Origin: Tannerella sp.
Lineage (GTDB): Bacteria; Bacteroidota; Bacteroidia; Bacteroidales; Tannerellaceae
NCBI GenBank assembly: GCA_031285685.1
Contig: JAITVS010000043.1
Location: 1 to 52,817 of the forward strand
Direction: 5' to 3'
DNA: 52,817 nucleotides
Shown: in pieces, positions 1-52,817 of the stretch
Layout of the letters: every line of letters begins with the position of its first letter
How positions within the stretch are numbered: the first letter of the stretch is position 1
The notes under the pieces: model-generated
Databases searched by the model: none
Told to the model about the DNA's origin: nothing
What the model saw: only the letters and a program-made list of their open reading frames with translations
Made by a program: the position numbers and the translations under genes

Positions 1-647
1 CATCCGATTTAGGGAATAACCCGTTTTTTTACTAAACAGGCCATCCCAAGATAAACTTGAGACAGCCTGCCAGTTATACACACCTAGAGTCACTAAGAAG
101 TCTAATTAGATAACCAAACAATCTTTAATATACGAATAGCCAGAATTCTGGACGTTTATCCCTCCCTGTAAATACCGGGCAGATAGTAAAAAATAAATTG
201 AGAGCAAAAAATAAGGTCTTATTTTTTCGATTTAACATAAGCGTGTCCTTTCATTATTTTTTTTGATAATTACCGCAATATTTACATACTAACAAAGATA
301 CACCAACTCCTTTCCGAAAAAAAATAAACCTGTCAAAAAGACTATGATATGCGACTTCAGGTATATAAAAAACAAGTGGTGCGCTCTGTCAGCAGATAGC
401 ACCACCCTAAGATAACAAAAAAACCACCTAAATAAAAACCTAATACTTAAAAAGTATTTTCTATAATCATCTTTCTCAAGATCAAAACTATTAAAAATTC
501 AAAATATACAATCCCCTCCAATAAGTATAAAAAGGAATGTTTATTTAAATTCGATTATAAAGTAATATATTTTAATTTTATTTTGCAAAAAAAATCGACA
601 GAATTGCAAAAATCATCGATGAATTTTAATTATTCATCAAAGAAAAG
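1..647. other. gene-poor AT-rich region
   Basis: No convincing coding region is seen on either strand. The region holds an A/T-rich hairpin at 207-228 and a GC-richer hairpin at 375-405 followed on the minus strand by a T-rich tract. A minus-strand TATCTTTG box lies at 293-300, which could serve a gene left of the window, although no good -33 partner was found. A minus-strand TAGTTTTG box lies at 483-490. The short plus-strand ORF that begins near 583 runs antisense into ilvC and is not believed. Confidence 0.5.
365..405 (-). terminator. candidate intrinsic terminator beyond the ilv operon
   Basis: On the minus strand a hairpin with perfect 7-base outer arms (GTGGTGC / GCACCAC) and a 4-bp inner stem is followed by TTGTTTTTTATA. 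It lies about 240 bases past the terminator assigned to ilvC. It therefore either catches read-through or ends a small untranslated transcript started near 480. Confidence 0.45.
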
Positions 648-678
648 GAAGAATATGCTCCTCATTTGCATATTCTTC
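648..678 (-). terminator. ilv operon terminator
   Basis: This is a perfect 11-bp inverted repeat (GAAGAATATGC / GCATATTCTTC) with a 9-base loop, 32 bases after the ilvC stop. On the minus strand it is followed by the pyrimidine-rich CTTTTCTTTG. Position and structure fit the end of the ilv operon transcript. Confidence 0.6.
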
Positions 679-709
679 GCCTTTATTTCATCGCCCAGTT
701 CGTCCGTCA

Positions 710-1753
710 TTAATTATTTTCCGGACGAAGTTTACGAACAACAGCGCCTGTACGCCACATTTCACTGTTACGCAATGCGGCCAGCTCTTTATTCAATTTT
801 TCACGATAATCGGGTTGCGAATTTGAGTCGATAGAACGTTGAGCTTCATTTCCGCTTGCCACTTCACTGTAAAGCTTTTCGAAAACAGGCTTTGTGGCAT
901 CATGGAAAGGTCTCATCCAGTCCAAAGCGCCACGCTGTGCTGTTGTAGAACAGTTAGCATACATCCAGTCCATACCATTTTCGGCAAACAAAGGCATCAG
1001 AGATTGTGTCAATTCTTCAACCGTCTCATTAAACGCTTCGGATGGAGAGTGGCCGTTTTCACGCAACACTTCATACTGCGCAAGCAAAATTCCCTGTATC
1101 GCTCCCATTAACGTACCACGTTCGCCGGTCAGATCCGAATAAACTTCTTTCTGGAATGTCGTTTCAAATAAATAACCGGAACCCACTCCGATACCGAGGG
1201 AAACAGCACGTTCCTTCGCCCGTCCGGTTGCATCCTGATAGATCGCATAAGACGAATTGAGTCCGCGTCCCTGCAAAAACATCCGGCGCAATGATGTTCC
1301 GGAACCCTTTGGCGCCACCAATATAACATCCACGTCTGCAGGAGGTACGATATGGGTGCGTTCTTTATAAGTAACGGCAAAACCGTGAGAAAAATACAGC
1401 GCTTTGCCTGCAGTCAAATGTTTCTTCACGATGGGCCATAATGCGATCTGTGCAGCATCCGACAACAGATACTGAATAACAGTAGCGCGCTTGCAGGCCT
1501 CTTCTATCTCAAACAACGTTTCGCCCGGCACCCAACCGTCCGCCAAAGCTTTTTCCCATGTCGGTCCTTTACGCTGGCCGACGATCACATGGAACCCGTT
1601 ATCACGAAGGTTAAGACCCTGTCCCGGTCCCTGAACACCATATCCGATAATTGCAATCGTCTCATCTTTCATTACTTCTCTTGCCTTTTCCAAAGAAAAC
1701 TCCTCGCGGGTAACCACATTCTCGTCAACACCGCCAAAATTAATTTTTGCCAT
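710..1753 (-). CDS. ilvC: ketol-acid reductoisomerase
   Basis: Ketol-acid reductoisomerase converts acetolactate or acetohydroxybutyrate to the dihydroxy acid with NADPH and Mg2+. This is the second common step of valine, leucine and isoleucine synthesis and occurs in the cytosol. The 347-residue product has a Rossmann nucleotide site at about 37-46 (GYGVQGPGQ), the SHGFAV histidine loop, and a C-terminal helical domain with the metal-ligand segment SDLTGERGTLMGA. The length fits class I enzymes. It is the last gene of the minus-strand ilv operon, 33 bases downstream of the thioesterase gene, and is followed by a hairpin terminator. Regulation should follow the leader-peptide attenuator at the operon front. 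The family assignment is secure. Confidence 0.97.
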   Translation of the reverse strand: MAKINFGGVDENVVTREEFSLEKAREVMKDETIAIIGYGVQGPGQGLNLRDNGFHVIVGQRKGPTWEKALADGWVPGETLFEIEEACKRATVIQYLLSDAAQIALWPIVKKHLTAGKALYFSHGFAVTYKERTHIVPPADVDVILVAPKGSGTSLRRMFLQGRGLNSSYAIYQDATGRAKERAVSLGIGVGSGYLFETTFQKEVYSDLTGERGTLMGAIQGILLAQYEVLRENGHSPSEAFNETVEELTQSLMPLFAENGMDWMYANCSTTAQRGALDWMRPFHDATKPVFEKLYSEVASGNEAQRSIDSNSQPDYREKLNKELAALRNSEMWRTGAVVRKLRPENN

Positions 1754-1786
1754 TTTTTTTGTTTTATAATTAGTAAATAATATTAT

Positions 1787-2524
1787 TTATTTCATCCATG
1801 TTGCCGTCGCACGGCAGATAGCCTTTTCCTCAAAACAAATTGCCATATGATACTGATCCGGTTCTGTCTCTTTTTTATGCAAGGTAAGCGGCATACCATA
1901 CCGTCCTTCAGACAGATACGAAATTTCAAAGCGTCTTACCTCCTTCTCCCGGAATAAATCCAAATCAAACAAATCCAGCAAATGCTCCATATACTTAATA
2001 CTATTGAAATGCCCGTTTATATCCAGATCGCTATATTTCACCTGATACGGGATGCCATCGGATTCCGCTTCTATTGCCGCGATCTTCCCCGGCTTCTCTA
2101 TCGGACAGATGCGATCAGATAAATAGACACTTAACGCTTCCGTATCAAGCGGAGTAGGACGACGCGTCCGGATATCGATAGCCGCCCAGATCGAACGCGC
2201 ATAAGCAACAGTACCCCCCGTACGATCCGTCAGTTCAAAACAACGGCTTGTAAAAAGACGTCCGACCTCATCAATCCAGGTATACAGGGTTATCGGCTCC
2301 GACATTTCCGGATAACGGATCATCTCTATTGCCAGCCGCGAGAGCACCCATGCCGTATCTTTTTCCGTCATATCATTAAAACCAAAACCCCGTTGAGATG
2401 CATGATTCGACGCCGCATGCAACAGATAGTTCCCTATCATAGGAATAGTGACCCGCCCTCTGAAATCAAGCAGGTACGACTCCGTTTCGAAATCAAACTT
2501 TCCTATTTTTTCAAGCTTATTCAT
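1787..2524 (-). CDS. acyl-ACP thioesterase
   Basis: Family members of this FatA/FatB-like enzyme release fatty acids from acyl carrier protein. The 245-residue product fits a double hot-dog fold. The N-terminal half contains the FRGRVTIPMIGNYL region. The C-terminal half holds a DLDINGHFNSIKYMEHL stretch, which carries the Asp/Asn/His residues expected at the active site. The ATG overlaps the end of ilvN by 4 bases, so translation is probably coupled. Its position inside a branched-chain amino acid operon is unusual in general but suggests a link to branched-chain acyl products, because Bacteroidales use valine- and leucine-derived primers for iso-fatty acids. That link is inference, and substrate preference cannot be read from sequence. 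Confidence 0.88.
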   Translation of the reverse strand: MNKLEKIGKFDFETESYLLDFRGRVTIPMIGNYLLHAASNHASQRGFGFNDMTEKDTAWVLSRLAIEMIRYPEMSEPITLYTWIDEVGRLFTSRCFELTDRTGGTVAYARSIWAAIDIRTRRPTPLDTEALSVYLSDRICPIEKPGKIAAIEAESDGIPYQVKYSDLDINGHFNSIKYMEHLLDLFDLDLFREKEVRRFEISYLSEGRYGMPLTLHKKETEPDQYHMAICFEEKAICRATATWMK

Positions 2525-3159
2525 GCATTTCTGTCCAATTTACTTTCCATAGCCGATAACATATCGCTCAGGCGCTCCACTTTACTTTTTGTAATAGCAA
2601 TACGTCCGGAACGTATAAACTGAAGAACACCGATGCGTTCACTTAATTCACGAAACAAAGACTGGGTTTCCTCGTAGTGTCCGTTCTTTTCCAGTACAAC
2701 ACAATCTTCACTTACTTCAAGGACCCGTGCATTGTATTTCCGGAGAAGGCTCTCTACGCCATCCATCTTAATAAAAAGTTCAGTACTCAGTTTGTATAAA
2801 GCGATCTCCTGATAAACAAGATCTTCATCGGTATTATAATAGGCCTTAAGGATATCTACCCGTTTATCGATCTGCTTAACTACCTTTTTCATCGTTACCT
2901 CATCCGCAAATGTTGTAATCGTAAATTTATGAATACCCGCGATAGCGGAAGGTGAGACTGATAAAGTTTCTATATTCAGCTGACGACGTGTAAATATGAT
3001 GGCTATCTGATTAAGCAAGCCGACCGTATTTTCTGAAAAAATGATTACTGTAAACAGTTTTTTTTCCTGCTCATCCATCAAACCCGCCGGTTCTGCAATA
3101 TGTTTGCCTATAGGCTTTTCAACCGCCTTCTTTATTGATTTCTTATCATTCGTTTTCAT
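2521..3159 (-). CDS. ilvN: acetolactate synthase, regulatory small subunit
   Basis: This is the regulatory subunit that binds branched-chain amino acids (valine in well-studied cases) and activates and feedback-controls the IlvB catalytic subunit. An ACT domain begins near residue 35 (KKLFTVIIFSENTVGLLNQIAIIF), with the NIETLSVSPS segment after it, and a C-terminal domain follows. At 212 residues it is longer than the roughly 160-residue enterobacterial form, mainly through a Lys-rich N-terminal extension of about 30 residues and a longer C-terminus. It lies 21 bases after ilvB and overlaps the thioesterase gene by 4 bases. The identification rests on the ACT domain and on the operon position. 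Confidence 0.93.
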   Translation of the reverse strand: MKTNDKKSIKKAVEKPIGKHIAEPAGLMDEQEKKLFTVIIFSENTVGLLNQIAIIFTRRQLNIETLSVSPSAIAGIHKFTITTFADEVTMKKVVKQIDKRVDILKAYYNTDEDLVYQEIALYKLSTELFIKMDGVESLLRKYNARVLEVSEDCVVLEKNGHYEETQSLFRELSERIGVLQFIRSGRIAITKSKVERLSDMLSAMESKLDRNA

Positions 3160-3180
3160 GCTACAATCTTCGTTTATGAT

Positions 3181-4878
3181 TTAATAAAGCATTTCCGTAA
3201 TACTACCTCCGGCCGGAACCATGGGGTAAACCATACCGCGTTTTTCCACATTTACTACCAGAAGATAGGCGCCCTTATAGTTCAACATTTCACGAATCGC
3301 ACCATCAAGTTCTTCTCTCTTCTGTACTTCACGCGCTCCGAGTCTAAACGCTTTCGCAATAGCGACAAAATCCGGATTCTCCATCTCGGTAGCAGAGTAA
3401 CGCTCTTTGAAAAACAATTCCTGCCATTGACGTACCATTCCCAGAAAATTATTATTCAGAAGAACGATCTTTATATCTAATTTTTCCTGCATGATTGTGC
3501 CCAGTTCCTGCAAAGTCATCTGCATACCGCCGTCACCTACGAACAAACAAACGGTTCGATCGGGAACTCCGAACTTTGCCCCTATCGCTGCAGGAAGGCC
3601 AAATCCCATTGTTCCCAGTCCGCCGGACGTAACAACACTACGTGTCTTCGTGTACTTAAAATAACGCACGCCCATCATCTGATTTTGTCCGACATCGGTA
3701 ACAAGAACAGCTTCATTACCCGTTGCCTCCGAAACTTTACGTACGACTTCTCCCATTCGCAGGTATCCGTCAACCGGATTTATTTCTTTCTCTATAATCT
3801 TACGATATTCTTCCTTTTCATCCGTATCAAACGAATCGATCCACTTCGTATGTTTGGCCGATTTCAACAATTTTGTGATCTCCCGCAATGAATCTTTTGC
3901 ATTTCCAAGAACCTTCACATCCGTCTTCACATTTTTATCCATTTCCGACACATCAATGTCCAGATGAATGACTTTGGCCTGTTTTGCGTAAGTATCCAGA
4001 TTTCCCGTCACACGATCGTCAAAACGCATACCAATTGCAATCAGCACGTCACATTCGTTTGTTTTACGGTTAGGTCCTATATTTCCATGCATACCCAGCA
4101 TACCTTTATTCAACCGGTAATCCGAAGGCATGGCTGAAAGGCCGAGTATAGTCGAACCGGCCGGGATATCCGCTTTTTCCAAAAACGCTTTCAGTTCCTT
4201 TTCCGCACCGCTCAATATCACTCCCTGCCCTATCAGTGCAAACGGTTTCTTCGCACTATTAATCAACGCTGCAGCTTTCTGTACCCTTTCCGGATCAATC
4301 TCCGGCCATGGCTGATAACTGCGCACAAAATGAACCGGTTTGTAAACATAGTCCACCCCTCCTATCTGGGCATCTTTCGCTATATCAATAACCACAGGCC
4401 CGGGACGACCTGTCGAAGCGATGTAAAATGCGCGCGATACAGCCCATGCTATATCCTCGGCGCGACGTACCTGGTAAGCCCATTTTGTAATAGGGAGCGT
4501 TATACCTATCACATCTACTTCCTGAAAAGCATCCGTTCCCAGTAACGACGAAGGCACCTGACCGGCAATAACCACCATCGGAGTACTGTCAAGCATCGCA
4601 TCGGCTATACCTGTTATAGTATTCGTCGCACCGGGGCCCGAAGTGACCAGGGCGACTCCGACTTTACCGCTTACACGTGCATACCCCTGTGCTGCGTGCG
4701 TAGCACCCTGTTCATGACGGACAAGCACATGACGTAACTCATCTTTATAATCATAAAGCTTGTCATAAATAGGAATAGCCTGTCCCCCGGGATAACCGAA
4801 TATGCATTCAACACCTTCGGCTATCAACGTTCGAAGCAAGGCTTCCGAACCGGTTATTTTATTCGATTTCGATTTCAT
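3181..4878 (-). CDS. ilvB: acetolactate synthase, catalytic large subunit
   Basis: This thiamine-diphosphate enzyme condenses two pyruvates, or pyruvate and 2-oxobutyrate, to the acetohydroxy acid that starts branched-chain amino acid synthesis. The catalytic glutamate sits in RHEQGATHAA (about residue 56). The ThDP/Mg2+ motif runs from GDGGMQ (about 448) to NNN about 27 residues later. The frame can be extended upstream to a TTG at 4896 that overlaps the ilvD stop. I chose the ATG at 4878, giving 565 residues, because it yields a normal N-terminus (MKSKSNKITGSEALL) and sits 14 bases after the ilvD stop. It is the second gene of the operon and pairs with ilvN downstream. Confidence 0.96.
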   Translation of the reverse strand: MKSKSNKITGSEALLRTLIAEGVECIFGYPGGQAIPIYDKLYDYKDELRHVLVRHEQGATHAAQGYARVSGKVGVALVTSGPGATNTITGIADAMLDSTPMVVIAGQVPSSLLGTDAFQEVDVIGITLPITKWAYQVRRAEDIAWAVSRAFYIASTGRPGPVVIDIAKDAQIGGVDYVYKPVHFVRSYQPWPEIDPERVQKAAALINSAKKPFALIGQGVILSGAEKELKAFLEKADIPAGSTILGLSAMPSDYRLNKGMLGMHGNIGPNRKTNECDVLIAIGMRFDDRVTGNLDTYAKQAKVIHLDIDVSEMDKNVKTDVKVLGNAKDSLREITKLLKSAKHTKWIDSFDTDEKEEYRKIIEKEINPVDGYLRMGEVVRKVSEATGNEAVLVTDVGQNQMMGVRYFKYTKTRSVVTSGGLGTMGFGLPAAIGAKFGVPDRTVCLFVGDGGMQMTLQELGTIMQEKLDIKIVLLNNNFLGMVRQWQELFFKERYSATEMENPDFVAIAKAFRLGAREVQKREELDGAIREMLNYKGAYLLVVNVEKRGMVYPMVPAGGSITEMLY

Positions 4879-4892
4879 ATATACAAAAGTTG

Positions 4893-6731
4893 TCAATTGT
4901 CAATTATTCTTACTCCTCCCTTATCTGCGGAAGCTACCATTTTTGCATAAGCCTGTAATGCTTTCGATATTTTCCGGTCACGGACAGGCTTCCATCCTTC
5001 CGGACCTTTTGCATTTTCAGCATTACGGCGCAAGCTAAGCTCGGAGTCGCTCAATTTCACATTGATTGCTCTCGACGGAATATCGATTTCAATCAGATCT
5101 CCGTCTCTCACCAGGCCAATAGCACCACCCGATGCCGCTTCCGGAGAAACATGCCCGATACTCAACCCCGATGTACCGCCGCTAAAACGGCCGTCCGTAA
5201 TAAGCGCGCACGCTTTACCTAAGTGCATCGATTTGATATAGGATGTCGGGTAAAGCATCTCCTGCATACCCGGCCCTCCTTTCGGCCCTTCATAAACAAG
5301 CACAACAACATCTCCGCTTTCTACTTTTCCTCCGAGAATTCCTTCACAGGCAGCTTCCTGCGACTGGAAAACTTTTGCCGGACCGCTGAAATGCCATATG
5401 CTTTCGTCAACACCTGCCGTTTTAACAACACAGCCGTCAACGGCTATATTCCCTTTCAGGACAGCCAACCCTCCATCTTTTGAATACGCATGCCTGATAT
5501 CACGGATGCACCCTCCGGCGCGATCGTCATCAAGTGTATCATAATTAGTCGCCTGCGACCCCATCACAATATTAAACACCCCTGCCGGAGCGCTTTTATA
5601 GATTCTCAGGGCCTCGTCCGAAACATCAGGACCGGTTATATCATACATTCTTATCGCTTCTTGAAGACTCATTCCGTCTACACGCTTTACCAAAGTATCA
5701 AGCAAACCGCCTTTTGCCAATTCTCCCAGGATAGCAATAATACCTCCGGCACGGTTCACATCCTGTATATGATACCTTTGCGTATTGGGAGCGACTTTAC
5801 AAAGACACGGCGTTTTCCGCGACAAACAATCAATATCATCCATCGTAAAATCGACTCCGGCCTCATTGGCCACCGCCAACAGATGAAGCACCGTATTGCT
5901 CGATCCTCCCATCGCGATATCAAGCGTCATCGCATTCAGGAATGCTTCACGTGTGGCAATACTCAACGGAAGAACAGAATCATCCCCATCGCGGTAATAT
6001 TTATAAGCATTCTCCACAATCAATTTTGCCGCATCACGGAATAGCTGTATACGATTCGCGTGTGTAGCAACTACTGTGCCGTTTCCGGGCAACGCCAATC
6101 CGATCGCCTCATTCAGGCAGTTCATCGAATTGGCTGTAAACATTCCGGAACAACTTCCACAGGTAGGGCATGCATTTTCCTCAATCTTCGTCACCTCATC
6201 ATCGCTTACCGAGGGATCTGCCGATTTAATCATCGCGTCAATCAGATCCAGATGCTGTCCGTTCCACTCGCCCGCTTCCATCGGTCCGCCCGAAATAAAA
6301 ACAGCCGGTATATTGAGACGCATAGCGGCCATTAACATCCCCGGCGTTATTTTGTCACAATTACTGATGCATACCATTGCATCCGCCTTATGGGCGTTCA
6401 CCATGTATTCCACACTATCCGCAATAAGATCACGCGACGGTAAAGAATAAAGCATTCCGTCATGCCCCATCGCAATCCCGTCATCAATAGCGATCGTGTT
6501 AAATTCCGCTGCAAAACAACCCAGCTTTTCTATTTCGGCTTTAACCAACTGGCCGACTTCGTGAAGATGCACGTGCCCCGGGACAAACTGTGTAAACGAG
6601 TTGACGATGGCTATAATCGGCTTACCCATCTGTTCTTTTTTCATCCCGTTGGCGGCCCATAAAGCTCTGGCACCGGCCATCCGGCGTCCTTGTGTACTGA
6701 TAGAACTACGTAATTTCATCTTAACTTGCAT
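4893..6731 (-). CDS. ilvD: dihydroxy-acid dehydratase
   Basis: IlvD is an iron-sulfur dehydratase making the 2-oxo acids of valine and isoleucine. The 612-residue product shows the family cysteines: LGCFAAEF (about residue 72), [10 protein letters not shown] (about 125) and [10 protein letters not shown] (188-194). The C-terminal [19 protein letters not shown] motif is also present. Two in-frame starts are possible, ATG at 6731 and ATG at 6719 ([14 protein letters not shown]); the second resembles the usual family N-terminus and leaves more room after the attenuator hairpin, which ends only 9 bases before the first ATG. It is the first structural gene of the operon and lies directly behind the leader peptide and terminator. 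Confidence 0.96.
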
Positions 6732-6740
6732 ATATTTAAC

Positions 6741-6771
6741 AAAAAAACCCTCCTCTATAATCAGAGAAAGG
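6741..6771 (-). terminator. ilv attenuator terminator hairpin
   Basis: On the minus strand a 9-bp stem with two G-U pairs (CCTTTCTCT / AGAGGAGGG) and a 6-base loop is followed by seven T residues, ending 9 bases before the first ilvD ATG. Its 5' arm can instead pair with GAGAAAGG at 6810-6817, which overlaps the leader-peptide stop codon. That alternative pairing makes this an attenuator and not a plain terminator. Confidence 0.85.
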
Positions 6772-6815
6772 CTTACATAAAATAAATATTTCGTACGACT
6801 ACATACAAACCTTTC

Positions 6816-6893
6816 TCACGCTTCGCGACACAAGACCACGACGACGACGTTAATTGAACGCAAAATAGAAAGGTTTTGAATAGCAATCATCAT
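6816..6893 (-). CDS. ilv operon leader peptide (attenuation)
   Basis: This is a 25-codon ORF ending in SILRSINVVVVVLCREA. It has five consecutive valine codons, flanked by isoleucine and leucine codons, just before the stop. It lies between a good Bacteroidetes promoter (6914-6944) and ilvD. Segment 1 (6867-6876, inside the ORF) can pair over 10 bases with segment 2 (6807-6816, at the stop codon). Segment 2 can pair with segment 3 (6763-6771), and segment 3 with segment 4 plus the T-tract forms the terminator. Shortage of charged Val/Leu/Ile tRNA should stall ribosomes on the valines, free segment 2 to form the antiterminator and let ilvDBN-thioesterase-ilvC be transcribed. The start may be either of two adjacent ATGs (6893 or 6890). 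The mechanism is inferred from sequence and by analogy with enterobacterial ilv attenuation. Confidence 0.85.
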   Translation of the reverse strand: MMIAIQNLSILRSINVVVVVLCREA

Positions 6894-6913
6894 TTTTCCA
6901 TTAAAATCCGGGG

Positions 6914-6944
6914 CAAAGTTAATATTTCTTTTTAGAATTCCAAA
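6914..6944 (-). promoter_or_regulatory. ilv operon promoter
   Basis: On the minus strand TTTG (6941-6944) is followed after exactly 19 bases by TAACTTTG (6914-6921), matching the Bacteroidetes sigma-ABfr consensus. Transcription would start about 12-16 bases before the leader-peptide ATG. Confidence 0.75.
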
Positions 6945-7070
6945 CAATTTGACAAAAAAAATACCACAAAATATGAATTTGTAAGAGAAACTCATCCGTA
7001 AATTATCTTTTATTACTCGACACAAACATATTCAGATAGCATAACTCTATGAAATTGATACATTTTTTTT

Positions 7071-7078
7071 TATCTTTG
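7071..7078 (+). promoter_or_regulatory. -7 box of the antiporter gene
   Basis: TATCTTTG matches the Bacteroidetes -7 consensus and lies 32 bases before the ATG at 7111. The -33 region is weak; TATG at 7048-7051 has the right 19-base spacing. Confidence 0.55.
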
Positions 7079-7110
7079 TACACTATATACATCAGTAAAA
7101 TGCAGATATA

Positions 7111-9255
7111 ATGATAACTTTACTAAACATAACACTTCCGTTGACAGACCCGATATTGAAATTTCTTGTCATATTGATTATTATCCTGTTCGCCCCTATC
7201 ATACTCAACAAATTCAGAATACCGTCTATCCTGGGATTAATTATTGCCGGAGCCGTAATCGGACCTAATGGAATAAATCTGATGGAACGGGACAGCAGTA
7301 TCATTCTTTCAGGCACGGCGGGACTGCTATACATTATGTTTCTTGCCGGCCTGGAGATTAATCTTGCCGATTTCAAAAAGAACAGCACCAAAAGCCTTTT
7401 ATTCGGGATGTATACATTTCTCATTCCGATGATCCTGGGACTTTTATCCGGTCTGTATATTCTTCATTTTTCGATGGCATCTTCCGTTCTGCTCGCCAGT
7501 ATGTTCGCATCGCATACCCTGATCGCCTATCCGATCATCAGTAAATACGGAGTAGCCAAAAACAGGGCGGTTACGGTCGGCGGAACAATGATAACCGATA
7601 CACTATCTTTACTTGTGCTGGCCATCATTGTCGGAATGACAACCGGAGAAGTCAATACCGAATTCTGGATCCGGCTATCCGTATCCATCATAATCTTTGC
7701 CCTGATTATCATCCTGTTGTTTCCTATTATAGCGCGTTGGTTTTTCAAAAATTTCAAGGACAGCGTTTCACAATACATCTTCGTACTGGCAATGGTTTTT
7801 CTCGGGGCGGTACTGGCCGAAATAGCCGGAATAGAAGGCATTATCGGCGCATTCCTCGCAGGGCTGTCGTTAAATCGCCTCATCCCGTCAACATCCCCTC
7901 TTATGAACCGGATCGAATTTGTCGGAAACGCGATCTTTATCCCCTTCTTCCTGATCGGAGTCGGAATGTTGGTTGATTACCGGGCATTTTTCAGGGATTT
8001 TGAAACAATCAAAGTAGCAACCGTAATGACTGTCGTTGCTATTGCTGCAAAATATGCCGCCGCCTGGCTTACTCAGAAATCCCTGAAATATACCACTGAC
8101 GAACGCAGCATTATTTTCGGGCTGAGTAACGCACAGGCAGCCGCCACTTTGGCAGCAGTAACAGTCGGTTACAACATTATACTGGGACATACCGCTTCCG
8201 GTGAACCGATCAGGCTCTTAAACGAAAGTGTACTGAACGGAACAATCGTCATGATCCTGATCACATGTACAATCGCGTCGTTTTCCGCACAGAAAGGCGC
8301 AAGAAATATATCCCTGAAAGAATCCGCACCGGACGAAGAAAAAGAAAACGAAAATGTATTTAATGAAAACATCCTGATCCCTGTCCGGTATCCGGAAAAC
8401 ATCGAAGAATTAATCAATCTGGGTACACTGATCAAAAAGAAAGAGAACAAACGCGGATTCCATGCATTGAGTGTTATCAACAACCAGGAATCGGATCCGG
8501 ACGCAGACAAGCAATCGGAAAAAATTCTCGAAAAAGCGCAAAAAGCAGCCGCTGCCGCAGATATAAGACTACATACGCTGTTACGATACGACAGTAGTGT
8601 CGGCAACGCCATCACCAGCGTTATCAAAGAAAATAAGGTAACAGACCTTATTCTGGGCCTTCATATTCAAAAAGAACTATCCGGATCGTTCCTAGGTAAC
8701 CTGACCGAACATATCCTAGAAAACAGCAATGTAACCACATTTATATATAAACCGGTTCAACCGGTTGCAACTATCAAACGCCACTTAATCGTAATCCCCA
8801 AACACGCCGAATCCGAATTAGGCTTTCCATTCTGGGTGGTTAAAATGTGGAAAATGGCATTGAATACAGGTAGTAAACTCATTTTCTACGGTGCAAAAGA
8901 AACGATCGGTATTCTGCAGGATATTCAGAAAAACAACCATATTGAGGCCGAATTCAGGATTTTCGACGACTGGAACGACTTCCTGATCATAAGTCGTGAT
9001 ATGCAATCGAACGACAGCCTGATTATCGTAATGAGTCGTAAAAACAAAGCTTCCTATCAGCAGATAATGAAAAAGATACCCGGTTACCTGAACAAATATT
9101 TCAATGCTCAGAGTTTCATTCTGATATATCCGATGCAATTAGAAGCAACCGGCGAAGATGAAAATACGGACCTGCTAAACCCATCATTACTGGCTAACGG
9201 TAATAACATCGAAAGTTTGGGTAAATCTATTTCCAGAGCATTAACCGGTAAATAA
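7111..9255 (+). CDS. CPA2-family cation/proton antiporter with C-terminal stress-like domains
   Basis: A membrane exchanger of monovalent cations for protons, resembling KefB/NapA-type CPA2 proteins. Residues 1 to about 390 form roughly a dozen hydrophobic helices. They include the family stretch GIEGIIGAFLAGLSLNR and the charged membrane segments expected for ion exchange. After a Glu/Lys-rich linker (about 405-425), the last 300 residues are soluble and look like one or two universal-stress-protein-like domains (for example VTDLILGLHIQ), probably a cytoplasmic regulatory module. Length is 714 residues, usual for this Bacteroidales architecture. It is monocistronic, divergent from the ilv operon. 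Na+ or K+ specificity cannot be decided here. Confidence 0.88.
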   Translation: MITLLNITLPLTDPILKFLVILIIILFAPIILNKFRIPSILGLIIAGAVIGPNGINLMERDSSIILSGTAGLLYIMFLAGLEINLADFKKNSTKSLLFGMYTFLIPMILGLLSGLYILHFSMASSVLLASMFASHTLIAYPIISKYGVAKNRAVTVGGTMITDTLSLLVLAIIVGMTTGEVNTEFWIRLSVSIIIFALIIILLFPIIARWFFKNFKDSVSQYIFVLAMVFLGAVLAEIAGIEGIIGAFLAGLSLNRLIPSTSPLMNRIEFVGNAIFIPFFLIGVGMLVDYRAFFRDFETIKVATVMTVVAIAAKYAAAWLTQKSLKYTTDERSIIFGLSNAQAAATLAAVTVGYNIILGHTASGEPIRLLNESVLNGTIVMILITCTIASFSAQKGARNISLKESAPDEEKENENVFNENILIPVRYPENIEELINLGTLIKKKENKRGFHALSVINNQESDPDADKQSEKILEKAQKAAAAADIRLHTLLRYDSSVGNAITSVIKENKVTDLILGLHIQKELSGSFLGNLTEHILENSNVTTFIYKPVQPVATIKRHLIVIPKHAESELGFPFWVVKMWKMALNTGSKLIFYGAKETIGILQDIQKNNHIEAEFRIFDDWNDFLIISRDMQSNDSLIIVMSRKNKASYQQIMKKIPGYLNKYFNAQSFILIYPMQLEATGEDENTDLLNPSLLANGNNIESLGKSISRALTGK

Positions 9256-9256
9256 G

Positions 9257-9367
9257 ATGAAAACAATATTATACATAATCATTGGGGTTATTCTTTTTTC
9301 CTGTACTTCTAAAAAAGAAAATTTCGGAAAACTATTAAGAAACTGTTTTGGCTTTATGGTTCTTTGA
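9257..9367 (+). pseudogene. truncated lipoprotein remnant or very small lipoprotein
   Basis: An ATG one base after the antiporter stop opens a 36-codon frame. It begins with a convincing lipoprotein signal: MKTILYIIIGVILFSC, a basic start, a hydrophobic core and Cys16, followed by TSKKEN. After only 20 more residues the frame stops. I did not see a clear continuation in another frame, so this is either the remains of a decayed lipoprotein gene or a tiny lipoprotein translated together with the antiporter. The signal peptide is seen; the remnant status is inferred. Confidence 0.4.
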
Positions 9368-9525
9368 TATAATGCTAAAGAAATCATATTGGGGAATTTT
9401 TCCTGCAAATTATCACATTCCACCATTTTTTTTACTTCATTAAACATTTATGAGAAAAAAAAGAATAATATTCTGTCTTTTTATGACTTATCCCTACACA
9501 TTCGTTTTATACATTTAAACAAAAT

Positions 9526-10368
9526 TTAGAACCCAAAGTTAAAACCAAAACTAAAAGTTACCGGAAATAACGGGGAAAGAGACATGTTTGGGTCATTTTT
9601 CGCATCATCGTGAATCTCCTTAAATTCGTTTGAACGAAATGGCACAAAAAGTCCTGCGCTTATTTTATTATTTCTTCCAATTTTAATATCAACATTCCCT
9701 CCGATAGTTACACCGTATGATGTCTTTTCATATTGTTCGGAATAGGAATCAGTGCCTACTATTACAGCGTTGTAGCCATACATTAACATCAAGTTAGGCG
9801 AAACTTTTCTGTCGGGAAAAATCTTCAATGTACCACCGATGTTCCAGCCCAAAGACAATAGATTATAACCTGCTCCAGCAAACAATCCAAGATGTTTTAT
9901 CGGCAGAAGCTCAATCTTTCCACCGAATAACCCACCATAATCAAAACCGTATCCTACTCCCAGATAAATTTTTTTTGAATACTGTTCTTCATCTTGTTCG
10001 CTAAGTACATGTCTTGATGCAGGAAGTTGATAATCAGAATAGATATTGTTGCTTCGATAATTATTTTTCTGATTAACTGAAGTTTGCACTCTGTCTTCAA
10101 TGGATGCAGATACATCATTAAATACATCCCGGCTACCGTCTTCATACTCGATCATAGAAATTTCTGACTTTCTCAGCCTATAAATCGGACCATTCTGATT
10201 GTTAAATTTTTTATACTTGACTTCGTCTACCCCAACCTCTCGTACAATAGCCTGAATCTCAGCACCATTATTTCTGAAAATAATATCCTGTGCAAATATT
10301 GTAGTACTTCCTGCAAGACAGATTGCTATCGTAACTACTTTCGTAAAGCCTATTTCCATTTTTAACAT
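9526..10368 (-). CDS. outer-membrane beta-barrel protein with conserved N-terminal beta domain
   Basis: The 280-residue product starts with a signal peptide (about residues 1-26, ending in IFAQ). An N-terminal module of about 70 residues follows (DIIFRNNGAEIQAIVREVG, then KYKKFNNQNGPIYRLRKSEI and IEYEDGS). It is the Bacteroidetes module often attached to membrane barrels. A linker near 85-125 is followed by a Gly/aromatic-rich region with alternating strands ending in FSFGFNFGF, a typical outer-membrane C-terminus. No enzymatic function can be given. It is a single gene with a putative promoter at 10515-10548. ATG codons at 10368 and 10359 are both possible starts. Confidence 0.75.
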   Translation of the reverse strand: MLKMEIGFTKVVTIAICLAGSTTIFAQDIIFRNNGAEIQAIVREVGVDEVKYKKFNNQNGPIYRLRKSEISMIEYEDGSRDVFNDVSASIEDRVQTSVNQKNNYRSNNIYSDYQLPASRHVLSEQDEEQYSKKIYLGVGYGFDYGGLFGGKIELLPIKHLGLFAGAGYNLLSLGWNIGGTLKIFPDRKVSPNLMLMYGYNAVIVGTDSYSEQYEKTSYGVTIGGNVDIKIGRNNKISAGLFVPFRSNEFKEIHDDAKNDPNMSLSPLFPVTFSFGFNFGF

Positions 10369-10746
10369 ATATCAAAAATTTATTAAAAAATTAGCTTCTA
10401 TTAAAACAGGCTGTCTGCTGTGAAATTTTCAGTATCCTGTTCTTGGTAATGTCATAAATCGCCTGAATCAGTTATTCACATATGTTCCTGTTTTATAATA
10501 TAAAGATTGTTTTACAAAGATAATTAAAAAGAATAAAATAAAAACAAAAAAGAACATATTAAATTCCGTTTTGTTCCTAAAAATTAAGGAATACTTAAAC
10601 ATCGCACAATCGGATATGTCACCCGGAAAATTACGCAACAGGCTCCGGAAAGACTTGTAAGAACGAAAAAAAATCACTTTCTTTGTTGCTCCATATTTTT
10701 AAAATACGGATGAGCGATGATAAAGAATCTGATACATAACAAAGCC
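10369..10746. other. intergenic region between divergent genes
   Basis: No credible gene is present; a 69-codon minus-strand ORF here is low-complexity and unsupported. It contains the putative minus-strand promoter at 10515-10548. For the plus-strand fucosidase gene only a partial -7 like TTTCTTTG near 10678-10685 is visible. Confidence 0.5.
10515..10548 (-). promoter_or_regulatory. putative promoter of the barrel-protein gene
   Basis: TATCTTTG (10515-10522, minus strand) with TTTG 22 bases upstream (10545-10548). The -7 match is full but the spacing is slightly long. It would give a leader of about 140 bases. Confidence 0.4.
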
Positions 10747-12114
10747 ATGAAATACAACAAAAAACCAAAAACATTGCTTATAATCACCGGTCTTATATTA
10801 TGCATTTACGGAAAATTATCGGCACAGGAAACAGCCGTCCCGTCGGAATTAACGGAAAAGGAATTTGACAAACGAATGGAATGGTTCGGCAAAGCCAAAC
10901 TGGGCATCTTCATCCATTGGGGCATCTATGCGGTAAATGGAGTTTCCGAAAGCTGGTCGTTCTTTAATAACTACCTGCCTTATGACGAATATATGAAACA
11001 AACGGAAGGTTTTACCGCAGAAAATTACAATCCCGGAGAATGGGTGAAACTGATTAAGGAGAGCGGAGCGCAATACACCGTCATTACGACAAAACATCAT
11101 GACGGGGTGGCTTTATGGGATACCAAAGCTGGGAACCTGAGCGCCCGAAATAGTACTCCCGCCGGTCGCGATCTGATAAAACCCTTTGTGGAAGAAGTTC
11201 GCAAACAAGGACTAAAACTCGGCTTTTATTACTCATTATTAGACTGGTCGCATCCGGACTATCCGAACAAGACCCGTACGGAAAAACGGTATGAAAACGA
11301 TACCGCACGCTGGAAACGTTTCGTACGGTTCAACTTTGACCAGTTAAAAGAACTCAACCGGACGTGGAAACCGGACCTTTACTGGTTCGACGGCGACTGG
11401 GAACAGAGTGCGGAAGCATGGGAAGCTAAATCAATTGTGCAGATGCTCCGGCAGGATAACCCGGGTGTTATATTAAACTCACGCATACAGGGCTATGGTG
11501 ACTATGCCACACCGGAAATAGGCGCGCCGGTGGTCCGCCCGCAACATAAATACTGGGAGTTGTGTATGACAATGAACGATTCGTGGGGATATCAGTCTAC
11601 CGACCGGAATTACAAATCGGCGAATCAGCTATTAAGAACATTTGTCGACTGCCTGAGCATGGGAGGAAACCTGCTGCTTGATATCGGCCCGAAAGCCGAC
11701 GGGACAATTCCCGACGAACAAAAATCCATATTAGAGTCATTCGGAAGATGGATATCCAAACACCAAGAAGCAATCTATGATACACGCGCCGGTATTTCCA
11801 AAGTTCATTTTAACGGATACACGACATTAAACGAAAAAGGAGATGTATTATACCTGTATCTTCCCTACAAACCGATCGGAGGAGTGGAACTGAAAGGAAT
11901 AAAAAACAAAATCCAGCGCGTATGGGTGGTAGGAAACGGCTCCATGCTCTCATTCAAGGAATATAATAAACCTTACTGGTCGCAGGTTCCCGGAAACGTA
12001 TACATAGACATCCCGGAAAATGTACTTGATGAAGAGATAACCATACTGGCCGTTTTACTGGACAGTCCCGTACAGCTGTATACAGGTGTGGGGAATGTGA
12101 TCGAAAGCAATTAA
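10747..12114 (+). CDS. secreted GH29 alpha-L-fucosidase
   Basis: GH29 enzymes remove alpha-linked L-fucose from glycans with retention of configuration. The product has a signal peptide (MKYNKKPKTLLIITGLILC...KLSA), then the family N-terminal signature GIFIHWGIYAVNG, TTKHHDGVALWDT, and the segment PDLYWFDGDWE, whose Asp (11389-11391) is the expected nucleophile. A C-terminal beta domain follows. The frame is open from an ATG at 10717, but that start would put a long polar stretch before the signal peptide, so I prefer 10747 (455 residues). The second fucosidase gene follows directly. Host mucin or milk-type glycans are likely substrates by family knowledge; linkage preference is unknown. Confidence 0.9.
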   Translation: MKYNKKPKTLLIITGLILCIYGKLSAQETAVPSELTEKEFDKRMEWFGKAKLGIFIHWGIYAVNGVSESWSFFNNYLPYDEYMKQTEGFTAENYNPGEWVKLIKESGAQYTVITTKHHDGVALWDTKAGNLSARNSTPAGRDLIKPFVEEVRKQGLKLGFYYSLLDWSHPDYPNKTRTEKRYENDTARWKRFVRFNFDQLKELNRTWKPDLYWFDGDWEQSAEAWEAKSIVQMLRQDNPGVILNSRIQGYGDYATPEIGAPVVRPQHKYWELCMTMNDSWGYQSTDRNYKSANQLLRTFVDCLSMGGNLLLDIGPKADGTIPDEQKSILESFGRWISKHQEAIYDTRAGISKVHFNGYTTLNEKGDVLYLYLPYKPIGGVELKGIKNKIQRVWVVGNGSMLSFKEYNKPYWSQVPGNVYIDIPENVLDEEITILAVLLDSPVQLYTGVGNVIESN

Positions 12115-12155
12115 TGCCGGATATAAACAATAACATTTTAAACAATAATATTACT

Positions 12156-13493
12156 ATGAAAACAAAAAACATTATTCTATGCGCAATACTTTCCTTAGCC
12201 GGAAGTATCTCTGCAATGGCGCAACCGGGTTATACGCCCTCGAAAGAAAACATGCAGTCCCGGGAAACATTTCAGGATGACAAGTTCGGAATATTCATCC
12301 ATTGGGGTATCTATAGCATGCTTGCGGATGGGGAATGGATTCTGCACAGCAAGAACCTGAACCATAAAGAGTACGCAAAACTGGCATCCGGCTTCTATCC
12401 GTCAAAATTCAGTGCGAAAGAATGGGTTTCCGCCATTAAGGCGTCAGGAGCCAAATACATCACAATTACATCACGCCATCACGACGGATTTTCTATGTTC
12501 AACACCCGATATTCGGATTACAACATTGTCGATGCTACGCCTTTCAAACGCGATATTATAAAAGAACTCGCCGACGAATGCCGGCAACAGGGCATACGCC
12601 TGCACTTTTACTATTCCCATCTGGATTGGACAAGGGAAGACTACTACCCTTTGGGGCGTACCGGAAAAAATACGGGCCGGACTTCGCACGGCGAATGGAA
12701 AGACTACTGCATGTTTATGAACAACCAGCTGACGGAACTGCTCACCAACTATGGCCCCATCGGCGCCATCTGGTTTGACGGAATGTGGGACAAGGATATT
12801 TATGAGGACGGCATGACGGCCAAAACCTGGAATCTTGACGAACAATATAGTATCATCCACAAGTTGCAACCGGGATGCCTTATCGGAAACAATCATCACA
12901 TAACACCATTTCCCGGAGAAGATATACAAATATTCGAACGCGACCTGCCGGGAGAAAACAAAGCAGGACTATCCGGCCAGAATATAAGTCCCCTTCCGCT
13001 TGAAACCTGCGAAACGATGAACGGGATGTGGGGTTACAGAATTGCCGATCAGAATTACAAATCTCCGAAAACCCTCATTCAGCTCTTAGTAAAAGCAGCC
13101 GGAAAAAATGCGAATCTATTGATGAATGTCGGCCCTCAGCCAAATGGAGAACTGCCTGCCGTATCTGTAGAACGCCTCCGTGAAATGGGCGAATGGATGA
13201 AGATCTATGGCGAAACTATTTACGGAACACGCGGTGGCGTCGTAGAACCGCACGACTGGGGGGTAACCACACAAAAAGGAAAAACTCTCTATGTGCATGT
13301 TCTGAACTTAGAAGACAAAGCCCTGTTCCTTCCGTACAGCGGAAACAAACTGAAAAATGCGGTGTTGTTCCATAACCGCGAAGCCGTAAAATTCACACAG
13401 GATAAAGACGGCATTCTCCTCAAATTCAAAGAAGTACCCACCGATCCCGACTATGTAATCGAACTGACTTTCACGAACGAACTTAACAAATAA
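12156..13493 (+). CDS. secreted GH29 alpha-L-fucosidase (second copy)
   Basis: This is a second GH29 enzyme, clearly related to but diverged from its neighbour. The signal peptide is MKTKNIILCAILSLAGSISA. Family motifs follow: GIFIHWGIYSMLADGEW, TSRHHDGFSMFNT and GAIWFDGMWDKD, with the expected nucleophile Asp at 12777-12779 (about residue 208). The frame opens at an ATG at 12114 that overlaps the previous stop (TAATG), but only the ATG at 12156 puts the signal peptide at the N-terminus, giving 445 residues. Two adjacent, non-identical fucosidases suggest complementary linkage preferences. No SusC/SusD pair accompanies them here. A strong terminator ends the unit at 13534. Confidence 0.9.
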   Translation: MKTKNIILCAILSLAGSISAMAQPGYTPSKENMQSRETFQDDKFGIFIHWGIYSMLADGEWILHSKNLNHKEYAKLASGFYPSKFSAKEWVSAIKASGAKYITITSRHHDGFSMFNTRYSDYNIVDATPFKRDIIKELADECRQQGIRLHFYYSHLDWTREDYYPLGRTGKNTGRTSHGEWKDYCMFMNNQLTELLTNYGPIGAIWFDGMWDKDIYEDGMTAKTWNLDEQYSIIHKLQPGCLIGNNHHITPFPGEDIQIFERDLPGENKAGLSGQNISPLPLETCETMNGMWGYRIADQNYKSPKTLIQLLVKAAGKNANLLMNVGPQPNGELPAVSVERLREMGEWMKIYGETIYGTRGGVVEPHDWGVTTQKGKTLYVHVLNLEDKALFLPYSGNKLKNAVLFHNREAVKFTQDKDGILLKFKEVPTDPDYVIELTFTNELNK

Positions 13494-13500
13494 AAAATGC

Positions 13501-13534
13501 GACCGGGTTATTTTGACGTAATCCGGTCTTTTTT
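13501..13534 (+). terminator. intrinsic terminator after the fucosidase pair
   Basis: A 10-bp stem (GACCGGGTTA / TAATCCGGTC, one G-T pair) with an 8-base loop (closing part ... TTTTGACG) is followed by a run of T residues. It lies 8 bases after the second fucosidase stop. Confidence 0.85.
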
Positions 13535-13606
13535 ATATTTTATTTCGTATATTCGCAGGCACTAAACAATAGATTATTTCGTTTATGTCTATAAATAAAT
13601 AATTTT

Positions 13607-14680
13607 ATGAAAAAAGGTTGCTTGTTGCTTCTGGCGATACTGTCCCTGACCTATGGATATCAGGGATATAAAACAGTATGCAGATATATTCATGACGAAG
13701 TAAAGGTAAAAAACCACGGACAGTTGTCCGACATCGCAAACAAGGTCCTATCCGTTCCGCTGGAGACACCCGACAGTGGGGTTGTCCGACAAATAAAACG
13801 CGTGCAAAAGGATGGAAATAATATTTTTATGTTAGCCGACCGGAGGCTGCTCCATTTTGATGTATCCGGTAAATTCATCAATCAGATGATAATGGAAACA
13901 AACGGCAGGGATGAGGTTCTTATCGCGGATTATACGCTCGACCCCGACCGCCATCAGGTAATCGTAATAGACAGCCAGCGCAATGTCAGTAAATATGACT
14001 ACTCCGGAAACCTGATATCAAAGGTAAAACTGACGCAACCCTGGCATAAGCTCACTGCATTCGCATACCATAACGGATATTTATGGGCGACAGCCGAAAA
14101 ACTTGTGCAAAACGCCGGTAATAACGATTCTTATCAGATAGTACACAGTTTATATCAACTGGATTCCGATATGAACGAAATATCAAACCGGAGATTACAT
14201 ATTGCGGATGTCGGACGTGATATCCTGTTCGGTTCGTTCTGTGTTGATGAACTTCTGGCTGACGAATATGGTGTTTACGCGTACTCGTCTCCGGCCGATA
14301 TGAAACACCTGTTAAGTGATACGCTTCATATTGTACAACGTCAGAATCTGCCGGTGATGTCCGGATACGGATACGATGGGGAAGCATGCGTCTATCCTGT
14401 ACGTAAAGGAAAACGGCATATTATATCGACCTATCATCACACAATTGATAATTGCTATACATTCTGTTACGACAACACCGACCATACTGCATACCTCTTA
14501 TCGAAAGGATTTAAAGACGATTTTTTCAATACGGGATATATCGCTGATTTTCAATCTATGGATATTTACAACGAATCATACTGCTACCTGAAATCCGGAG
14601 CCGATATTTCCGGGAAATTTCCGGACAGAGCTGTCAGCAATGACAATCCGGTACTCTTTATCGTAACATTAAAATCCTGA
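13607..14680 (+). CDS. 6-bladed beta-propeller protein
   Basis: The 357-residue product has an N-terminal hydrophobic signal or anchor (KKGCLLLLAILSLTYGY). The repeating pattern of the Bacteroidales 6-bladed beta-propeller family follows: NNIFMLADRRLLHFDVSGKFINQM, then ADYTLDPDRHQVIVIDSQRNVSKYDYSGNLI. These proteins are usually periplasmic or surface-exposed and commonly accompany polysaccharide or surface operons; their molecular role is mostly unknown. It is the first gene of a probable three-gene unit with the PCMD lipoprotein (17 bases later) and a barrel protein. A weak TATATTCG box lies near 13552. The family call is moderately sure and the function is unknown. Confidence 0.75.
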   Translation: MKKGCLLLLAILSLTYGYQGYKTVCRYIHDEVKVKNHGQLSDIANKVLSVPLETPDSGVVRQIKRVQKDGNNIFMLADRRLLHFDVSGKFINQMIMETNGRDEVLIADYTLDPDRHQVIVIDSQRNVSKYDYSGNLISKVKLTQPWHKLTAFAYHNGYLWATAEKLVQNAGNNDSYQIVHSLYQLDSDMNEISNRRLHIADVGRDILFGSFCVDELLADEYGVYAYSSPADMKHLLSDTLHIVQRQNLPVMSGYGYDGEACVYPVRKGKRHIISTYHHTIDNCYTFCYDNTDHTAYLLSKGFKDDFFNTGYIADFQSMDIYNESYCYLKSGADISGKFPDRAVSNDNPVLFIVTLKS

Positions 14681-14697
14681 CATATAACAAAAGAATC

Positions 14698-15786
14698 ATG
14701 ACTATAAGACTTTCTTTTCTGCTCGTCTCAGTATTACTACTCACATCATGTATCAAAGACGAAGCGCCGAATGCCGAAGCAGACATTACGGAATGCATCG
14801 TTGACAATAGTATCCTGAAACGTGACCCGATTATTCAAAACGACAAAGTCACCTTACTGGTAAAAGGCAATCCGGATCTCAGCAGGCAGGCTCCGGAATT
14901 TACGCTTACGGCAGGGGCGACGATCGAACCGGAGAGCGGAACCATGCGTAATTTCACAACACCGCAGACCTATACCGTTACTTCTGAAGACCGGCAATGG
15001 AAAAAAACATATACCGTTTCATTCATTGTCGATGAGATTTCAACCATATTCCACTTTGAAGACACAATCGTCGGAACCAGTAAAAAATATTACATATTTG
15101 CAGAAAAACTCAATGGCGCCGTTACGATGGAATGGGCAAGCGGTAATGCAGGCTTTTCACTGACCGGAGCTGCGAGTACTCCCGACGATTTTCCCACAAC
15201 ACAATACAATGACGGATATATAGGCAAATGCGCATGCCTCACGACCAGAAGCACCGGCTCTTTCGGAGCTACATTCGGCATGCCCCTTGCTGCAGGAAAT
15301 CTGTTTATCGGCACATTCAATGTAGGGAGTGCGCTATCCAATGCACTGAAAGCCACTCAATTCGGACTACCGTTCTATAACATACCGGTCTCCTTCTCCG
15401 GACATTATAAATATAAAGCCGGAGATTCTTATTATGAGAACGGAAGTATCATAGAAAATAAGAAAGACAAATGCCATTTCTATGCCGTCCTGTACGAAAC
15501 GGACGATGTTACAAAAACGTTAGACGGAACAAATGTTTTAACCCATCCGAATATCATATCGGCGGCAGTTATTGGAAACCAGACGGAATCCGATGAATGG
15601 ATCCGTTTCGACATACCGTTTGTTTACCGTGACGGAAAGAGTATTGATCGTGAAAAGCTGAAAAACGGCAAATACAACCTGGCAGTCGTTTTCACATCAA
15701 GTATAGACGGAGCACGTTTCAAAGGAGCGACCGGCAGCCGGCTCCTGATCGACGAAGTAGAGATCACTCTTGAGGCCGATGAATAA
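14698..15786 (+). CDS. PCMD-domain surface lipoprotein
   Basis: The 362-residue product begins with a lipoprotein signal (LLVSVLLLTSC, Cys18). Residues about 25-115 form an Ig-like domain with a tail typical of SusE-like or pilus-associated Bacteroidales lipoproteins (TPQTYTVTSEDRQWKKTYTVSF). The rest matches the putative carbohydrate metabolism domain (PCMD): FHFEDTI near 120, a jelly-roll-like core, and ending RLLIDEVEITLE. PCMD proteins are thought to bind or process carbohydrate or glycoprotein at the cell surface; this is family knowledge only. It is flanked by a propeller protein and an outer-membrane barrel, with gaps of 17 and 26 bases. Confidence 0.8.
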   Translation: MTIRLSFLLVSVLLLTSCIKDEAPNAEADITECIVDNSILKRDPIIQNDKVTLLVKGNPDLSRQAPEFTLTAGATIEPESGTMRNFTTPQTYTVTSEDRQWKKTYTVSFIVDEISTIFHFEDTIVGTSKKYYIFAEKLNGAVTMEWASGNAGFSLTGAASTPDDFPTTQYNDGYIGKCACLTTRSTGSFGATFGMPLAAGNLFIGTFNVGSALSNALKATQFGLPFYNIPVSFSGHYKYKAGDSYYENGSIIENKKDKCHFYAVLYETDDVTKTLDGTNVLTHPNIISAAVIGNQTESDEWIRFDIPFVYRDGKSIDREKLKNGKYNLAVVFTSSIDGARFKGATGSRLLIDEVEITLEADE

Positions 15787-15812
15787 ATTACTTACAGACA
15801 AATACCCGAAAA

Positions 15813-16592
15813 GTGAATAAAAAATTAATATACACCGTATTATTCTTAGTATCCGTACTAACGGTAAAAGCACAGCAGGAACAGAGTGAAAGTCTGAAAC
15901 GTTCGACTTCTCTCGGCTGGGAAATTGAAGTAAAAACCGGCTTTAAGATCGGAGGAACCTCCCCGATTCCTCTCCCGGAAGAAATCCGGGAGATAAAAGG
16001 TTATAATCCGACACTTTCCATCCCACTCGAAGCGAACATAACGAAGTGGCTCGGAACATCGCGCAAGTGGGGTATGACAACCGGATTGAAGCTGGAAAAT
16101 AAAAGCATGGAAACCAAAGCCCGTGTAAAAAATTACAGCACGCAGATTATCGGTGACGGTGGGGAAAAGATCAGCGGACGCTGGACCGGAAATGTGAAAA
16201 CAACCGTTCAGAATACATACATAACGTTACCTGTCCTTGCGGCATACCGCTTAGACAGACGCTGGACATTCCATGCGGGAGCTTATGCATCGATTCTTAC
16301 GGAAGGGAATTTTTCAGGACAGGTATACGACGGATATTTAAGAGAAAGCGACCCTACCGGTCCCAAAGTAGAATTTACGGACGGCAGGATCGCTACTTAT
16401 GATTTCTCAGATGATATACGCCGGTTTGCCTATGGAGTTCAGGTCGGCGCTTCATGGCGTGCGTTCAAACATCTGAACGTTTACACAGACTTCTCATGGG
16501 GGCTAAATGATATCTTTAAAGACGACTTTAAAACCATTACATTTGCCATGTATCCCATCTATGCGGACATTGGCTTAGGATATGTATTTTAG
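15813..16592 (+). CDS. PorT-like outer-membrane beta-barrel protein
   Basis: The 259-residue product starts at GTG with a signal peptide (KKLIYTVLFLVSVLTVKAQ). It continues as alternating strands rich in aromatic and Gly residues (GWEIEVKTGFKIGG, TYITLPVLAAYRLDRRWTFHAGAYAS) and ends DIGLGYVF, typical of small PorT-family outer-membrane barrels. It is the third gene of the propeller-PCMD-barrel unit. Its TAG stop overlaps the TAA stop of the convergent lipoprotein gene by 4 bases, leaving no space for a terminator between them. Exact function is unknown. Confidence 0.8.
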   Translation: MNKKLIYTVLFLVSVLTVKAQQEQSESLKRSTSLGWEIEVKTGFKIGGTSPIPLPEEIREIKGYNPTLSIPLEANITKWLGTSRKWGMTTGLKLENKSMETKARVKNYSTQIIGDGGEKISGRWTGNVKTTVQNTYITLPVLAAYRLDRRWTFHAGAYASILTEGNFSGQVYDGYLRESDPTGPKVEFTDGRIATYDFSDDIRRFAYGVQVGASWRAFKHLNVYTDFSWGLNDIFKDDFKTITFAMYPIYADIGLGYVF

Positions 16593-17281
16593 TTCGCGGC
16601 CTTAGCAAAATTCAGGCCGATTTCTATTTTATCCGTATTATCAAGAACAGTCGGTAATTTTTCAATAATCGATTTGATCATTGCGCCTTGAGCGTCATCA
16701 CCCGACATCGAAGCGGCAAGCAGGGTGAACAAAGGCTTCATTTCTTTGATTGTACTGGTATTAAGATAAAAATGAGCATCATTCAGATTATCCCCCAAAG
16801 TATAATGCACCGGCACCCCCTTCACGGCCAACGCTTTTATTGCAATCATAGTCGCGTTATCAATACCTTCCACGCCTTCCAGCAATTTATCAACATCCGG
16901 AGAAAAGTTGATTTTTGTGCTGCTTACCACCTTATATGTACCATATACGGCAGTTACCCAGTTTTCCGTATTACTATCCATATATGTCGCCTCAAGTTTA
17001 TTATTATCTTTAAAAGTAATGCTTTTCAACTTTCCGGGTAATAAAGTACTTCCATAGTTAGCGGCTAATTTTGCAACCTCAGATGTGGCCATAGGCATCG
17101 AAATGCCACCTATTGCAATCTCGATTTCTTCCGATGACTCCCAGGTCATATCCATAGAGCTACCGGGCTTTAGATTCCAGGTTCCTACCAAATCATCTTT
17201 GGCATCATCGTCATCACTACAACTGCCAAAACAGCCCATCGTAAAGACAAACAGGCATAAATAAATCAAATTTTTCTTCAT
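16589..17281 (-). CDS. lipocalin-like lipoprotein of unknown function
   Basis: The 230-residue product has a lipoprotein signal (LCLFVFTMGCFGSC; Cys21 the likely lipidated residue) followed by an acidic SDDDDAKDD stretch, common in surface-exposed Bacteroidetes lipoproteins. The core starts DLVGTWNLKPGSS and contains LKSITFKDNNKLEATY and AVYGTYKVVSSTKINFS, the alternating pattern of lipocalin-like or DUF4923/DUF5004-type lipoproteins. Transcription should start from the strong promoter at 17346-17376, about 60 bases upstream. No partner gene indicates a role. Confidence 0.7.
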   Translation of the reverse strand: MKKNLIYLCLFVFTMGCFGSCSDDDDAKDDLVGTWNLKPGSSMDMTWESSEEIEIAIGGISMPMATSEVAKLAANYGSTLLPGKLKSITFKDNNKLEATYMDSNTENWVTAVYGTYKVVSSTKINFSPDVDKLLEGVEGIDNATMIAIKALAVKGVPVHYTLGDNLNDAHFYLNTSTIKEMKPLFTLLAASMSGDDAQGAMIKSIIEKLPTVLDNTDKIEIGLNFAKAAN

Positions 17282-17345
17282 TTCACTCTAGTTTAAATGT
17301 TTTACCTATAAATAAAAAATAAATAAAGACCCATTAAAATCGCGA

Positions 17346-17376
17346 CAAATGTACTACATTTGCAACAAAACCCAAA
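17346..17376 (-). promoter_or_regulatory. minus-strand promoter in a palindromic divergent pair
   Basis: On the minus strand TTTG (17373-17376) lies exactly 19 bases from TACATTTG (17346-17353). It drives the lipoprotein gene ending at 16589. One base away on the other strand is an identical -7 box, so the two form CAAATGTA-C-TACATTTG. Confidence 0.7.
17355..17362 (+). promoter_or_regulatory. -7 box of the C-S lyase gene
   Basis: TACATTTG fits the consensus, with no good -33 partner. It lies 25 bases before the ATG at 17388 and inside the longer open frame starting at 17349, so the upstream ATG at 17349 cannot be the start of this transcript's protein. Confidence 0.55.
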
Positions 17377-17387
17377 AAATATTATTT

Positions 17388-18554
17388 ATGAAGCTTTACC
17401 ATTTTGATGAAATCATTGAAAGAAAAGGAACTGATTGTATAAAATATGACACACTAAAAGAGCACTTCGGGCGGGAGGACCTGATGCCGTTATGGGTTGC
17501 CGATATGGACTTCCGGACTCCCGATTTTATTATTGATGCTCTGAAAAGGCGTTGTGAACATCCGGTTTTCGGATATACCTATCCTTCGGATGAATATTTC
17601 AACAGCATTATCAACTGGATTCGGGAACTTCATGGTTGGAGTATACGCAAAGAATGGATTTGTTATATACCGGGGATCGTAAGAGGTATCGCTTTTGCAA
17701 TAGAACATTTCACCCGGAAAGGCGACAAGGTAATCATACAACCGCCCGTTTATCACCCGTTCCGGTTAGTGCCCGAAAGCCTGGGCCGTGTAGTCGTTAA
17801 CAATCCCCTGCGTCTTGTCAACGGTGTCTATGAAATGGATTTCGATCATCTTGAGTCGATCATCGATGAGAAATGCAAAATTCTGATCTTATCCAATCCT
17901 CATAATCCTGCCGGTATCGTATGGAATAAAGAAACATTGCAGCAATTGGCGGCTATATGCGCCAGACACCATATAATCGTCATTTCCGACGAAATACATG
18001 CGGAGATGGCCTATCCGTCTCACGCTCACCATCCGTTTCCGACAGTATCCGACGAAGCTGCTTCATGCAGTATCACATTTGCGGCGCCGAGCAAGACATT
18101 CAATATTGCCGGAATCGTATCTTCCTATGCTATCGTCCCGGATGATTCCCTGCGTAAAGACTTCTACTCTTTTCTCGAAGCCGGAGAATTCAACCACGGA
18201 ACAATATTTGCCTATACGGCTGTAGTGGCAGCCTACACACAAGGAGCGGAATGGCGCCGTCAGATGCTTGACTATGTTATAAAAAACGTACAATTTGTCG
18301 ACCAATACCTCAAAAACAATATCCCACAAATAAAAACCTATATGCCGCAGGCTTCTTTTCTGGTATGGCTGGACTGCACCGGATTAGAACTTAACCACAA
18401 AAATTTGGTCGGCTTATTCAGGGACCGTGCGAATCTGGCGCTGAACGACGGAGCCATGTTCGGTTTCGAAGGAAACGGCTACATGCGCCTCAATGTGGGA
18501 TGCCCGCGCAGCCAACTCGAAACCGCGCTTGACAAACTGAAAAACGCAATCTGA
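17388..18554 (+). CDS. MalY/PatB-family pyridoxal-phosphate C-S lyase (cystathionine beta-lyase type)
   Basis: A cytosolic fold-type I PLP enzyme of the MalY/PatB group. Members split C-S bonds of cystathionine or cysteine-type substrates. The product has the N-terminal LMPLWVADMDFRTPDFI signature, SNPHNPAGIVW, ISDEIHAEMAY (the Asp that pairs with the PLP ring), and the PLP-lysine in APSKTFNIAG. The C-terminal end is MRLNVGCPRSQLETALDKL. I chose the ATG at 17388 (388 residues): the frame extends to 17349, but a -7 promoter box lies in that extension. Family assignment is secure; whether the physiological role is methionine synthesis or sulfide release is not decided by sequence. Confidence 0.9.
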   Translation: MKLYHFDEIIERKGTDCIKYDTLKEHFGREDLMPLWVADMDFRTPDFIIDALKRRCEHPVFGYTYPSDEYFNSIINWIRELHGWSIRKEWICYIPGIVRGIAFAIEHFTRKGDKVIIQPPVYHPFRLVPESLGRVVVNNPLRLVNGVYEMDFDHLESIIDEKCKILILSNPHNPAGIVWNKETLQQLAAICARHHIIVISDEIHAEMAYPSHAHHPFPTVSDEAASCSITFAAPSKTFNIAGIVSSYAIVPDDSLRKDFYSFLEAGEFNHGTIFAYTAVVAAYTQGAEWRRQMLDYVIKNVQFVDQYLKNNIPQIKTYMPQASFLVWLDCTGLELNHKNLVGLFRDRANLALNDGAMFGFEGNGYMRLNVGCPRSQLETALDKLKNAI

Positions 18555-18619
18555 ACCCGTCATCCGGAAAATCGGGACATCACATAACAGCAGGGAGACA
18601 ACAAAGATAGAAGGATAGG

Positions 18620-18684
18620 CGGCGCCTCAACAATAAAAATAAATAGGATTTATTTTGTATTGCCTTCGGCTTGCACTATCTTTG
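18620..18684 (+). repeat. diverged fourth copy of the palindromic repeat promoter
   Basis: This matches the 85-bp tandem repeat at 34177-34439: the GGCGGCGCCT block, an A-rich arm, a T-rich arm, then CGGCTTGC and the -7 box. Here the inverted arms are AAAATAAAT (18636-18644) and ATTTATTTT (18648-18656), whereas the 34-kb copies have AAAACAAAC and GTTTGTTTT. Both changed positions are compensated on the opposite arm. Confidence 0.7.
18654..18684 (+). promoter_or_regulatory. promoter of the FKBP-aroC unit
   Basis: TTTG (18654-18657), 19 bases, TATCTTTG (18677-18684): an exact Bacteroidetes promoter. The in-frame ATG at 18660 lies inside it, so translation must start at the ATG at 18708. Confidence 0.8.
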
Positions 18685-18707
18685 TAGTTTATTTAAAATA
18701 CAAAGAT

Positions 18708-19289
18708 ATGAGAATTTCAAAAAACAAATTCGTTTCGGTCACTTACGACCTTAACGTTGGCCAGGACGATGAACGCGAACTAATGGAACGTGCAACGGAA
18801 GAACATCCGTTACAATTTATATTCGATACAGGCACTATGTTGCCCGCTTTTGAAGAAAATATCAAAGACCTTGAAAAAGGAAGCAAATTCCAATTTTCCC
18901 TTACACCCGAAAACGCATACGGGGAATATATTGAAGAACATGTAGTGGAACTTCCGAAAAATATATTTGAAGTAAACGGAAAATTCGACGACGAGGGCAT
19001 AAAAGAAGGAGTAACCCTTCCTATGATGAATTCAAACGGCGAGCGCATGAATGGCTCCGTACTCGAAGTAAAAGACGATGTTGTTGTGATGGATTTTAAC
19101 CATCCGCTGGCAGGCGAAACTTTACACTTCAGCGGAGAGGTCATCGACGTACACGATCCGACTGAAGAAGAGATCGCTGCCATGAACCAGATGATGGGCG
19201 GAGGTTGCGGATGCGGATGCGACGAATGCGGTGACGACCATGACTGTGAAGGAGGTTGCGGCGACCAGGATTGCGGATGTAATCATTAA
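18708..19289 (+). CDS. SlyD-like FKBP peptidyl-prolyl isomerase with metal-binding tail
   Basis: FKBP-type isomerases with an inserted chaperone flap catalyse proline isomerisation and assist folding in the cytosol. The 193-residue product starts MRISKNKFVSVTYDL and contains the FKBP pieces FIFDTGTMLPAFEENIKDLEKG and FSLTPENAYGEY. An inserted flap follows (about 75-125), then VVMDFNHPLAGETLHFSGEVIDV. The tail (about residues 162-193) is GGGCGCGCDECGDDHDCEGG-type, very rich in Cys, Asp and His, like the SlyD nickel- and zinc-binding tail. The start was set by the promoter that overlaps the upstream ATG. aroC follows after 15 bases and is probably cotranscribed. Confidence 0.9.
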   Translation: MRISKNKFVSVTYDLNVGQDDERELMERATEEHPLQFIFDTGTMLPAFEENIKDLEKGSKFQFSLTPENAYGEYIEEHVVELPKNIFEVNGKFDDEGIKEGVTLPMMNSNGERMNGSVLEVKDDVVVMDFNHPLAGETLHFSGEVIDVHDPTEEEIAAMNQMMGGGCGCGCDECGDDHDCEGGCGDQDCGCNH

Positions 19290-19304
19290 TACAACGATCA
19301 GGAT

Positions 19305-20372
19305 TTGAATACTTTCGGAAATATCTTCAGACTGACTTCTTTCGGAGAGTCACATGGTGTTGCCATAGGAGGAATTGTGGATGGTTGTCCGGCCGGAGTA
19401 ACCCTTGATACTGATTTTATCCAGTATGAGTTGAATCGCCGCAGACCAGGACAATCATCTCTGACCACCCCCCGTAAGGAAACCGATAAAGTCGAATTTA
19501 TTTCAGGCATATACGAAGGGAAAACAACCGGAACCCCGATCGGATTCATCGTAAGAAATGAAAACCAGCACTCCGGAGACTATGACAATCTGAAAGAAGT
19601 ATTCCGCCCTTCTCACGCTGATTATGCCTATCAAATGAAATACGGCATACGTGATCCGCGCGGAGGAGGACGCAGTTCGGCACGGGAAACGATCTCCCGT
19701 TGTGTCGCCGGAGCGATTGCCAAATTAATTCTTAACCAACAAAACATCAGGATACAAGCATATACCTCCCAGATCGGCAATATACGCCTGGAAGGATCGT
19801 ATAAAGATTATGACCTGGATGCAACGGAAACGAATGCCGTACGTTGTCCTGATGCCCTTAAGGCCTCTGAAATGGCTGTTCTCATCGAGAATGCAAAAGC
19901 TGAAGGTGATTCTGTCGGAGGAATGATCAACTGTGTTATCAAAGGAGTTCCGGCGGGTATCGGTGAACCGGTTTTCGGCAAACTGCACGCCGCTTTGGGA
20001 AGCGCCATGTTAAGTATCAACGCAGTCAAAGGTTTTGATTATGGAGACGGATTCGACGCCCCACTTTATAAAGGCTCGGAGCATAATGACGAATTTTTCA
20101 ATGACAACGGAACAATCAGTACCCGCACCAACCATTCCGGTGGTATACAAGGAGGCATATCCAACGGACAGGATATCTATTTCCGCGTAGCATTCAAGGC
20201 GACAGCCACTTTGTTACGTGATCAGAATACGGTAGACAAAGACGGGAACGAAACCGTATTAAAAGCCAGAGGACGTCACGATGCATGTGTCATCCCGAGA
20301 GCCGTACCCATTGTTGAAGCGATGGCAGCCATGACAATCCTGGATTATCTGTTAGTATCCAAAGCCAGATAA
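19305..20372 (+). CDS. aroC: chorismate synthase
   Basis: AroC converts 5-enolpyruvylshikimate 3-phosphate to chorismate using reduced FMN, the last shikimate-pathway step. The 355-residue product starts with the family signature [17 protein letters not shown]. It continues with [29 protein letters not shown] and a C-terminal [19 protein letters not shown]. The start codon is TTG at 19305; no ATG or GTG gives the conserved N-terminus. It lies 15 bases after the FKBP gene in the same transcription unit and ends at a very strong hairpin terminator. Confidence 0.97.
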
Positions 20373-20386
20373 ACCCAGACAATCCA

Positions 20387-20437
20387 TTATAAAATAAGCC
20401 CGCCGGATTCAGAAAATCCGGCGGGCTTATTTTATAA
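20387..20437. terminator. bidirectional terminator between aroC and the S41 protease gene
   Basis: A perfect 23-bp inverted repeat with a 5-base loop (CAGAA, 20410-20414). The GC-rich core (GCCCGCCGG / CCGGCGGGC) is flanked by AT-rich outer arms that give T-rich tails in both directions. It separates convergent transcripts. Confidence 0.9.
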
Positions 20438-20457
20438 ATTACAGTTCTATCAGATAA

Positions 20458-21918
20458 TTATTCCGGATTTACCAATACCGGAAACGGCGGTTCGGCTATT
20501 AACATTCCGTCAATGGGCCTTTTCTTATCCGGCAAAGAGGTTAGCAGCAGAGGGATTTTCTCTGAACGCTTTTCGACATAAGTTTTTCCCAATATATGCG
20601 CCAGCGCCCGGCCCAGCAACGGATCAGATTCATCTCCGAACGGTTTCAGGTCAAAGTAATCTTCACCGGCAAGCATTTCTTTTGCCGGAACAAGTCCGCT
20701 CGTAAATGAAGTAATGCCTTTTACATTGGCATACCTGTAAATCATAATATACATGCCCCAGTTTGAGATATTCTTATAATAATCTTTATGACTTTCATCA
20801 AGATCCTCCGGAGAAAGTAAGATCCCGCCGCAATACTTACCGGCAGTCGTATCACCGATCTGAATAACATCCAGATAAGGCTCCAGACCTACCATGGTCG
20901 CTTCGGAAGCTGATGCCGTATTTTTGCTTGTCAGGATATAAAGCCGATCCAGATTCATATTTACGGATAAAGTATCTATAAAAGTCTCTTTCAACTCACG
21001 GTTGTTTTCCTTAAGATAAGTCGTATAAAGATCATTATAGTAATGCTCCAGATAAACACTCTTAGTCTTTACGACAGACGCCGGCGCGAGAATACTACTA
21101 AGAATCCGTGCCGTACGTGAATAGCCTCCGGGATTATAACGCAGGTCAAGAACCACATCTGTTACTCCCGCAGATTTAAAATCCGAAAATACCCGAACCA
21201 GCTCCTGCTCAGATTCCATCTGATAACCGGTATAACATAAATATCCTACCCGATGCCCTGATTTTTCTATGATTTTAGTTGTGTTTACCGGGTTTTCGTA
21301 CATCTGAACAGCTACAAGACTTTTTATGCCGGGGACAAGCGAAATCACTCCGGCTTCCGCATCCGGCACGCCACACTGCAAAGTAAGGGACGGAGCAGAA
21401 TAGAGACTCTGATAATTCACATCCGTTATTTTTCCGCCATTCATTTCGACAATGATATCTCCCCTTTTTAAACCGGCATTTGCCGCCGGAGAAGCAGGAG
21501 CCGTATATAAAACAATCGCAACAACTTCACTGTTTTTGGTATAAGGATTATAGTAAAATTTCAGTGTATAACCGAACGTAGTACTTATACCTCCGAACTG
21601 ATTTTCCAGATCATCGATATCATTTGTTAACGAAGACCAGTGATCGTCTTTATGAATAAATTCATCAAACAACTTATAATGATCGGAATACGCCGCAAAC
21701 GTCTCACGATTATAATATTGATTCCAGTCGGTTTCGGATTCCCACAAATAACAAGTCCGTACCCCCTCAACAATAAACTTATTGATCCTCTCAGAATCGG
21801 AAAGACCTTGATCAAAAGAGTACGAAGGCTCATCAACCCTGTCATTATTACATCCTGATAGAACAAATACGAATATTGTACTTACACTAAAAAGAAAATT
21901 CTTTATCCTCATAAACAC
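20458..21918 (-). CDS. S41-family C-terminal processing protease, lipoprotein
   Basis: A serine protease of the S41 (tail-specific/CtpA) family. The 486-residue product has a lipoprotein signal (FLFSVSTIFVFVLSGC) and an N-terminal helical region. A PDZ domain lies near 130-200 (APASPAANAGLKRGDIIVEMNGGKITD), and the S41 core contains VVLDLRYNPGG (about 265), TASASEATMVG (about 335, holding the nucleophile Ser) and DTTAGKYCGG (about 360, holding the catalytic Lys). It should act at the periplasm or cell surface. ATG codons at 21918 and 21912 are both possible starts. It lies 73 bases after rlmH on the same strand and may be cotranscribed with it. The substrate is unknown. Confidence 0.88.
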   Translation of the reverse strand: MFMRIKNFLFSVSTIFVFVLSGCNNDRVDEPSYSFDQGLSDSERINKFIVEGVRTCYLWESETDWNQYYNRETFAAYSDHYKLFDEFIHKDDHWSSLTNDIDDLENQFGGISTTFGYTLKFYYNPYTKNSEVVAIVLYTAPASPAANAGLKRGDIIVEMNGGKITDVNYQSLYSAPSLTLQCGVPDAEAGVISLVPGIKSLVAVQMYENPVNTTKIIEKSGHRVGYLCYTGYQMESEQELVRVFSDFKSAGVTDVVLDLRYNPGGYSRTARILSSILAPASVVKTKSVYLEHYYNDLYTTYLKENNRELKETFIDTLSVNMNLDRLYILTSKNTASASEATMVGLEPYLDVIQIGDTTAGKYCGGILLSPEDLDESHKDYYKNISNWGMYIMIYRYANVKGITSFTSGLVPAKEMLAGEDYFDLKPFGDESDPLLGRALAHILGKTYVEKRSEKIPLLLTSLPDKKRPIDGMLIAEPPFPVLVNPE

Positions 21919-21991
21919 TTTTTTATCTTTAACTTCTTAGTAAAACCAACTGTTATCCGATACACCACCTTTATACATTCAGCACTCACGG

Positions 21992-22465
21992 TTACTCATG
22001 ATGATAAGGCTCTCCACGAAGTATGGTCATCGCGCGGTATAGCTGTTCAACAAATATCGGGCGTATCATCTGATGCGAAAAAGTCATCTTACTCAGGGAA
22101 AGCCGCTCCGGAGCTTTCGCATACACCTCATCACTGAATCCGTAAGGACCGCCTATCACAAAAACAAGTCTTTTCGGCACGGTATGCATCATCCTGTCGA
22201 TATGGGATGCAAATTGTTTGGATGTATACTCTTTTCCATGTTCATCCAACAGAATGCAATAATCACCTCCCTGCAGCGCCTTTAAGATCAAACGGCCTTC
22301 CTGCTCCTTTTGTTGTGACTCCGTCATATTTTTTACATTTTTCACATCAGGGATCACTTCCGTTTCAAAAGGAATATAATGCTTCAAACGTCCCGCATAA
22401 TCATCTAGTGCCTTATCCCAACTTCCGGAATCAGTCTTTCCAACTACAAGCAAAACTACTTTCAT
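21992..22465 (-). CDS. rlmH: 23S rRNA (pseudouridine1915-N3)-methyltransferase RlmH
   Basis: RlmH is a small SPOUT-class methyltransferase that modifies pseudouridine 1915 in helix 69 of 23S rRNA, acting on assembled 70S ribosomes. The 157-residue length is typical. The C-terminal trefoil-knot signature is clear: VFVIGGPYGFSDEVY, then LSLSKMTFSHQMIRPIFVEQLYRA and the final RGEPYHHE. It is divergent from the DUF4783 gene. A TATCTTTA box (minus strand, 22484-22491) is a possible but imperfect -7 element. Confidence 0.96.
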   Translation of the reverse strand: MKVVLLVVGKTDSGSWDKALDDYAGRLKHYIPFETEVIPDVKNVKNMTESQQKEQEGRLILKALQGGDYCILLDEHGKEYTSKQFASHIDRMMHTVPKRLVFVIGGPYGFSDEVYAKAPERLSLSKMTFSHQMIRPIFVEQLYRAMTILRGEPYHHE

Positions 22466-22555
22466 TTCTCAGCTATTTGGATGTAAAGATATGCAGAAAA
22501 AAGAGGAAGCCGGCTTTTTTTACGTTTTTTATGCTTCTATCTCAAAATATATGTA

Positions 22556-22563
22556 TACCTTTG
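22556..22563 (+). promoter_or_regulatory. -7 box of the DUF4783-nadC unit
   Basis: TACCTTTG matches the consensus 35 bases before the ATG at 22599; the -33 region is weak. The gene also has a textbook Shine-Dalgarno AAGGAGG (22584-22590), which is uncommon in Bacteroidetes. Confidence 0.55.
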
Positions 22564-22598
22564 TGTTGCAATGTAGTCTAAATAAGGAGGGAATACTT

Positions 22599-22970
22599 AT
22601 GAAAAAGATATTATTTACATTAGCGCTGATAATCTCAGCCCTGAGTATTCAGGCGGCAGATATCACACCGATTTCGGATGCTATCAAGGCAGGAAATACG
22701 GATATGCTTAAAGACAAAATGGCCGGCGAGGTGGATATAGTAGCGCCAGGTGCATCTAAAAAGGGAACCGGCAGTGACGCTATTGCCATATTGAAATCTT
22801 TTTTCCAGGCAAATAAGCCTACCGGCTTCACAGTCGCCCATCACGCAGACAAAAACGATTCCGGATTTTTTGTCGGAAAACTGACCACGGAAAGCAAGGA
22901 ATTTCGTGTAAATATAACATATACGATAAAAGACGGCAAAATCCTGATCTCTATTATAAGAATAGAATAA
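22599..22970 (+). CDS. DUF4783-family secreted protein
   Basis: The 123-residue product has a signal peptide (MKKILFTLALIISALSIQA) and a small SnoaL/NTF2-like fold typical of DUF4783. It starts DITPISDAIKAGNTDMLKDKMAGEVDI and ends KDGKILISIIRIE. No catalytic role is known for the family. The frame extends upstream to 22491, but the signal peptide, the promoter at 22556-22563 and the AAGGAGG sequence 8 bases before it fix the ATG at 22599. nadC begins 28 bases after the stop. Confidence 0.85.
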   Translation: MKKILFTLALIISALSIQAADITPISDAIKAGNTDMLKDKMAGEVDIVAPGASKKGTGSDAIAILKSFFQANKPTGFTVAHHADKNDSGFFVGKLTTESKEFRVNITYTIKDGKILISIIRIE

Positions 22971-22998
22971 CTAAAGAATAAAAAAACGACTTGCAACA

Positions 22999-23859
22999 AT
23001 GATGAATAAGATAAAAACTCCGGATGAATTAACAGACGACCTGATTTCCCTTGCATTTGCCGAAGATATAGGCGACGGCGATCACACGACATTGTGCTGT
23101 ATACCGCCCGAAGCAACAGGAAAAAGTCGTCTTATCATCAAGGAGGACGGAGTTCTGGCCGGTGTTGAAATGGCAAAACGTATTTTTAACTATTTCGACC
23201 CGTCCATGAAAATGGAACTATTCATCCGGGATGGAGCCGAGGTCAAAAAAGGCGATATCGCTTTTACGATTGAAGGAAAAGTACAATCCATACTTCAGAC
23301 GGAACGTCTCGTTCTTAATGTGATGCAACGTATGAGTGGCATTGCAACTACCACGCGACGCTATGTAAAAGCGCTCGAAGGAACAAATACCCGTGTGCTG
23401 GATACGCGTAAAACAACTCCAGGCATGCGTATTCCCGAAAAAGAAGCGGTTCGCATAGGAGGCGGAGTAAACCATCGCATCGGTCTTTTCGACATGATAC
23501 TACTGAAAGACAATCATGTCGATTTTGCAGGCGGTATAGAACAGGCTATCACCCGCGCCCGGAACTACTTGAAAGAAAAAGGCAAAAATCTGAAAATAGA
23601 AATTGAAGTCCGGAACTTCGACGAACTGGAGGAAGTCCTGCGAATAGGCAGTGTGGACCGTATTATGTTGGATAATTTCGATACGGATAATACCCGCGAA
23701 GCCGTACGGCGCATTGCCGGGCGCTACGAAACAGAATCATCGGGAGGTATTACATTCGACACATTACGAAGCTATGCCGAATGTGGAGTTGATTTTATCT
23801 CTGTCGGAGCATTGACACACTCGGTTAAAAGTCTCGATATGAGCCTGAAAGCCGTATAA
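22999..23859 (+). CDS. nadC: nicotinate-nucleotide pyrophosphorylase (carboxylating)
   Basis: NadC makes nicotinate mononucleotide from quinolinate and PRPP with loss of CO2, the entry into NAD from de novo synthesis. The 286-residue product shows the N-terminal EDIGDGDHTT, the central MQRMSGIATTTRRYV and LDTRKTTPGMR, the GGGVNHRIGLFDMILLKDNH region and a C-terminal GGITFDTLRSYAECGVDFISVG. These contain the conserved Arg, Lys and His residues of the active site. It lies between the DUF4783 gene and the DUF5686 gene, with short gaps, so cotranscription is likely. No nadA or nadB is in the window. Confidence 0.97.
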   Translation: MMNKIKTPDELTDDLISLAFAEDIGDGDHTTLCCIPPEATGKSRLIIKEDGVLAGVEMAKRIFNYFDPSMKMELFIRDGAEVKKGDIAFTIEGKVQSILQTERLVLNVMQRMSGIATTTRRYVKALEGTNTRVLDTRKTTPGMRIPEKEAVRIGGGVNHRIGLFDMILLKDNHVDFAGGIEQAITRARNYLKEKGKNLKIEIEVRNFDELEEVLRIGSVDRIMLDNFDTDNTREAVRRIAGRYETESSGGITFDTLRSYAECGVDFISVGALTHSVKSLDMSLKAV

Positions 23860-23892
23860 AAACTAAAACACTACAAAATAAACACCCTATCT

Positions 23893-26508
23893 ATGAGATC
23901 ATTCCTTTTCATAATGATCGGATGCTTATTTGTTCTTACACTGTCGGCGCAAATACTTACCGTAAAGATTGTCGACACCAATGGACATCCCATTCCGAAC
24001 GCTACGTTTTACATACGTGAAACGGCTCACGGCATCATGGCCGACGAACGGGGGGAATTCCGGACGGAATTAGACGCCGGTGAATACACCTGCGAAATAT
24101 CCTCACTCGGATACGAAAGAAAATTGATGACGGTTTCCGTACCGCCGGAAGGGTCGGCGCTCAACATTGAACTGACTGAGAAAACATATACGCTTCGTGA
24201 AGTTACCGTAATCCCCGGCAAAGAGGATCCGGCCTATCGTATCATGCGAAATGTCATAGCACGCGCCCCATACCATCTTCACCAGGTAAAAAGCTACGAA
24301 TCGGGCGTGTACCTGAAAGGCTCATTCAAAGTCGAGAAAATGCCGGCGTTGGTAAAATCACAGATAAAAGACCCGAATATCAAAAGCCTGATCGGAAAAC
24401 TGCTGGTGTATGAATCACAAAACGAAGTAAAATACAATGAGCCGGACAAATACGAACAACGTGTAATCGCAGTATCGACCTCGATTCCGGAAAGTTTTAA
24501 TATTGATGATAATTTACCATTAAGCGCCATAACCAGAAACATCTATAGCCCGGCTACGTTCGGCGGACTTCTGGCGCCCGGCTCTTTCTCCGTCTATAAA
24601 TTCAAACTGGAAGACACCTACAAAGAAGAGGACCATCTGATAAATAAGATCCGTGTGATCCCGCGTAAGAAAAGCGGCCTTTTGGTCAACGGATGGCTTT
24701 ATATTGTGGATGACACATGGACTGTACAGCAGGCCAGCCTGAGTCTTACACAAACAGGCACAACAGTCCGGTTCAATCTTACGTATCACGAGGTCAAACC
24801 CGGTGCATTCCTTCCTTCTGCATACGACATGTCCCTGGATCTCAGCCTGATGGGAATAAAAGGAGGAGGACAATTTTACGCGTCTATCAAATATAACAAA
24901 CTCGAAACAAACGACAATTATGTCCTGACAAAAGCCGATACTGCCGCTGTGATCAAGCCGGTCATATCCGGACGAAAAACATTGACAAAACAACAACAAA
25001 AGAATCTGCAAAAAATAGAAGAGCTGGCCGGTAAAGAAAAACTAACGACCCGCGAAGCTTACAAAATGGCGCAATTAGTTGAAAAAACGGTTGAATCGGA
25101 TGAAGTCAAAGAACAAAAACGTCAGCTCGAAAGGCGCCCGCTGGACTCGATGATCATCGTCACGCGCGACAGCCTTGCGCTGAAACGAGACTCTTCATTC
25201 TGGAACAAAACACGCATCCTGCCGTTAAGGGAAGAGGAACTTCGAAGCTACCTGCAACGCGACAGCCTCAAGGTCGTGACCGACTCTCTGAAAAGCGTCG
25301 ATTCCCTGAAAAACCGCACATTCGGGAAATGGATGACCAATTTTCTCCTCGGGGAAAAAACAAATCTGGGAAATAATTATTACTTCCGGTATGACGGTCT
25401 GTTACGCGCCTGTCAGGAATACAATTTCGTCGACGGATTCCGCATCGGACAATACCTGGAAGCAGGTGTCAACTTTGACAGGAACCGGTCGCTCTCCATT
25501 GCGCCGGCCATCTACTACACCACTGCACGCAAAGAAATCGACATCACAATAGACGGCACTCTCTCCTACGCTCCCTTACGAAATGGGAAGTTAGTCCTAT
25601 CGACTGGAAATACAATCACCGACTATGCCGAAAAAAACGGAACCGGACGTTTCGGAAATGCAGTGGCATCCCTTTTCTTTGCGGACAACACGGCGATGTT
25701 CTATCAAAAAAAATACGCAGCAATATCAAACAAAATCGATATTGCAAACGGACTCGCCCTGACCGCCGGTTTCAATTATGAAAAGAGAAATGACCTTACA
25801 AACAACACCTCCTATAGCTTTTTCGGCGGACGCCCGGCTCCAAACCTTCCTCACGGACAAACCGGCATGATGCCCGATCATAAAGCTTATATTGCAAATA
25901 TCACCCTTGAATATACCCCAAGATATCATTATAGTATATGGAGAGGACAAAAGATCTACCGGAATTCCAGCTATCCGACAATCAGGATGAGTTATAAAAA
26001 AGCCTTTTCGGGAGGAAGCAAGGTGAATTCTTCATATGACAATATCGAAGCGTCCGTATTTCAGAACATACAACTCAGTTTGTTCAACAGACTGTCCTAC
26101 GAGATCAACGCGGGAATATTCCCGTCTTCCGGACAGACTTATCTACCGGACTTCAAGCACTTCCAGACGAACGAACTGTTCATGACTGGCAAGTTGCTTG
26201 AAAATAGTTTCACAATGGACAATTACAGGTATGCAACAGATGACAAATGGCTGCAGGCGCATGTTTCATACGCATCCAATTTCCTGTTGCTAAAACAAAT
26301 ACCATTTATGCAAGGCTTACTTTTCGACGAAGCCATACACGCAAAGACATTGTGGACTCCCGACCTGAACCACAACGAGATCGGATACTCGATCGGATTT
26401 GGAGAATTAATAAGAGTCGGAGTCTTTGCCGGTTTCAAAGAACTGCAATATGAAAGCACGGGGATTGTCGTCAGCCTGCCGATAATACTGAATATGTTCA
26501 CCAGATAA
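23893..26508 (+). CDS. DUF5686 outer-membrane protein with carboxypeptidase-like N-terminal domain
   Basis: The 871-residue product starts with a signal peptide (RSFLFIMIGCLFVLTLSAQ). A carboxypeptidase regulatory-like domain spans about 22-115 (VKIVDTNGHPIPNATFYIRE). The DUF5686 body follows, beginning KEDPAYRIMRNVIARAPYHLHQVKSYES. The C-terminal half resembles an outer-membrane beta-barrel with alternating strands and ends in LPIILNMFTR. DUF5686 proteins are widespread in Bacteroidetes outer membranes but have no agreed function. A charged linker near 370-420 is predicted helical. It lies 33 bases after nadC. The family assignment is good. Confidence 0.88.
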   Translation: MRSFLFIMIGCLFVLTLSAQILTVKIVDTNGHPIPNATFYIRETAHGIMADERGEFRTELDAGEYTCEISSLGYERKLMTVSVPPEGSALNIELTEKTYTLREVTVIPGKEDPAYRIMRNVIARAPYHLHQVKSYESGVYLKGSFKVEKMPALVKSQIKDPNIKSLIGKLLVYESQNEVKYNEPDKYEQRVIAVSTSIPESFNIDDNLPLSAITRNIYSPATFGGLLAPGSFSVYKFKLEDTYKEEDHLINKIRVIPRKKSGLLVNGWLYIVDDTWTVQQASLSLTQTGTTVRFNLTYHEVKPGAFLPSAYDMSLDLSLMGIKGGGQFYASIKYNKLETNDNYVLTKADTAAVIKPVISGRKTLTKQQQKNLQKIEELAGKEKLTTREAYKMAQLVEKTVESDEVKEQKRQLERRPLDSMIIVTRDSLALKRDSSFWNKTRILPLREEELRSYLQRDSLKVVTDSLKSVDSLKNRTFGKWMTNFLLGEKTNLGNNYYFRYDGLLRACQEYNFVDGFRIGQYLEAGVNFDRNRSLSIAPAIYYTTARKEIDITIDGTLSYAPLRNGKLVLSTGNTITDYAEKNGTGRFGNAVASLFFADNTAMFYQKKYAAISNKIDIANGLALTAGFNYEKRNDLTNNTSYSFFGGRPAPNLPHGQTGMMPDHKAYIANITLEYTPRYHYSIWRGQKIYRNSSYPTIRMSYKKAFSGGSKVNSSYDNIEASVFQNIQLSLFNRLSYEINAGIFPSSGQTYLPDFKHFQTNELFMTGKLLENSFTMDNYRYATDDKWLQAHVSYASNFLLLKQIPFMQGLLFDEAIHAKTLWTPDLNHNEIGYSIGFGELIRVGVFAGFKELQYESTGIVVSLPIILNMFTR

Positions 26509-26565
26509 ACGCTTTATGCTTAAACCTTCACAAGTTAAAAAAAATAAAACTTTATCGGATAATCT

Positions 26566-26596
26566 TTTGCATTTACAATAAATATCTATATCTTTG
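26566..26596 (+). promoter_or_regulatory. promoter of the fimbrillin-like gene
   Basis: TTTG (26566-26569), 19 bases, TATCTTTG (26589-26596): exact match to the Bacteroidetes consensus. It gives a leader of about 60 bases before the ATG at 26663. Confidence 0.8.
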
Positions 26597-26662
26597 ACAC
26601 GTTTAATTTCATCTTACAGAAATGAGTGTATGTATTTTTTTAACGTTTAAAGTCACTAAGTA

Positions 26663-28027
26663 ATGAAGCGAATAACATTTTTTATACTAAGTATTCTTTG
26701 TTTCACAGCATGCAACAATGAGATTATAGATAATCCGGGAGAAAAGCCGGAAGCAAAACCGCAGTTCGAATTGCACATACCCAATGCGGAAAAAGTCAGT
26801 GTTTATAGTACTGCTGCGCCAAGCGAATGTTTGATTGATTCGGTATGGGTGCTTGTATTTAATAGCGGCACGAAAGAGTTGAAAGCCGCGGAACACATTG
26901 GTGGAGATAAAATCGTAAATAACGGTGCGGCAACCCAATTAATGCCGCAATTATCAATTGATGTTGCACTAGGTGACACGGTTGTCTGTATAGCAAATAC
27001 AGATCCGAATCCGGATACTTCCAAAGTAAACCTGAAACTGAATACAATCAACAATTGTTTTCCATTAAAAAAACACATGTATTATTCCGGAGGCGAATAC
27101 CTGCCAATGTACGGTGCAATGGAATGGGGGCCGTCTAATGGCTATACATGCGAAATGATCCGTGCGGTCGCGAAAGTTCAGGTACGGATGGGTACTACCA
27201 GTGGAGATCCCGATGTAACCGGCAATTTCACGGAGAAAAATGTCTCTTACAAAGTTTATGCATATGGTTTTGCCGGATATATACAACCAACTCTGGGAAC
27301 AGTTTCAGGCATACCTCAGACTACTCCAACCCCCGGCACAGATGAATACTTTCTCATACAAAAAGATAATGCAACGGAAAAAGAGATGAATTTGTACCTG
27401 TATGAATATCCGTCAAGCAACAGAACCGGATACAATATAAATACTCCGATCGGCAACAAAGATTTTAATAGTACCCGTCAATATATAATACTCACAAAAG
27501 ATAACACTCCAAATCCCAATACGTATTACCGTCTGGATTTCTATAATGCAAAAGACTCTACATTTTTAGATACCAAACGTAATCATCACTACACATTCAC
27601 CATCAACAAAGTTCGCAGCGAAGGATATCGGTCTATAAGCGAAGCACAGAATAATCCGGGTAGCAATATTGAATATACGGTCTACATCGAAGACGGTTCA
27701 AGTTTTATTACATCAAACGGACAATATGCGATCGTAACAAGCGTCGATACGGCTTATATAGAAAGTGGCATACAAACGGGATTGACAATCGCAACAGCAA
27801 GATACCAACTTCCTGCGAAGATGTCATCTATATCCGGTGTGACAACCAATACAATAGCAGCAACAGGCAGCCTTGCGCTTAACGGCGGAAGCATAACATC
27901 TCTAAGTAATCTGAATGGTAGCGTTATAATAAACACAACAACCGCTATGGCATCAGGCAGCATTCAAGGCACAGTTGTTTTTACTCTCGGAAATATAACA
28001 CACAATCTTGTCGTGAAGGTGAAATAA
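26663..28027 (+). CDS. fimbrillin-like (FimA/Mfa superfamily) lipoprotein
   Basis: The 454-residue product has a lipoprotein signal (ITFFILSILCFTAC, Cys17). Features of the Bacteroidales fimbrillin superfamily follow: an early strand block with LIDSVWVLVFNSGTKEL (about 55-72), then GDTVVCIANTDPN, MYGAMEWGP and AVAKVQVRM, with a C-terminal Ig-like region. It may be a fimbrial subunit, or an anchor/tip component, made as a lipoprotein and assembled by strand exchange after protease cleavage. No other fimbrial genes are adjacent, so it would act alone or with partners elsewhere. DUF4906-type surface lipoproteins are an alternative placement. Confidence 0.7.
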   Translation: MKRITFFILSILCFTACNNEIIDNPGEKPEAKPQFELHIPNAEKVSVYSTAAPSECLIDSVWVLVFNSGTKELKAAEHIGGDKIVNNGAATQLMPQLSIDVALGDTVVCIANTDPNPDTSKVNLKLNTINNCFPLKKHMYYSGGEYLPMYGAMEWGPSNGYTCEMIRAVAKVQVRMGTTSGDPDVTGNFTEKNVSYKVYAYGFAGYIQPTLGTVSGIPQTTPTPGTDEYFLIQKDNATEKEMNLYLYEYPSSNRTGYNINTPIGNKDFNSTRQYIILTKDNTPNPNTYYRLDFYNAKDSTFLDTKRNHHYTFTINKVRSEGYRSISEAQNNPGSNIEYTVYIEDGSSFITSNGQYAIVTSVDTAYIESGIQTGLTIATARYQLPAKMSSISGVTTNTIAATGSLALNGGSITSLSNLNGSVIINTTTAMASGSIQGTVVFTLGNITHNLVVKVK

Positions 28028-28054
28028 AAAACTGCACCTTTCTATAGAAAATAG

Positions 28055-28087
28055 AGCGCGATCCGACTATCGGTTTCGCGCTTTTTT
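28055..28087 (+). terminator. terminator of the fimbrillin-like gene
   Basis: Stem AGCGCGA / TCGCGCT interrupted by a T-T mismatch, then CCGA / TCGG around a CTA loop, followed by TTTTTT. It lies 27 bases after the stop codon, between convergent genes. Confidence 0.85.
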
Positions 28088-28112
28088 ATAACAGGCATAC
28101 AAAACGACCGGG

Positions 28113-29111
28113 CTACAACTTCACCTCATTGACCAATTCTTTTCCTTCGGTGAAATCTTTTATGTTTTGCAGCGTTGTCCGGGCGATATTCGTCAACGCT
28201 TCTTTTGTAAAAAACGCCTGATGAGAAGTAACAATTACATTATTGAAGGAAAGTAAACGCGCAAGTATATCGTCATCGATCACATAGTCCGAGAAATCTT
28301 CAAAAAAATAATCTCCCTCTTCTTCATAGACATCCAGTCCCGCCAGGCCGATCTTCTTACTCTTAAGCCCTTTGATCAGCGCATTCGTATGGATCAACTT
28401 TCCACGTCCGGTATTGATAATCATCACCCCATCCTTCATTTTTGCAATGGAGTCATAATTGATAATATACTCCGTTTCCTTTGTCAACGGACAGTGCAGG
28501 GAGATGATATCCGAATTTTTATACAATTCGTCCAATGTTGTATATTGCATTCCCGACTGAGCGGCAAATTCATGATCCGGATACGGATCATAGGCAAGAA
28601 CCTTCATCCCCATAGCCCGAAGCGTAGTAATCAGGATTCTGGCAATCTTTCCCGTACCGATAATACCGGCTGTTTTGCCGTGCATATCAAACCCCATCAA
28701 TCCCTGAATGGCAAAATTACCTTCACGTGTGCGTGAATAGGCTTTATGTATTTTACGATTCAACGTAAGCATCAGCGCCAGGGTATGCTCCGCTACCGCA
28801 TAAGGTGAATAAGCAGGCACCCGCACAATTTGAATACGCCCTTTGGCGGCACGCAGATCTACATTGTTATAACCGGCGCTTCTCAAAGCAATCAGCTTAA
28901 CACCATTTTCAACCAGCAAATCGATAACCCCGCTATCGATTATATCATTCACAAATGCACAAACCACCTCTGCTCCTTTAGCCAGGACAACATTCGTTTT
29001 CTTCAGGTGTCCTTCATAATAACGGATATCAAATCCGAAATCTTCATTATGGGCATTGAATGAAGCCTCATCGTAAGGCTTCGTGTCAAAAAAAACCACA
29101 CGTGTCTTCAT
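28113..29111 (-). CDS. ldhA: D-lactate dehydrogenase-type 2-hydroxyacid dehydrogenase
   Basis: An NAD-dependent D-isomer-specific 2-hydroxyacid dehydrogenase, most similar in pattern to fermentative D-lactate dehydrogenase LdhA (pyruvate to D-lactate). The 332 residues show the substrate-binding ALRSAGYNNVDL (about 77), the nucleotide-binding GIIGTGKIARI (about 150), MIINTGRGKLIHTNALI (about 230), and a catalytic His in VTSHQAFFTKEAL near the C-terminus. It is the last gene of a minus-strand group after the acetyltransferase gene (46-base gap). The family is certain and lactate specificity is likely. Confidence 0.9.
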   Translation of the reverse strand: MKTRVVFFDTKPYDEASFNAHNEDFGFDIRYYEGHLKKTNVVLAKGAEVVCAFVNDIIDSGVIDLLVENGVKLIALRSAGYNNVDLRAAKGRIQIVRVPAYSPYAVAEHTLALMLTLNRKIHKAYSRTREGNFAIQGLMGFDMHGKTAGIIGTGKIARILITTLRAMGMKVLAYDPYPDHEFAAQSGMQYTTLDELYKNSDIISLHCPLTKETEYIINYDSIAKMKDGVMIINTGRGKLIHTNALIKGLKSKKIGLAGLDVYEEEGDYFFEDFSDYVIDDDILARLLSFNNVIVTSHQAFFTKEALTNIARTTLQNIKDFTEGKELVNEVKL

Positions 29112-29157
29112 AATCTGCTTTCTTTGTTCACAATATGACCAAACAATCTCTATAATC

Positions 29158-29736
29158 TTATTTTTTCATGACTCTGCCTTCTCTGAAAAGATAACTTTCC
29201 TTACTTTCGGGACAGACGGCAATCCCATTCTCATCGAAATCCAGCCGATGGCCATACTCGCTCACCCACCCGATCTGACGCGCAGGGTTACCTACCACCA
29301 AAGCATAAGCCGGAATATCTTTTGTGACAACAGCGCCTGCTCCTATCATCGCATACGCTCCGATAACACAGCCGCATATGATCGTAGCATTTGCTCCTAT
29401 TGAGGCGCCTCGGCATACTTTTGTCGGCATGTATTCATCCCTGCGGGAAACGGCGCTCCTCGGATTGATCACATTCGTAAAAACACAGGACGGCCCCAGA
29501 AAAACATCATCCTCACAGGTAACCCCGGTATACACCGATACATTATTCTGCACTTTTACATTGTCTCCCAACACCACTTCCGGAGCGATCACTACATTCT
29601 GACCGATATTACAGTTCCTCCCGACCACACACCCAGTCATCAGATGCGAAAAATGCCAGATTTTCGTACCGTCGCCAATATGGCAACCCTCATCGATTAT
29701 AGCCGTTTCATTTGCAGTATATCCTTTCATATGCAC
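29158..29736 (-). CDS. hexapeptide-repeat N-acetyltransferase (WbpD/WlbB-like)
   Basis: A left-handed beta-helix acyltransferase. Relatives acetylate the 3-amino group of UDP-2-acetamido-3-amino-2,3-dideoxyglucuronate for surface polysaccharide synthesis. The 192 residues contain repeated hexapeptides ([28 protein letters not shown]) and the highly typical [70 protein letters not shown] series. ATG codons at 29736 and 29730 are possible starts. No sugar nucleotide partners are adjacent, so it may serve an O-antigen or capsule locus elsewhere. Confidence 0.85.
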
Positions 29737-29765
29737 AAAAATTATTTTTTAACACTAAGGTATAT

Positions 29766-29805
29766 GGTTTCAAAGTTCAAGGTTCCAAATTTTGAACTTG
29801 AAACT
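29766..29805 (-). terminator. inverted repeat after the RsmI-type gene
   Basis: The two arms (GTTTCAA-A-GTTCAA and TTGAACTTGAAAC) form an imperfect hairpin in the 76-base gap between the methyltransferase and acetyltransferase genes. No T-tract follows on the minus strand, so it may be a weak terminator or an mRNA end-structure. Confidence 0.3.
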
Positions 29806-29812
29806 TGAAACT

Positions 29813-30517
29813 TTATTTATACATCAGGAAAATGGCCGGTTTCTTTTTCAGGTCGGGTATCTTTCCGGCCCATTCTTTCACCGGGCGCGTACGTATAAAC
29901 TCATTGTCACAGGTAATGTCCGAAGCCACACACAATAACGTTGATGGCCTACATACACGGATAAAATCTTCCAGCAACTTATTATTCCGGTACGGAGTTT
30001 CTATAAAAATCTGCGTTTCTTTTTCGGCATACATCCGCGACTCCAACGCCTTAATACGTTCCGCACGCCCGGAAGCCTCGACAGGGAGGTATCCGTGAAA
30101 AGCAAAGCTCTGTCCGTTAAATCCCGAAGCCATCAAAGCCATTAATATTGACGAGGGTCCGACAAGCGGCACCACCCGGTAACCTTTACGTTGTGCAATG
30201 GCGACTACGTCCGCTCCGGGATCGGCAACAGCCGGACATCCGGCCTCCGACATCACACCGACAGACTCCCCGACAGCCATCGGAGCCAGCATCCCCGAAA
30301 CCTCTTCCGGCGATGTATGCTCATTCAGTTCCGTAAAACGCAGGTCATCAATCACAATCAATGGTTCCGCCTTCTTCAGAAAACGCCTTGCCGTACGAAC
30401 ATTCTCCACAATAAAATGCTTCAATGACAAAATCACTTCGCGGTTATAAGCCGGCAGCACACGTGAATGCTCCGTCTCACCCAATGTAACAGGGATCAGG
30501 TATAATGTTGCTTCCAT
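29813..30517 (-). CDS. RsmI-type SAM-dependent methyltransferase
   Basis: This belongs to the tetrapyrrole-methylase fold group that includes RsmI, which 2'-O-methylates C1402 of 16S rRNA. The 234 residues show an N-terminal YLIPVTLGET, GVMSEAGCPAVADPGADVV (about 92-112) and PLVGPSSILMALMASGF (about 125-142), with TQIFIETPYRN later. A second RsmI-type protein usually exists in Bacteroidales, so this may be a paralogue with a different target. A TAGTTTTG box (30522-30529, minus strand) lies only 4 bases before the ATG, suggesting a transcript with almost no leader. An imperfect inverted repeat follows the gene (29766-29805). Confidence 0.85.
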   Translation of the reverse strand: MEATLYLIPVTLGETEHSRVLPAYNREVILSLKHFIVENVRTARRFLKKAEPLIVIDDLRFTELNEHTSPEEVSGMLAPMAVGESVGVMSEAGCPAVADPGADVVAIAQRKGYRVVPLVGPSSILMALMASGFNGQSFAFHGYLPVEASGRAERIKALESRMYAEKETQIFIETPYRNNKLLEDFIRVCRPSTLLCVASDITCDNEFIRTRPVKEWAGKIPDLKKKPAIFLMYK

Positions 30518-30521
30518 AGGA

Positions 30522-30529
30522 CAAAACTA
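30522..30529 (-). promoter_or_regulatory. -7 box of the RsmI-type gene
   Basis: TAGTTTTG on the minus strand, ending 4 bases before the ATG at 30517. The -33 region is poor. Confidence 0.45.
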
Positions 30530-30552
30530 ATAAAAGTTTACATAATTAGCGT

Positions 30553-30560
30553 TACCTTTG
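30553..30560 (+). promoter_or_regulatory. -7 box of the RNA methyltransferase gene
   Basis: TACCTTTG, 28 bases before the ATG at 30589. No clear -33 TTTG at the right distance. Confidence 0.5.
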
Positions 30561-30588
30561 CAGAGAATGTGTGATAAAACTTTAAAAC

Positions 30589-32085
30589 ATGCTTAAGCAG
30601 GAATTCATACAAAACATAAAAAAATTATTACCGGATGAATACAATGCTTTTGAAGCATCTCTGGATACCGGACCGCCGGTAAGTATAAGAATCAATCCGT
30701 GGAAGTCTGCGGCCGGAAATTCGTTTAATAGCGGAAATCAGACCGGAAACGATCCGGTAGCCGGCGACAAGGTATGGAAAGATATCAGGCCGGATGCCAA
30801 TGCATTCTCCGACATGGAAAAGGTTCCCTGGTGCGAAACGGGATACTATCTTCCGGAACGCCCCTTTTTCACTTTTGACCCGTTATTCCATGCAGGAACC
30901 TATTATGTTCAGGAGGCTTCTTCCATGTTTCTTGAGCAAGCGATGCATAAAATAACGGAAGGGTTGGCCGGAAAGCAAATCACCGCGCTTGATCTGTGCG
31001 CCGCACCGGGTGGTAAATCGACCCATCTGCTGGCTCTTCTTCCGGAAAACAGCTTGCTGGTAAGCAATGAAGTGATACGAAGCCGTAGCATGATCCTGGC
31101 TGAAAACATCGTAAAATGGGGACGACCCGATAATATCGTCACCCATAACGATCCGAAAGCATTCGGAAAGCTAACCCATTTTTTTGATATCATCCTTACC
31201 GACCTGCCCTGCTCCGGCGAAGGCATGTTCCGCAAGGATCCGGCCAGCCGCGACGAATGGAGCACCGACAATATAAAACTGTGCGCATCACGGCAAAGAC
31301 GTATCATCCGGGATGTATGGGAAGCCCTTAAGCCGGGCGGCTATCTGATCTACAGCACATGTACATTCAATACGGAAGAAAACGAAAACAATGTCCGCAT
31401 CCTTGCGGAAGAACTCGGCGCCGGAATCATACCCGTTCCGGTCAAAGAAGAATGGAATATCACCGGAGCACTCCGCCACAACATACCCGCATACCGCTTT
31501 TTCCCGCATCGTACACGGGGGGAAGGTTTTTTCCTGGCCCTGATGCGGAAAAACGATAACGTCACAGACACGAACGCGATAAAGGCAAAGCCGAAAAATA
31601 ATAAACAGCCATTAACCATACCTGCGCAGATAAAACAGATGTTGCTGAAACCGGAGAAATTTATTTTCCGGACAAGGCCGGACGCAACGGGCCGTGACCC
31701 GAAAGTCTCCGGAAAACAGGCAGGTACCGTATATGCCATTCCTGCAATCCACGAAGACAGATACGCGATTCTCTCCGAACGGCTGAATATCATTTCCGCA
31801 GGCATACTGTTGGGCGAATTCAAGGGCAAAGATTTTTTACCGTCCGTATCACTGGCCCTGAGTACGGAAATAAATACCCACGCATTCCCCACAGTAGAAT
31901 TACCTTACGACCAGGCAATCGCCTATTTGCAACGGGAAACAGTTACAATGCCCGAGGATACACCCAAAGGATATATACTTGTAACCTATAAAGGCGCACC
32001 TCTTGGCTTTGTTAAAAATATCGGCAACCGCGCGAACAACCTGTATCCTCAGGAATGGCGGATCAGGAGCCGGAAAAATCCGTGA
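30589..32085 (+). CDS. RNA (cytosine-5-)-methyltransferase, RsmF/NSUN family
   Basis: A SAM-dependent enzyme making 5-methylcytosine in RNA, probably rRNA. The 498 residues show the SAM site ALDLCAAPGGKSTHLL (about 134-149), motif IV DLPCSGEGMFRKDP (about 205), and motif VI YSTCTFNTEENE (about 256) with the nucleophile cysteine. A C-terminal extension (about 330-498) resembles the RNA-binding domain of RsmF-type proteins. Its TGA stop abuts the stop codon of ppk1 on the other strand. The exact target base is not known from sequence. Confidence 0.9.
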   Translation: MLKQEFIQNIKKLLPDEYNAFEASLDTGPPVSIRINPWKSAAGNSFNSGNQTGNDPVAGDKVWKDIRPDANAFSDMEKVPWCETGYYLPERPFFTFDPLFHAGTYYVQEASSMFLEQAMHKITEGLAGKQITALDLCAAPGGKSTHLLALLPENSLLVSNEVIRSRSMILAENIVKWGRPDNIVTHNDPKAFGKLTHFFDIILTDLPCSGEGMFRKDPASRDEWSTDNIKLCASRQRRIIRDVWEALKPGGYLIYSTCTFNTEENENNVRILAEELGAGIIPVPVKEEWNITGALRHNIPAYRFFPHRTRGEGFFLALMRKNDNVTDTNAIKAKPKNNKQPLTIPAQIKQMLLKPEKFIFRTRPDATGRDPKVSGKQAGTVYAIPAIHEDRYAILSERLNIISAGILLGEFKGKDFLPSVSLALSTEINTHAFPTVELPYDQAIAYLQRETVTMPEDTPKGYILVTYKGAPLGFVKNIGNRANNLYPQEWRIRSRKNP

Positions 32086-34134
32086 TCAGCCACCGGCATT
32101 CCGTTTTTTAATATATTCATAGATTGCCTCCTGCGCACGTACGGGAGGTAAACCATTCCGCTTATAGACATTGTTCAGGTTTTCGTCAATCGTGCAGGCT
32201 TTCACGTTATCCTGCAACTGGATTTTGAGGATATCTATAATATCCTGTTTTATTGCAGGCGATAAGACCGGAAAAGCAGTTTCTATGCGGCGATTCAGAT
32301 TCCGTCGCATCCAATCGGCCGATGTAAGATATAAATCTTCGGCACCATCGTTATAGAAATACCAGATACGCGAATGCTCCAGGAAGACATCCACAATACG
32401 CGTAATACGGATGTTCTTACTGTATGGTTGATCCGGCACCAGGCAACAGATCCCGCGTACGATCAGATCGATCTCCACCCCGTTTTCAGAAGCTCTGTAC
32501 AAAACATCAATCATCTGCTTATCATGCAGTCCGTTCATTTTCAAAATAAGATACCCTCGTCGTCCCTGTTTCACATGCTCGATTTCACGTTCTATCATAC
32601 GCACGATTTCCGGTATCATATTGAAACGTGCAACAAGAAGATGCTTAAAATCAGGACTGACATACTGATGTTCGAGTACCGAAAACAAGCCGTCTACATC
32701 TTCAATCATACCTTCATCAGACGTCAGAAGCGCCATATCCGAATAGACCCTTGCCGTTTTTTCATTGAAATTTCCGGTACTCAGGTAGACAAGGTTCCGG
32801 TTCTCCCCTTTCCGCAATATAACAGCCACTTTGGCATGTACTTTCAACCCCGGAATACTGTACATAATCTTGATACCGGCCTGTTCCATACGCTCAGCGG
32901 TACTCACATTGTTTTCCTCGTCAAACCGTGCTTTCAGTTCCACAAATACCGTCACTTTCTTTCCATTTTTCGCCGCACTGATCAATGAATTGATGACGGC
33001 GGAATTTTCCGCAACACGGTATTGTGTAATTTTTATTTCTTCCACATCCGGGTCAAAAGCGGCCTCCATCAAAAAACGCAATAAATAATCAAACGATTGG
33101 TACGGAAAATGAAGCAACACATCACGCTGCATAATCGCATGGAAGATCGAGCCCGCTTCGTCCAGGAAAGGCACCCGCATCGGCGGCGGGATCGTCTGTT
33201 CCAATGTTTTCCCTACCGGATTCGGTAATTTAATCAGATCCTGCAGGTTCATATAACGCCCTCCCACAACCAAATCATCCCCGGCAATTCCGAATGCCTC
33301 GCAGACATAATCAAGCATTTCTTGCGGCATCGCACGGTCATACATAAAACGGCTTAACGCGCCGATTTTACGTTTTCCGACTTTCGTCTTTATCTCATTC
33401 ACAAATTCTCTGGCATCACCCGCACTCTTATCATCAATATAAATATCCGCATCACGCGAAATCTTAATGCTATAACACCCTTCCACATCATAGCCGGGAA
33501 AAATAACCGGCAGGTTGGCCCGGATCACATCATCCACGAACATATAGTAATATATTCCGTCGTGTGACGGCAACGGTATAAAACGGGGCACTTTCGAAAA
33601 AGGGATTCTTATCAGGACATAATACGGAGCTTTTGTTATCTTATTCCGCATATTGACGATAAGATACAATCTGCGGTCGCGAATAAAAGTCTTAACACCC
33701 TTTTGTATCGTTACCGGCGAAAGAAACGGAAAGACTTCTTCATTAAAATAATTATACACAAAAGAACGATGAAACTCCTCCGGTTCACTATCCTGATATA
33801 AGTATATATTTTGTTTCCGTAACCCCGGCAGGATTCCGTCATTAAATATACGATAAAAATCCTGCTGTTGGCGGTTCACTTCACGCGTTATATTCTCAAG
33901 TCGTTCTTCCGACGTTTCCGCGCTTTCGTCAACATAATTCTTCTTGAGAATATCACCGCGATGTTCTGAAACCCGCACTTCATAAAACTCCTCCAGGTTA
34001 GAGGCATAGATAGACAGAAAACGGATACGTTCATAAATGGGAAGAGAAGCGTCATCGGCCTCCATCAACACCCTGTAATTGAACGACAACCAGCTGATAT
34101 CACGTTTGAAATATTTATAATTCTGCTCTTCCAT
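32086..34134 (-). CDS. ppk1: polyphosphate kinase 1
   Basis: PPK1 polymerises inorganic polyphosphate from ATP at the membrane, reversibly. The 682 residues begin KYFKRDISWLSFNYRVL. Then come the RDRRLYLIVNMR region, VFVELKARFDEENNVSTAERMEQAG, and IPGLKVHAKVAVILR with the autophosphorylated histidine (about 433). The second histidine of the active site lies in FLEHSRIWYF (about 587). Length fits the family. A TATCTTTG -7 box with an upstream TTG lies just 5 bases before the ATG, so the transcript should have almost no leader. It converges with the RNA methyltransferase gene with no bases between stops. Confidence 0.96.
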   Translation of the reverse strand: MEEQNYKYFKRDISWLSFNYRVLMEADDASLPIYERIRFLSIYASNLEEFYEVRVSEHRGDILKKNYVDESAETSEERLENITREVNRQQQDFYRIFNDGILPGLRKQNIYLYQDSEPEEFHRSFVYNYFNEEVFPFLSPVTIQKGVKTFIRDRRLYLIVNMRNKITKAPYYVLIRIPFSKVPRFIPLPSHDGIYYYMFVDDVIRANLPVIFPGYDVEGCYSIKISRDADIYIDDKSAGDAREFVNEIKTKVGKRKIGALSRFMYDRAMPQEMLDYVCEAFGIAGDDLVVGGRYMNLQDLIKLPNPVGKTLEQTIPPPMRVPFLDEAGSIFHAIMQRDVLLHFPYQSFDYLLRFLMEAAFDPDVEEIKITQYRVAENSAVINSLISAAKNGKKVTVFVELKARFDEENNVSTAERMEQAGIKIMYSIPGLKVHAKVAVILRKGENRNLVYLSTGNFNEKTARVYSDMALLTSDEGMIEDVDGLFSVLEHQYVSPDFKHLLVARFNMIPEIVRMIEREIEHVKQGRRGYLILKMNGLHDKQMIDVLYRASENGVEIDLIVRGICCLVPDQPYSKNIRITRIVDVFLEHSRIWYFYNDGAEDLYLTSADWMRRNLNRRIETAFPVLSPAIKQDIIDILKIQLQDNVKACTIDENLNNVYKRNGLPPVRAQEAIYEYIKKRNAGG

Positions 34135-34139
34135 GGAAA

Positions 34140-34170
34140 CAAAGATAGTTGTTTAATTCTTCATTCTCAA
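34140..34170 (-). promoter_or_regulatory. ppk1 promoter, near-leaderless
   Basis: Minus strand TTG (34168-34170), 20 bases, TATCTTTG (34140-34147), then only TTTCC before the ATG at 34134. Transcription starting a few bases after the -7 box would begin at or beside the start codon. Confidence 0.6.
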
Positions 34171-34176
34171 TTTTTC

Positions 34177-34430
34177 TTACCTTTTGTATGAAAACAGAAG
34201 ATAAGCGGCGCCCTGGAAATAAAAACAAACAGGTTTGTTTTGTACTTCGCCCGGCTTGCGTTACCTTTTGTCTGAAGAACAGAAGATAAGCGGCGCCTTG
34301 GAAATAAAAACAAACAGGTTTGTTTTGTACTTAGCCCGGCTTGCGTTACCTTTTGTCTGAAGAACAGAAGGTAAGCGGCGCCTTGGAAATAAAAACAAAC
34401 AAGTTTGTTTTGTACTTCGCTCGGCTTGCG
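34177..34430 (+). repeat. three 85-bp tandem repeats carrying promoters
   Basis: The units are 34177-34260 (84 bases), 34261-34345 (85) and 34346-34430 (85). Each has TTACCTTTTG at its front, GCGGCGCC, a palindrome AAAACAAAC-N2-GTTTGTTTT (34222-34241, 34307-34326, 34392-34411), a TTTG -33 box inside the palindrome end, then CGGCTTGCG. The third unit runs into TTACCTTTG and the phosphoesterase ATG. The units differ at only a few positions, mostly single substitutions, so the array looks recent. No coding content. Confidence 0.85.
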
Positions 34431-34439
34431 TTACCTTTG
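34409..34439 (+). promoter_or_regulatory. promoter of the phosphoesterase gene, near-leaderless
   Basis: TTTG (34409-34412), 19 bases, TACCTTTG (34432-34439). Only five bases separate the -7 box from the ATG at 34445. The equivalent -7 positions in the first two repeat units read TACCTTTT and are probably weaker. Confidence 0.75.
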
Positions 34440-34444
34440 TTATC

Positions 34445-34945
34445 ATGAAAAAGATAGGATTACTTTCCGACACCCACGGATGGTGGGACGATAAATATGT
34501 GAAGTATTTCAGCGAATGCGATGAGATCTGGCACGCCGGGGATATCGGCTCCGAGGCGCTCGCGCTTGATCTTGCAGGTATCAAACCATTGCGCGCGGTC
34601 TTCGGTAATATTGACGGCTATCCTTTACGCCGGCAGTTTCCCAAAGTCGCACATTTCAAAGTGGAAGATGTAAACGTGATGATGACACATATCGGCGGAT
34701 ATCCGGGGCGATACGAACCATCCATCCGTGCGGAATTATACGACACAAAGCCACAGTTATTTATTTCCGGGCATTCGCACATCCTGAAAGTCATGTTTGA
34801 CAAAAATCTCAATTGTCTTCATATAAACCCCGGTGCGGCAGGGATAAGCGGCTTCCAGCAGGTCCGCACACTCGTCCGCTTCGTAATCGACAAATCCGAT
34901 ATCAAAGACCTGGAGGTCATCGAATTAAACAATAAAAGCGAATAA
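34445..34945 (+). CDS. YfcE/MJ0936-family metallophosphoesterase
   Basis: A small dinuclear-metal phosphodiesterase. The 166 residues contain the metal-binding motifs LLSDTHGWW (about 6-14), WHAGDIGS (about 29-36), AVFGNIDGYP (about 52-61), MMTHIGGYPGRY (about 80-91) and FISGHSHILK (about 110-120). These give the expected Asp, His and Asn metal ligands. Family members hydrolyse phosphodiesters in vitro; the biological substrate is unknown. The ATG at 34445 is fixed by the conserved MKKIGLLSDTHG start, although the promoter leaves almost no leader. It is followed by the structured element at 34965-35125. Confidence 0.92.
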   Translation: MKKIGLLSDTHGWWDDKYVKYFSECDEIWHAGDIGSEALALDLAGIKPLRAVFGNIDGYPLRRQFPKVAHFKVEDVNVMMTHIGGYPGRYEPSIRAELYDTKPQLFISGHSHILKVMFDKNLNCLHINPGAAGISGFQQVRTLVRFVIDKSDIKDLEVIELNNKSE

Positions 34946-34964
34946 CGGCATGTTTAATAAGAAC

Positions 34965-35125
34965 TGGCCTCGTGCGGTGAGCCGCTCTGCCAGTGTAGAC
35001 AGCACCAAAAATCTATGCTGTTTGAGCGAAGCGAGTTACATAGATTTTAGCTGTCGGAACGTCCGGCAGAACGAGCGAAGCGTACGAAGCCTTGATTTTT
35101 GGTTCTTTGCATCAAGGCAAAGAAC
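34965..35125 (+). repeat. structured repeat element, copy 1
   Basis: An element of about 160 bases repeated in inverted orientation at 37322-37486. The core (35007-35051) is identical to the other copy over about 45 bases. It contains AAAATCTATG ... CATAGATTTT as inverted arms around a GAGCGAAGCGAG loop. The end is a hairpin, GTTCTTTG / CAAAGAAC (35102-35109 and 35118-35125), with compensated differences in the other copy. It follows the phosphoesterase stop by about 20 bases and precedes the 3' end of the dipeptidyl peptidase gene. Confidence 0.75.
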
Positions 35126-35130
35126 AATTA

Positions 35131-37302
35131 TCAGAGATTATCAAAAATAAAATTCGACATACGGGTGTATAAATGCATCCGTGTATTACCGCCGGAAATA
35201 CCATGATTCCGGTCCCGGTACATCTGCATCTCAAACTGTTTGCCGGCCTGCACCAAAGCCTCCGCATAATCCATGCTTTGCTTGAAATGCACATTATCAT
35301 CCGCCGTTCCGTGGACAAGCAATAGTTTACCCTGCAGATTTTTCGCCTGTTTTATCGGTGATGTCTCATCATACCCCTTCAGATTTTCTTTCGGCGTACG
35401 CATATAACGCTCGGTGTAAACCGTATCATAATAACGCCAGTCGGTCGGAGGCGCTACGGCGATACCGGCCTTAAAGACTCCGTTGCCTACACTCATTGCC
35501 ATCAATGTGTTATATCCTCCGAAACTCCATCCCCATATTGCGATACGGTCCTTATCTACATACGGCAGTTTGCCGAGAGCTACCGCCGCAGCTACCTGAT
35601 CGCGCGACTCGAGATGTCCCATACGCAGGTATGTACACTTACGGAAAGCCTCTCCGCGCGCACCGGTTCCCCGTCCGTCCACACAGACGTAAATATACCC
35701 GTTTGCCGCCATATACTGCTCCCAATCCATACCGAAACGATCCAGTACCGACTGTGAATTCGGCCCGCTATACTGATACATTACAACCGGATATTTTTTT
35801 GACTCACTGAAGTTTGCAGGCTTCACGATCCAGGCATTAAACTCCTCTCCGGTCGATGTTGTGATTGTTGTAAACTCTTTCGTCGAAACGGCATATTCCG
35901 ACAATTTCGCTTTCAGCGCCGCATTGTCCTGAAGCACACGCAACTCTCTGGCCGTTTTCGTTTCGTGGACACTGATACGCATCGGCTCCTTCACATTTGA
36001 AAAGCGGTTCACGTAATACGCATAATTAGCGCTGAACACCGCACTGTTTGTACCCTGCATCGTCGACAAACGCGTTTTTTTCCCTTTTGCATCGACGGAA
36101 TAGACCGAACGGCGCACTGGACTCTCTTCCGCCGATTCGTAATAAACCGTCCCCGTTGCTTCGTCTTTGCCGATCAATTGAGTCACATCCCAGTTTCCGG
36201 TGGTCACCTGCCGTTGCATCACACCTGTAGGCGAATACTGGTATATATGTGCATAGCCGTCTTTCTCACTCACATACAGGAATCCGCTCTTTGAAAACCG
36301 GATGGCGCTCATCCATTCGGAATCAATATACGCTTTGTTTTCATCTTTCATGATCAACTTAAATACTCCGCTTTTCGGATTGGCGTGATAAAGATTAAAG
36401 ACGTTCTGCTGACGGTTCAGTGTCATCACAGCCAACTGAGAAGGTTCAGCCGCAAACCGGATATACGGGATATAGATTTCTTCATTCTGAGGGACTTTCA
36501 ACTCTTTGATATCTTTCGTTTCAACACTATAGGAATAAACGGTTACCTTCGAATTATTTTCTCCTGCTTTCGGATATTTGAATCTTTGTTCATACGGATA
36601 ATAGGAATCTCCATACATCGCCATGGAATACTCCGGCACCTCCGTTTCGTCAAAGCGCGCATACGCCAGGTATTCGTTATCCGGCGACCAGGCCATCAAG
36701 TTCGTTACGGCAAACTCTTCCTCATAAACCCAATCCGTAGCGCCGTTAATGATCTTATTCACTTCTCCGTCTTTCGTCACCTGCGTTTCGGTATCATAAT
36801 CAAATTTTTTGATCCAGATATTATTATCTTCCACATAAGCGCACATACGCCCGTCGGGAGAAAATGTCGGTATCATCACTTTCTTTCCCGACACGTTCAA
36901 TTGTTTCACCATACGGCGACGTACATCGTAGTCATATACATCGGCGCGGAACGAATGCCGGTAAATCTGTTCTCTTTCACGAATAATCAGAATATGATGG
37001 CCTGTGGAACTGATTTCATAACCTTCAAAATCATCAAATGTACACTCCCGCGCATTCTTGACATCGAACAGTGTCTCAACAGGTTCTCCCGTACGATACG
37101 AATATTTGATAATCATCGTACGCTCCTTATTCATCGCCGTATAATGCTCTCCGTCAGGTAACGAACGCATCTCCCCGACAGATGTTTCCTGCCGGAATGT
37201 CCCATTCACGATATCAGACAGACTGATGCGCTTACTTCCCTGTTGCGCAAAAACATTCGCTGCCAACAGTAACATCAAAGATAAAATCCAGTTCTTTTTC
37301 AT
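35131..37302 (-). CDS. S9-family dipeptidyl peptidase IV
   Basis: A serine exopeptidase releasing X-Pro or X-Ala dipeptides, active in the periplasm. The 723 residues have a signal peptide (KKNWILSLMLLLAANVFAQ). An N-terminal beta-propeller follows, with the DPPIV-typical WVYEEEF segment (about 198) that binds the substrate N-terminus. The C-terminal alpha/beta-hydrolase domain has GWSFGGYNTL (Ser about 593; GWSYGG is more common) plus the Asp in GTADDNVHF and the His in YRDRNHGI. The gene is bracketed by two inverted structured elements. It is the only gene between them, and no clear -7 box lies immediately upstream, so the promoter is unresolved. Confidence 0.94.
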   Translation of the reverse strand: MKKNWILSLMLLLAANVFAQQGSKRISLSDIVNGTFRQETSVGEMRSLPDGEHYTAMNKERTMIIKYSYRTGEPVETLFDVKNARECTFDDFEGYEISSTGHHILIIREREQIYRHSFRADVYDYDVRRRMVKQLNVSGKKVMIPTFSPDGRMCAYVEDNNIWIKKFDYDTETQVTKDGEVNKIINGATDWVYEEEFAVTNLMAWSPDNEYLAYARFDETEVPEYSMAMYGDSYYPYEQRFKYPKAGENNSKVTVYSYSVETKDIKELKVPQNEEIYIPYIRFAAEPSQLAVMTLNRQQNVFNLYHANPKSGVFKLIMKDENKAYIDSEWMSAIRFSKSGFLYVSEKDGYAHIYQYSPTGVMQRQVTTGNWDVTQLIGKDEATGTVYYESAEESPVRRSVYSVDAKGKKTRLSTMQGTNSAVFSANYAYYVNRFSNVKEPMRISVHETKTARELRVLQDNAALKAKLSEYAVSTKEFTTITTSTGEEFNAWIVKPANFSESKKYPVVMYQYSGPNSQSVLDRFGMDWEQYMAANGYIYVCVDGRGTGARGEAFRKCTYLRMGHLESRDQVAAAVALGKLPYVDKDRIAIWGWSFGGYNTLMAMSVGNGVFKAGIAVAPPTDWRYYDTVYTERYMRTPKENLKGYDETSPIKQAKNLQGKLLLVHGTADDNVHFKQSMDYAEALVQAGKQFEMQMYRDRNHGISGGNTRMHLYTRMSNFIFDNL

Positions 37303-37321
37303 ATCATTGTTTTTTTGTATT

Positions 37322-37486
37322 CTTCTTTTCCTTGATGAAAAGAAGCAAAAATCAAGACTTCATGCACCTCGCATCGTTAAGCTTAACGTTCCGGTCGGCT
37401 AAAATCTATGTAACTCGCTTCGCTCAAACAGCATAGATTTTTTCACGCCTTCCTGCACTACTTAACGGCTCACCACACGAGGCCGG
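37322..37486 (-). repeat. structured repeat element, copy 2 (inverted)
   Basis: Read on the minus strand this matches 34965-35125 through most of its length, with the same order of parts: GGCCTCGTG-GTGAGCCG, the ~45-base identical core (37398-37442), CGGAACGT, CTTGATTTTTG, and a terminal hairpin. Here the hairpin arms are CTTCTTTT and AAAAGAAG, replacing GTTCTTTG and CAAAGAAC. This copy also holds the palindrome GTTAAGCTTAAC. It probably lies in the 5' leader of the dipeptidyl peptidase transcript. Confidence 0.7.
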
Positions 37487-37552
37487 TTTCTAAATTCTTT
37501 CCTCTTAACATTCTAATGAATAGCAAATATCATAATAATTTTCCAATTAGCG

Positions 37553-37583
37553 ATTGTCGCGGTATCAAAAATATGTACTTTTG
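37553..37583 (+). promoter_or_regulatory. promoter of the radical SAM gene
   Basis: ATTG (37553-37556), 19 bases, TACTTTTG (37576-37583); one mismatch in the -33 box. The start codon lies 33 bases downstream. Confidence 0.65.
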
Positions 37584-37616
37584 CAAAAAACAGTGAAATA
37601 GTTAAACAATCCCAAA

Positions 37617-38522
37617 GTGCTTATCAATAAAAAAACAAATACTTCTCATCCCGAATTTACCGATTACCTGCGGAAAAGATTCCCGCTTTTTAAGGTCCAG
37701 AAAATCTCCCTGGACGCAGGATTTACCTGCCCTAACCGCGACGGGACAAAAGGACGCGGCGGATGTACGTATTGTAACAACCAGACATTTAATCCGGATT
37801 ATTGTTCCGGGAATAAAAGTATCACAGGACAGCTGCGGGAAGGGATACAATTCTTCTCCCGTAAATACCCGGAGATGAAATACATCGCCTACTTTCAGGC
37901 TTATACCAATACATACGACAAAGTCGAATCACTAAGAAAAAAATATGAAGAGGCAATGGCGATGGAAAGAGTTGTGGGTATTATAATCGGGACGCGTCCC
38001 GATTCTGTTCCTGATGAGCTGCTGGACTACCTTCAGGAATTAAACAGACGTACTTTCGTAATGATCGAATATGGTATCGAAAGTACGTCTAATGAAACGC
38101 TGCAACGCATCAACCGCGGACACACCTACGAAGAAGCCGAAGATGCAGTCCGACGTACGGCAGAACGCGGAATACCTGCCGGGGCGCATATCATATTAGG
38201 GCTTCCCGGTGAAAGCCGGGTACAAATCCTCCGGCATGCGGATCGCATTTCATCGCTTCCCCTGACATCGGTGAAGCTACATCAGCTCCAGATCATCCGC
38301 GGAACAGCCATGGGAGACGAATACGAACGTTATCCCGAACATTTCCGGCTATATACCGCCGACGAGTATATCGGGCTTGTAATCGAATTTATGGACCGTT
38401 TACGAAAAGACATCCATATAGACCGTTTCGTATCGCAATCTCCGAAAGAACTGCTTATCGCTCCCGACTGGGGCCTGAAAAACCATGAGTTCAGAGCCAG
38501 ACTGGAGCAACGGCTAAAATAA
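37617..38522 (+). CDS. TIGR01212-family radical SAM protein (YhcC-like)
   Basis: A radical S-adenosylmethionine enzyme of unknown reaction, close to E. coli YhcC. The 301 residues have the iron-sulfur cysteine cluster in FTCPNRDGTKGRGGCTYCNN (Cys 38, 50 and 53), where the longer spacing is specific to this subfamily. AYFQAYTNTYDKVESLRKKYEEAM and IGTRPDSVPDELLDYL follow, then EYGIEST and HIILGLPGE. The start is GTG at 37617; no better ATG preserves the N-terminal helix. A strong terminator follows the stop. Confidence 0.9.
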   Translation: MLINKKTNTSHPEFTDYLRKRFPLFKVQKISLDAGFTCPNRDGTKGRGGCTYCNNQTFNPDYCSGNKSITGQLREGIQFFSRKYPEMKYIAYFQAYTNTYDKVESLRKKYEEAMAMERVVGIIIGTRPDSVPDELLDYLQELNRRTFVMIEYGIESTSNETLQRINRGHTYEEAEDAVRRTAERGIPAGAHIILGLPGESRVQILRHADRISSLPLTSVKLHQLQIIRGTAMGDEYERYPEHFRLYTADEYIGLVIEFMDRLRKDIHIDRFVSQSPKELLIAPDWGLKNHEFRARLEQRLK

Positions 38523-38559
38523 AATAAAAAGCCCGGCGGACTGCCAGGCTTTTTATTTT
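38521..38559. terminator. bidirectional terminator
   Basis: AAAATAAAAAGCC pairs with GGCTTTTTATTTT around a short inner GGC/GCC stem. It gives A/T-rich tails both ways, between the convergent radical SAM gene and the DUF6383 gene. Confidence 0.85.
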
Positions 38560-41248
38560 ATTTTACAACTATTTTCTGGGTTTTTGCGCCCACCTTGACG
38601 ATCAGGATGCCTCGCGAAACCGGTATATATTCTTTATCGGAAGTAAGTTCTCTCTTTGCAATCTGCTGCCCGAGTATATTAAATACCATTGCACTTTGTC
38701 CGGCAGCATTCAGGATCACGACCTGCCCTGTTCCTCCCGCAATCGAAACTTCCCTATTTACTTCTTCCGCTATCGGAGGAGGTATCACTTCGTTCGACAC
38801 CGTACTACCCTGGAAGCTCACCTTAAGCGCTCCGTCACGAGGACCAAAGTAAGTCACATTGTTCTTAACAGACAAATAACCCCGGGCATTTGTCCTGCCG
38901 GCGTCACCATATCCGGCTTCGGTTACAATATAATACTTACCGGACTCTTCCGATTCCTGCAAATAAAACCTGTATTCATTAACAGCCGGTCCGCTGATCA
39001 TGGTTCCGGAACCCAGTCGCAATTCATTGGCCGAAGAACGCGCCGCATTGATAAAATTCACCCGGTTATAGATTTCACCGTCCACAGTGACCACATAATT
39101 ATCATACGAAGCGAGCGAAGTCGAATCCATCACGTGAAGGAAATAGCCGGAAATTTTAAATTTATCGAAATTTGCAACTGTCGTATCGACATCTTTTACT
39201 ATATAGAACGACGGCTTATCCGGATTAAATGCCGGCCCCCTGGCCGTATCGACCCATAGCTGTAAATCGTATGGAGTATAGGAACCGGCCCTGAGCATAG
39301 ACTCGCCTTCTTTTCCCAACACCGCATAATCATAAAAATTCTTCGTCAGCCATTTCTGCTGCAATGATTGCGGATCCGTAATCCGGAATTCATAAAACCC
39401 TTTTCCTTTGCTCTCCGGGAATTCGGTCAGGTAAATATAAGGATCCGGCTCATCCGTCGAAGGCCTGTCGGTCTGTTCGATCCGGAAATAACTGTATGCC
39501 GACGAATCTATGGGCGCATGGATCAATTGTTTTGAAACCGAATCTACAATAAATTTATTAGTATATGACTCAGGAACAATATAGTACCCACCGCCATCGT
39601 CAGCTTCTTTAAAAGAAAAAAGCCCGGCATTATTCACATTCGTCATCACCGAAGGTGAATTACCTGACAGATACAACGTAGTATCAGCCATCGAACGCAT
39701 CCGGTACATATATTTTTTCAGGGAGACAATATCGCCAACCGCCGGCGCTCCGGAGAAGACCCTGGCCTCCTCAATAAGATAAGTTGCCGTATCGCCCCCT
39801 GCCAATAGCCTGACAGTTGCATCCGCACCCAAAATACGCCCGAAAAGGGTATCCGGAGAGGCATAAGAGAAATAATAACAAAAGGATCTCAGGTCGGAGG
39901 GTAAAAAGTATTTATACCCGATGACCGGATTCGTTTTATCAAACGAACCATAATTAACCGGCTTCACTTCTACGGTATCGCCCCTATAAATATACATATC
40001 AGCAATCGTATCCTTAACTCCCGCCACAGACGACGAATCGACCAGAAAATCAAACGTACCCGTATACCAGGCTTCCGTCTGCGTACGGTTCAGCAGGCCG
40101 TTTGTGTTTCTCCTGCTTACGACATACTGCCCGTCGGGCACATGCGCATAGACCGAATCCAGAAGAACAGACGTACCCCGGATATCCACCCCCATGAACT
40201 TTCCGGTATTCGTCCCCGACATATATTTGACTTTATACACCTGCGCACTGTCAAAGCGGAATAGCGGAATTACAACCGGCGGAATTTCATCTTCCAGTAG
40301 AAAAGAGAGGCATTTTACAACAGTCGTATCGCTGACGAGCATCACAACCGAATCGGCTGTCAGCCCCAGGAAATAATCCATCTTCGCCGAAGTATCACGC
40401 ACTATCAGCTTACCGGCTCCTTTCTCTTCCATAAAGAACGGGATCCCCCACCGCTTAAGCTGACCGGTAGTCTGAACCCTGGCTATCGTGTCGTTCACCG
40501 GTATATCGAACGCAAGCAGTTTATCCGTTTTTTTATTACTTATCCTGAAATAAGTAGTATCATTGACAATCGTATCTACGGCAAATTTCCATGCGGACCA
40601 ATCATTTCTCACCGTATCGACCGTAAGGCTATCCAGTGTGAGCTTTATGCTATCCGGCCGTAAATATCCGATCGATAAAACACCTGGCATACCGGCCGTA
40701 TCCGCTTTTATCCTGTAAAACTCATTTTCATCAGGTATAATCTTTTGCCGTTCAACACAAAACTGCATGCGGGTCAGAACAGATGTTTCCTTTGAAACCT
40801 TTACCGTTCCGTTATCATATGTAAGAAAATATCTTTCAGTATCGAAATAGGACAAAAACTTATCCGGCAAATCCCTCTCATCAAACAGGTCATACCACAC
40901 ATCCAGATCTCCGGCAGGATCAATCACAGCAATGGCATCTGCAGCAGGAACATTGAATATAACGGTATCCTGTGTTACTTTATTAATGATATAATAATCT
41001 AAAGGAGCATAAGGGGCTTTGCGGCTAAACCGCCACAAAGCATAATCACCTTTAACATCATCCACCAACACCCGCCTGGTATCAGACGAATCCACACGCA
41101 GATACCCGATATCAACAAACGCCGTATCCACTTTTATATAATAATAGACCGTATCTATCGGGCGTACAATCGAGGCTTTTGCTTGTACCGGCAACAAAAA
41201 AAACACCGTTAATACACCCCAAAATAAAGTAAAGAATCTTTTTTTCAT
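38558..41248 (-). CDS. large secreted protein with C-terminal T9SS/DUF6383-like domain
   Basis: An 896-residue secreted protein. The signal peptide is KKRFFTLFWGVLTVFFLLPVQA. The body consists of repeated beta-rich modules such as YYYIKVDTAFVDIGYLRVDS and YFRISNKKTDKLLAFDIP, perhaps trefoil-like. The last 65 residues (EVSIAGGTGQVVILNAAGQ, MVFNILGQQIAKREL, SRGILIVKVGAKTQKIVVK) resemble a type A T9SS sorting domain, related to DUF6383. The body is very rich in the Bacteroidales O-glycosylation triplet Asp-Ser/Thr-aliphatic (20 or more). The frame is open to 41332, but the promoter at 41274-41304 makes the ATG at 41248 the start. It is a separate transcript from the upstream giant gene, and its function is unknown. 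Confidence 0.8.
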   Translation of the reverse strand: MKKRFFTLFWGVLTVFFLLPVQAKASIVRPIDTVYYYIKVDTAFVDIGYLRVDSSDTRRVLVDDVKGDYALWRFSRKAPYAPLDYYIINKVTQDTVIFNVPAADAIAVIDPAGDLDVWYDLFDERDLPDKFLSYFDTERYFLTYDNGTVKVSKETSVLTRMQFCVERQKIIPDENEFYRIKADTAGMPGVLSIGYLRPDSIKLTLDSLTVDTVRNDWSAWKFAVDTIVNDTTYFRISNKKTDKLLAFDIPVNDTIARVQTTGQLKRWGIPFFMEEKGAGKLIVRDTSAKMDYFLGLTADSVVMLVSDTTVVKCLSFLLEDEIPPVVIPLFRFDSAQVYKVKYMSGTNTGKFMGVDIRGTSVLLDSVYAHVPDGQYVVSRRNTNGLLNRTQTEAWYTGTFDFLVDSSSVAGVKDTIADMYIYRGDTVEVKPVNYGSFDKTNPVIGYKYFLPSDLRSFCYYFSYASPDTLFGRILGADATVRLLAGGDTATYLIEEARVFSGAPAVGDIVSLKKYMYRMRSMADTTLYLSGNSPSVMTNVNNAGLFSFKEADDGGGYYIVPESYTNKFIVDSVSKQLIHAPIDSSAYSYFRIEQTDRPSTDEPDPYIYLTEFPESKGKGFYEFRITDPQSLQQKWLTKNFYDYAVLGKEGESMLRAGSYTPYDLQLWVDTARGPAFNPDKPSFYIVKDVDTTVANFDKFKISGYFLHVMDSTSLASYDNYVVTVDGEIYNRVNFINAARSSANELRLGSGTMISGPAVNEYRFYLQESEESGKYYIVTEAGYGDAGRTNARGYLSVKNNVTYFGPRDGALKVSFQGSTVSNEVIPPPIAEEVNREVSIAGGTGQVVILNAAGQSAMVFNILGQQIAKRELTSDKEYIPVSRGILIVKVGAKTQKIVVK

Positions 41249-41273
41249 ACGCACTTTTATTTTAAAGTTAGCG

Positions 41274-41304
41274 CAAATATACATCCTTTTCATTAAAATA
41301 CAAA
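41274..41304 (-). promoter_or_regulatory. promoter of the 896-residue secreted protein gene
   Basis: Minus strand TTTG (41301-41304), 19 bases, TATATTTG (41274-41281). An exact consensus match; it decides the start at 41248. Confidence 0.8.
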
Positions 41305-41330
41305 CATTTTTTACTGAAATGTTTGTATAC

Positions 41331-41376
41331 AAAAAAGGTCCGTGATACCATTACCACGGACCCTTTTTCAAATATA
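41331..41376 (-). terminator. terminator of the 1856-residue protein gene
   Basis: On the minus strand GGTCCGTG and CACGGACC form an 8-bp GC-rich stem around a 10-base loop, followed by TTTTTTG. It lies 11 bases after the stop codon. Confidence 0.9.
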
Positions 41377-41386
41377 GAGAAGATTT

Positions 41387-44300
41387 TTACTTCACAAGAG
41401 TTTTCACGGCGCTTTCTCCTTCAACAACTACAACTACAACACCTGCAGGAACTGCAATTGAAGCGTTGTCTGAAGAAACTTTCGTATTGGCAATTGTCTG
41501 ACCAAGCATATTGCTGATAACAACATTCTTACCTGTAGCATTAAGAATAGAAACCGTACCTGTTCCGGCAACCACTTTCACATCTGAAGTTTCAGGAGTA
41601 GTCACGCCTTCATTGCTTACAGGATTGTTCCTACGCTGAACATTAAATACAGCTCCGCCAGCCTGACCCATCACTTCCTGTGCATCCGAACGGGTAATTA
41701 CAAGAACGCCATTCTGGTTTTTAATCCAACCGCCATATCCCGGACGGATCATTGCACCATTTCTCGTATCACGATCCGTAGTTTCCGACTCAATTACAAA
41801 GTCACTTGCACCTCTTTCGATGTAACGGAATGAGAATACCCAGTCTTTATGTGTATTATCATCAAGAGCGATAACAGCCTGCAAACCGATTGTCTTTCCG
41901 TCTTTCAGCACCTGAGCATACGGTTTGAATGTACGGAATGTACGCAATTCACCCTGGCCTCTGTCTCCAAGAGGATAGTAAACTTCTTTATAAGTTTCAA
42001 CCGTATTCCAGCTAATCAATTTATCGAAATCGATATAATCGCCCGTTCCGGTTCCACCATACTCTTTACATAATTGTTGCCACAAAGCTTTCGGATCATT
42101 TACCGGATTCTTTTTATAAGCAGGTTCCACACCTTTCAATACATACAAGCTGTCGCCTTTATGTATCGCCCATGTGAATGCAGGGCGTTCCCATTTTACG
42201 TCATATGTATAAACAGAACCATTAGGCTTACGTATCACAGTTTCTTTGATCGGCTCAACTTTACTGAAGTTATCAGTTCTGTACAGATAACCTTTTACCG
42301 TCGCACTGCCGGTGGTAGGAATATCATATAATTTATTTGAGAATTCCCAGTCATAATCAGCATTCAGGACAGAATCCTTACCGGCTTTCGCATACATTGC
42401 AGAATTATACAGATAACGGCCGATTACATAATTACCATTAGGACTGTCTTTGTCGCCTGTGTTAGGATCACAATCACCTTTTTCATAAGGATTGTAAGGA
42501 TCTACAACCAACATATACTGAGGTTTAATCCATCCTGTACCACGATTGATATAAGCAGTATCCACAAAGATTGAATAATTCGTTCCCGGAGTCTTATAAT
42601 TAGGACCATACTGATAACTGTTATTCATACCCAGGTAGCTGATCACATTACCCAAACCATCTGATTGAATCAATGTATCGCGATAATAGTCGCCGGCGCC
42701 GTCATTGTAACGGTTATAAACACGACCTCCGTCGGCACCTTGCAGATTTGACTGTTCAGCGTCCGTATAGTTTCCTGAGTTCTCATACAATCTCCAACCG
42801 TCTTTGTCCTTATTGATATGATGGAATTCCAATGTATCCGGTATATCCGTACCATTCAGTTCGTCACCGAAGTTTCCTGCCGGTTCGTTTACATGGAAGC
42901 GGCGATAGATCGGATCATCATCTCTTTCCAACTGGAATGTTGAAGCGTTGGATGCAGGCGTATGGTCAGCGCGAAGAGTGAACAGAGCTTCTGCTGACTC
43001 GTCTTGTACTTCAAGTATCCCGAATCCAAGCTCATTACTATCTTTGATCATTCCCAATAGTCTTATTGCTGTAGGACTACCCAATAGCAAAGTATAGTAA
43101 TCCAGAACATCACCATAAGAAGGAGCTCCCCATTGATAATAATTTTGATCATCTACGCGGGCAGTATCCAAACGCTGTACCAATGCGAAGTAATCATTAC
43201 TCTTTGTATCTACATCAAAATATGTTTCGCGGAAATAGAAGTGAGGAATACCGAACAAACCGGCAGTGCTTCCCGAACCTTTCACATATTTCTTAATTGC
43301 ATTCGCTTTGTCTGCAAGAACGTAACGATCCTGTTCGCCGACAGTCAAATAATGACCGCTCACCGTCGGATGCCATCTGTAATAATCCTGAAGGAATAAA
43401 CGGTATGCCTGACGAACCAGCGGTGTCAGATAAGGAATACCCGTATTATTTTCATAGAAACCGAATCTTTCAAGAACAATCGAATCTGCATTTGTATACT
43501 GGCGGTCTTTATTTGCCAGATTGTTATAAACACCTGCAAAAAGCGCATTCTCTTTTCCTGCTTTTGTGTTTTGGGCAGTCAGGGCAACTTTACCTTGTCC
43601 ATAACTGTCAAGAGGACGGATTTCTTTATCTGTCATTTCCTGCAGGTTGAAATACAACTTATCGTAATAATCGATAGCCTGTACATAAAGGGCTGTATCT
43701 GTTGAACCTTCCTTATAACCATTCCAACTCATATATCTCGGAACTCCATCTTCTCCCCTTGTAGAATGATGCAGATATTTAAATGCATATACATCTACGA
43801 TGGTAGAATCTTTATCAATATACTTATAACCGAGGAACTGATTTTGTTTAACACCCTGGTCTAAGCGTATGAATGAGATTTCATCCTTTGAATACATCTC
43901 TGCAAGAGTAGCAAGAAATGTAGCCGCAGGTATAACTTTATTCGTTCCGATTGAATCCGCAGTAACGCCTGCATGAACATTCTTGTTATTAAACTTAGCG
44001 CCACTATAAATACCTGCAATCTGGAACGGAGCTGTCTGGTTCTCATAAACATATACATAAGGGAAGTTTACACGCTCAAACTCACGGTTCACCATTCTGA
44101 ACGGAGAATGTGCAACATTACGCGTGTTCATAATAGCCCACTGGTAAGAAGGGATCTTCGTCAGGTCCTCGTTTGATTCCGGGTTCGACCAGTATACAGA
44201 GTCTGTTACTGACGAGAGCGGCACACTGAGGTATTGTCCCAATGAGTTACGTATCAGGTACAATCCGTTCGGAATAGTAGCCTTTGCATTATCTTCACCT

Positions 44301-46957
44301 TCAATACATTTAGGACCATAAGAAATCTTAATGTGAGTATCCAGATTCAACTTACCATTCTTATAAGACTGATCCAATGTAACAATTGTCTTCGATGCAC
44401 TTTCCAGATTCTGAAGATCCACATAGAACAATGAGTCTCTGTATTTCGGTTCACCACCGCCAGTGGTACCATAACCCGTCAAAGACCATCTGTACATATG
44501 AGAAAGAGCAGAAACACTGGCCTCAGCTGGTGCAGCCGGACTATAATATTCATTGAATATCGGACAAGTATCCGCTGTTGAAATCATTACTTTATCCATA
44601 TACGGATACTTTGACTGCGGATAAAAATACATGAATGAATGGAAATTAAATTCATTATGAGATTTACCATGACCTTCATAGTCATAAGGAGGTGTTCCTA
44701 TTGTTTCATCTGAATATCTGTTAAGACCATTATTACCAAACGTAGTCAACGGCAATACCTGGTTAGTGTAATAATTCCATGCAGCCTGGGCAATAGGTGT
44801 AGTAACCGTAGTAACCGTAGGATCTATAAATGGAATACCATTATACATCGTATTAGTATGAGCATCAGAAGGTCTCGTAAAACGGAAAGGTCCTACCGGG
44901 AATCCGTTATCTGCAACAGCAAATGAATTTTCCCACCAATACGGCCATGTAGCATTCTGAGGTGTGCCTGCATAGTTAGGATGCCTTACACGTGTCTGAT
45001 ATACATTGATAAATGTACTATCGGCAAACGGGTCATAAACAACACGGAACTTAGACTGATTCTCCATGATAGAGTCCTTCATGAATGCATAGATGAAATT
45101 AACCGAGTCAATATGATATAGTGCATCCAATGCATATTCTGCGCTCCAGTCATATCCTGCAGCACGTGGCTGAACATAATCATCTCCTAATACAACTGTA
45201 ACACCAATAAAGTCTATGAAAGTCTCCGTACCACCATTATTAAGAGTCAAAGACACTGGAGCAGTAGCCGACAACGACGTAGGCGTACCGAAAAGAAGTG
45301 CGTTAGCAACAATTTCTTCCCATAAATCCCGAGCCTCTGCGAATGTTGACTTACCCAAAACATCATTTAATGCCGGAGTAATAGTCCCTCCTGAATAAGT
45401 TGCCGTCAAATCGAGATTTCCTGTTGCATCAATTAAAGGAGCACTCCAACTCATTGAATTGGTATTGTTAACAAGATAATTTGCAACAGCCCATACAAGA
45501 CTATCTAAACGCCAGTAAACTTGTCCATAAGGAGCAAATAACGGCGGAGTTGCTATATTTGCAGCATAATCAAAATAATACACAGAGTCCGGTTTGCGGC
45601 TCCTAGCCATCGGTGAAATAGCATAAGAAGTAGTATAAGAATCACCCCAAAGCATTCTATTAAGAGAAATACCGAGACCCTGCTGCGTACTATCACGTCT
45701 TTCACTCCATGCAAAAGCAAGATACTGGTCATTTCCCTGGTTAGCCCATGCTGTATCAACATACAGGTAAGAACCCTGATAAGTTCCGGTCTCTGCCTTG
45801 AACTGCATATAACCATAGTGATACAAGGAGTCGTTAGCTTCTTCCGCAAATAATGGATTGTCCGTAAACGGATTTGTATAGATATTCTTCTTATCCTTAT
45901 TAGTTGTCTCAATAGTCGCATTCTGATTGAAAGAGATCTGTGTGTTGATAACATTCCAATCGTCTGCATTCAATACAAATTTGTTCACTTTCTTCAATGT
46001 GAAAAGAAGAACGTTGCGTATCGGCTGGTTCGGATCAGTAGTACTACCTACAAGGCGTACATTTCCTGCAGCATCCCTGATAAGGTCATTAACCGCAACA
46101 TGTTTTACCGTTACAGTATAACCACCGATTTTATCATTTCCTGCTTTAGGATCTACATAAGCATCTTCCTCTAAAACCAATACAGCTACCGTATCTGTCG
46201 TCACATAAGAATACAAAGGCATTCCTGTCTGAAGATTCTGGGTAGAGATATAAGTCTGTGAAAAATGCCATCCGTTTACGATCAGGTCCGGATCATAAGT
46301 ATTAATCGGGCCATTATAAACTTTGTTTCCAAATCCGTCAAGACTCCACTTTGTATGATTTACGTCATCATAAATAATAGGAGCTTCCAGCGTACGGCCG
46401 GTTTCCATGTTTGTGAAATCGAAAACGATATTAGAACCGAAAACATCAAGTTGCTGATAATCAAGACACCATGAAGCGCGACGAATTGCGCCGAATTTAG
46501 ATGAGTACCGACTTGCATTATTAGGATTCTCATAGTTATAATTATAAATAGAATCCAGATCAGCCAGGTTTTCAATACGCAGATTCATAACTTCACTTCC
46601 CGGCGTACTACTCATCTCATCAACAAACATAACATACGATTGATCGATAGATGCAGGATAATTTCCCAATTTGGTTGCAAATTGGGTCGCCACAGTACCA
46701 TTCGGATTCGCCAAGTCGGTAACACTAAGCAGATAATAATAATCCTTATAAGACGGAAAAGGCAGAGAAGGCGAAGGAGCCGGAGCTAATTTTTTAACAG
46801 TGTCAGCCGTCAGGATATCATTAAAGTTCGTCTGTTGATGTCTAACAGACCAACTATTCTTATCCGAATAGGGTTTTTGTCTTTGGGCATTCACTGTAAT
46901 CGAGGAGCCAACAAGCAAGCCTGCTCCCACTAACAGAGTGAAAATCTTTTTGTTCAT
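41387..46957 (-). CDS. giant secreted DUF6383 protein, candidate S-layer protein
   Basis: A 1856-residue secreted protein. The signal peptide is NKKIFTLLVGAGLLVGSSITVNAQ; two ATG codons (46963 and 46957) are possible and I chose the second. The C-terminus (VVAGTGTVSILNATGKNVV, ISNMLGQTIANTKV, AVPAGVVVVVVEG, VKTLVK) is a DUF6383-type domain with the strand order of T9SS sorting domains. It shares blocks with the upstream neighbour: FLGYK-YxDK-AFxYLH, DTAYINRGTGWIKPQYM, the PxYQW-SPxR-NRE segment and ESETT-GGWIKxQN. I counted about 23 Asp-Ser/Thr-aliphatic glycosylation triplets. Tandem position, size and domain suggest the S-layer pair of Tannerella-like bacteria. That identity is inference. 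Confidence 0.75.
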   Translation of the reverse strand: MNKKIFTLLVGAGLLVGSSITVNAQRQKPYSDKNSWSVRHQQTNFNDILTADTVKKLAPAPSPSLPFPSYKDYYYLLSVTDLANPNGTVATQFATKLGNYPASIDQSYVMFVDEMSSTPGSEVMNLRIENLADLDSIYNYNYENPNNASRYSSKFGAIRRASWCLDYQQLDVFGSNIVFDFTNMETGRTLEAPIIYDDVNHTKWSLDGFGNKVYNGPINTYDPDLIVNGWHFSQTYISTQNLQTGMPLYSYVTTDTVAVLVLEEDAYVDPKAGNDKIGGYTVTVKHVAVNDLIRDAAGNVRLVGSTTDPNQPIRNVLLFTLKKVNKFVLNADDWNVINTQISFNQNATIETTNKDKKNIYTNPFTDNPLFAEEANDSLYHYGYMQFKAETGTYQGSYLYVDTAWANQGNDQYLAFAWSERRDSTQQGLGISLNRMLWGDSYTTSYAISPMARSRKPDSVYYFDYAANIATPPLFAPYGQVYWRLDSLVWAVANYLVNNTNSMSWSAPLIDATGNLDLTATYSGGTITPALNDVLGKSTFAEARDLWEEIVANALLFGTPTSLSATAPVSLTLNNGGTETFIDFIGVTVVLGDDYVQPRAAGYDWSAEYALDALYHIDSVNFIYAFMKDSIMENQSKFRVVYDPFADSTFINVYQTRVRHPNYAGTPQNATWPYWWENSFAVADNGFPVGPFRFTRPSDAHTNTMYNGIPFIDPTVTTVTTPIAQAAWNYYTNQVLPLTTFGNNGLNRYSDETIGTPPYDYEGHGKSHNEFNFHSFMYFYPQSKYPYMDKVMISTADTCPIFNEYYSPAAPAEASVSALSHMYRWSLTGYGTTGGGEPKYRDSLFYVDLQNLESASKTIVTLDQSYKNGKLNLDTHIKISYGPKCIEGEDNAKATIPNGLYLIRNSLGQYLSVPLSSVTDSVYWSNPESNEDLTKIPSYQWAIMNTRNVAHSPFRMVNREFERVNFPYVYVYENQTAPFQIAGIYSGAKFNNKNVHAGVTADSIGTNKVIPAATFLATLAEMYSKDEISFIRLDQGVKQNQFLGYKYIDKDSTIVDVYAFKYLHHSTRGEDGVPRYMSWNGYKEGSTDTALYVQAIDYYDKLYFNLQEMTDKEIRPLDSYGQGKVALTAQNTKAGKENALFAGVYNNLANKDRQYTNADSIVLERFGFYENNTGIPYLTPLVRQAYRLFLQDYYRWHPTVSGHYLTVGEQDRYVLADKANAIKKYVKGSGSTAGLFGIPHFYFRETYFDVDTKSNDYFALVQRLDTARVDDQNYYQWGAPSYGDVLDYYTLLLGSPTAIRLLGMIKDSNELGFGILEVQDESAEALFTLRADHTPASNASTFQLERDDDPIYRRFHVNEPAGNFGDELNGTDIPDTLEFHHINKDKDGWRLYENSGNYTDAEQSNLQGADGGRVYNRYNDGAGDYYRDTLIQSDGLGNVISYLGMNNSYQYGPNYKTPGTNYSIFVDTAYINRGTGWIKPQYMLVVDPYNPYEKGDCDPNTGDKDSPNGNYVIGRYLYNSAMYAKAGKDSVLNADYDWEFSNKLYDIPTTGSATVKGYLYRTDNFSKVEPIKETVIRKPNGSVYTYDVKWERPAFTWAIHKGDSLYVLKGVEPAYKKNPVNDPKALWQQLCKEYGGTGTGDYIDFDKLISWNTVETYKEVYYPLGDRGQGELRTFRTFKPYAQVLKDGKTIGLQAVIALDDNTHKDWVFSFRYIERGASDFVIESETTDRDTRNGAMIRPGYGGWIKNQNGVLVITRSDAQEVMGQAGGAVFNVQRRNNPVSNEGVTTPETSDVKVVAGTGTVSILNATGKNVVISNMLGQTIANTKVSSDNASIAVPAGVVVVVVEGESAVKTLVK

Positions 46958-46963
46958 AATCAT

Positions 46964-47073
46964 ATAATTTTATTATTTAATAATTTCCTTTTTTATCTAT
47001 CCCCCCCTCCTGATAAGCAAACCATTTCAGGCTCGCTTATCAAAATGAGGGAATGAGTTTCCTTTATCTGTTT
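46964..47073 (-). other. intercistronic region with inverted repeat between the giant genes
   Basis: Contains an 8-base perfect inverted repeat TGATAAGC / GCTTATCA (47011-47042, 16-base loop) without a T-tract on the minus strand, and a C7 run at 47001-47007. No -7 box for the downstream gene was found, so the two giant genes are probably cotranscribed. Confidence 0.5.
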
Positions 47074-50000
47074 TTATTTAATAATTACCTTAACAGCTTT
47101 TTCACCTTCAACAGTTACAATTACAAGACCTTTGGATACGGAAACTGTTTCATTGTTTCCAACTAATGCTTTATTAACGATTGTCTGGCCCAGCATATTG
47201 GATATTACGACCTGTTTTCCGGCTGCATTCAAAACAGATATGCTACCTTCGCCTGCAATAACACTCACTTTTCCCGTTAAATTATCATTAGGAGTAGCTT
47301 CACCATCCTGCCAAGCGGTAGGCAATTCCACATTGAATTGTTCCGCCTGACCCATTGCATCCTCATAAGACATACGGCTCAATACAGGCACCCAGTTCTG
47401 AAGTTTAATCCATCCTCCCTGTACCGGAGCAATCTTTCTGTTTCCGTATGGTGTACGGTTTGTAGTCTCAGATTCGATGAAGAAACGTTTGTCATGGTTT
47501 GTATATACAGGATCTTCACCGTTTTCATCCGGATTCTCTACGTCAGAATGAGTGAAACGTAATGAGAAGCATACATCGTTATGATAGTTGTTCCATGTAC
47601 CGAAATCATAATATGCACCATACATCGAACTGTTTTCCGGCTTACGTTCCTTACCGGCAAGTCTGCTGTCATTATCAGCCAGGTCTCTCAGGGCCAAACC
47701 ATCAACATATTTCTTACCGTCTTCACCTGTATAGGTCCATTCACTTTCTTTAATGCCACATTTCAGAAGTTCGCTGATAATATACAGACGGTCACCCGTA
47801 TGAATTGCCGGGACAAAAGCCAGACGATCCCAATTTGTATCAAATATATATCTCGTATCACGAGGTTCAACATCTGAACCGTCACTACCTAATACACGTG
47901 CAGAGTCTGTTGCATTAACCAGATAACGGCCTGCTACATAAGGAATCAGTTCTTTACTCATAGGATCACCGCAGGCATCAGTACCCGGAATGATTGCACC
48001 TGCAAATACTTCCTGACCGACTGCAAACATATACTGAGGTTTAATCCATCCTGTTCCACGATTGATATAAGCCGTATCAATAAACATATGATAATTATAC
48101 CGAACCTGTCCGTCGGCAGAATATTTTTCCGGATATTCGGCGCTATTAGCCACTCCCAGGAAGTTGATTCCATAACCGTAAGTATGATCGCCTACAGCAT
48201 CTTCAAACAGGTAATCAGCAGGCTCCTTACTTCTGAAAACACGTAATGTCTTCGGAGCATCCAACTGACAAGGCGCATCCTGATTAATTCCGTCACCCTC
48301 TTCATTTGCGTTATCGTCTCTTGTGCTGCGTAATCTTCTGTACAACGGATAGTTCTTATTTTCCAAAGCAAAAGGAGAAAAGACTCTTGAACTTCCTGTT
48401 TTACCAAATGCTTTTATCCATCCGTCCTTATTATCAACACCAACTTGTACAAGACTATATTTAGATGTACCGTCTTCTCCCATCAATGTATCGGAAACTT
48501 CGAAACCGAAATCTCTTGTCAGTTTTTCCATCTGTTCTGCTTCAACGCGGTCTAACAGCACATAGAATATACGACGTGACGGATCCTGCGGACTTCTTTC
48601 TTCGTTCACTGACTGTTCTCTCGGCAGGAATAATGACTCACGCAGGTAAACATTTGCAAATTTAAACGGATCTTTATCCGCCCATACGTCGGCAACTCCA
48701 TATTTCGTGCCATTCAGAGCATCCGAATTATCGGCTTTCGCTCCCTTCAATACGACAAATTGTTCAGCAAGGCCATCCCTGTATTCATAGAAGTCAGCCA
48801 CTTTCATTTCATAATAATAACGTTTCAAAGTAGGAACTCCTAACTGTATATAGTTCGGGTTGTAATAAGGAGCCTCATCCTTGATAACAAGATTTTTCCA
48901 GGTTTTGTCATCATCCTTACCCCTCGGGTATCCGAATACTTCCTCTTCATACTGGTGTGAACGGAGGTATGTTCCCAGCATAAACTGGAAGCCTGTTTTA
49001 TTACCTGACTTTGTATCAACGAACAACAAAGAATCCGTATAGTTTTCCTTAAGGTTAATATATCCATCTTCAGTATAATTGTGCAGGTAATTAAACGCAT
49101 AGGCATTGTAGTCCATACCTTTACCTTTTTCACTGTCTTCCGACTTACCATAGCTGACGCTTGAAGTATTTTTATCTACATAGAAGTGTTTGTATCCAAG
49201 GAATGTATCTGTCAGGAACTCATTGATTACCGGTCTGAAACCGCTTTTACCTCCTGTACTTGTTCCGCAATTATCACTTACATTTAAGTCAATACACGGC
49301 AAATATTGTCCCGTAACCCAACCTTGTGTTATCGGCTCATATTTGTTACCCTCTGAATATTGCGGAATAATCGGGCTATATTCAAACTGGCTCTGCTGTT
49401 TAAAAATCTGAGACTTATCTCTATAAACCAGGACATTTTTCATATTAACCAGATCATTTACAGCTTCTGGTGCCAGGTTACCTAACTCACGGTTCACAAT
49501 ATTAACACGCCAGGGTGAATTTTCCGCCGGCTCAATCACCCACTGGTAAGCAGGTATACGATCCGGACATTCTCCTTCGTAAAGTTCCATCCACTGAGGT
49601 GTATAGCTACCGTTATAGATACGGACACCTAAACATCTGCCTCTTGAATCCCAGATTGTATAAACACCTTTTGCAGGCTGCCATGCATCAAACAACATTT
49701 CTTCGCAACTGTTTATACCGAAGTAAATACGTACGTTAGAAGGATGTGATGCGATTGTCATCAGACTGCTGACACCATCATAGCCGGTTAAATCCTGAAG
49801 ACGTACAATCAAAGCATAATGCATATCATTATAATACAAACCGTAATAATAAGGAGTCAATCCATCCGAAATATAGTCGTCATTGTCCGTATAGAATGCA
49901 TCTCCATACATATTATGTCCATCATGTTTTACATGATAAGCATTTATAACAAGACTGTCTTCCGATGGGAAATATACAAAACGATAACTATAGTTGTAAC

Positions 50001-51132
50001 CGCTACCTTTAGCAGTCCCCACATCACTTGTTCCAAGTTTCCCCGCTGTTATATTCAGATACTCAGTACCGAATTTATTGTTATATTTGTCCGGATCGTC
50101 GGTTTTGGACTGATTACTGTTACGGATAAAACCAAGGGATTTACCATTCTCATCAAATGCCTCTACATTCAAATAACCCAATTTCGCATCATTAGTAGTA
50201 GTTTCTTGCGCTTTCAATTTGTAACCGAACAAATTATCCTGTGTAGGAACCGGATCAAATGTCAACTGAGCCAAAGTAGTGCCATCCGTATTATACAACT
50301 GTGTATTAAAATCTTTCGCATTCAATACAAACGGAGAAATTTTCATTATTGAAAGTTTAAGCATACCAACTACAGTATCCGCAACAAACTCATCAATAGG
50401 CACATTTTTCGTATAAAGCTTTCCGGTAGGCCTTCCTGCTGCATTTAATTCAGCAGTAATAACCGTATATAATCCTTTTGAAAGATCTTTTTCATTGTGA
50501 CGATAAAGCGGCTGTTTACTATTCAACTGCTCATATTCATAAGCATTCGAATACATCCATCCTCTTTCGCTGACTAATGTAGTCACACCTTCTTTTGCAT
50601 AATCCAGATCCTTATTATAGATCTTGTTTGTAAAATGGAAAGTTGGCCATTGACCCGAACTGGGATCTTTCACCACATTTGTACACCACATGGTAGCCTG
50701 CAAGTCGGTTAAACCTGCATCGTCATTTCTCATTGCATTTCTTAAATCAGGAGCGCTGACCATCACAACCTGGCCTCCTTCTGTAATTGACAACACAAGT
50801 GTATCAGCATCAGAAACACCAGTACCACGATTGACGAGAGCATAATTAAGTCCCGGGTTCGGTGAATTATATCCGGTATATTCAAAATAATCTGCCGCTC
50901 CATTCGGGGCACCATCATAAGTAACAGGATACCACCTTGCAGAACCGGTCACCGTGTCGGTCAAACAAATGGAGTCAACCTGAATGTGATACATCCCCTG
51001 TGACAGACCAGTAGGGAGTGTTTTCACCAGAGCGCCGACGCTCTTATCAGCGACGCTCCTAGCACTTGCGTAAAACGCTGTCGAAAACAGCATTAGTGCA
51101 GATGCTAATAAAGTAAAAATCTTTCTGTTCAT
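47074..51132 (-). CDS. giant secreted DUF6383 protein, candidate S-layer protein (first of pair)
   Basis: A 1352-residue secreted protein, the same size class as Tannerella TfsB (about 1360 residues by recollection). The signal peptide is NRKIFTLLASALMLFSTAFYASA. The body is beta-rich and shares blocks with the 1856-residue neighbour, including DTAYINRGTGWIKPQYM, FLGYKHFYVDK and ESETTNR-GGWIKLQN. The C-terminus (VSVIAGEGSISVLNAAGKQVV, ISNMLGQTIVNKALV, VSKGLVIVTVEG, VKVIIK) is the DUF6383/T9SS-like domain. I counted about nine Asp-Ser/Thr-aliphatic triplets. Secretion by T9SS and surface glycosylation are inferred from these features. A probable promoter lies at 51228-51235, giving a leader of about 90 bases. 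Confidence 0.75.
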   Translation of the reverse strand: MNRKIFTLLASALMLFSTAFYASARSVADKSVGALVKTLPTGLSQGMYHIQVDSICLTDTVTGSARWYPVTYDGAPNGAADYFEYTGYNSPNPGLNYALVNRGTGVSDADTLVLSITEGGQVVMVSAPDLRNAMRNDDAGLTDLQATMWCTNVVKDPSSGQWPTFHFTNKIYNKDLDYAKEGVTTLVSERGWMYSNAYEYEQLNSKQPLYRHNEKDLSKGLYTVITAELNAAGRPTGKLYTKNVPIDEFVADTVVGMLKLSIMKISPFVLNAKDFNTQLYNTDGTTLAQLTFDPVPTQDNLFGYKLKAQETTTNDAKLGYLNVEAFDENGKSLGFIRNSNQSKTDDPDKYNNKFGTEYLNITAGKLGTSDVGTAKGSGYNYSYRFVYFPSEDSLVINAYHVKHDGHNMYGDAFYTDNDDYISDGLTPYYYGLYYNDMHYALIVRLQDLTGYDGVSSLMTIASHPSNVRIYFGINSCEEMLFDAWQPAKGVYTIWDSRGRCLGVRIYNGSYTPQWMELYEGECPDRIPAYQWVIEPAENSPWRVNIVNRELGNLAPEAVNDLVNMKNVLVYRDKSQIFKQQSQFEYSPIIPQYSEGNKYEPITQGWVTGQYLPCIDLNVSDNCGTSTGGKSGFRPVINEFLTDTFLGYKHFYVDKNTSSVSYGKSEDSEKGKGMDYNAYAFNYLHNYTEDGYINLKENYTDSLLFVDTKSGNKTGFQFMLGTYLRSHQYEEEVFGYPRGKDDDKTWKNLVIKDEAPYYNPNYIQLGVPTLKRYYYEMKVADFYEYRDGLAEQFVVLKGAKADNSDALNGTKYGVADVWADKDPFKFANVYLRESLFLPREQSVNEERSPQDPSRRIFYVLLDRVEAEQMEKLTRDFGFEVSDTLMGEDGTSKYSLVQVGVDNKDGWIKAFGKTGSSRVFSPFALENKNYPLYRRLRSTRDDNANEEGDGINQDAPCQLDAPKTLRVFRSKEPADYLFEDAVGDHTYGYGINFLGVANSAEYPEKYSADGQVRYNYHMFIDTAYINRGTGWIKPQYMFAVGQEVFAGAIIPGTDACGDPMSKELIPYVAGRYLVNATDSARVLGSDGSDVEPRDTRYIFDTNWDRLAFVPAIHTGDRLYIISELLKCGIKESEWTYTGEDGKKYVDGLALRDLADNDSRLAGKERKPENSSMYGAYYDFGTWNNYHNDVCFSLRFTHSDVENPDENGEDPVYTNHDKRFFIESETTNRTPYGNRKIAPVQGGWIKLQNWVPVLSRMSYEDAMGQAEQFNVELPTAWQDGEATPNDNLTGKVSVIAGEGSISVLNAAGKQVVISNMLGQTIVNKALVGNNETVSVSKGLVIVTVEGEKAVKVIIK

Positions 51133-51443
51133 AATAATTTAATTTAAATTAGTACTAAAAATTTATTTAATTTAATCTCTTATTCTTTTTTTTACTACAG
51201 TCCACTACAAACTATAATACATCGCAACAAAAATACACATTCATTCCCTATAACACATCAGAATCGCGTATTTTTTTTTCAACAGACAATGATTTATTAT
51301 CCAAATGCCGACTTTTCAGTACGAAACCTCAACTTTAGATAACAAATCCTTTATCAGATTAACTTTTGTCTATTATCATTTATTACTATATCATTAAATG
51401 TACATGCGTACATTATATATATTGCATTTTTCTTATCCTTATG
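51133..51443. other. AT-rich leader and promoter region
   Basis: No gene seen. It holds the leader of the giant-gene pair and the -7 box at 51228-51235. Several long A/T runs are present, but no riboswitch-like structure was recognised. Confidence 0.5.
51228..51235 (-). promoter_or_regulatory. -7 box for the candidate S-layer gene pair
   Basis: TATTTTTG on the minus strand, 95 bases before the ATG at 51132. The -33 region is weak (TGTG near 19 bases upstream). Confidence 0.45.
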
Positions 51444-51516
51444 AGCCGAAACCCGGACTCGAACCGGGGACCTATTCATTACGAATGAATTGCTCTACCA
51501 ACTGAGCCATTTCGGC
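51444..51516 (-). tRNA. tRNA-Thr (anticodon CGT)
   Basis: On the minus strand the sequence folds as a standard tRNA: acceptor stem GCCGAAA / TTTCGGC, D arm GCTCAGTTGGTAGAGC, anticodon stem ATTCA / TGAAT with loop TTCGTAA, and T arm CCCGGTTCGAGTCCGGG. The anticodon CGT reads ACG threonine codons. CCA is not encoded. An imperfect GAATCCG / CGGATTC inverted repeat lies upstream at 51567-51595. A TAACTTTG box at 51704-51711 (TTTG 18 bases upstream) is a possible distant promoter. Confidence 0.95.
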
Positions 51517-51715
51517 ATTTTATTATGCGCACATCACTTATTTCCCAATATCAGGACAACAAGATAGAATCCGCATGATTCAAAATTCCGGATTCAGGAT
51601 TTATGATTTCAAATACTGAACCAAGAATATTACGCTTTACGGTTAATACCTAATTACCAGTCTATTTCATTGCAAATTGACCTAAAAAAGGCTTTTAACC
51701 ACGCAAAGTTAATAT

Positions 51716-52177
51716 TTATTCCATATCCGCAAAAAGTTTTTTTGAAAAAATTTGAAGTTCGTGTTCCAGATTTTTCATCAACCTTCCTTCTGATACGGCA
51801 TCAACATCTTCCAGCATATAAATCATTTCTATTTCATTAAAATTATCATCGACGAGAAGAATCGTCAAAGGCCGCATGAAAACAGGGTTATCAAATACTT
51901 TTTTCGATTTTAACCCTGCGAGAGCGACGCGAATAAAATGAACCGGCTGTTTGTACGAACGCAGACCCTTCTCCGAACGATCCGCCCAATCGAATATGAT
52001 ATTTTTCTCCAGCAAAATTTCCTGATCATCGTAAACCTGTATTTCACCGGTCGACATATCCAGTTGTATATATAACTCACCGACAAGACGTCCTGCATCG
52101 GCCTTTGACAATTTATCAATCGCACTGATAAATACAGATTCCAATATGGATTGCACTTTAGGTTTTTCTTTTCCCAT
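51716..52177 (-). CDS. conserved hypothetical protein
   Basis: I do not recognise a named family. The 153-residue product starts MGKEKPKVQSILESVFISAIDKLSKADAGRLVGELYIQLD and continues as an alternating strand/helix pattern without signal peptide or membrane segment: GEIQVYDDQEILLEKNIIFDW, LTILLVDDNFNEIEMIYML, ending in a helix LMKNLEHELQIFSKKLF. It looks cytosolic and acidic. Codon use resembles its neighbours, and it has a good promoter, so it is likely a real gene. The tRNA-Thr gene lies downstream on the same strand. Confidence 0.8.
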   Translation of the reverse strand: MGKEKPKVQSILESVFISAIDKLSKADAGRLVGELYIQLDMSTGEIQVYDDQEILLEKNIIFDWADRSEKGLRSYKQPVHFIRVALAGLKSKKVFDNPVFMRPLTILLVDDNFNEIEMIYMLEDVDAVSEGRLMKNLEHELQIFSKKLFADME

Positions 52178-52207
52178 GCTCTATTTAAGTCCTAATTGAG
52201 GTCGTTG

Positions 52208-52238
52208 CAAAGATAATACTTTTTTTCAAACACACAAC
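52208..52238 (-). promoter_or_regulatory. promoter of the conserved hypothetical gene
   Basis: Minus strand GTTG (52235-52238), 19 bases, TATCTTTG (52208-52215). The start codon lies 30 bases downstream. Confidence 0.65.
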
Positions 52239-52479
52239 AACTTTTGATTTTTTTAGTTGAATTAAAAGACTTTACATCAATAGTCCATCCACTTATCATA
52301 TACCTGAAATATTCCGAAACTATACCGACAAAACGACGCAAGACAACAAATAGAAACAAAAACAATCCATAAAACTATAATATATTACATAAATAGCATT
52401 AAAAGTCAAAATTTATCAGCCCATGATTCGTATATAAGAAATATCCATCTCCAACAAATACAAAATGTAATTATATACA

Positions 52480-52487
52480 TAGATTTG
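52480..52487 (+). promoter_or_regulatory. -7 box of gltB
   Basis: TAGATTTG fits the consensus and lies 51 bases before the ATG at 52539; no good -33 partner seen. Confidence 0.45.
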
Positions 52488-52538
52488 CAAGACATTATGA
52501 TATTTTCATAAAGATAAAAACAACATAAAGACAATCAA

Positions 52539-52817
52539 ATGAAGAACAAAAAGAATATTTTGACAAAACGCAAAGGATTGTACGCACCGGATTACGAACA
52601 CGACGCGTGTGGTGTCGGTATGATTGTTCATATACACGGAGAAAAGTCGCATGATATCGTGGAGTCAGCTCTCAGGGTATTGGAATATATGCGCCACCGG
52701 GGGGGGGGGGGGGGGACGGCGCGGATAACAAGACAGGTGTTGGGGCCGGAATAATGCTCCAGATACCCCACGTGTTTTTTGTTTTTCAAGGAATACCCGT
52801 TCCGGAAAAAGGTAAAT
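52539..52817 (+). CDS. gltB: glutamate synthase large subunit, N-terminal part, interrupted
   Basis: GltB makes two glutamates from glutamine and 2-oxoglutarate. The fragment starts MKNKKNILTKRKGLYAPDYEHDACGVGM; the cysteine of DACGVG would be the N-terminal nucleophile, after a short propeptide. It then reads VESALRVLEYMRHRG. At 52699-52715 a run of 17 G residues replaces codons that normally encode HRGAEGADN, and the frame is lost, giving a stop at 52752-52754. From 52721 another frame reads ADNKTGVGAGIMLQIPHVFF, the expected continuation with Val where the family has Asp and Glu. The frameshift and these errors, at the end of the window, suggest poor sequence near a contig end and not a real mutation. 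Confidence 0.85.

Follow-up and report, generated by a model that had tools for sequence, protein, structure and literature searches.

A leader region in front of the ilv operon

The 52,817-nt stretch of DNA analysed here (the window) carries, between a promoter and ilvD, a small open reading frame (ORF) and a set of alternative helices, and the question that this locus raises is whether a translating ribosome decides there if RNA polymerase goes on into the genes for branched-chain amino acid synthesis. Judging from sequence comparison, we consider it very probable (about 0.93) that the region controls the ilvD-ilvB-ilvN-thioesterase-ilvC operon as a ribosome-mediated transcription attenuator. 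An earlier interpretation made from the letters of the window (the sequence-only reading) had proposed an attenuation device, and this is well supported: a leader ORF with cognate codons, a protector helix, an antiterminator and a terminator are all present and all recur in other loci. The parts themselves, their recurrence and a partner-specific fit of helices 2:3 and 1:2 across loci were all observed here.

Read along the minus strand from 6944 to 6731, the order is promoter, leader ORF, alternative helices, T tract and ilvD. The promoter (TTTG-N19-TAACTTTG, 6944-6914) has the form of the consensus Bacteroidota promoter, with the -33 element TTTG at 6941-6944 lying 19 nt 5' of the -7 element TAACTTTG at 6914-6921. 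The leader ORF, MMIAIQNLSILRSINVVVVVLCREA, has 25 codons and spans 6816-6893 (ATG 6893-6891, TGA 6818-6816). Its control codons at 6831-6848 comprise five valines (6848-6834, GTC GTC GTC GTG GTC) and a leucine (6833-6831), and this VVVVVL run is an end-product codon cluster of the kind that characterizes the attenuator class. Direct reading of the sequence confirmed the promoter and the 25-codon ORF with a five-valine run next to leucine, both of which had been proposed, and segments 1, 2 and 3 as well as the seven T were all found where the sequence-only reading had placed them. GTC, which makes up four of the five leader valines, is the least used valine codon (18%) in ten window ORFs. Of 28 distinct leader cores of the family, 26 share a CTA leucine at one site; CTA accounts for 4% of leucine codons in the ten window ORFs, a usage from which that of the family genomes themselves may differ.

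A 3-codon ORF (ATG GAA AAA TGA, 6901-6890) overlaps the leader start in the window, and the relative L082 has an upstream ATG in frame with its leader. The true leader start may be the ATG at 6890, because L082, the nearest relative, has ATA at the first position.

Directly 3' of the leader, on the same strand, lies an operon of cognate biosynthetic genes: ilvD, encoding dihydroxy-acid dehydratase (4893-6731, ATG at 6731; NCBIfam NF009103, TIGR00110), ilvB, acetolactate synthase large subunit (3181-4896; TIGR00118), ilvN, acetolactate synthase small subunit (2521-3159; TIGR00119), an acyl-ACP thioesterase gene (1787-2524; PF01643, PF20791) and ilvC, ketol-acid reductoisomerase (710-1753; TIGR00465). 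The thioesterase gene thus sits inside the ilv operon, between ilvN and ilvC. Elsewhere in the window, two adjacent genes of the alpha-L-fucosidase family (PF01120) occupy 10717-13493 on the plus strand. By IlvD, the nearest named relative is a Tannerella MAG (L002, 86% identical).

Alternative helices in the window

Segment 1 (6867-6890, minus strand, as are all segments) lies inside the leader ORF and consists of two blocks, 6876-6867 (AAACCTTTCT) and 6890-6883. Segment 2 (6795-6817) overlaps the leader stop and can pair either with segment 1, through 6816-6807 (AGAAAGGTTT) and 6802-6795, or with segment 3, through 6817-6807. Folding assigns segment 3 (6762-6774, including CCTTTCTCT at 6771-6763) as the 5' arm of the terminator and segment 4 (6745-6757) as its 3' arm, and the T7 tract is at 6741-6747. 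The sequence-only reading had located helix 1:2 correctly but made it 10 bases long; the second block, 6890-6883 with 6802-6795, adds 8 bp. Helix 2:3, for which at least 8 bases had been claimed, reaches up to 11 bp (GAGAAAGGTTT, 6817-6807, with AAGCCTTTCTC, from 6774). The 3:4 terminator is present and followed by seven T as proposed, but the 9 bp assigned to it were too few: the hairpin at 6774-6745 has 12-13 bp and about -14 to -15 kcal/mol, and the T7 tract ends 9 nt before ilvD.

Folding of the 169-nt leader gives -42.8 kcal/mol (z -2.77), and 1 of 200 shuffled sequences was equally low. The segment 2/3 pattern RAGAAAGG-N25-55-CCTTTCTY occurs at one place only in the genome assembly, the one described here, and a search across the assembly found no second place. 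A histidine leader was also sought, via CAYCAYCAYCAY, and in the ten loci inspected of 37 places no leader followed by a terminator was found.

We modelled a ribosome stalled on the valine run, with its edge assumed to lie 17 nt after the start of the P-site codon. For a stall on any of Val1-5, the RNA up to segment 3 folds as 2:3, at -16.3 to -17.4 kcal/mol. Once segment 4 is included, the 3:4 fold is the most stable even with the stalled ribosome in place (about -26 kcal/mol), and therefore, under this model, antitermination must be kinetic.

Recurrence across Bacteroidota

Regions upstream of ilvD were screened with a detector that requires an ATG-initiated ORF of 10-34 codons, at least one third Ile/Leu/Val and including a run of three, followed 5-80 nt later by a terminator hairpin. 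Of 206 regions 135 passed, or 131 of 201 distinct regions once five duplicates were removed, and 70 of the 201 fail. Among controls, none of 206 reverse complements and none of 256 other 400-nt stretches of the window passed; 2 of 412 shuffles (first-order resamplings) and 1 of 231 random windows of the named loci did.

The named loci were 80, from which 15 were dropped as outside Bacteroidota by title; the family sample covered 80 of 104 other ilvD-bearing family genomes, the order sample 40 of 41 remaining ilvD-bearing genomes (G262 left out) and the class sample 20 of 27 places above the cut-off. Five regions are shorter than 250 nt (L003, L034, L035, L045 and L137), and four of these count as fails. 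For part of the 60 class and order regions a wrong frame was used in guessing the ilvD start, which shifts the region's end and should leave the leader covered.

Besides the window, the detector passes 38 of 65 named loci, 56 of 77 distinct family regions and 31 of 40 order-wide regions, the last from genomes that each carry a different family label. Outside the order Bacteroidales, 4 of 18 class regions pass. Absence of the leader and pairings from close relatives, which the sequence-only reading itself had named as telling against it, is not what we find: both recur in close relatives and across Bacteroidales, with exceptions in the window's genus. Two of the passes, L047 and L197, look like false positives, and four near misses that fail the filter (L099, L125, L139, which has a GTG start, and L151) have a leader-like ORF and a hairpin by inspection. 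Eight of the ten loci titled Prevotella or Prevotellaceae fail, one of them with a region of 195 nt; the two that pass are L003, with a leader like that of the window, and the spurious-looking L047. Val, Leu and Ile make up 54% of leader residues after the start in the 131 loci, a proportion to be read in light of the selection of these loci for such content. The motif CCTTTCTC is present in 91 of 131 hairpins. Four loci outside Bacteroidales (L172, L173, L180 and L181) have a branched-chain leader-like ORF and a terminator upstream of ilvD, and CCTTTCTC occurs in none of their hairpins.

Some relatives (for example L086, L118, L125 and L127) have a short or interrupted T tract, as might be expected if the leader ORF instead controlled ilvD translation or mRNA stability and the hairpin were no terminator in the cell. 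This is highly unlikely in view of the window's own 12-13 bp hairpin with T7 so close to ilvD, and of the recurrence of hairpins with T tracts in 131 of 201 regions.

Partner-specific pairing between loci

Under the attenuator reading, segment 3 must fit both segment 2 and segment 4, and for this reason we used a partner test, in which a locus's own segment 2 and the segments 2 of other loci are compared against its own segment 3. In 75 divergent loci, own partners pair at -12.37 kcal/mol vs -9.27 for mismatched partners (sd 0.26), and 0 of 20,000 permutations were as low. The 42 of these loci without CCTTTCTC in the hairpin arm gave -11.67 vs -7.77 kcal/mol (sd 0.37; 0 of 20,000). Examples of such pairs are GAGAATGG with CCATTCTC in L053, GGAGGGC with GCCCTCC in L189, and TGAGGCACT with AGTGCCTCA in L180. 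For helix 1:2, own partners again fit better than mismatched ones in 74 divergent loci (-13.97 vs -10.87; 0 of 20,000) and in 55 family loci (-19.73 vs -16.59; 0 of 20,000); the difference is weaker in 13 genus loci (182 of 20,000).

The sequence-only reading had called for a covariation check across relatives, which succeeded for the wider loci and for helix 1:2 in the family and did not succeed within the genus. In a family alignment of 39 of 47 rows, helix 1:2 has 24 cells changed on both sides, compared with a shuffled mean of 6.4 (0 of 500). The genus alignment has 12 rows, namely 11 genus genomes and L003, with L086, L125, L128, L151 and L158 left out, and covariation of 1:2 and 2:3 in these rows did not exceed shuffles, so that the case rests on the wider comparison. 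Pairing in the genus alignment is 79.6% for 1:2 and 93.2% for 2:3, against at most 52.9% and 65.9% when the partner is slid. Tested against shuffles of the same locus, 2:3 reached p <0.05 in 73 of 91 loci; 1:2 did so in only about half of the 135 loci examined. The shuffles in these within-locus tests, and in the promoter, Shine-Dalgarno and stop-geometry tests below, preserve base composition only.

Geometry and translation of the leaders

The sequence-only reading placed segment 2 on the leader stop codon; the TGA at 6818-6816 does overlap 6817-6807, and the same arrangement is common: in 106 of 131 loci segment 2 begins no more than 6 nt from the leader stop, compared with 22% in shuffled sequence. 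Among these 106 loci, the distance from the last control run to segment 2 is 9-16 nt (5th-95th percentile) with a median of 11, and in the window it is 13 nt. A ribosome covers roughly 12-15 nt ahead of it. Given this spacing and this reach, segment 2 is predicted to be only just exposed in front of a ribosome that has stalled on the last control codons, and covered by one that has reached the stop.

Synonymous change in leader codons is above expectation, at 0.61 vs 0.22 in 33 rows and 0.38 vs 0.24 in 8 rows, and this excess would bear only indirectly on translation of the leader. It matters for a second alternative, in which binding of a protein or small molecule to the leader RNA works the attenuator and the leader ORF is incidental. 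Antiterminator-terminator pairs are common to several attenuator classes, and Rfam gave a weak match to the PyrR binding site (RF00515, E 0.048); a PyrR-controlled attenuator was rejected, the match scoring 28.2 bits against a gathering score of 54. A search of the window with Rfam, at the gathering score and at E up to 10, found no leader family, T-box included, and the only match at the gathering score is a tRNA at 51444-51516. With no Rfam family at the gathering score for the leader, a branched-chain ORF that recurs with a synonymous excess and a segment 2 tied to the leader stop, we regard control by a bound protein or small molecule as very improbable.

Of 135 loci, 115 have a TAnnTTTG box no more than 60 nt 5' of the leader ATG, compared with an expectation of about 5% from shuffles, and 107 of those 115 have TTG or TTTG at the -33 place, a count that stands without a chance level. 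The median distance from box to ATG is 29 nt, and in the window it is 20 nt. The absence of a Shine-Dalgarno sequence, which the sequence-only reading had set against the parallel with enterobacterial ilv leaders, is correct for the window but not unusual, the leaders of relatives being alike in this: anti-Shine-Dalgarno duplex energy, measured for 133 of 135 leaders, is no better than in shuffled sequence. A makes up 51% of the 20 nt that precede the leader ATG. Both features agree with the account of Bacteroidetes given in the introduction of PMC7366714, and the missing Shine-Dalgarno sequence is therefore normal for the phylum and no oddity of the window's leader.

Dismantled and tandem variants

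Among 31 ilvD-bearing genomes of the window's genus, inspected by eye, 16 are intact, eight have the hairpin only and seven have neither, so that 15 of 31 are without a leader. In the hairpin-only genomes (L089, L109, L119, L122, L134, L144, L150 and L155) the promoter box upstream of ilvD is directly followed by the CCTTTCT hairpin, with no leader ORF and no segments 1 and 2. Of these, L109 and L119 have a whole T tract, L122 and L134 have one of five T, and the remaining four have a spoiled one. Mapped on an IlvD tree with 37 rows, the hairpin-only state takes five changes, four of them forced by well-supported branches, and for this reason it most likely arose several times, by independent losses. 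The intact L151 falls among hairpin-only genomes, and its device may accordingly have been regained or transferred.

These dismantled versions in the same genus, eight of 31 with promoter and hairpin only and seven with neither, could be taken to mean that the window too holds a relic, whose parts persist while termination has become constitutive or has been lost. We consider this extremely unlikely, as all parts are intact in the window and in its nearest relative L082, and the fold is of low energy.

Three loci, from Marinifilum (L060), Labilibaculum (L073) and a Marinifilaceae MAG (L078), have two branched-chain leaders and two terminators in series. The second ATG comes about 14 nt after the first T tract, a gap that leaves too little room for a promoter. 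The 400 nt of these three loci contain no exact TAnnTTTG box at any place, the stretch before the first leader included; its absence at the second leader is weak evidence because the first leader lacks it as well.

A broader history can be offered tentatively, at somewhat less than even odds: one ancestral attenuator would have controlled branched-chain synthesis across much of Bacteroidales, and perhaps beyond; it would be free of Shine-Dalgarno sequences, keep about 11 nt between the last control codon and the antiterminator, have been doubled in series in some lineages, and have been repeatedly dismantled in the window's genus, where the remaining promoter and hairpin would form a new element, acting either to stabilise the 5' end or as a terminator without a leader.

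Proposed mechanism and its implications

From this arrangement we infer the start site, the stalling, the termination and the amino acids sensed. Transcription would start about 13-16 nt before the leader ATG, as suggested by the box, and a ribosome would start on the A-rich leader without a Shine-Dalgarno sequence and follow RNA polymerase. Under a shortage of charged tRNA-Val (or Leu, Ile), the ribosome would stall on the valine run and break helix 1:2, leaving segment 2, which begins 13 nt past the last control codon, free just ahead of it. Segment 2 would then pair with newly made segment 3, segment 4 would be left without a partner, and the polymerase would enter ilvD. When branched-chain amino acids are ample, the ribosome would reach the stop and cover segment 2, so that 3:4 would form and the polymerase would stop at the T7 tract, whose end is 9 nt short of ilvD. 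If the leader is not translated, 1:2 would form and 3:4 would again terminate.

If this is true, many Bacteroidales tune valine, leucine and isoleucine synthesis through ribosome stalling, and transcription-translation coupling is required on leaders that lack a Shine-Dalgarno sequence, for which the locus would be a recurring natural device to study. The series of intact, tandem and dismantled forms could reveal how such switches arise and vanish.

Comparison with known systems

Among the matches listed for open-licence papers, no title or abstract opening describes a leader of ilv genes from Bacteroidota. Vitreschak et al. 2004 (FEMS Microbiol Lett 234:357) are said to mention, in their abstract, candidate attenuators in Bacteroidetes/Chlorobi; if so, the kind has already been predicted in the phylum.

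In Flavobacterium psychrophilum, likewise of the Bacteroidota, PMC9723704 infers leader-peptide attenuation upstream of amino-acid biosynthesis operons and name structured elements upstream of pheA, hisG and others; the case differs in that 'ilv' is absent from the main text of that paper. For Bacteroides thetaiotaomicron, PMC7366714 describes long 5' UTRs that contain short ORFs and likens these ORFs to attenuating leader peptides; here too 'ilv' is absent from the main text, and the example given is another gene. The Bacteroid-trp motif (RF01692; PMC2864571) is likewise a predicted cis-regulatory RNA in Bacteroidetes but has no match in the window. Further afield, the Corynebacterium ilvBNC leader (PMC10272879, PMC11857589) likewise places an ilv operon under uORF or attenuator control; it belongs to the Actinobacteria, and its operon is ilvBNC, in which ilvD is not first.

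The kind of device is already known; among the matches listed, those for Bacteroidota are general mentions, and no Rfam family matches it. The enterobacterial ilv operons ilvGMEDA and ilvBN are controlled by leader-peptide attenuators. Like these, the window has a run of branched-chain codons in a leader ORF, followed by protector, antiterminator and terminator before the ilv genes. Unlike these, it comes from another phylum, has no Shine-Dalgarno sequence and a very short 5' UTR, and includes an acyl-ACP thioesterase gene in the operon; the likeness described here is one of layout.
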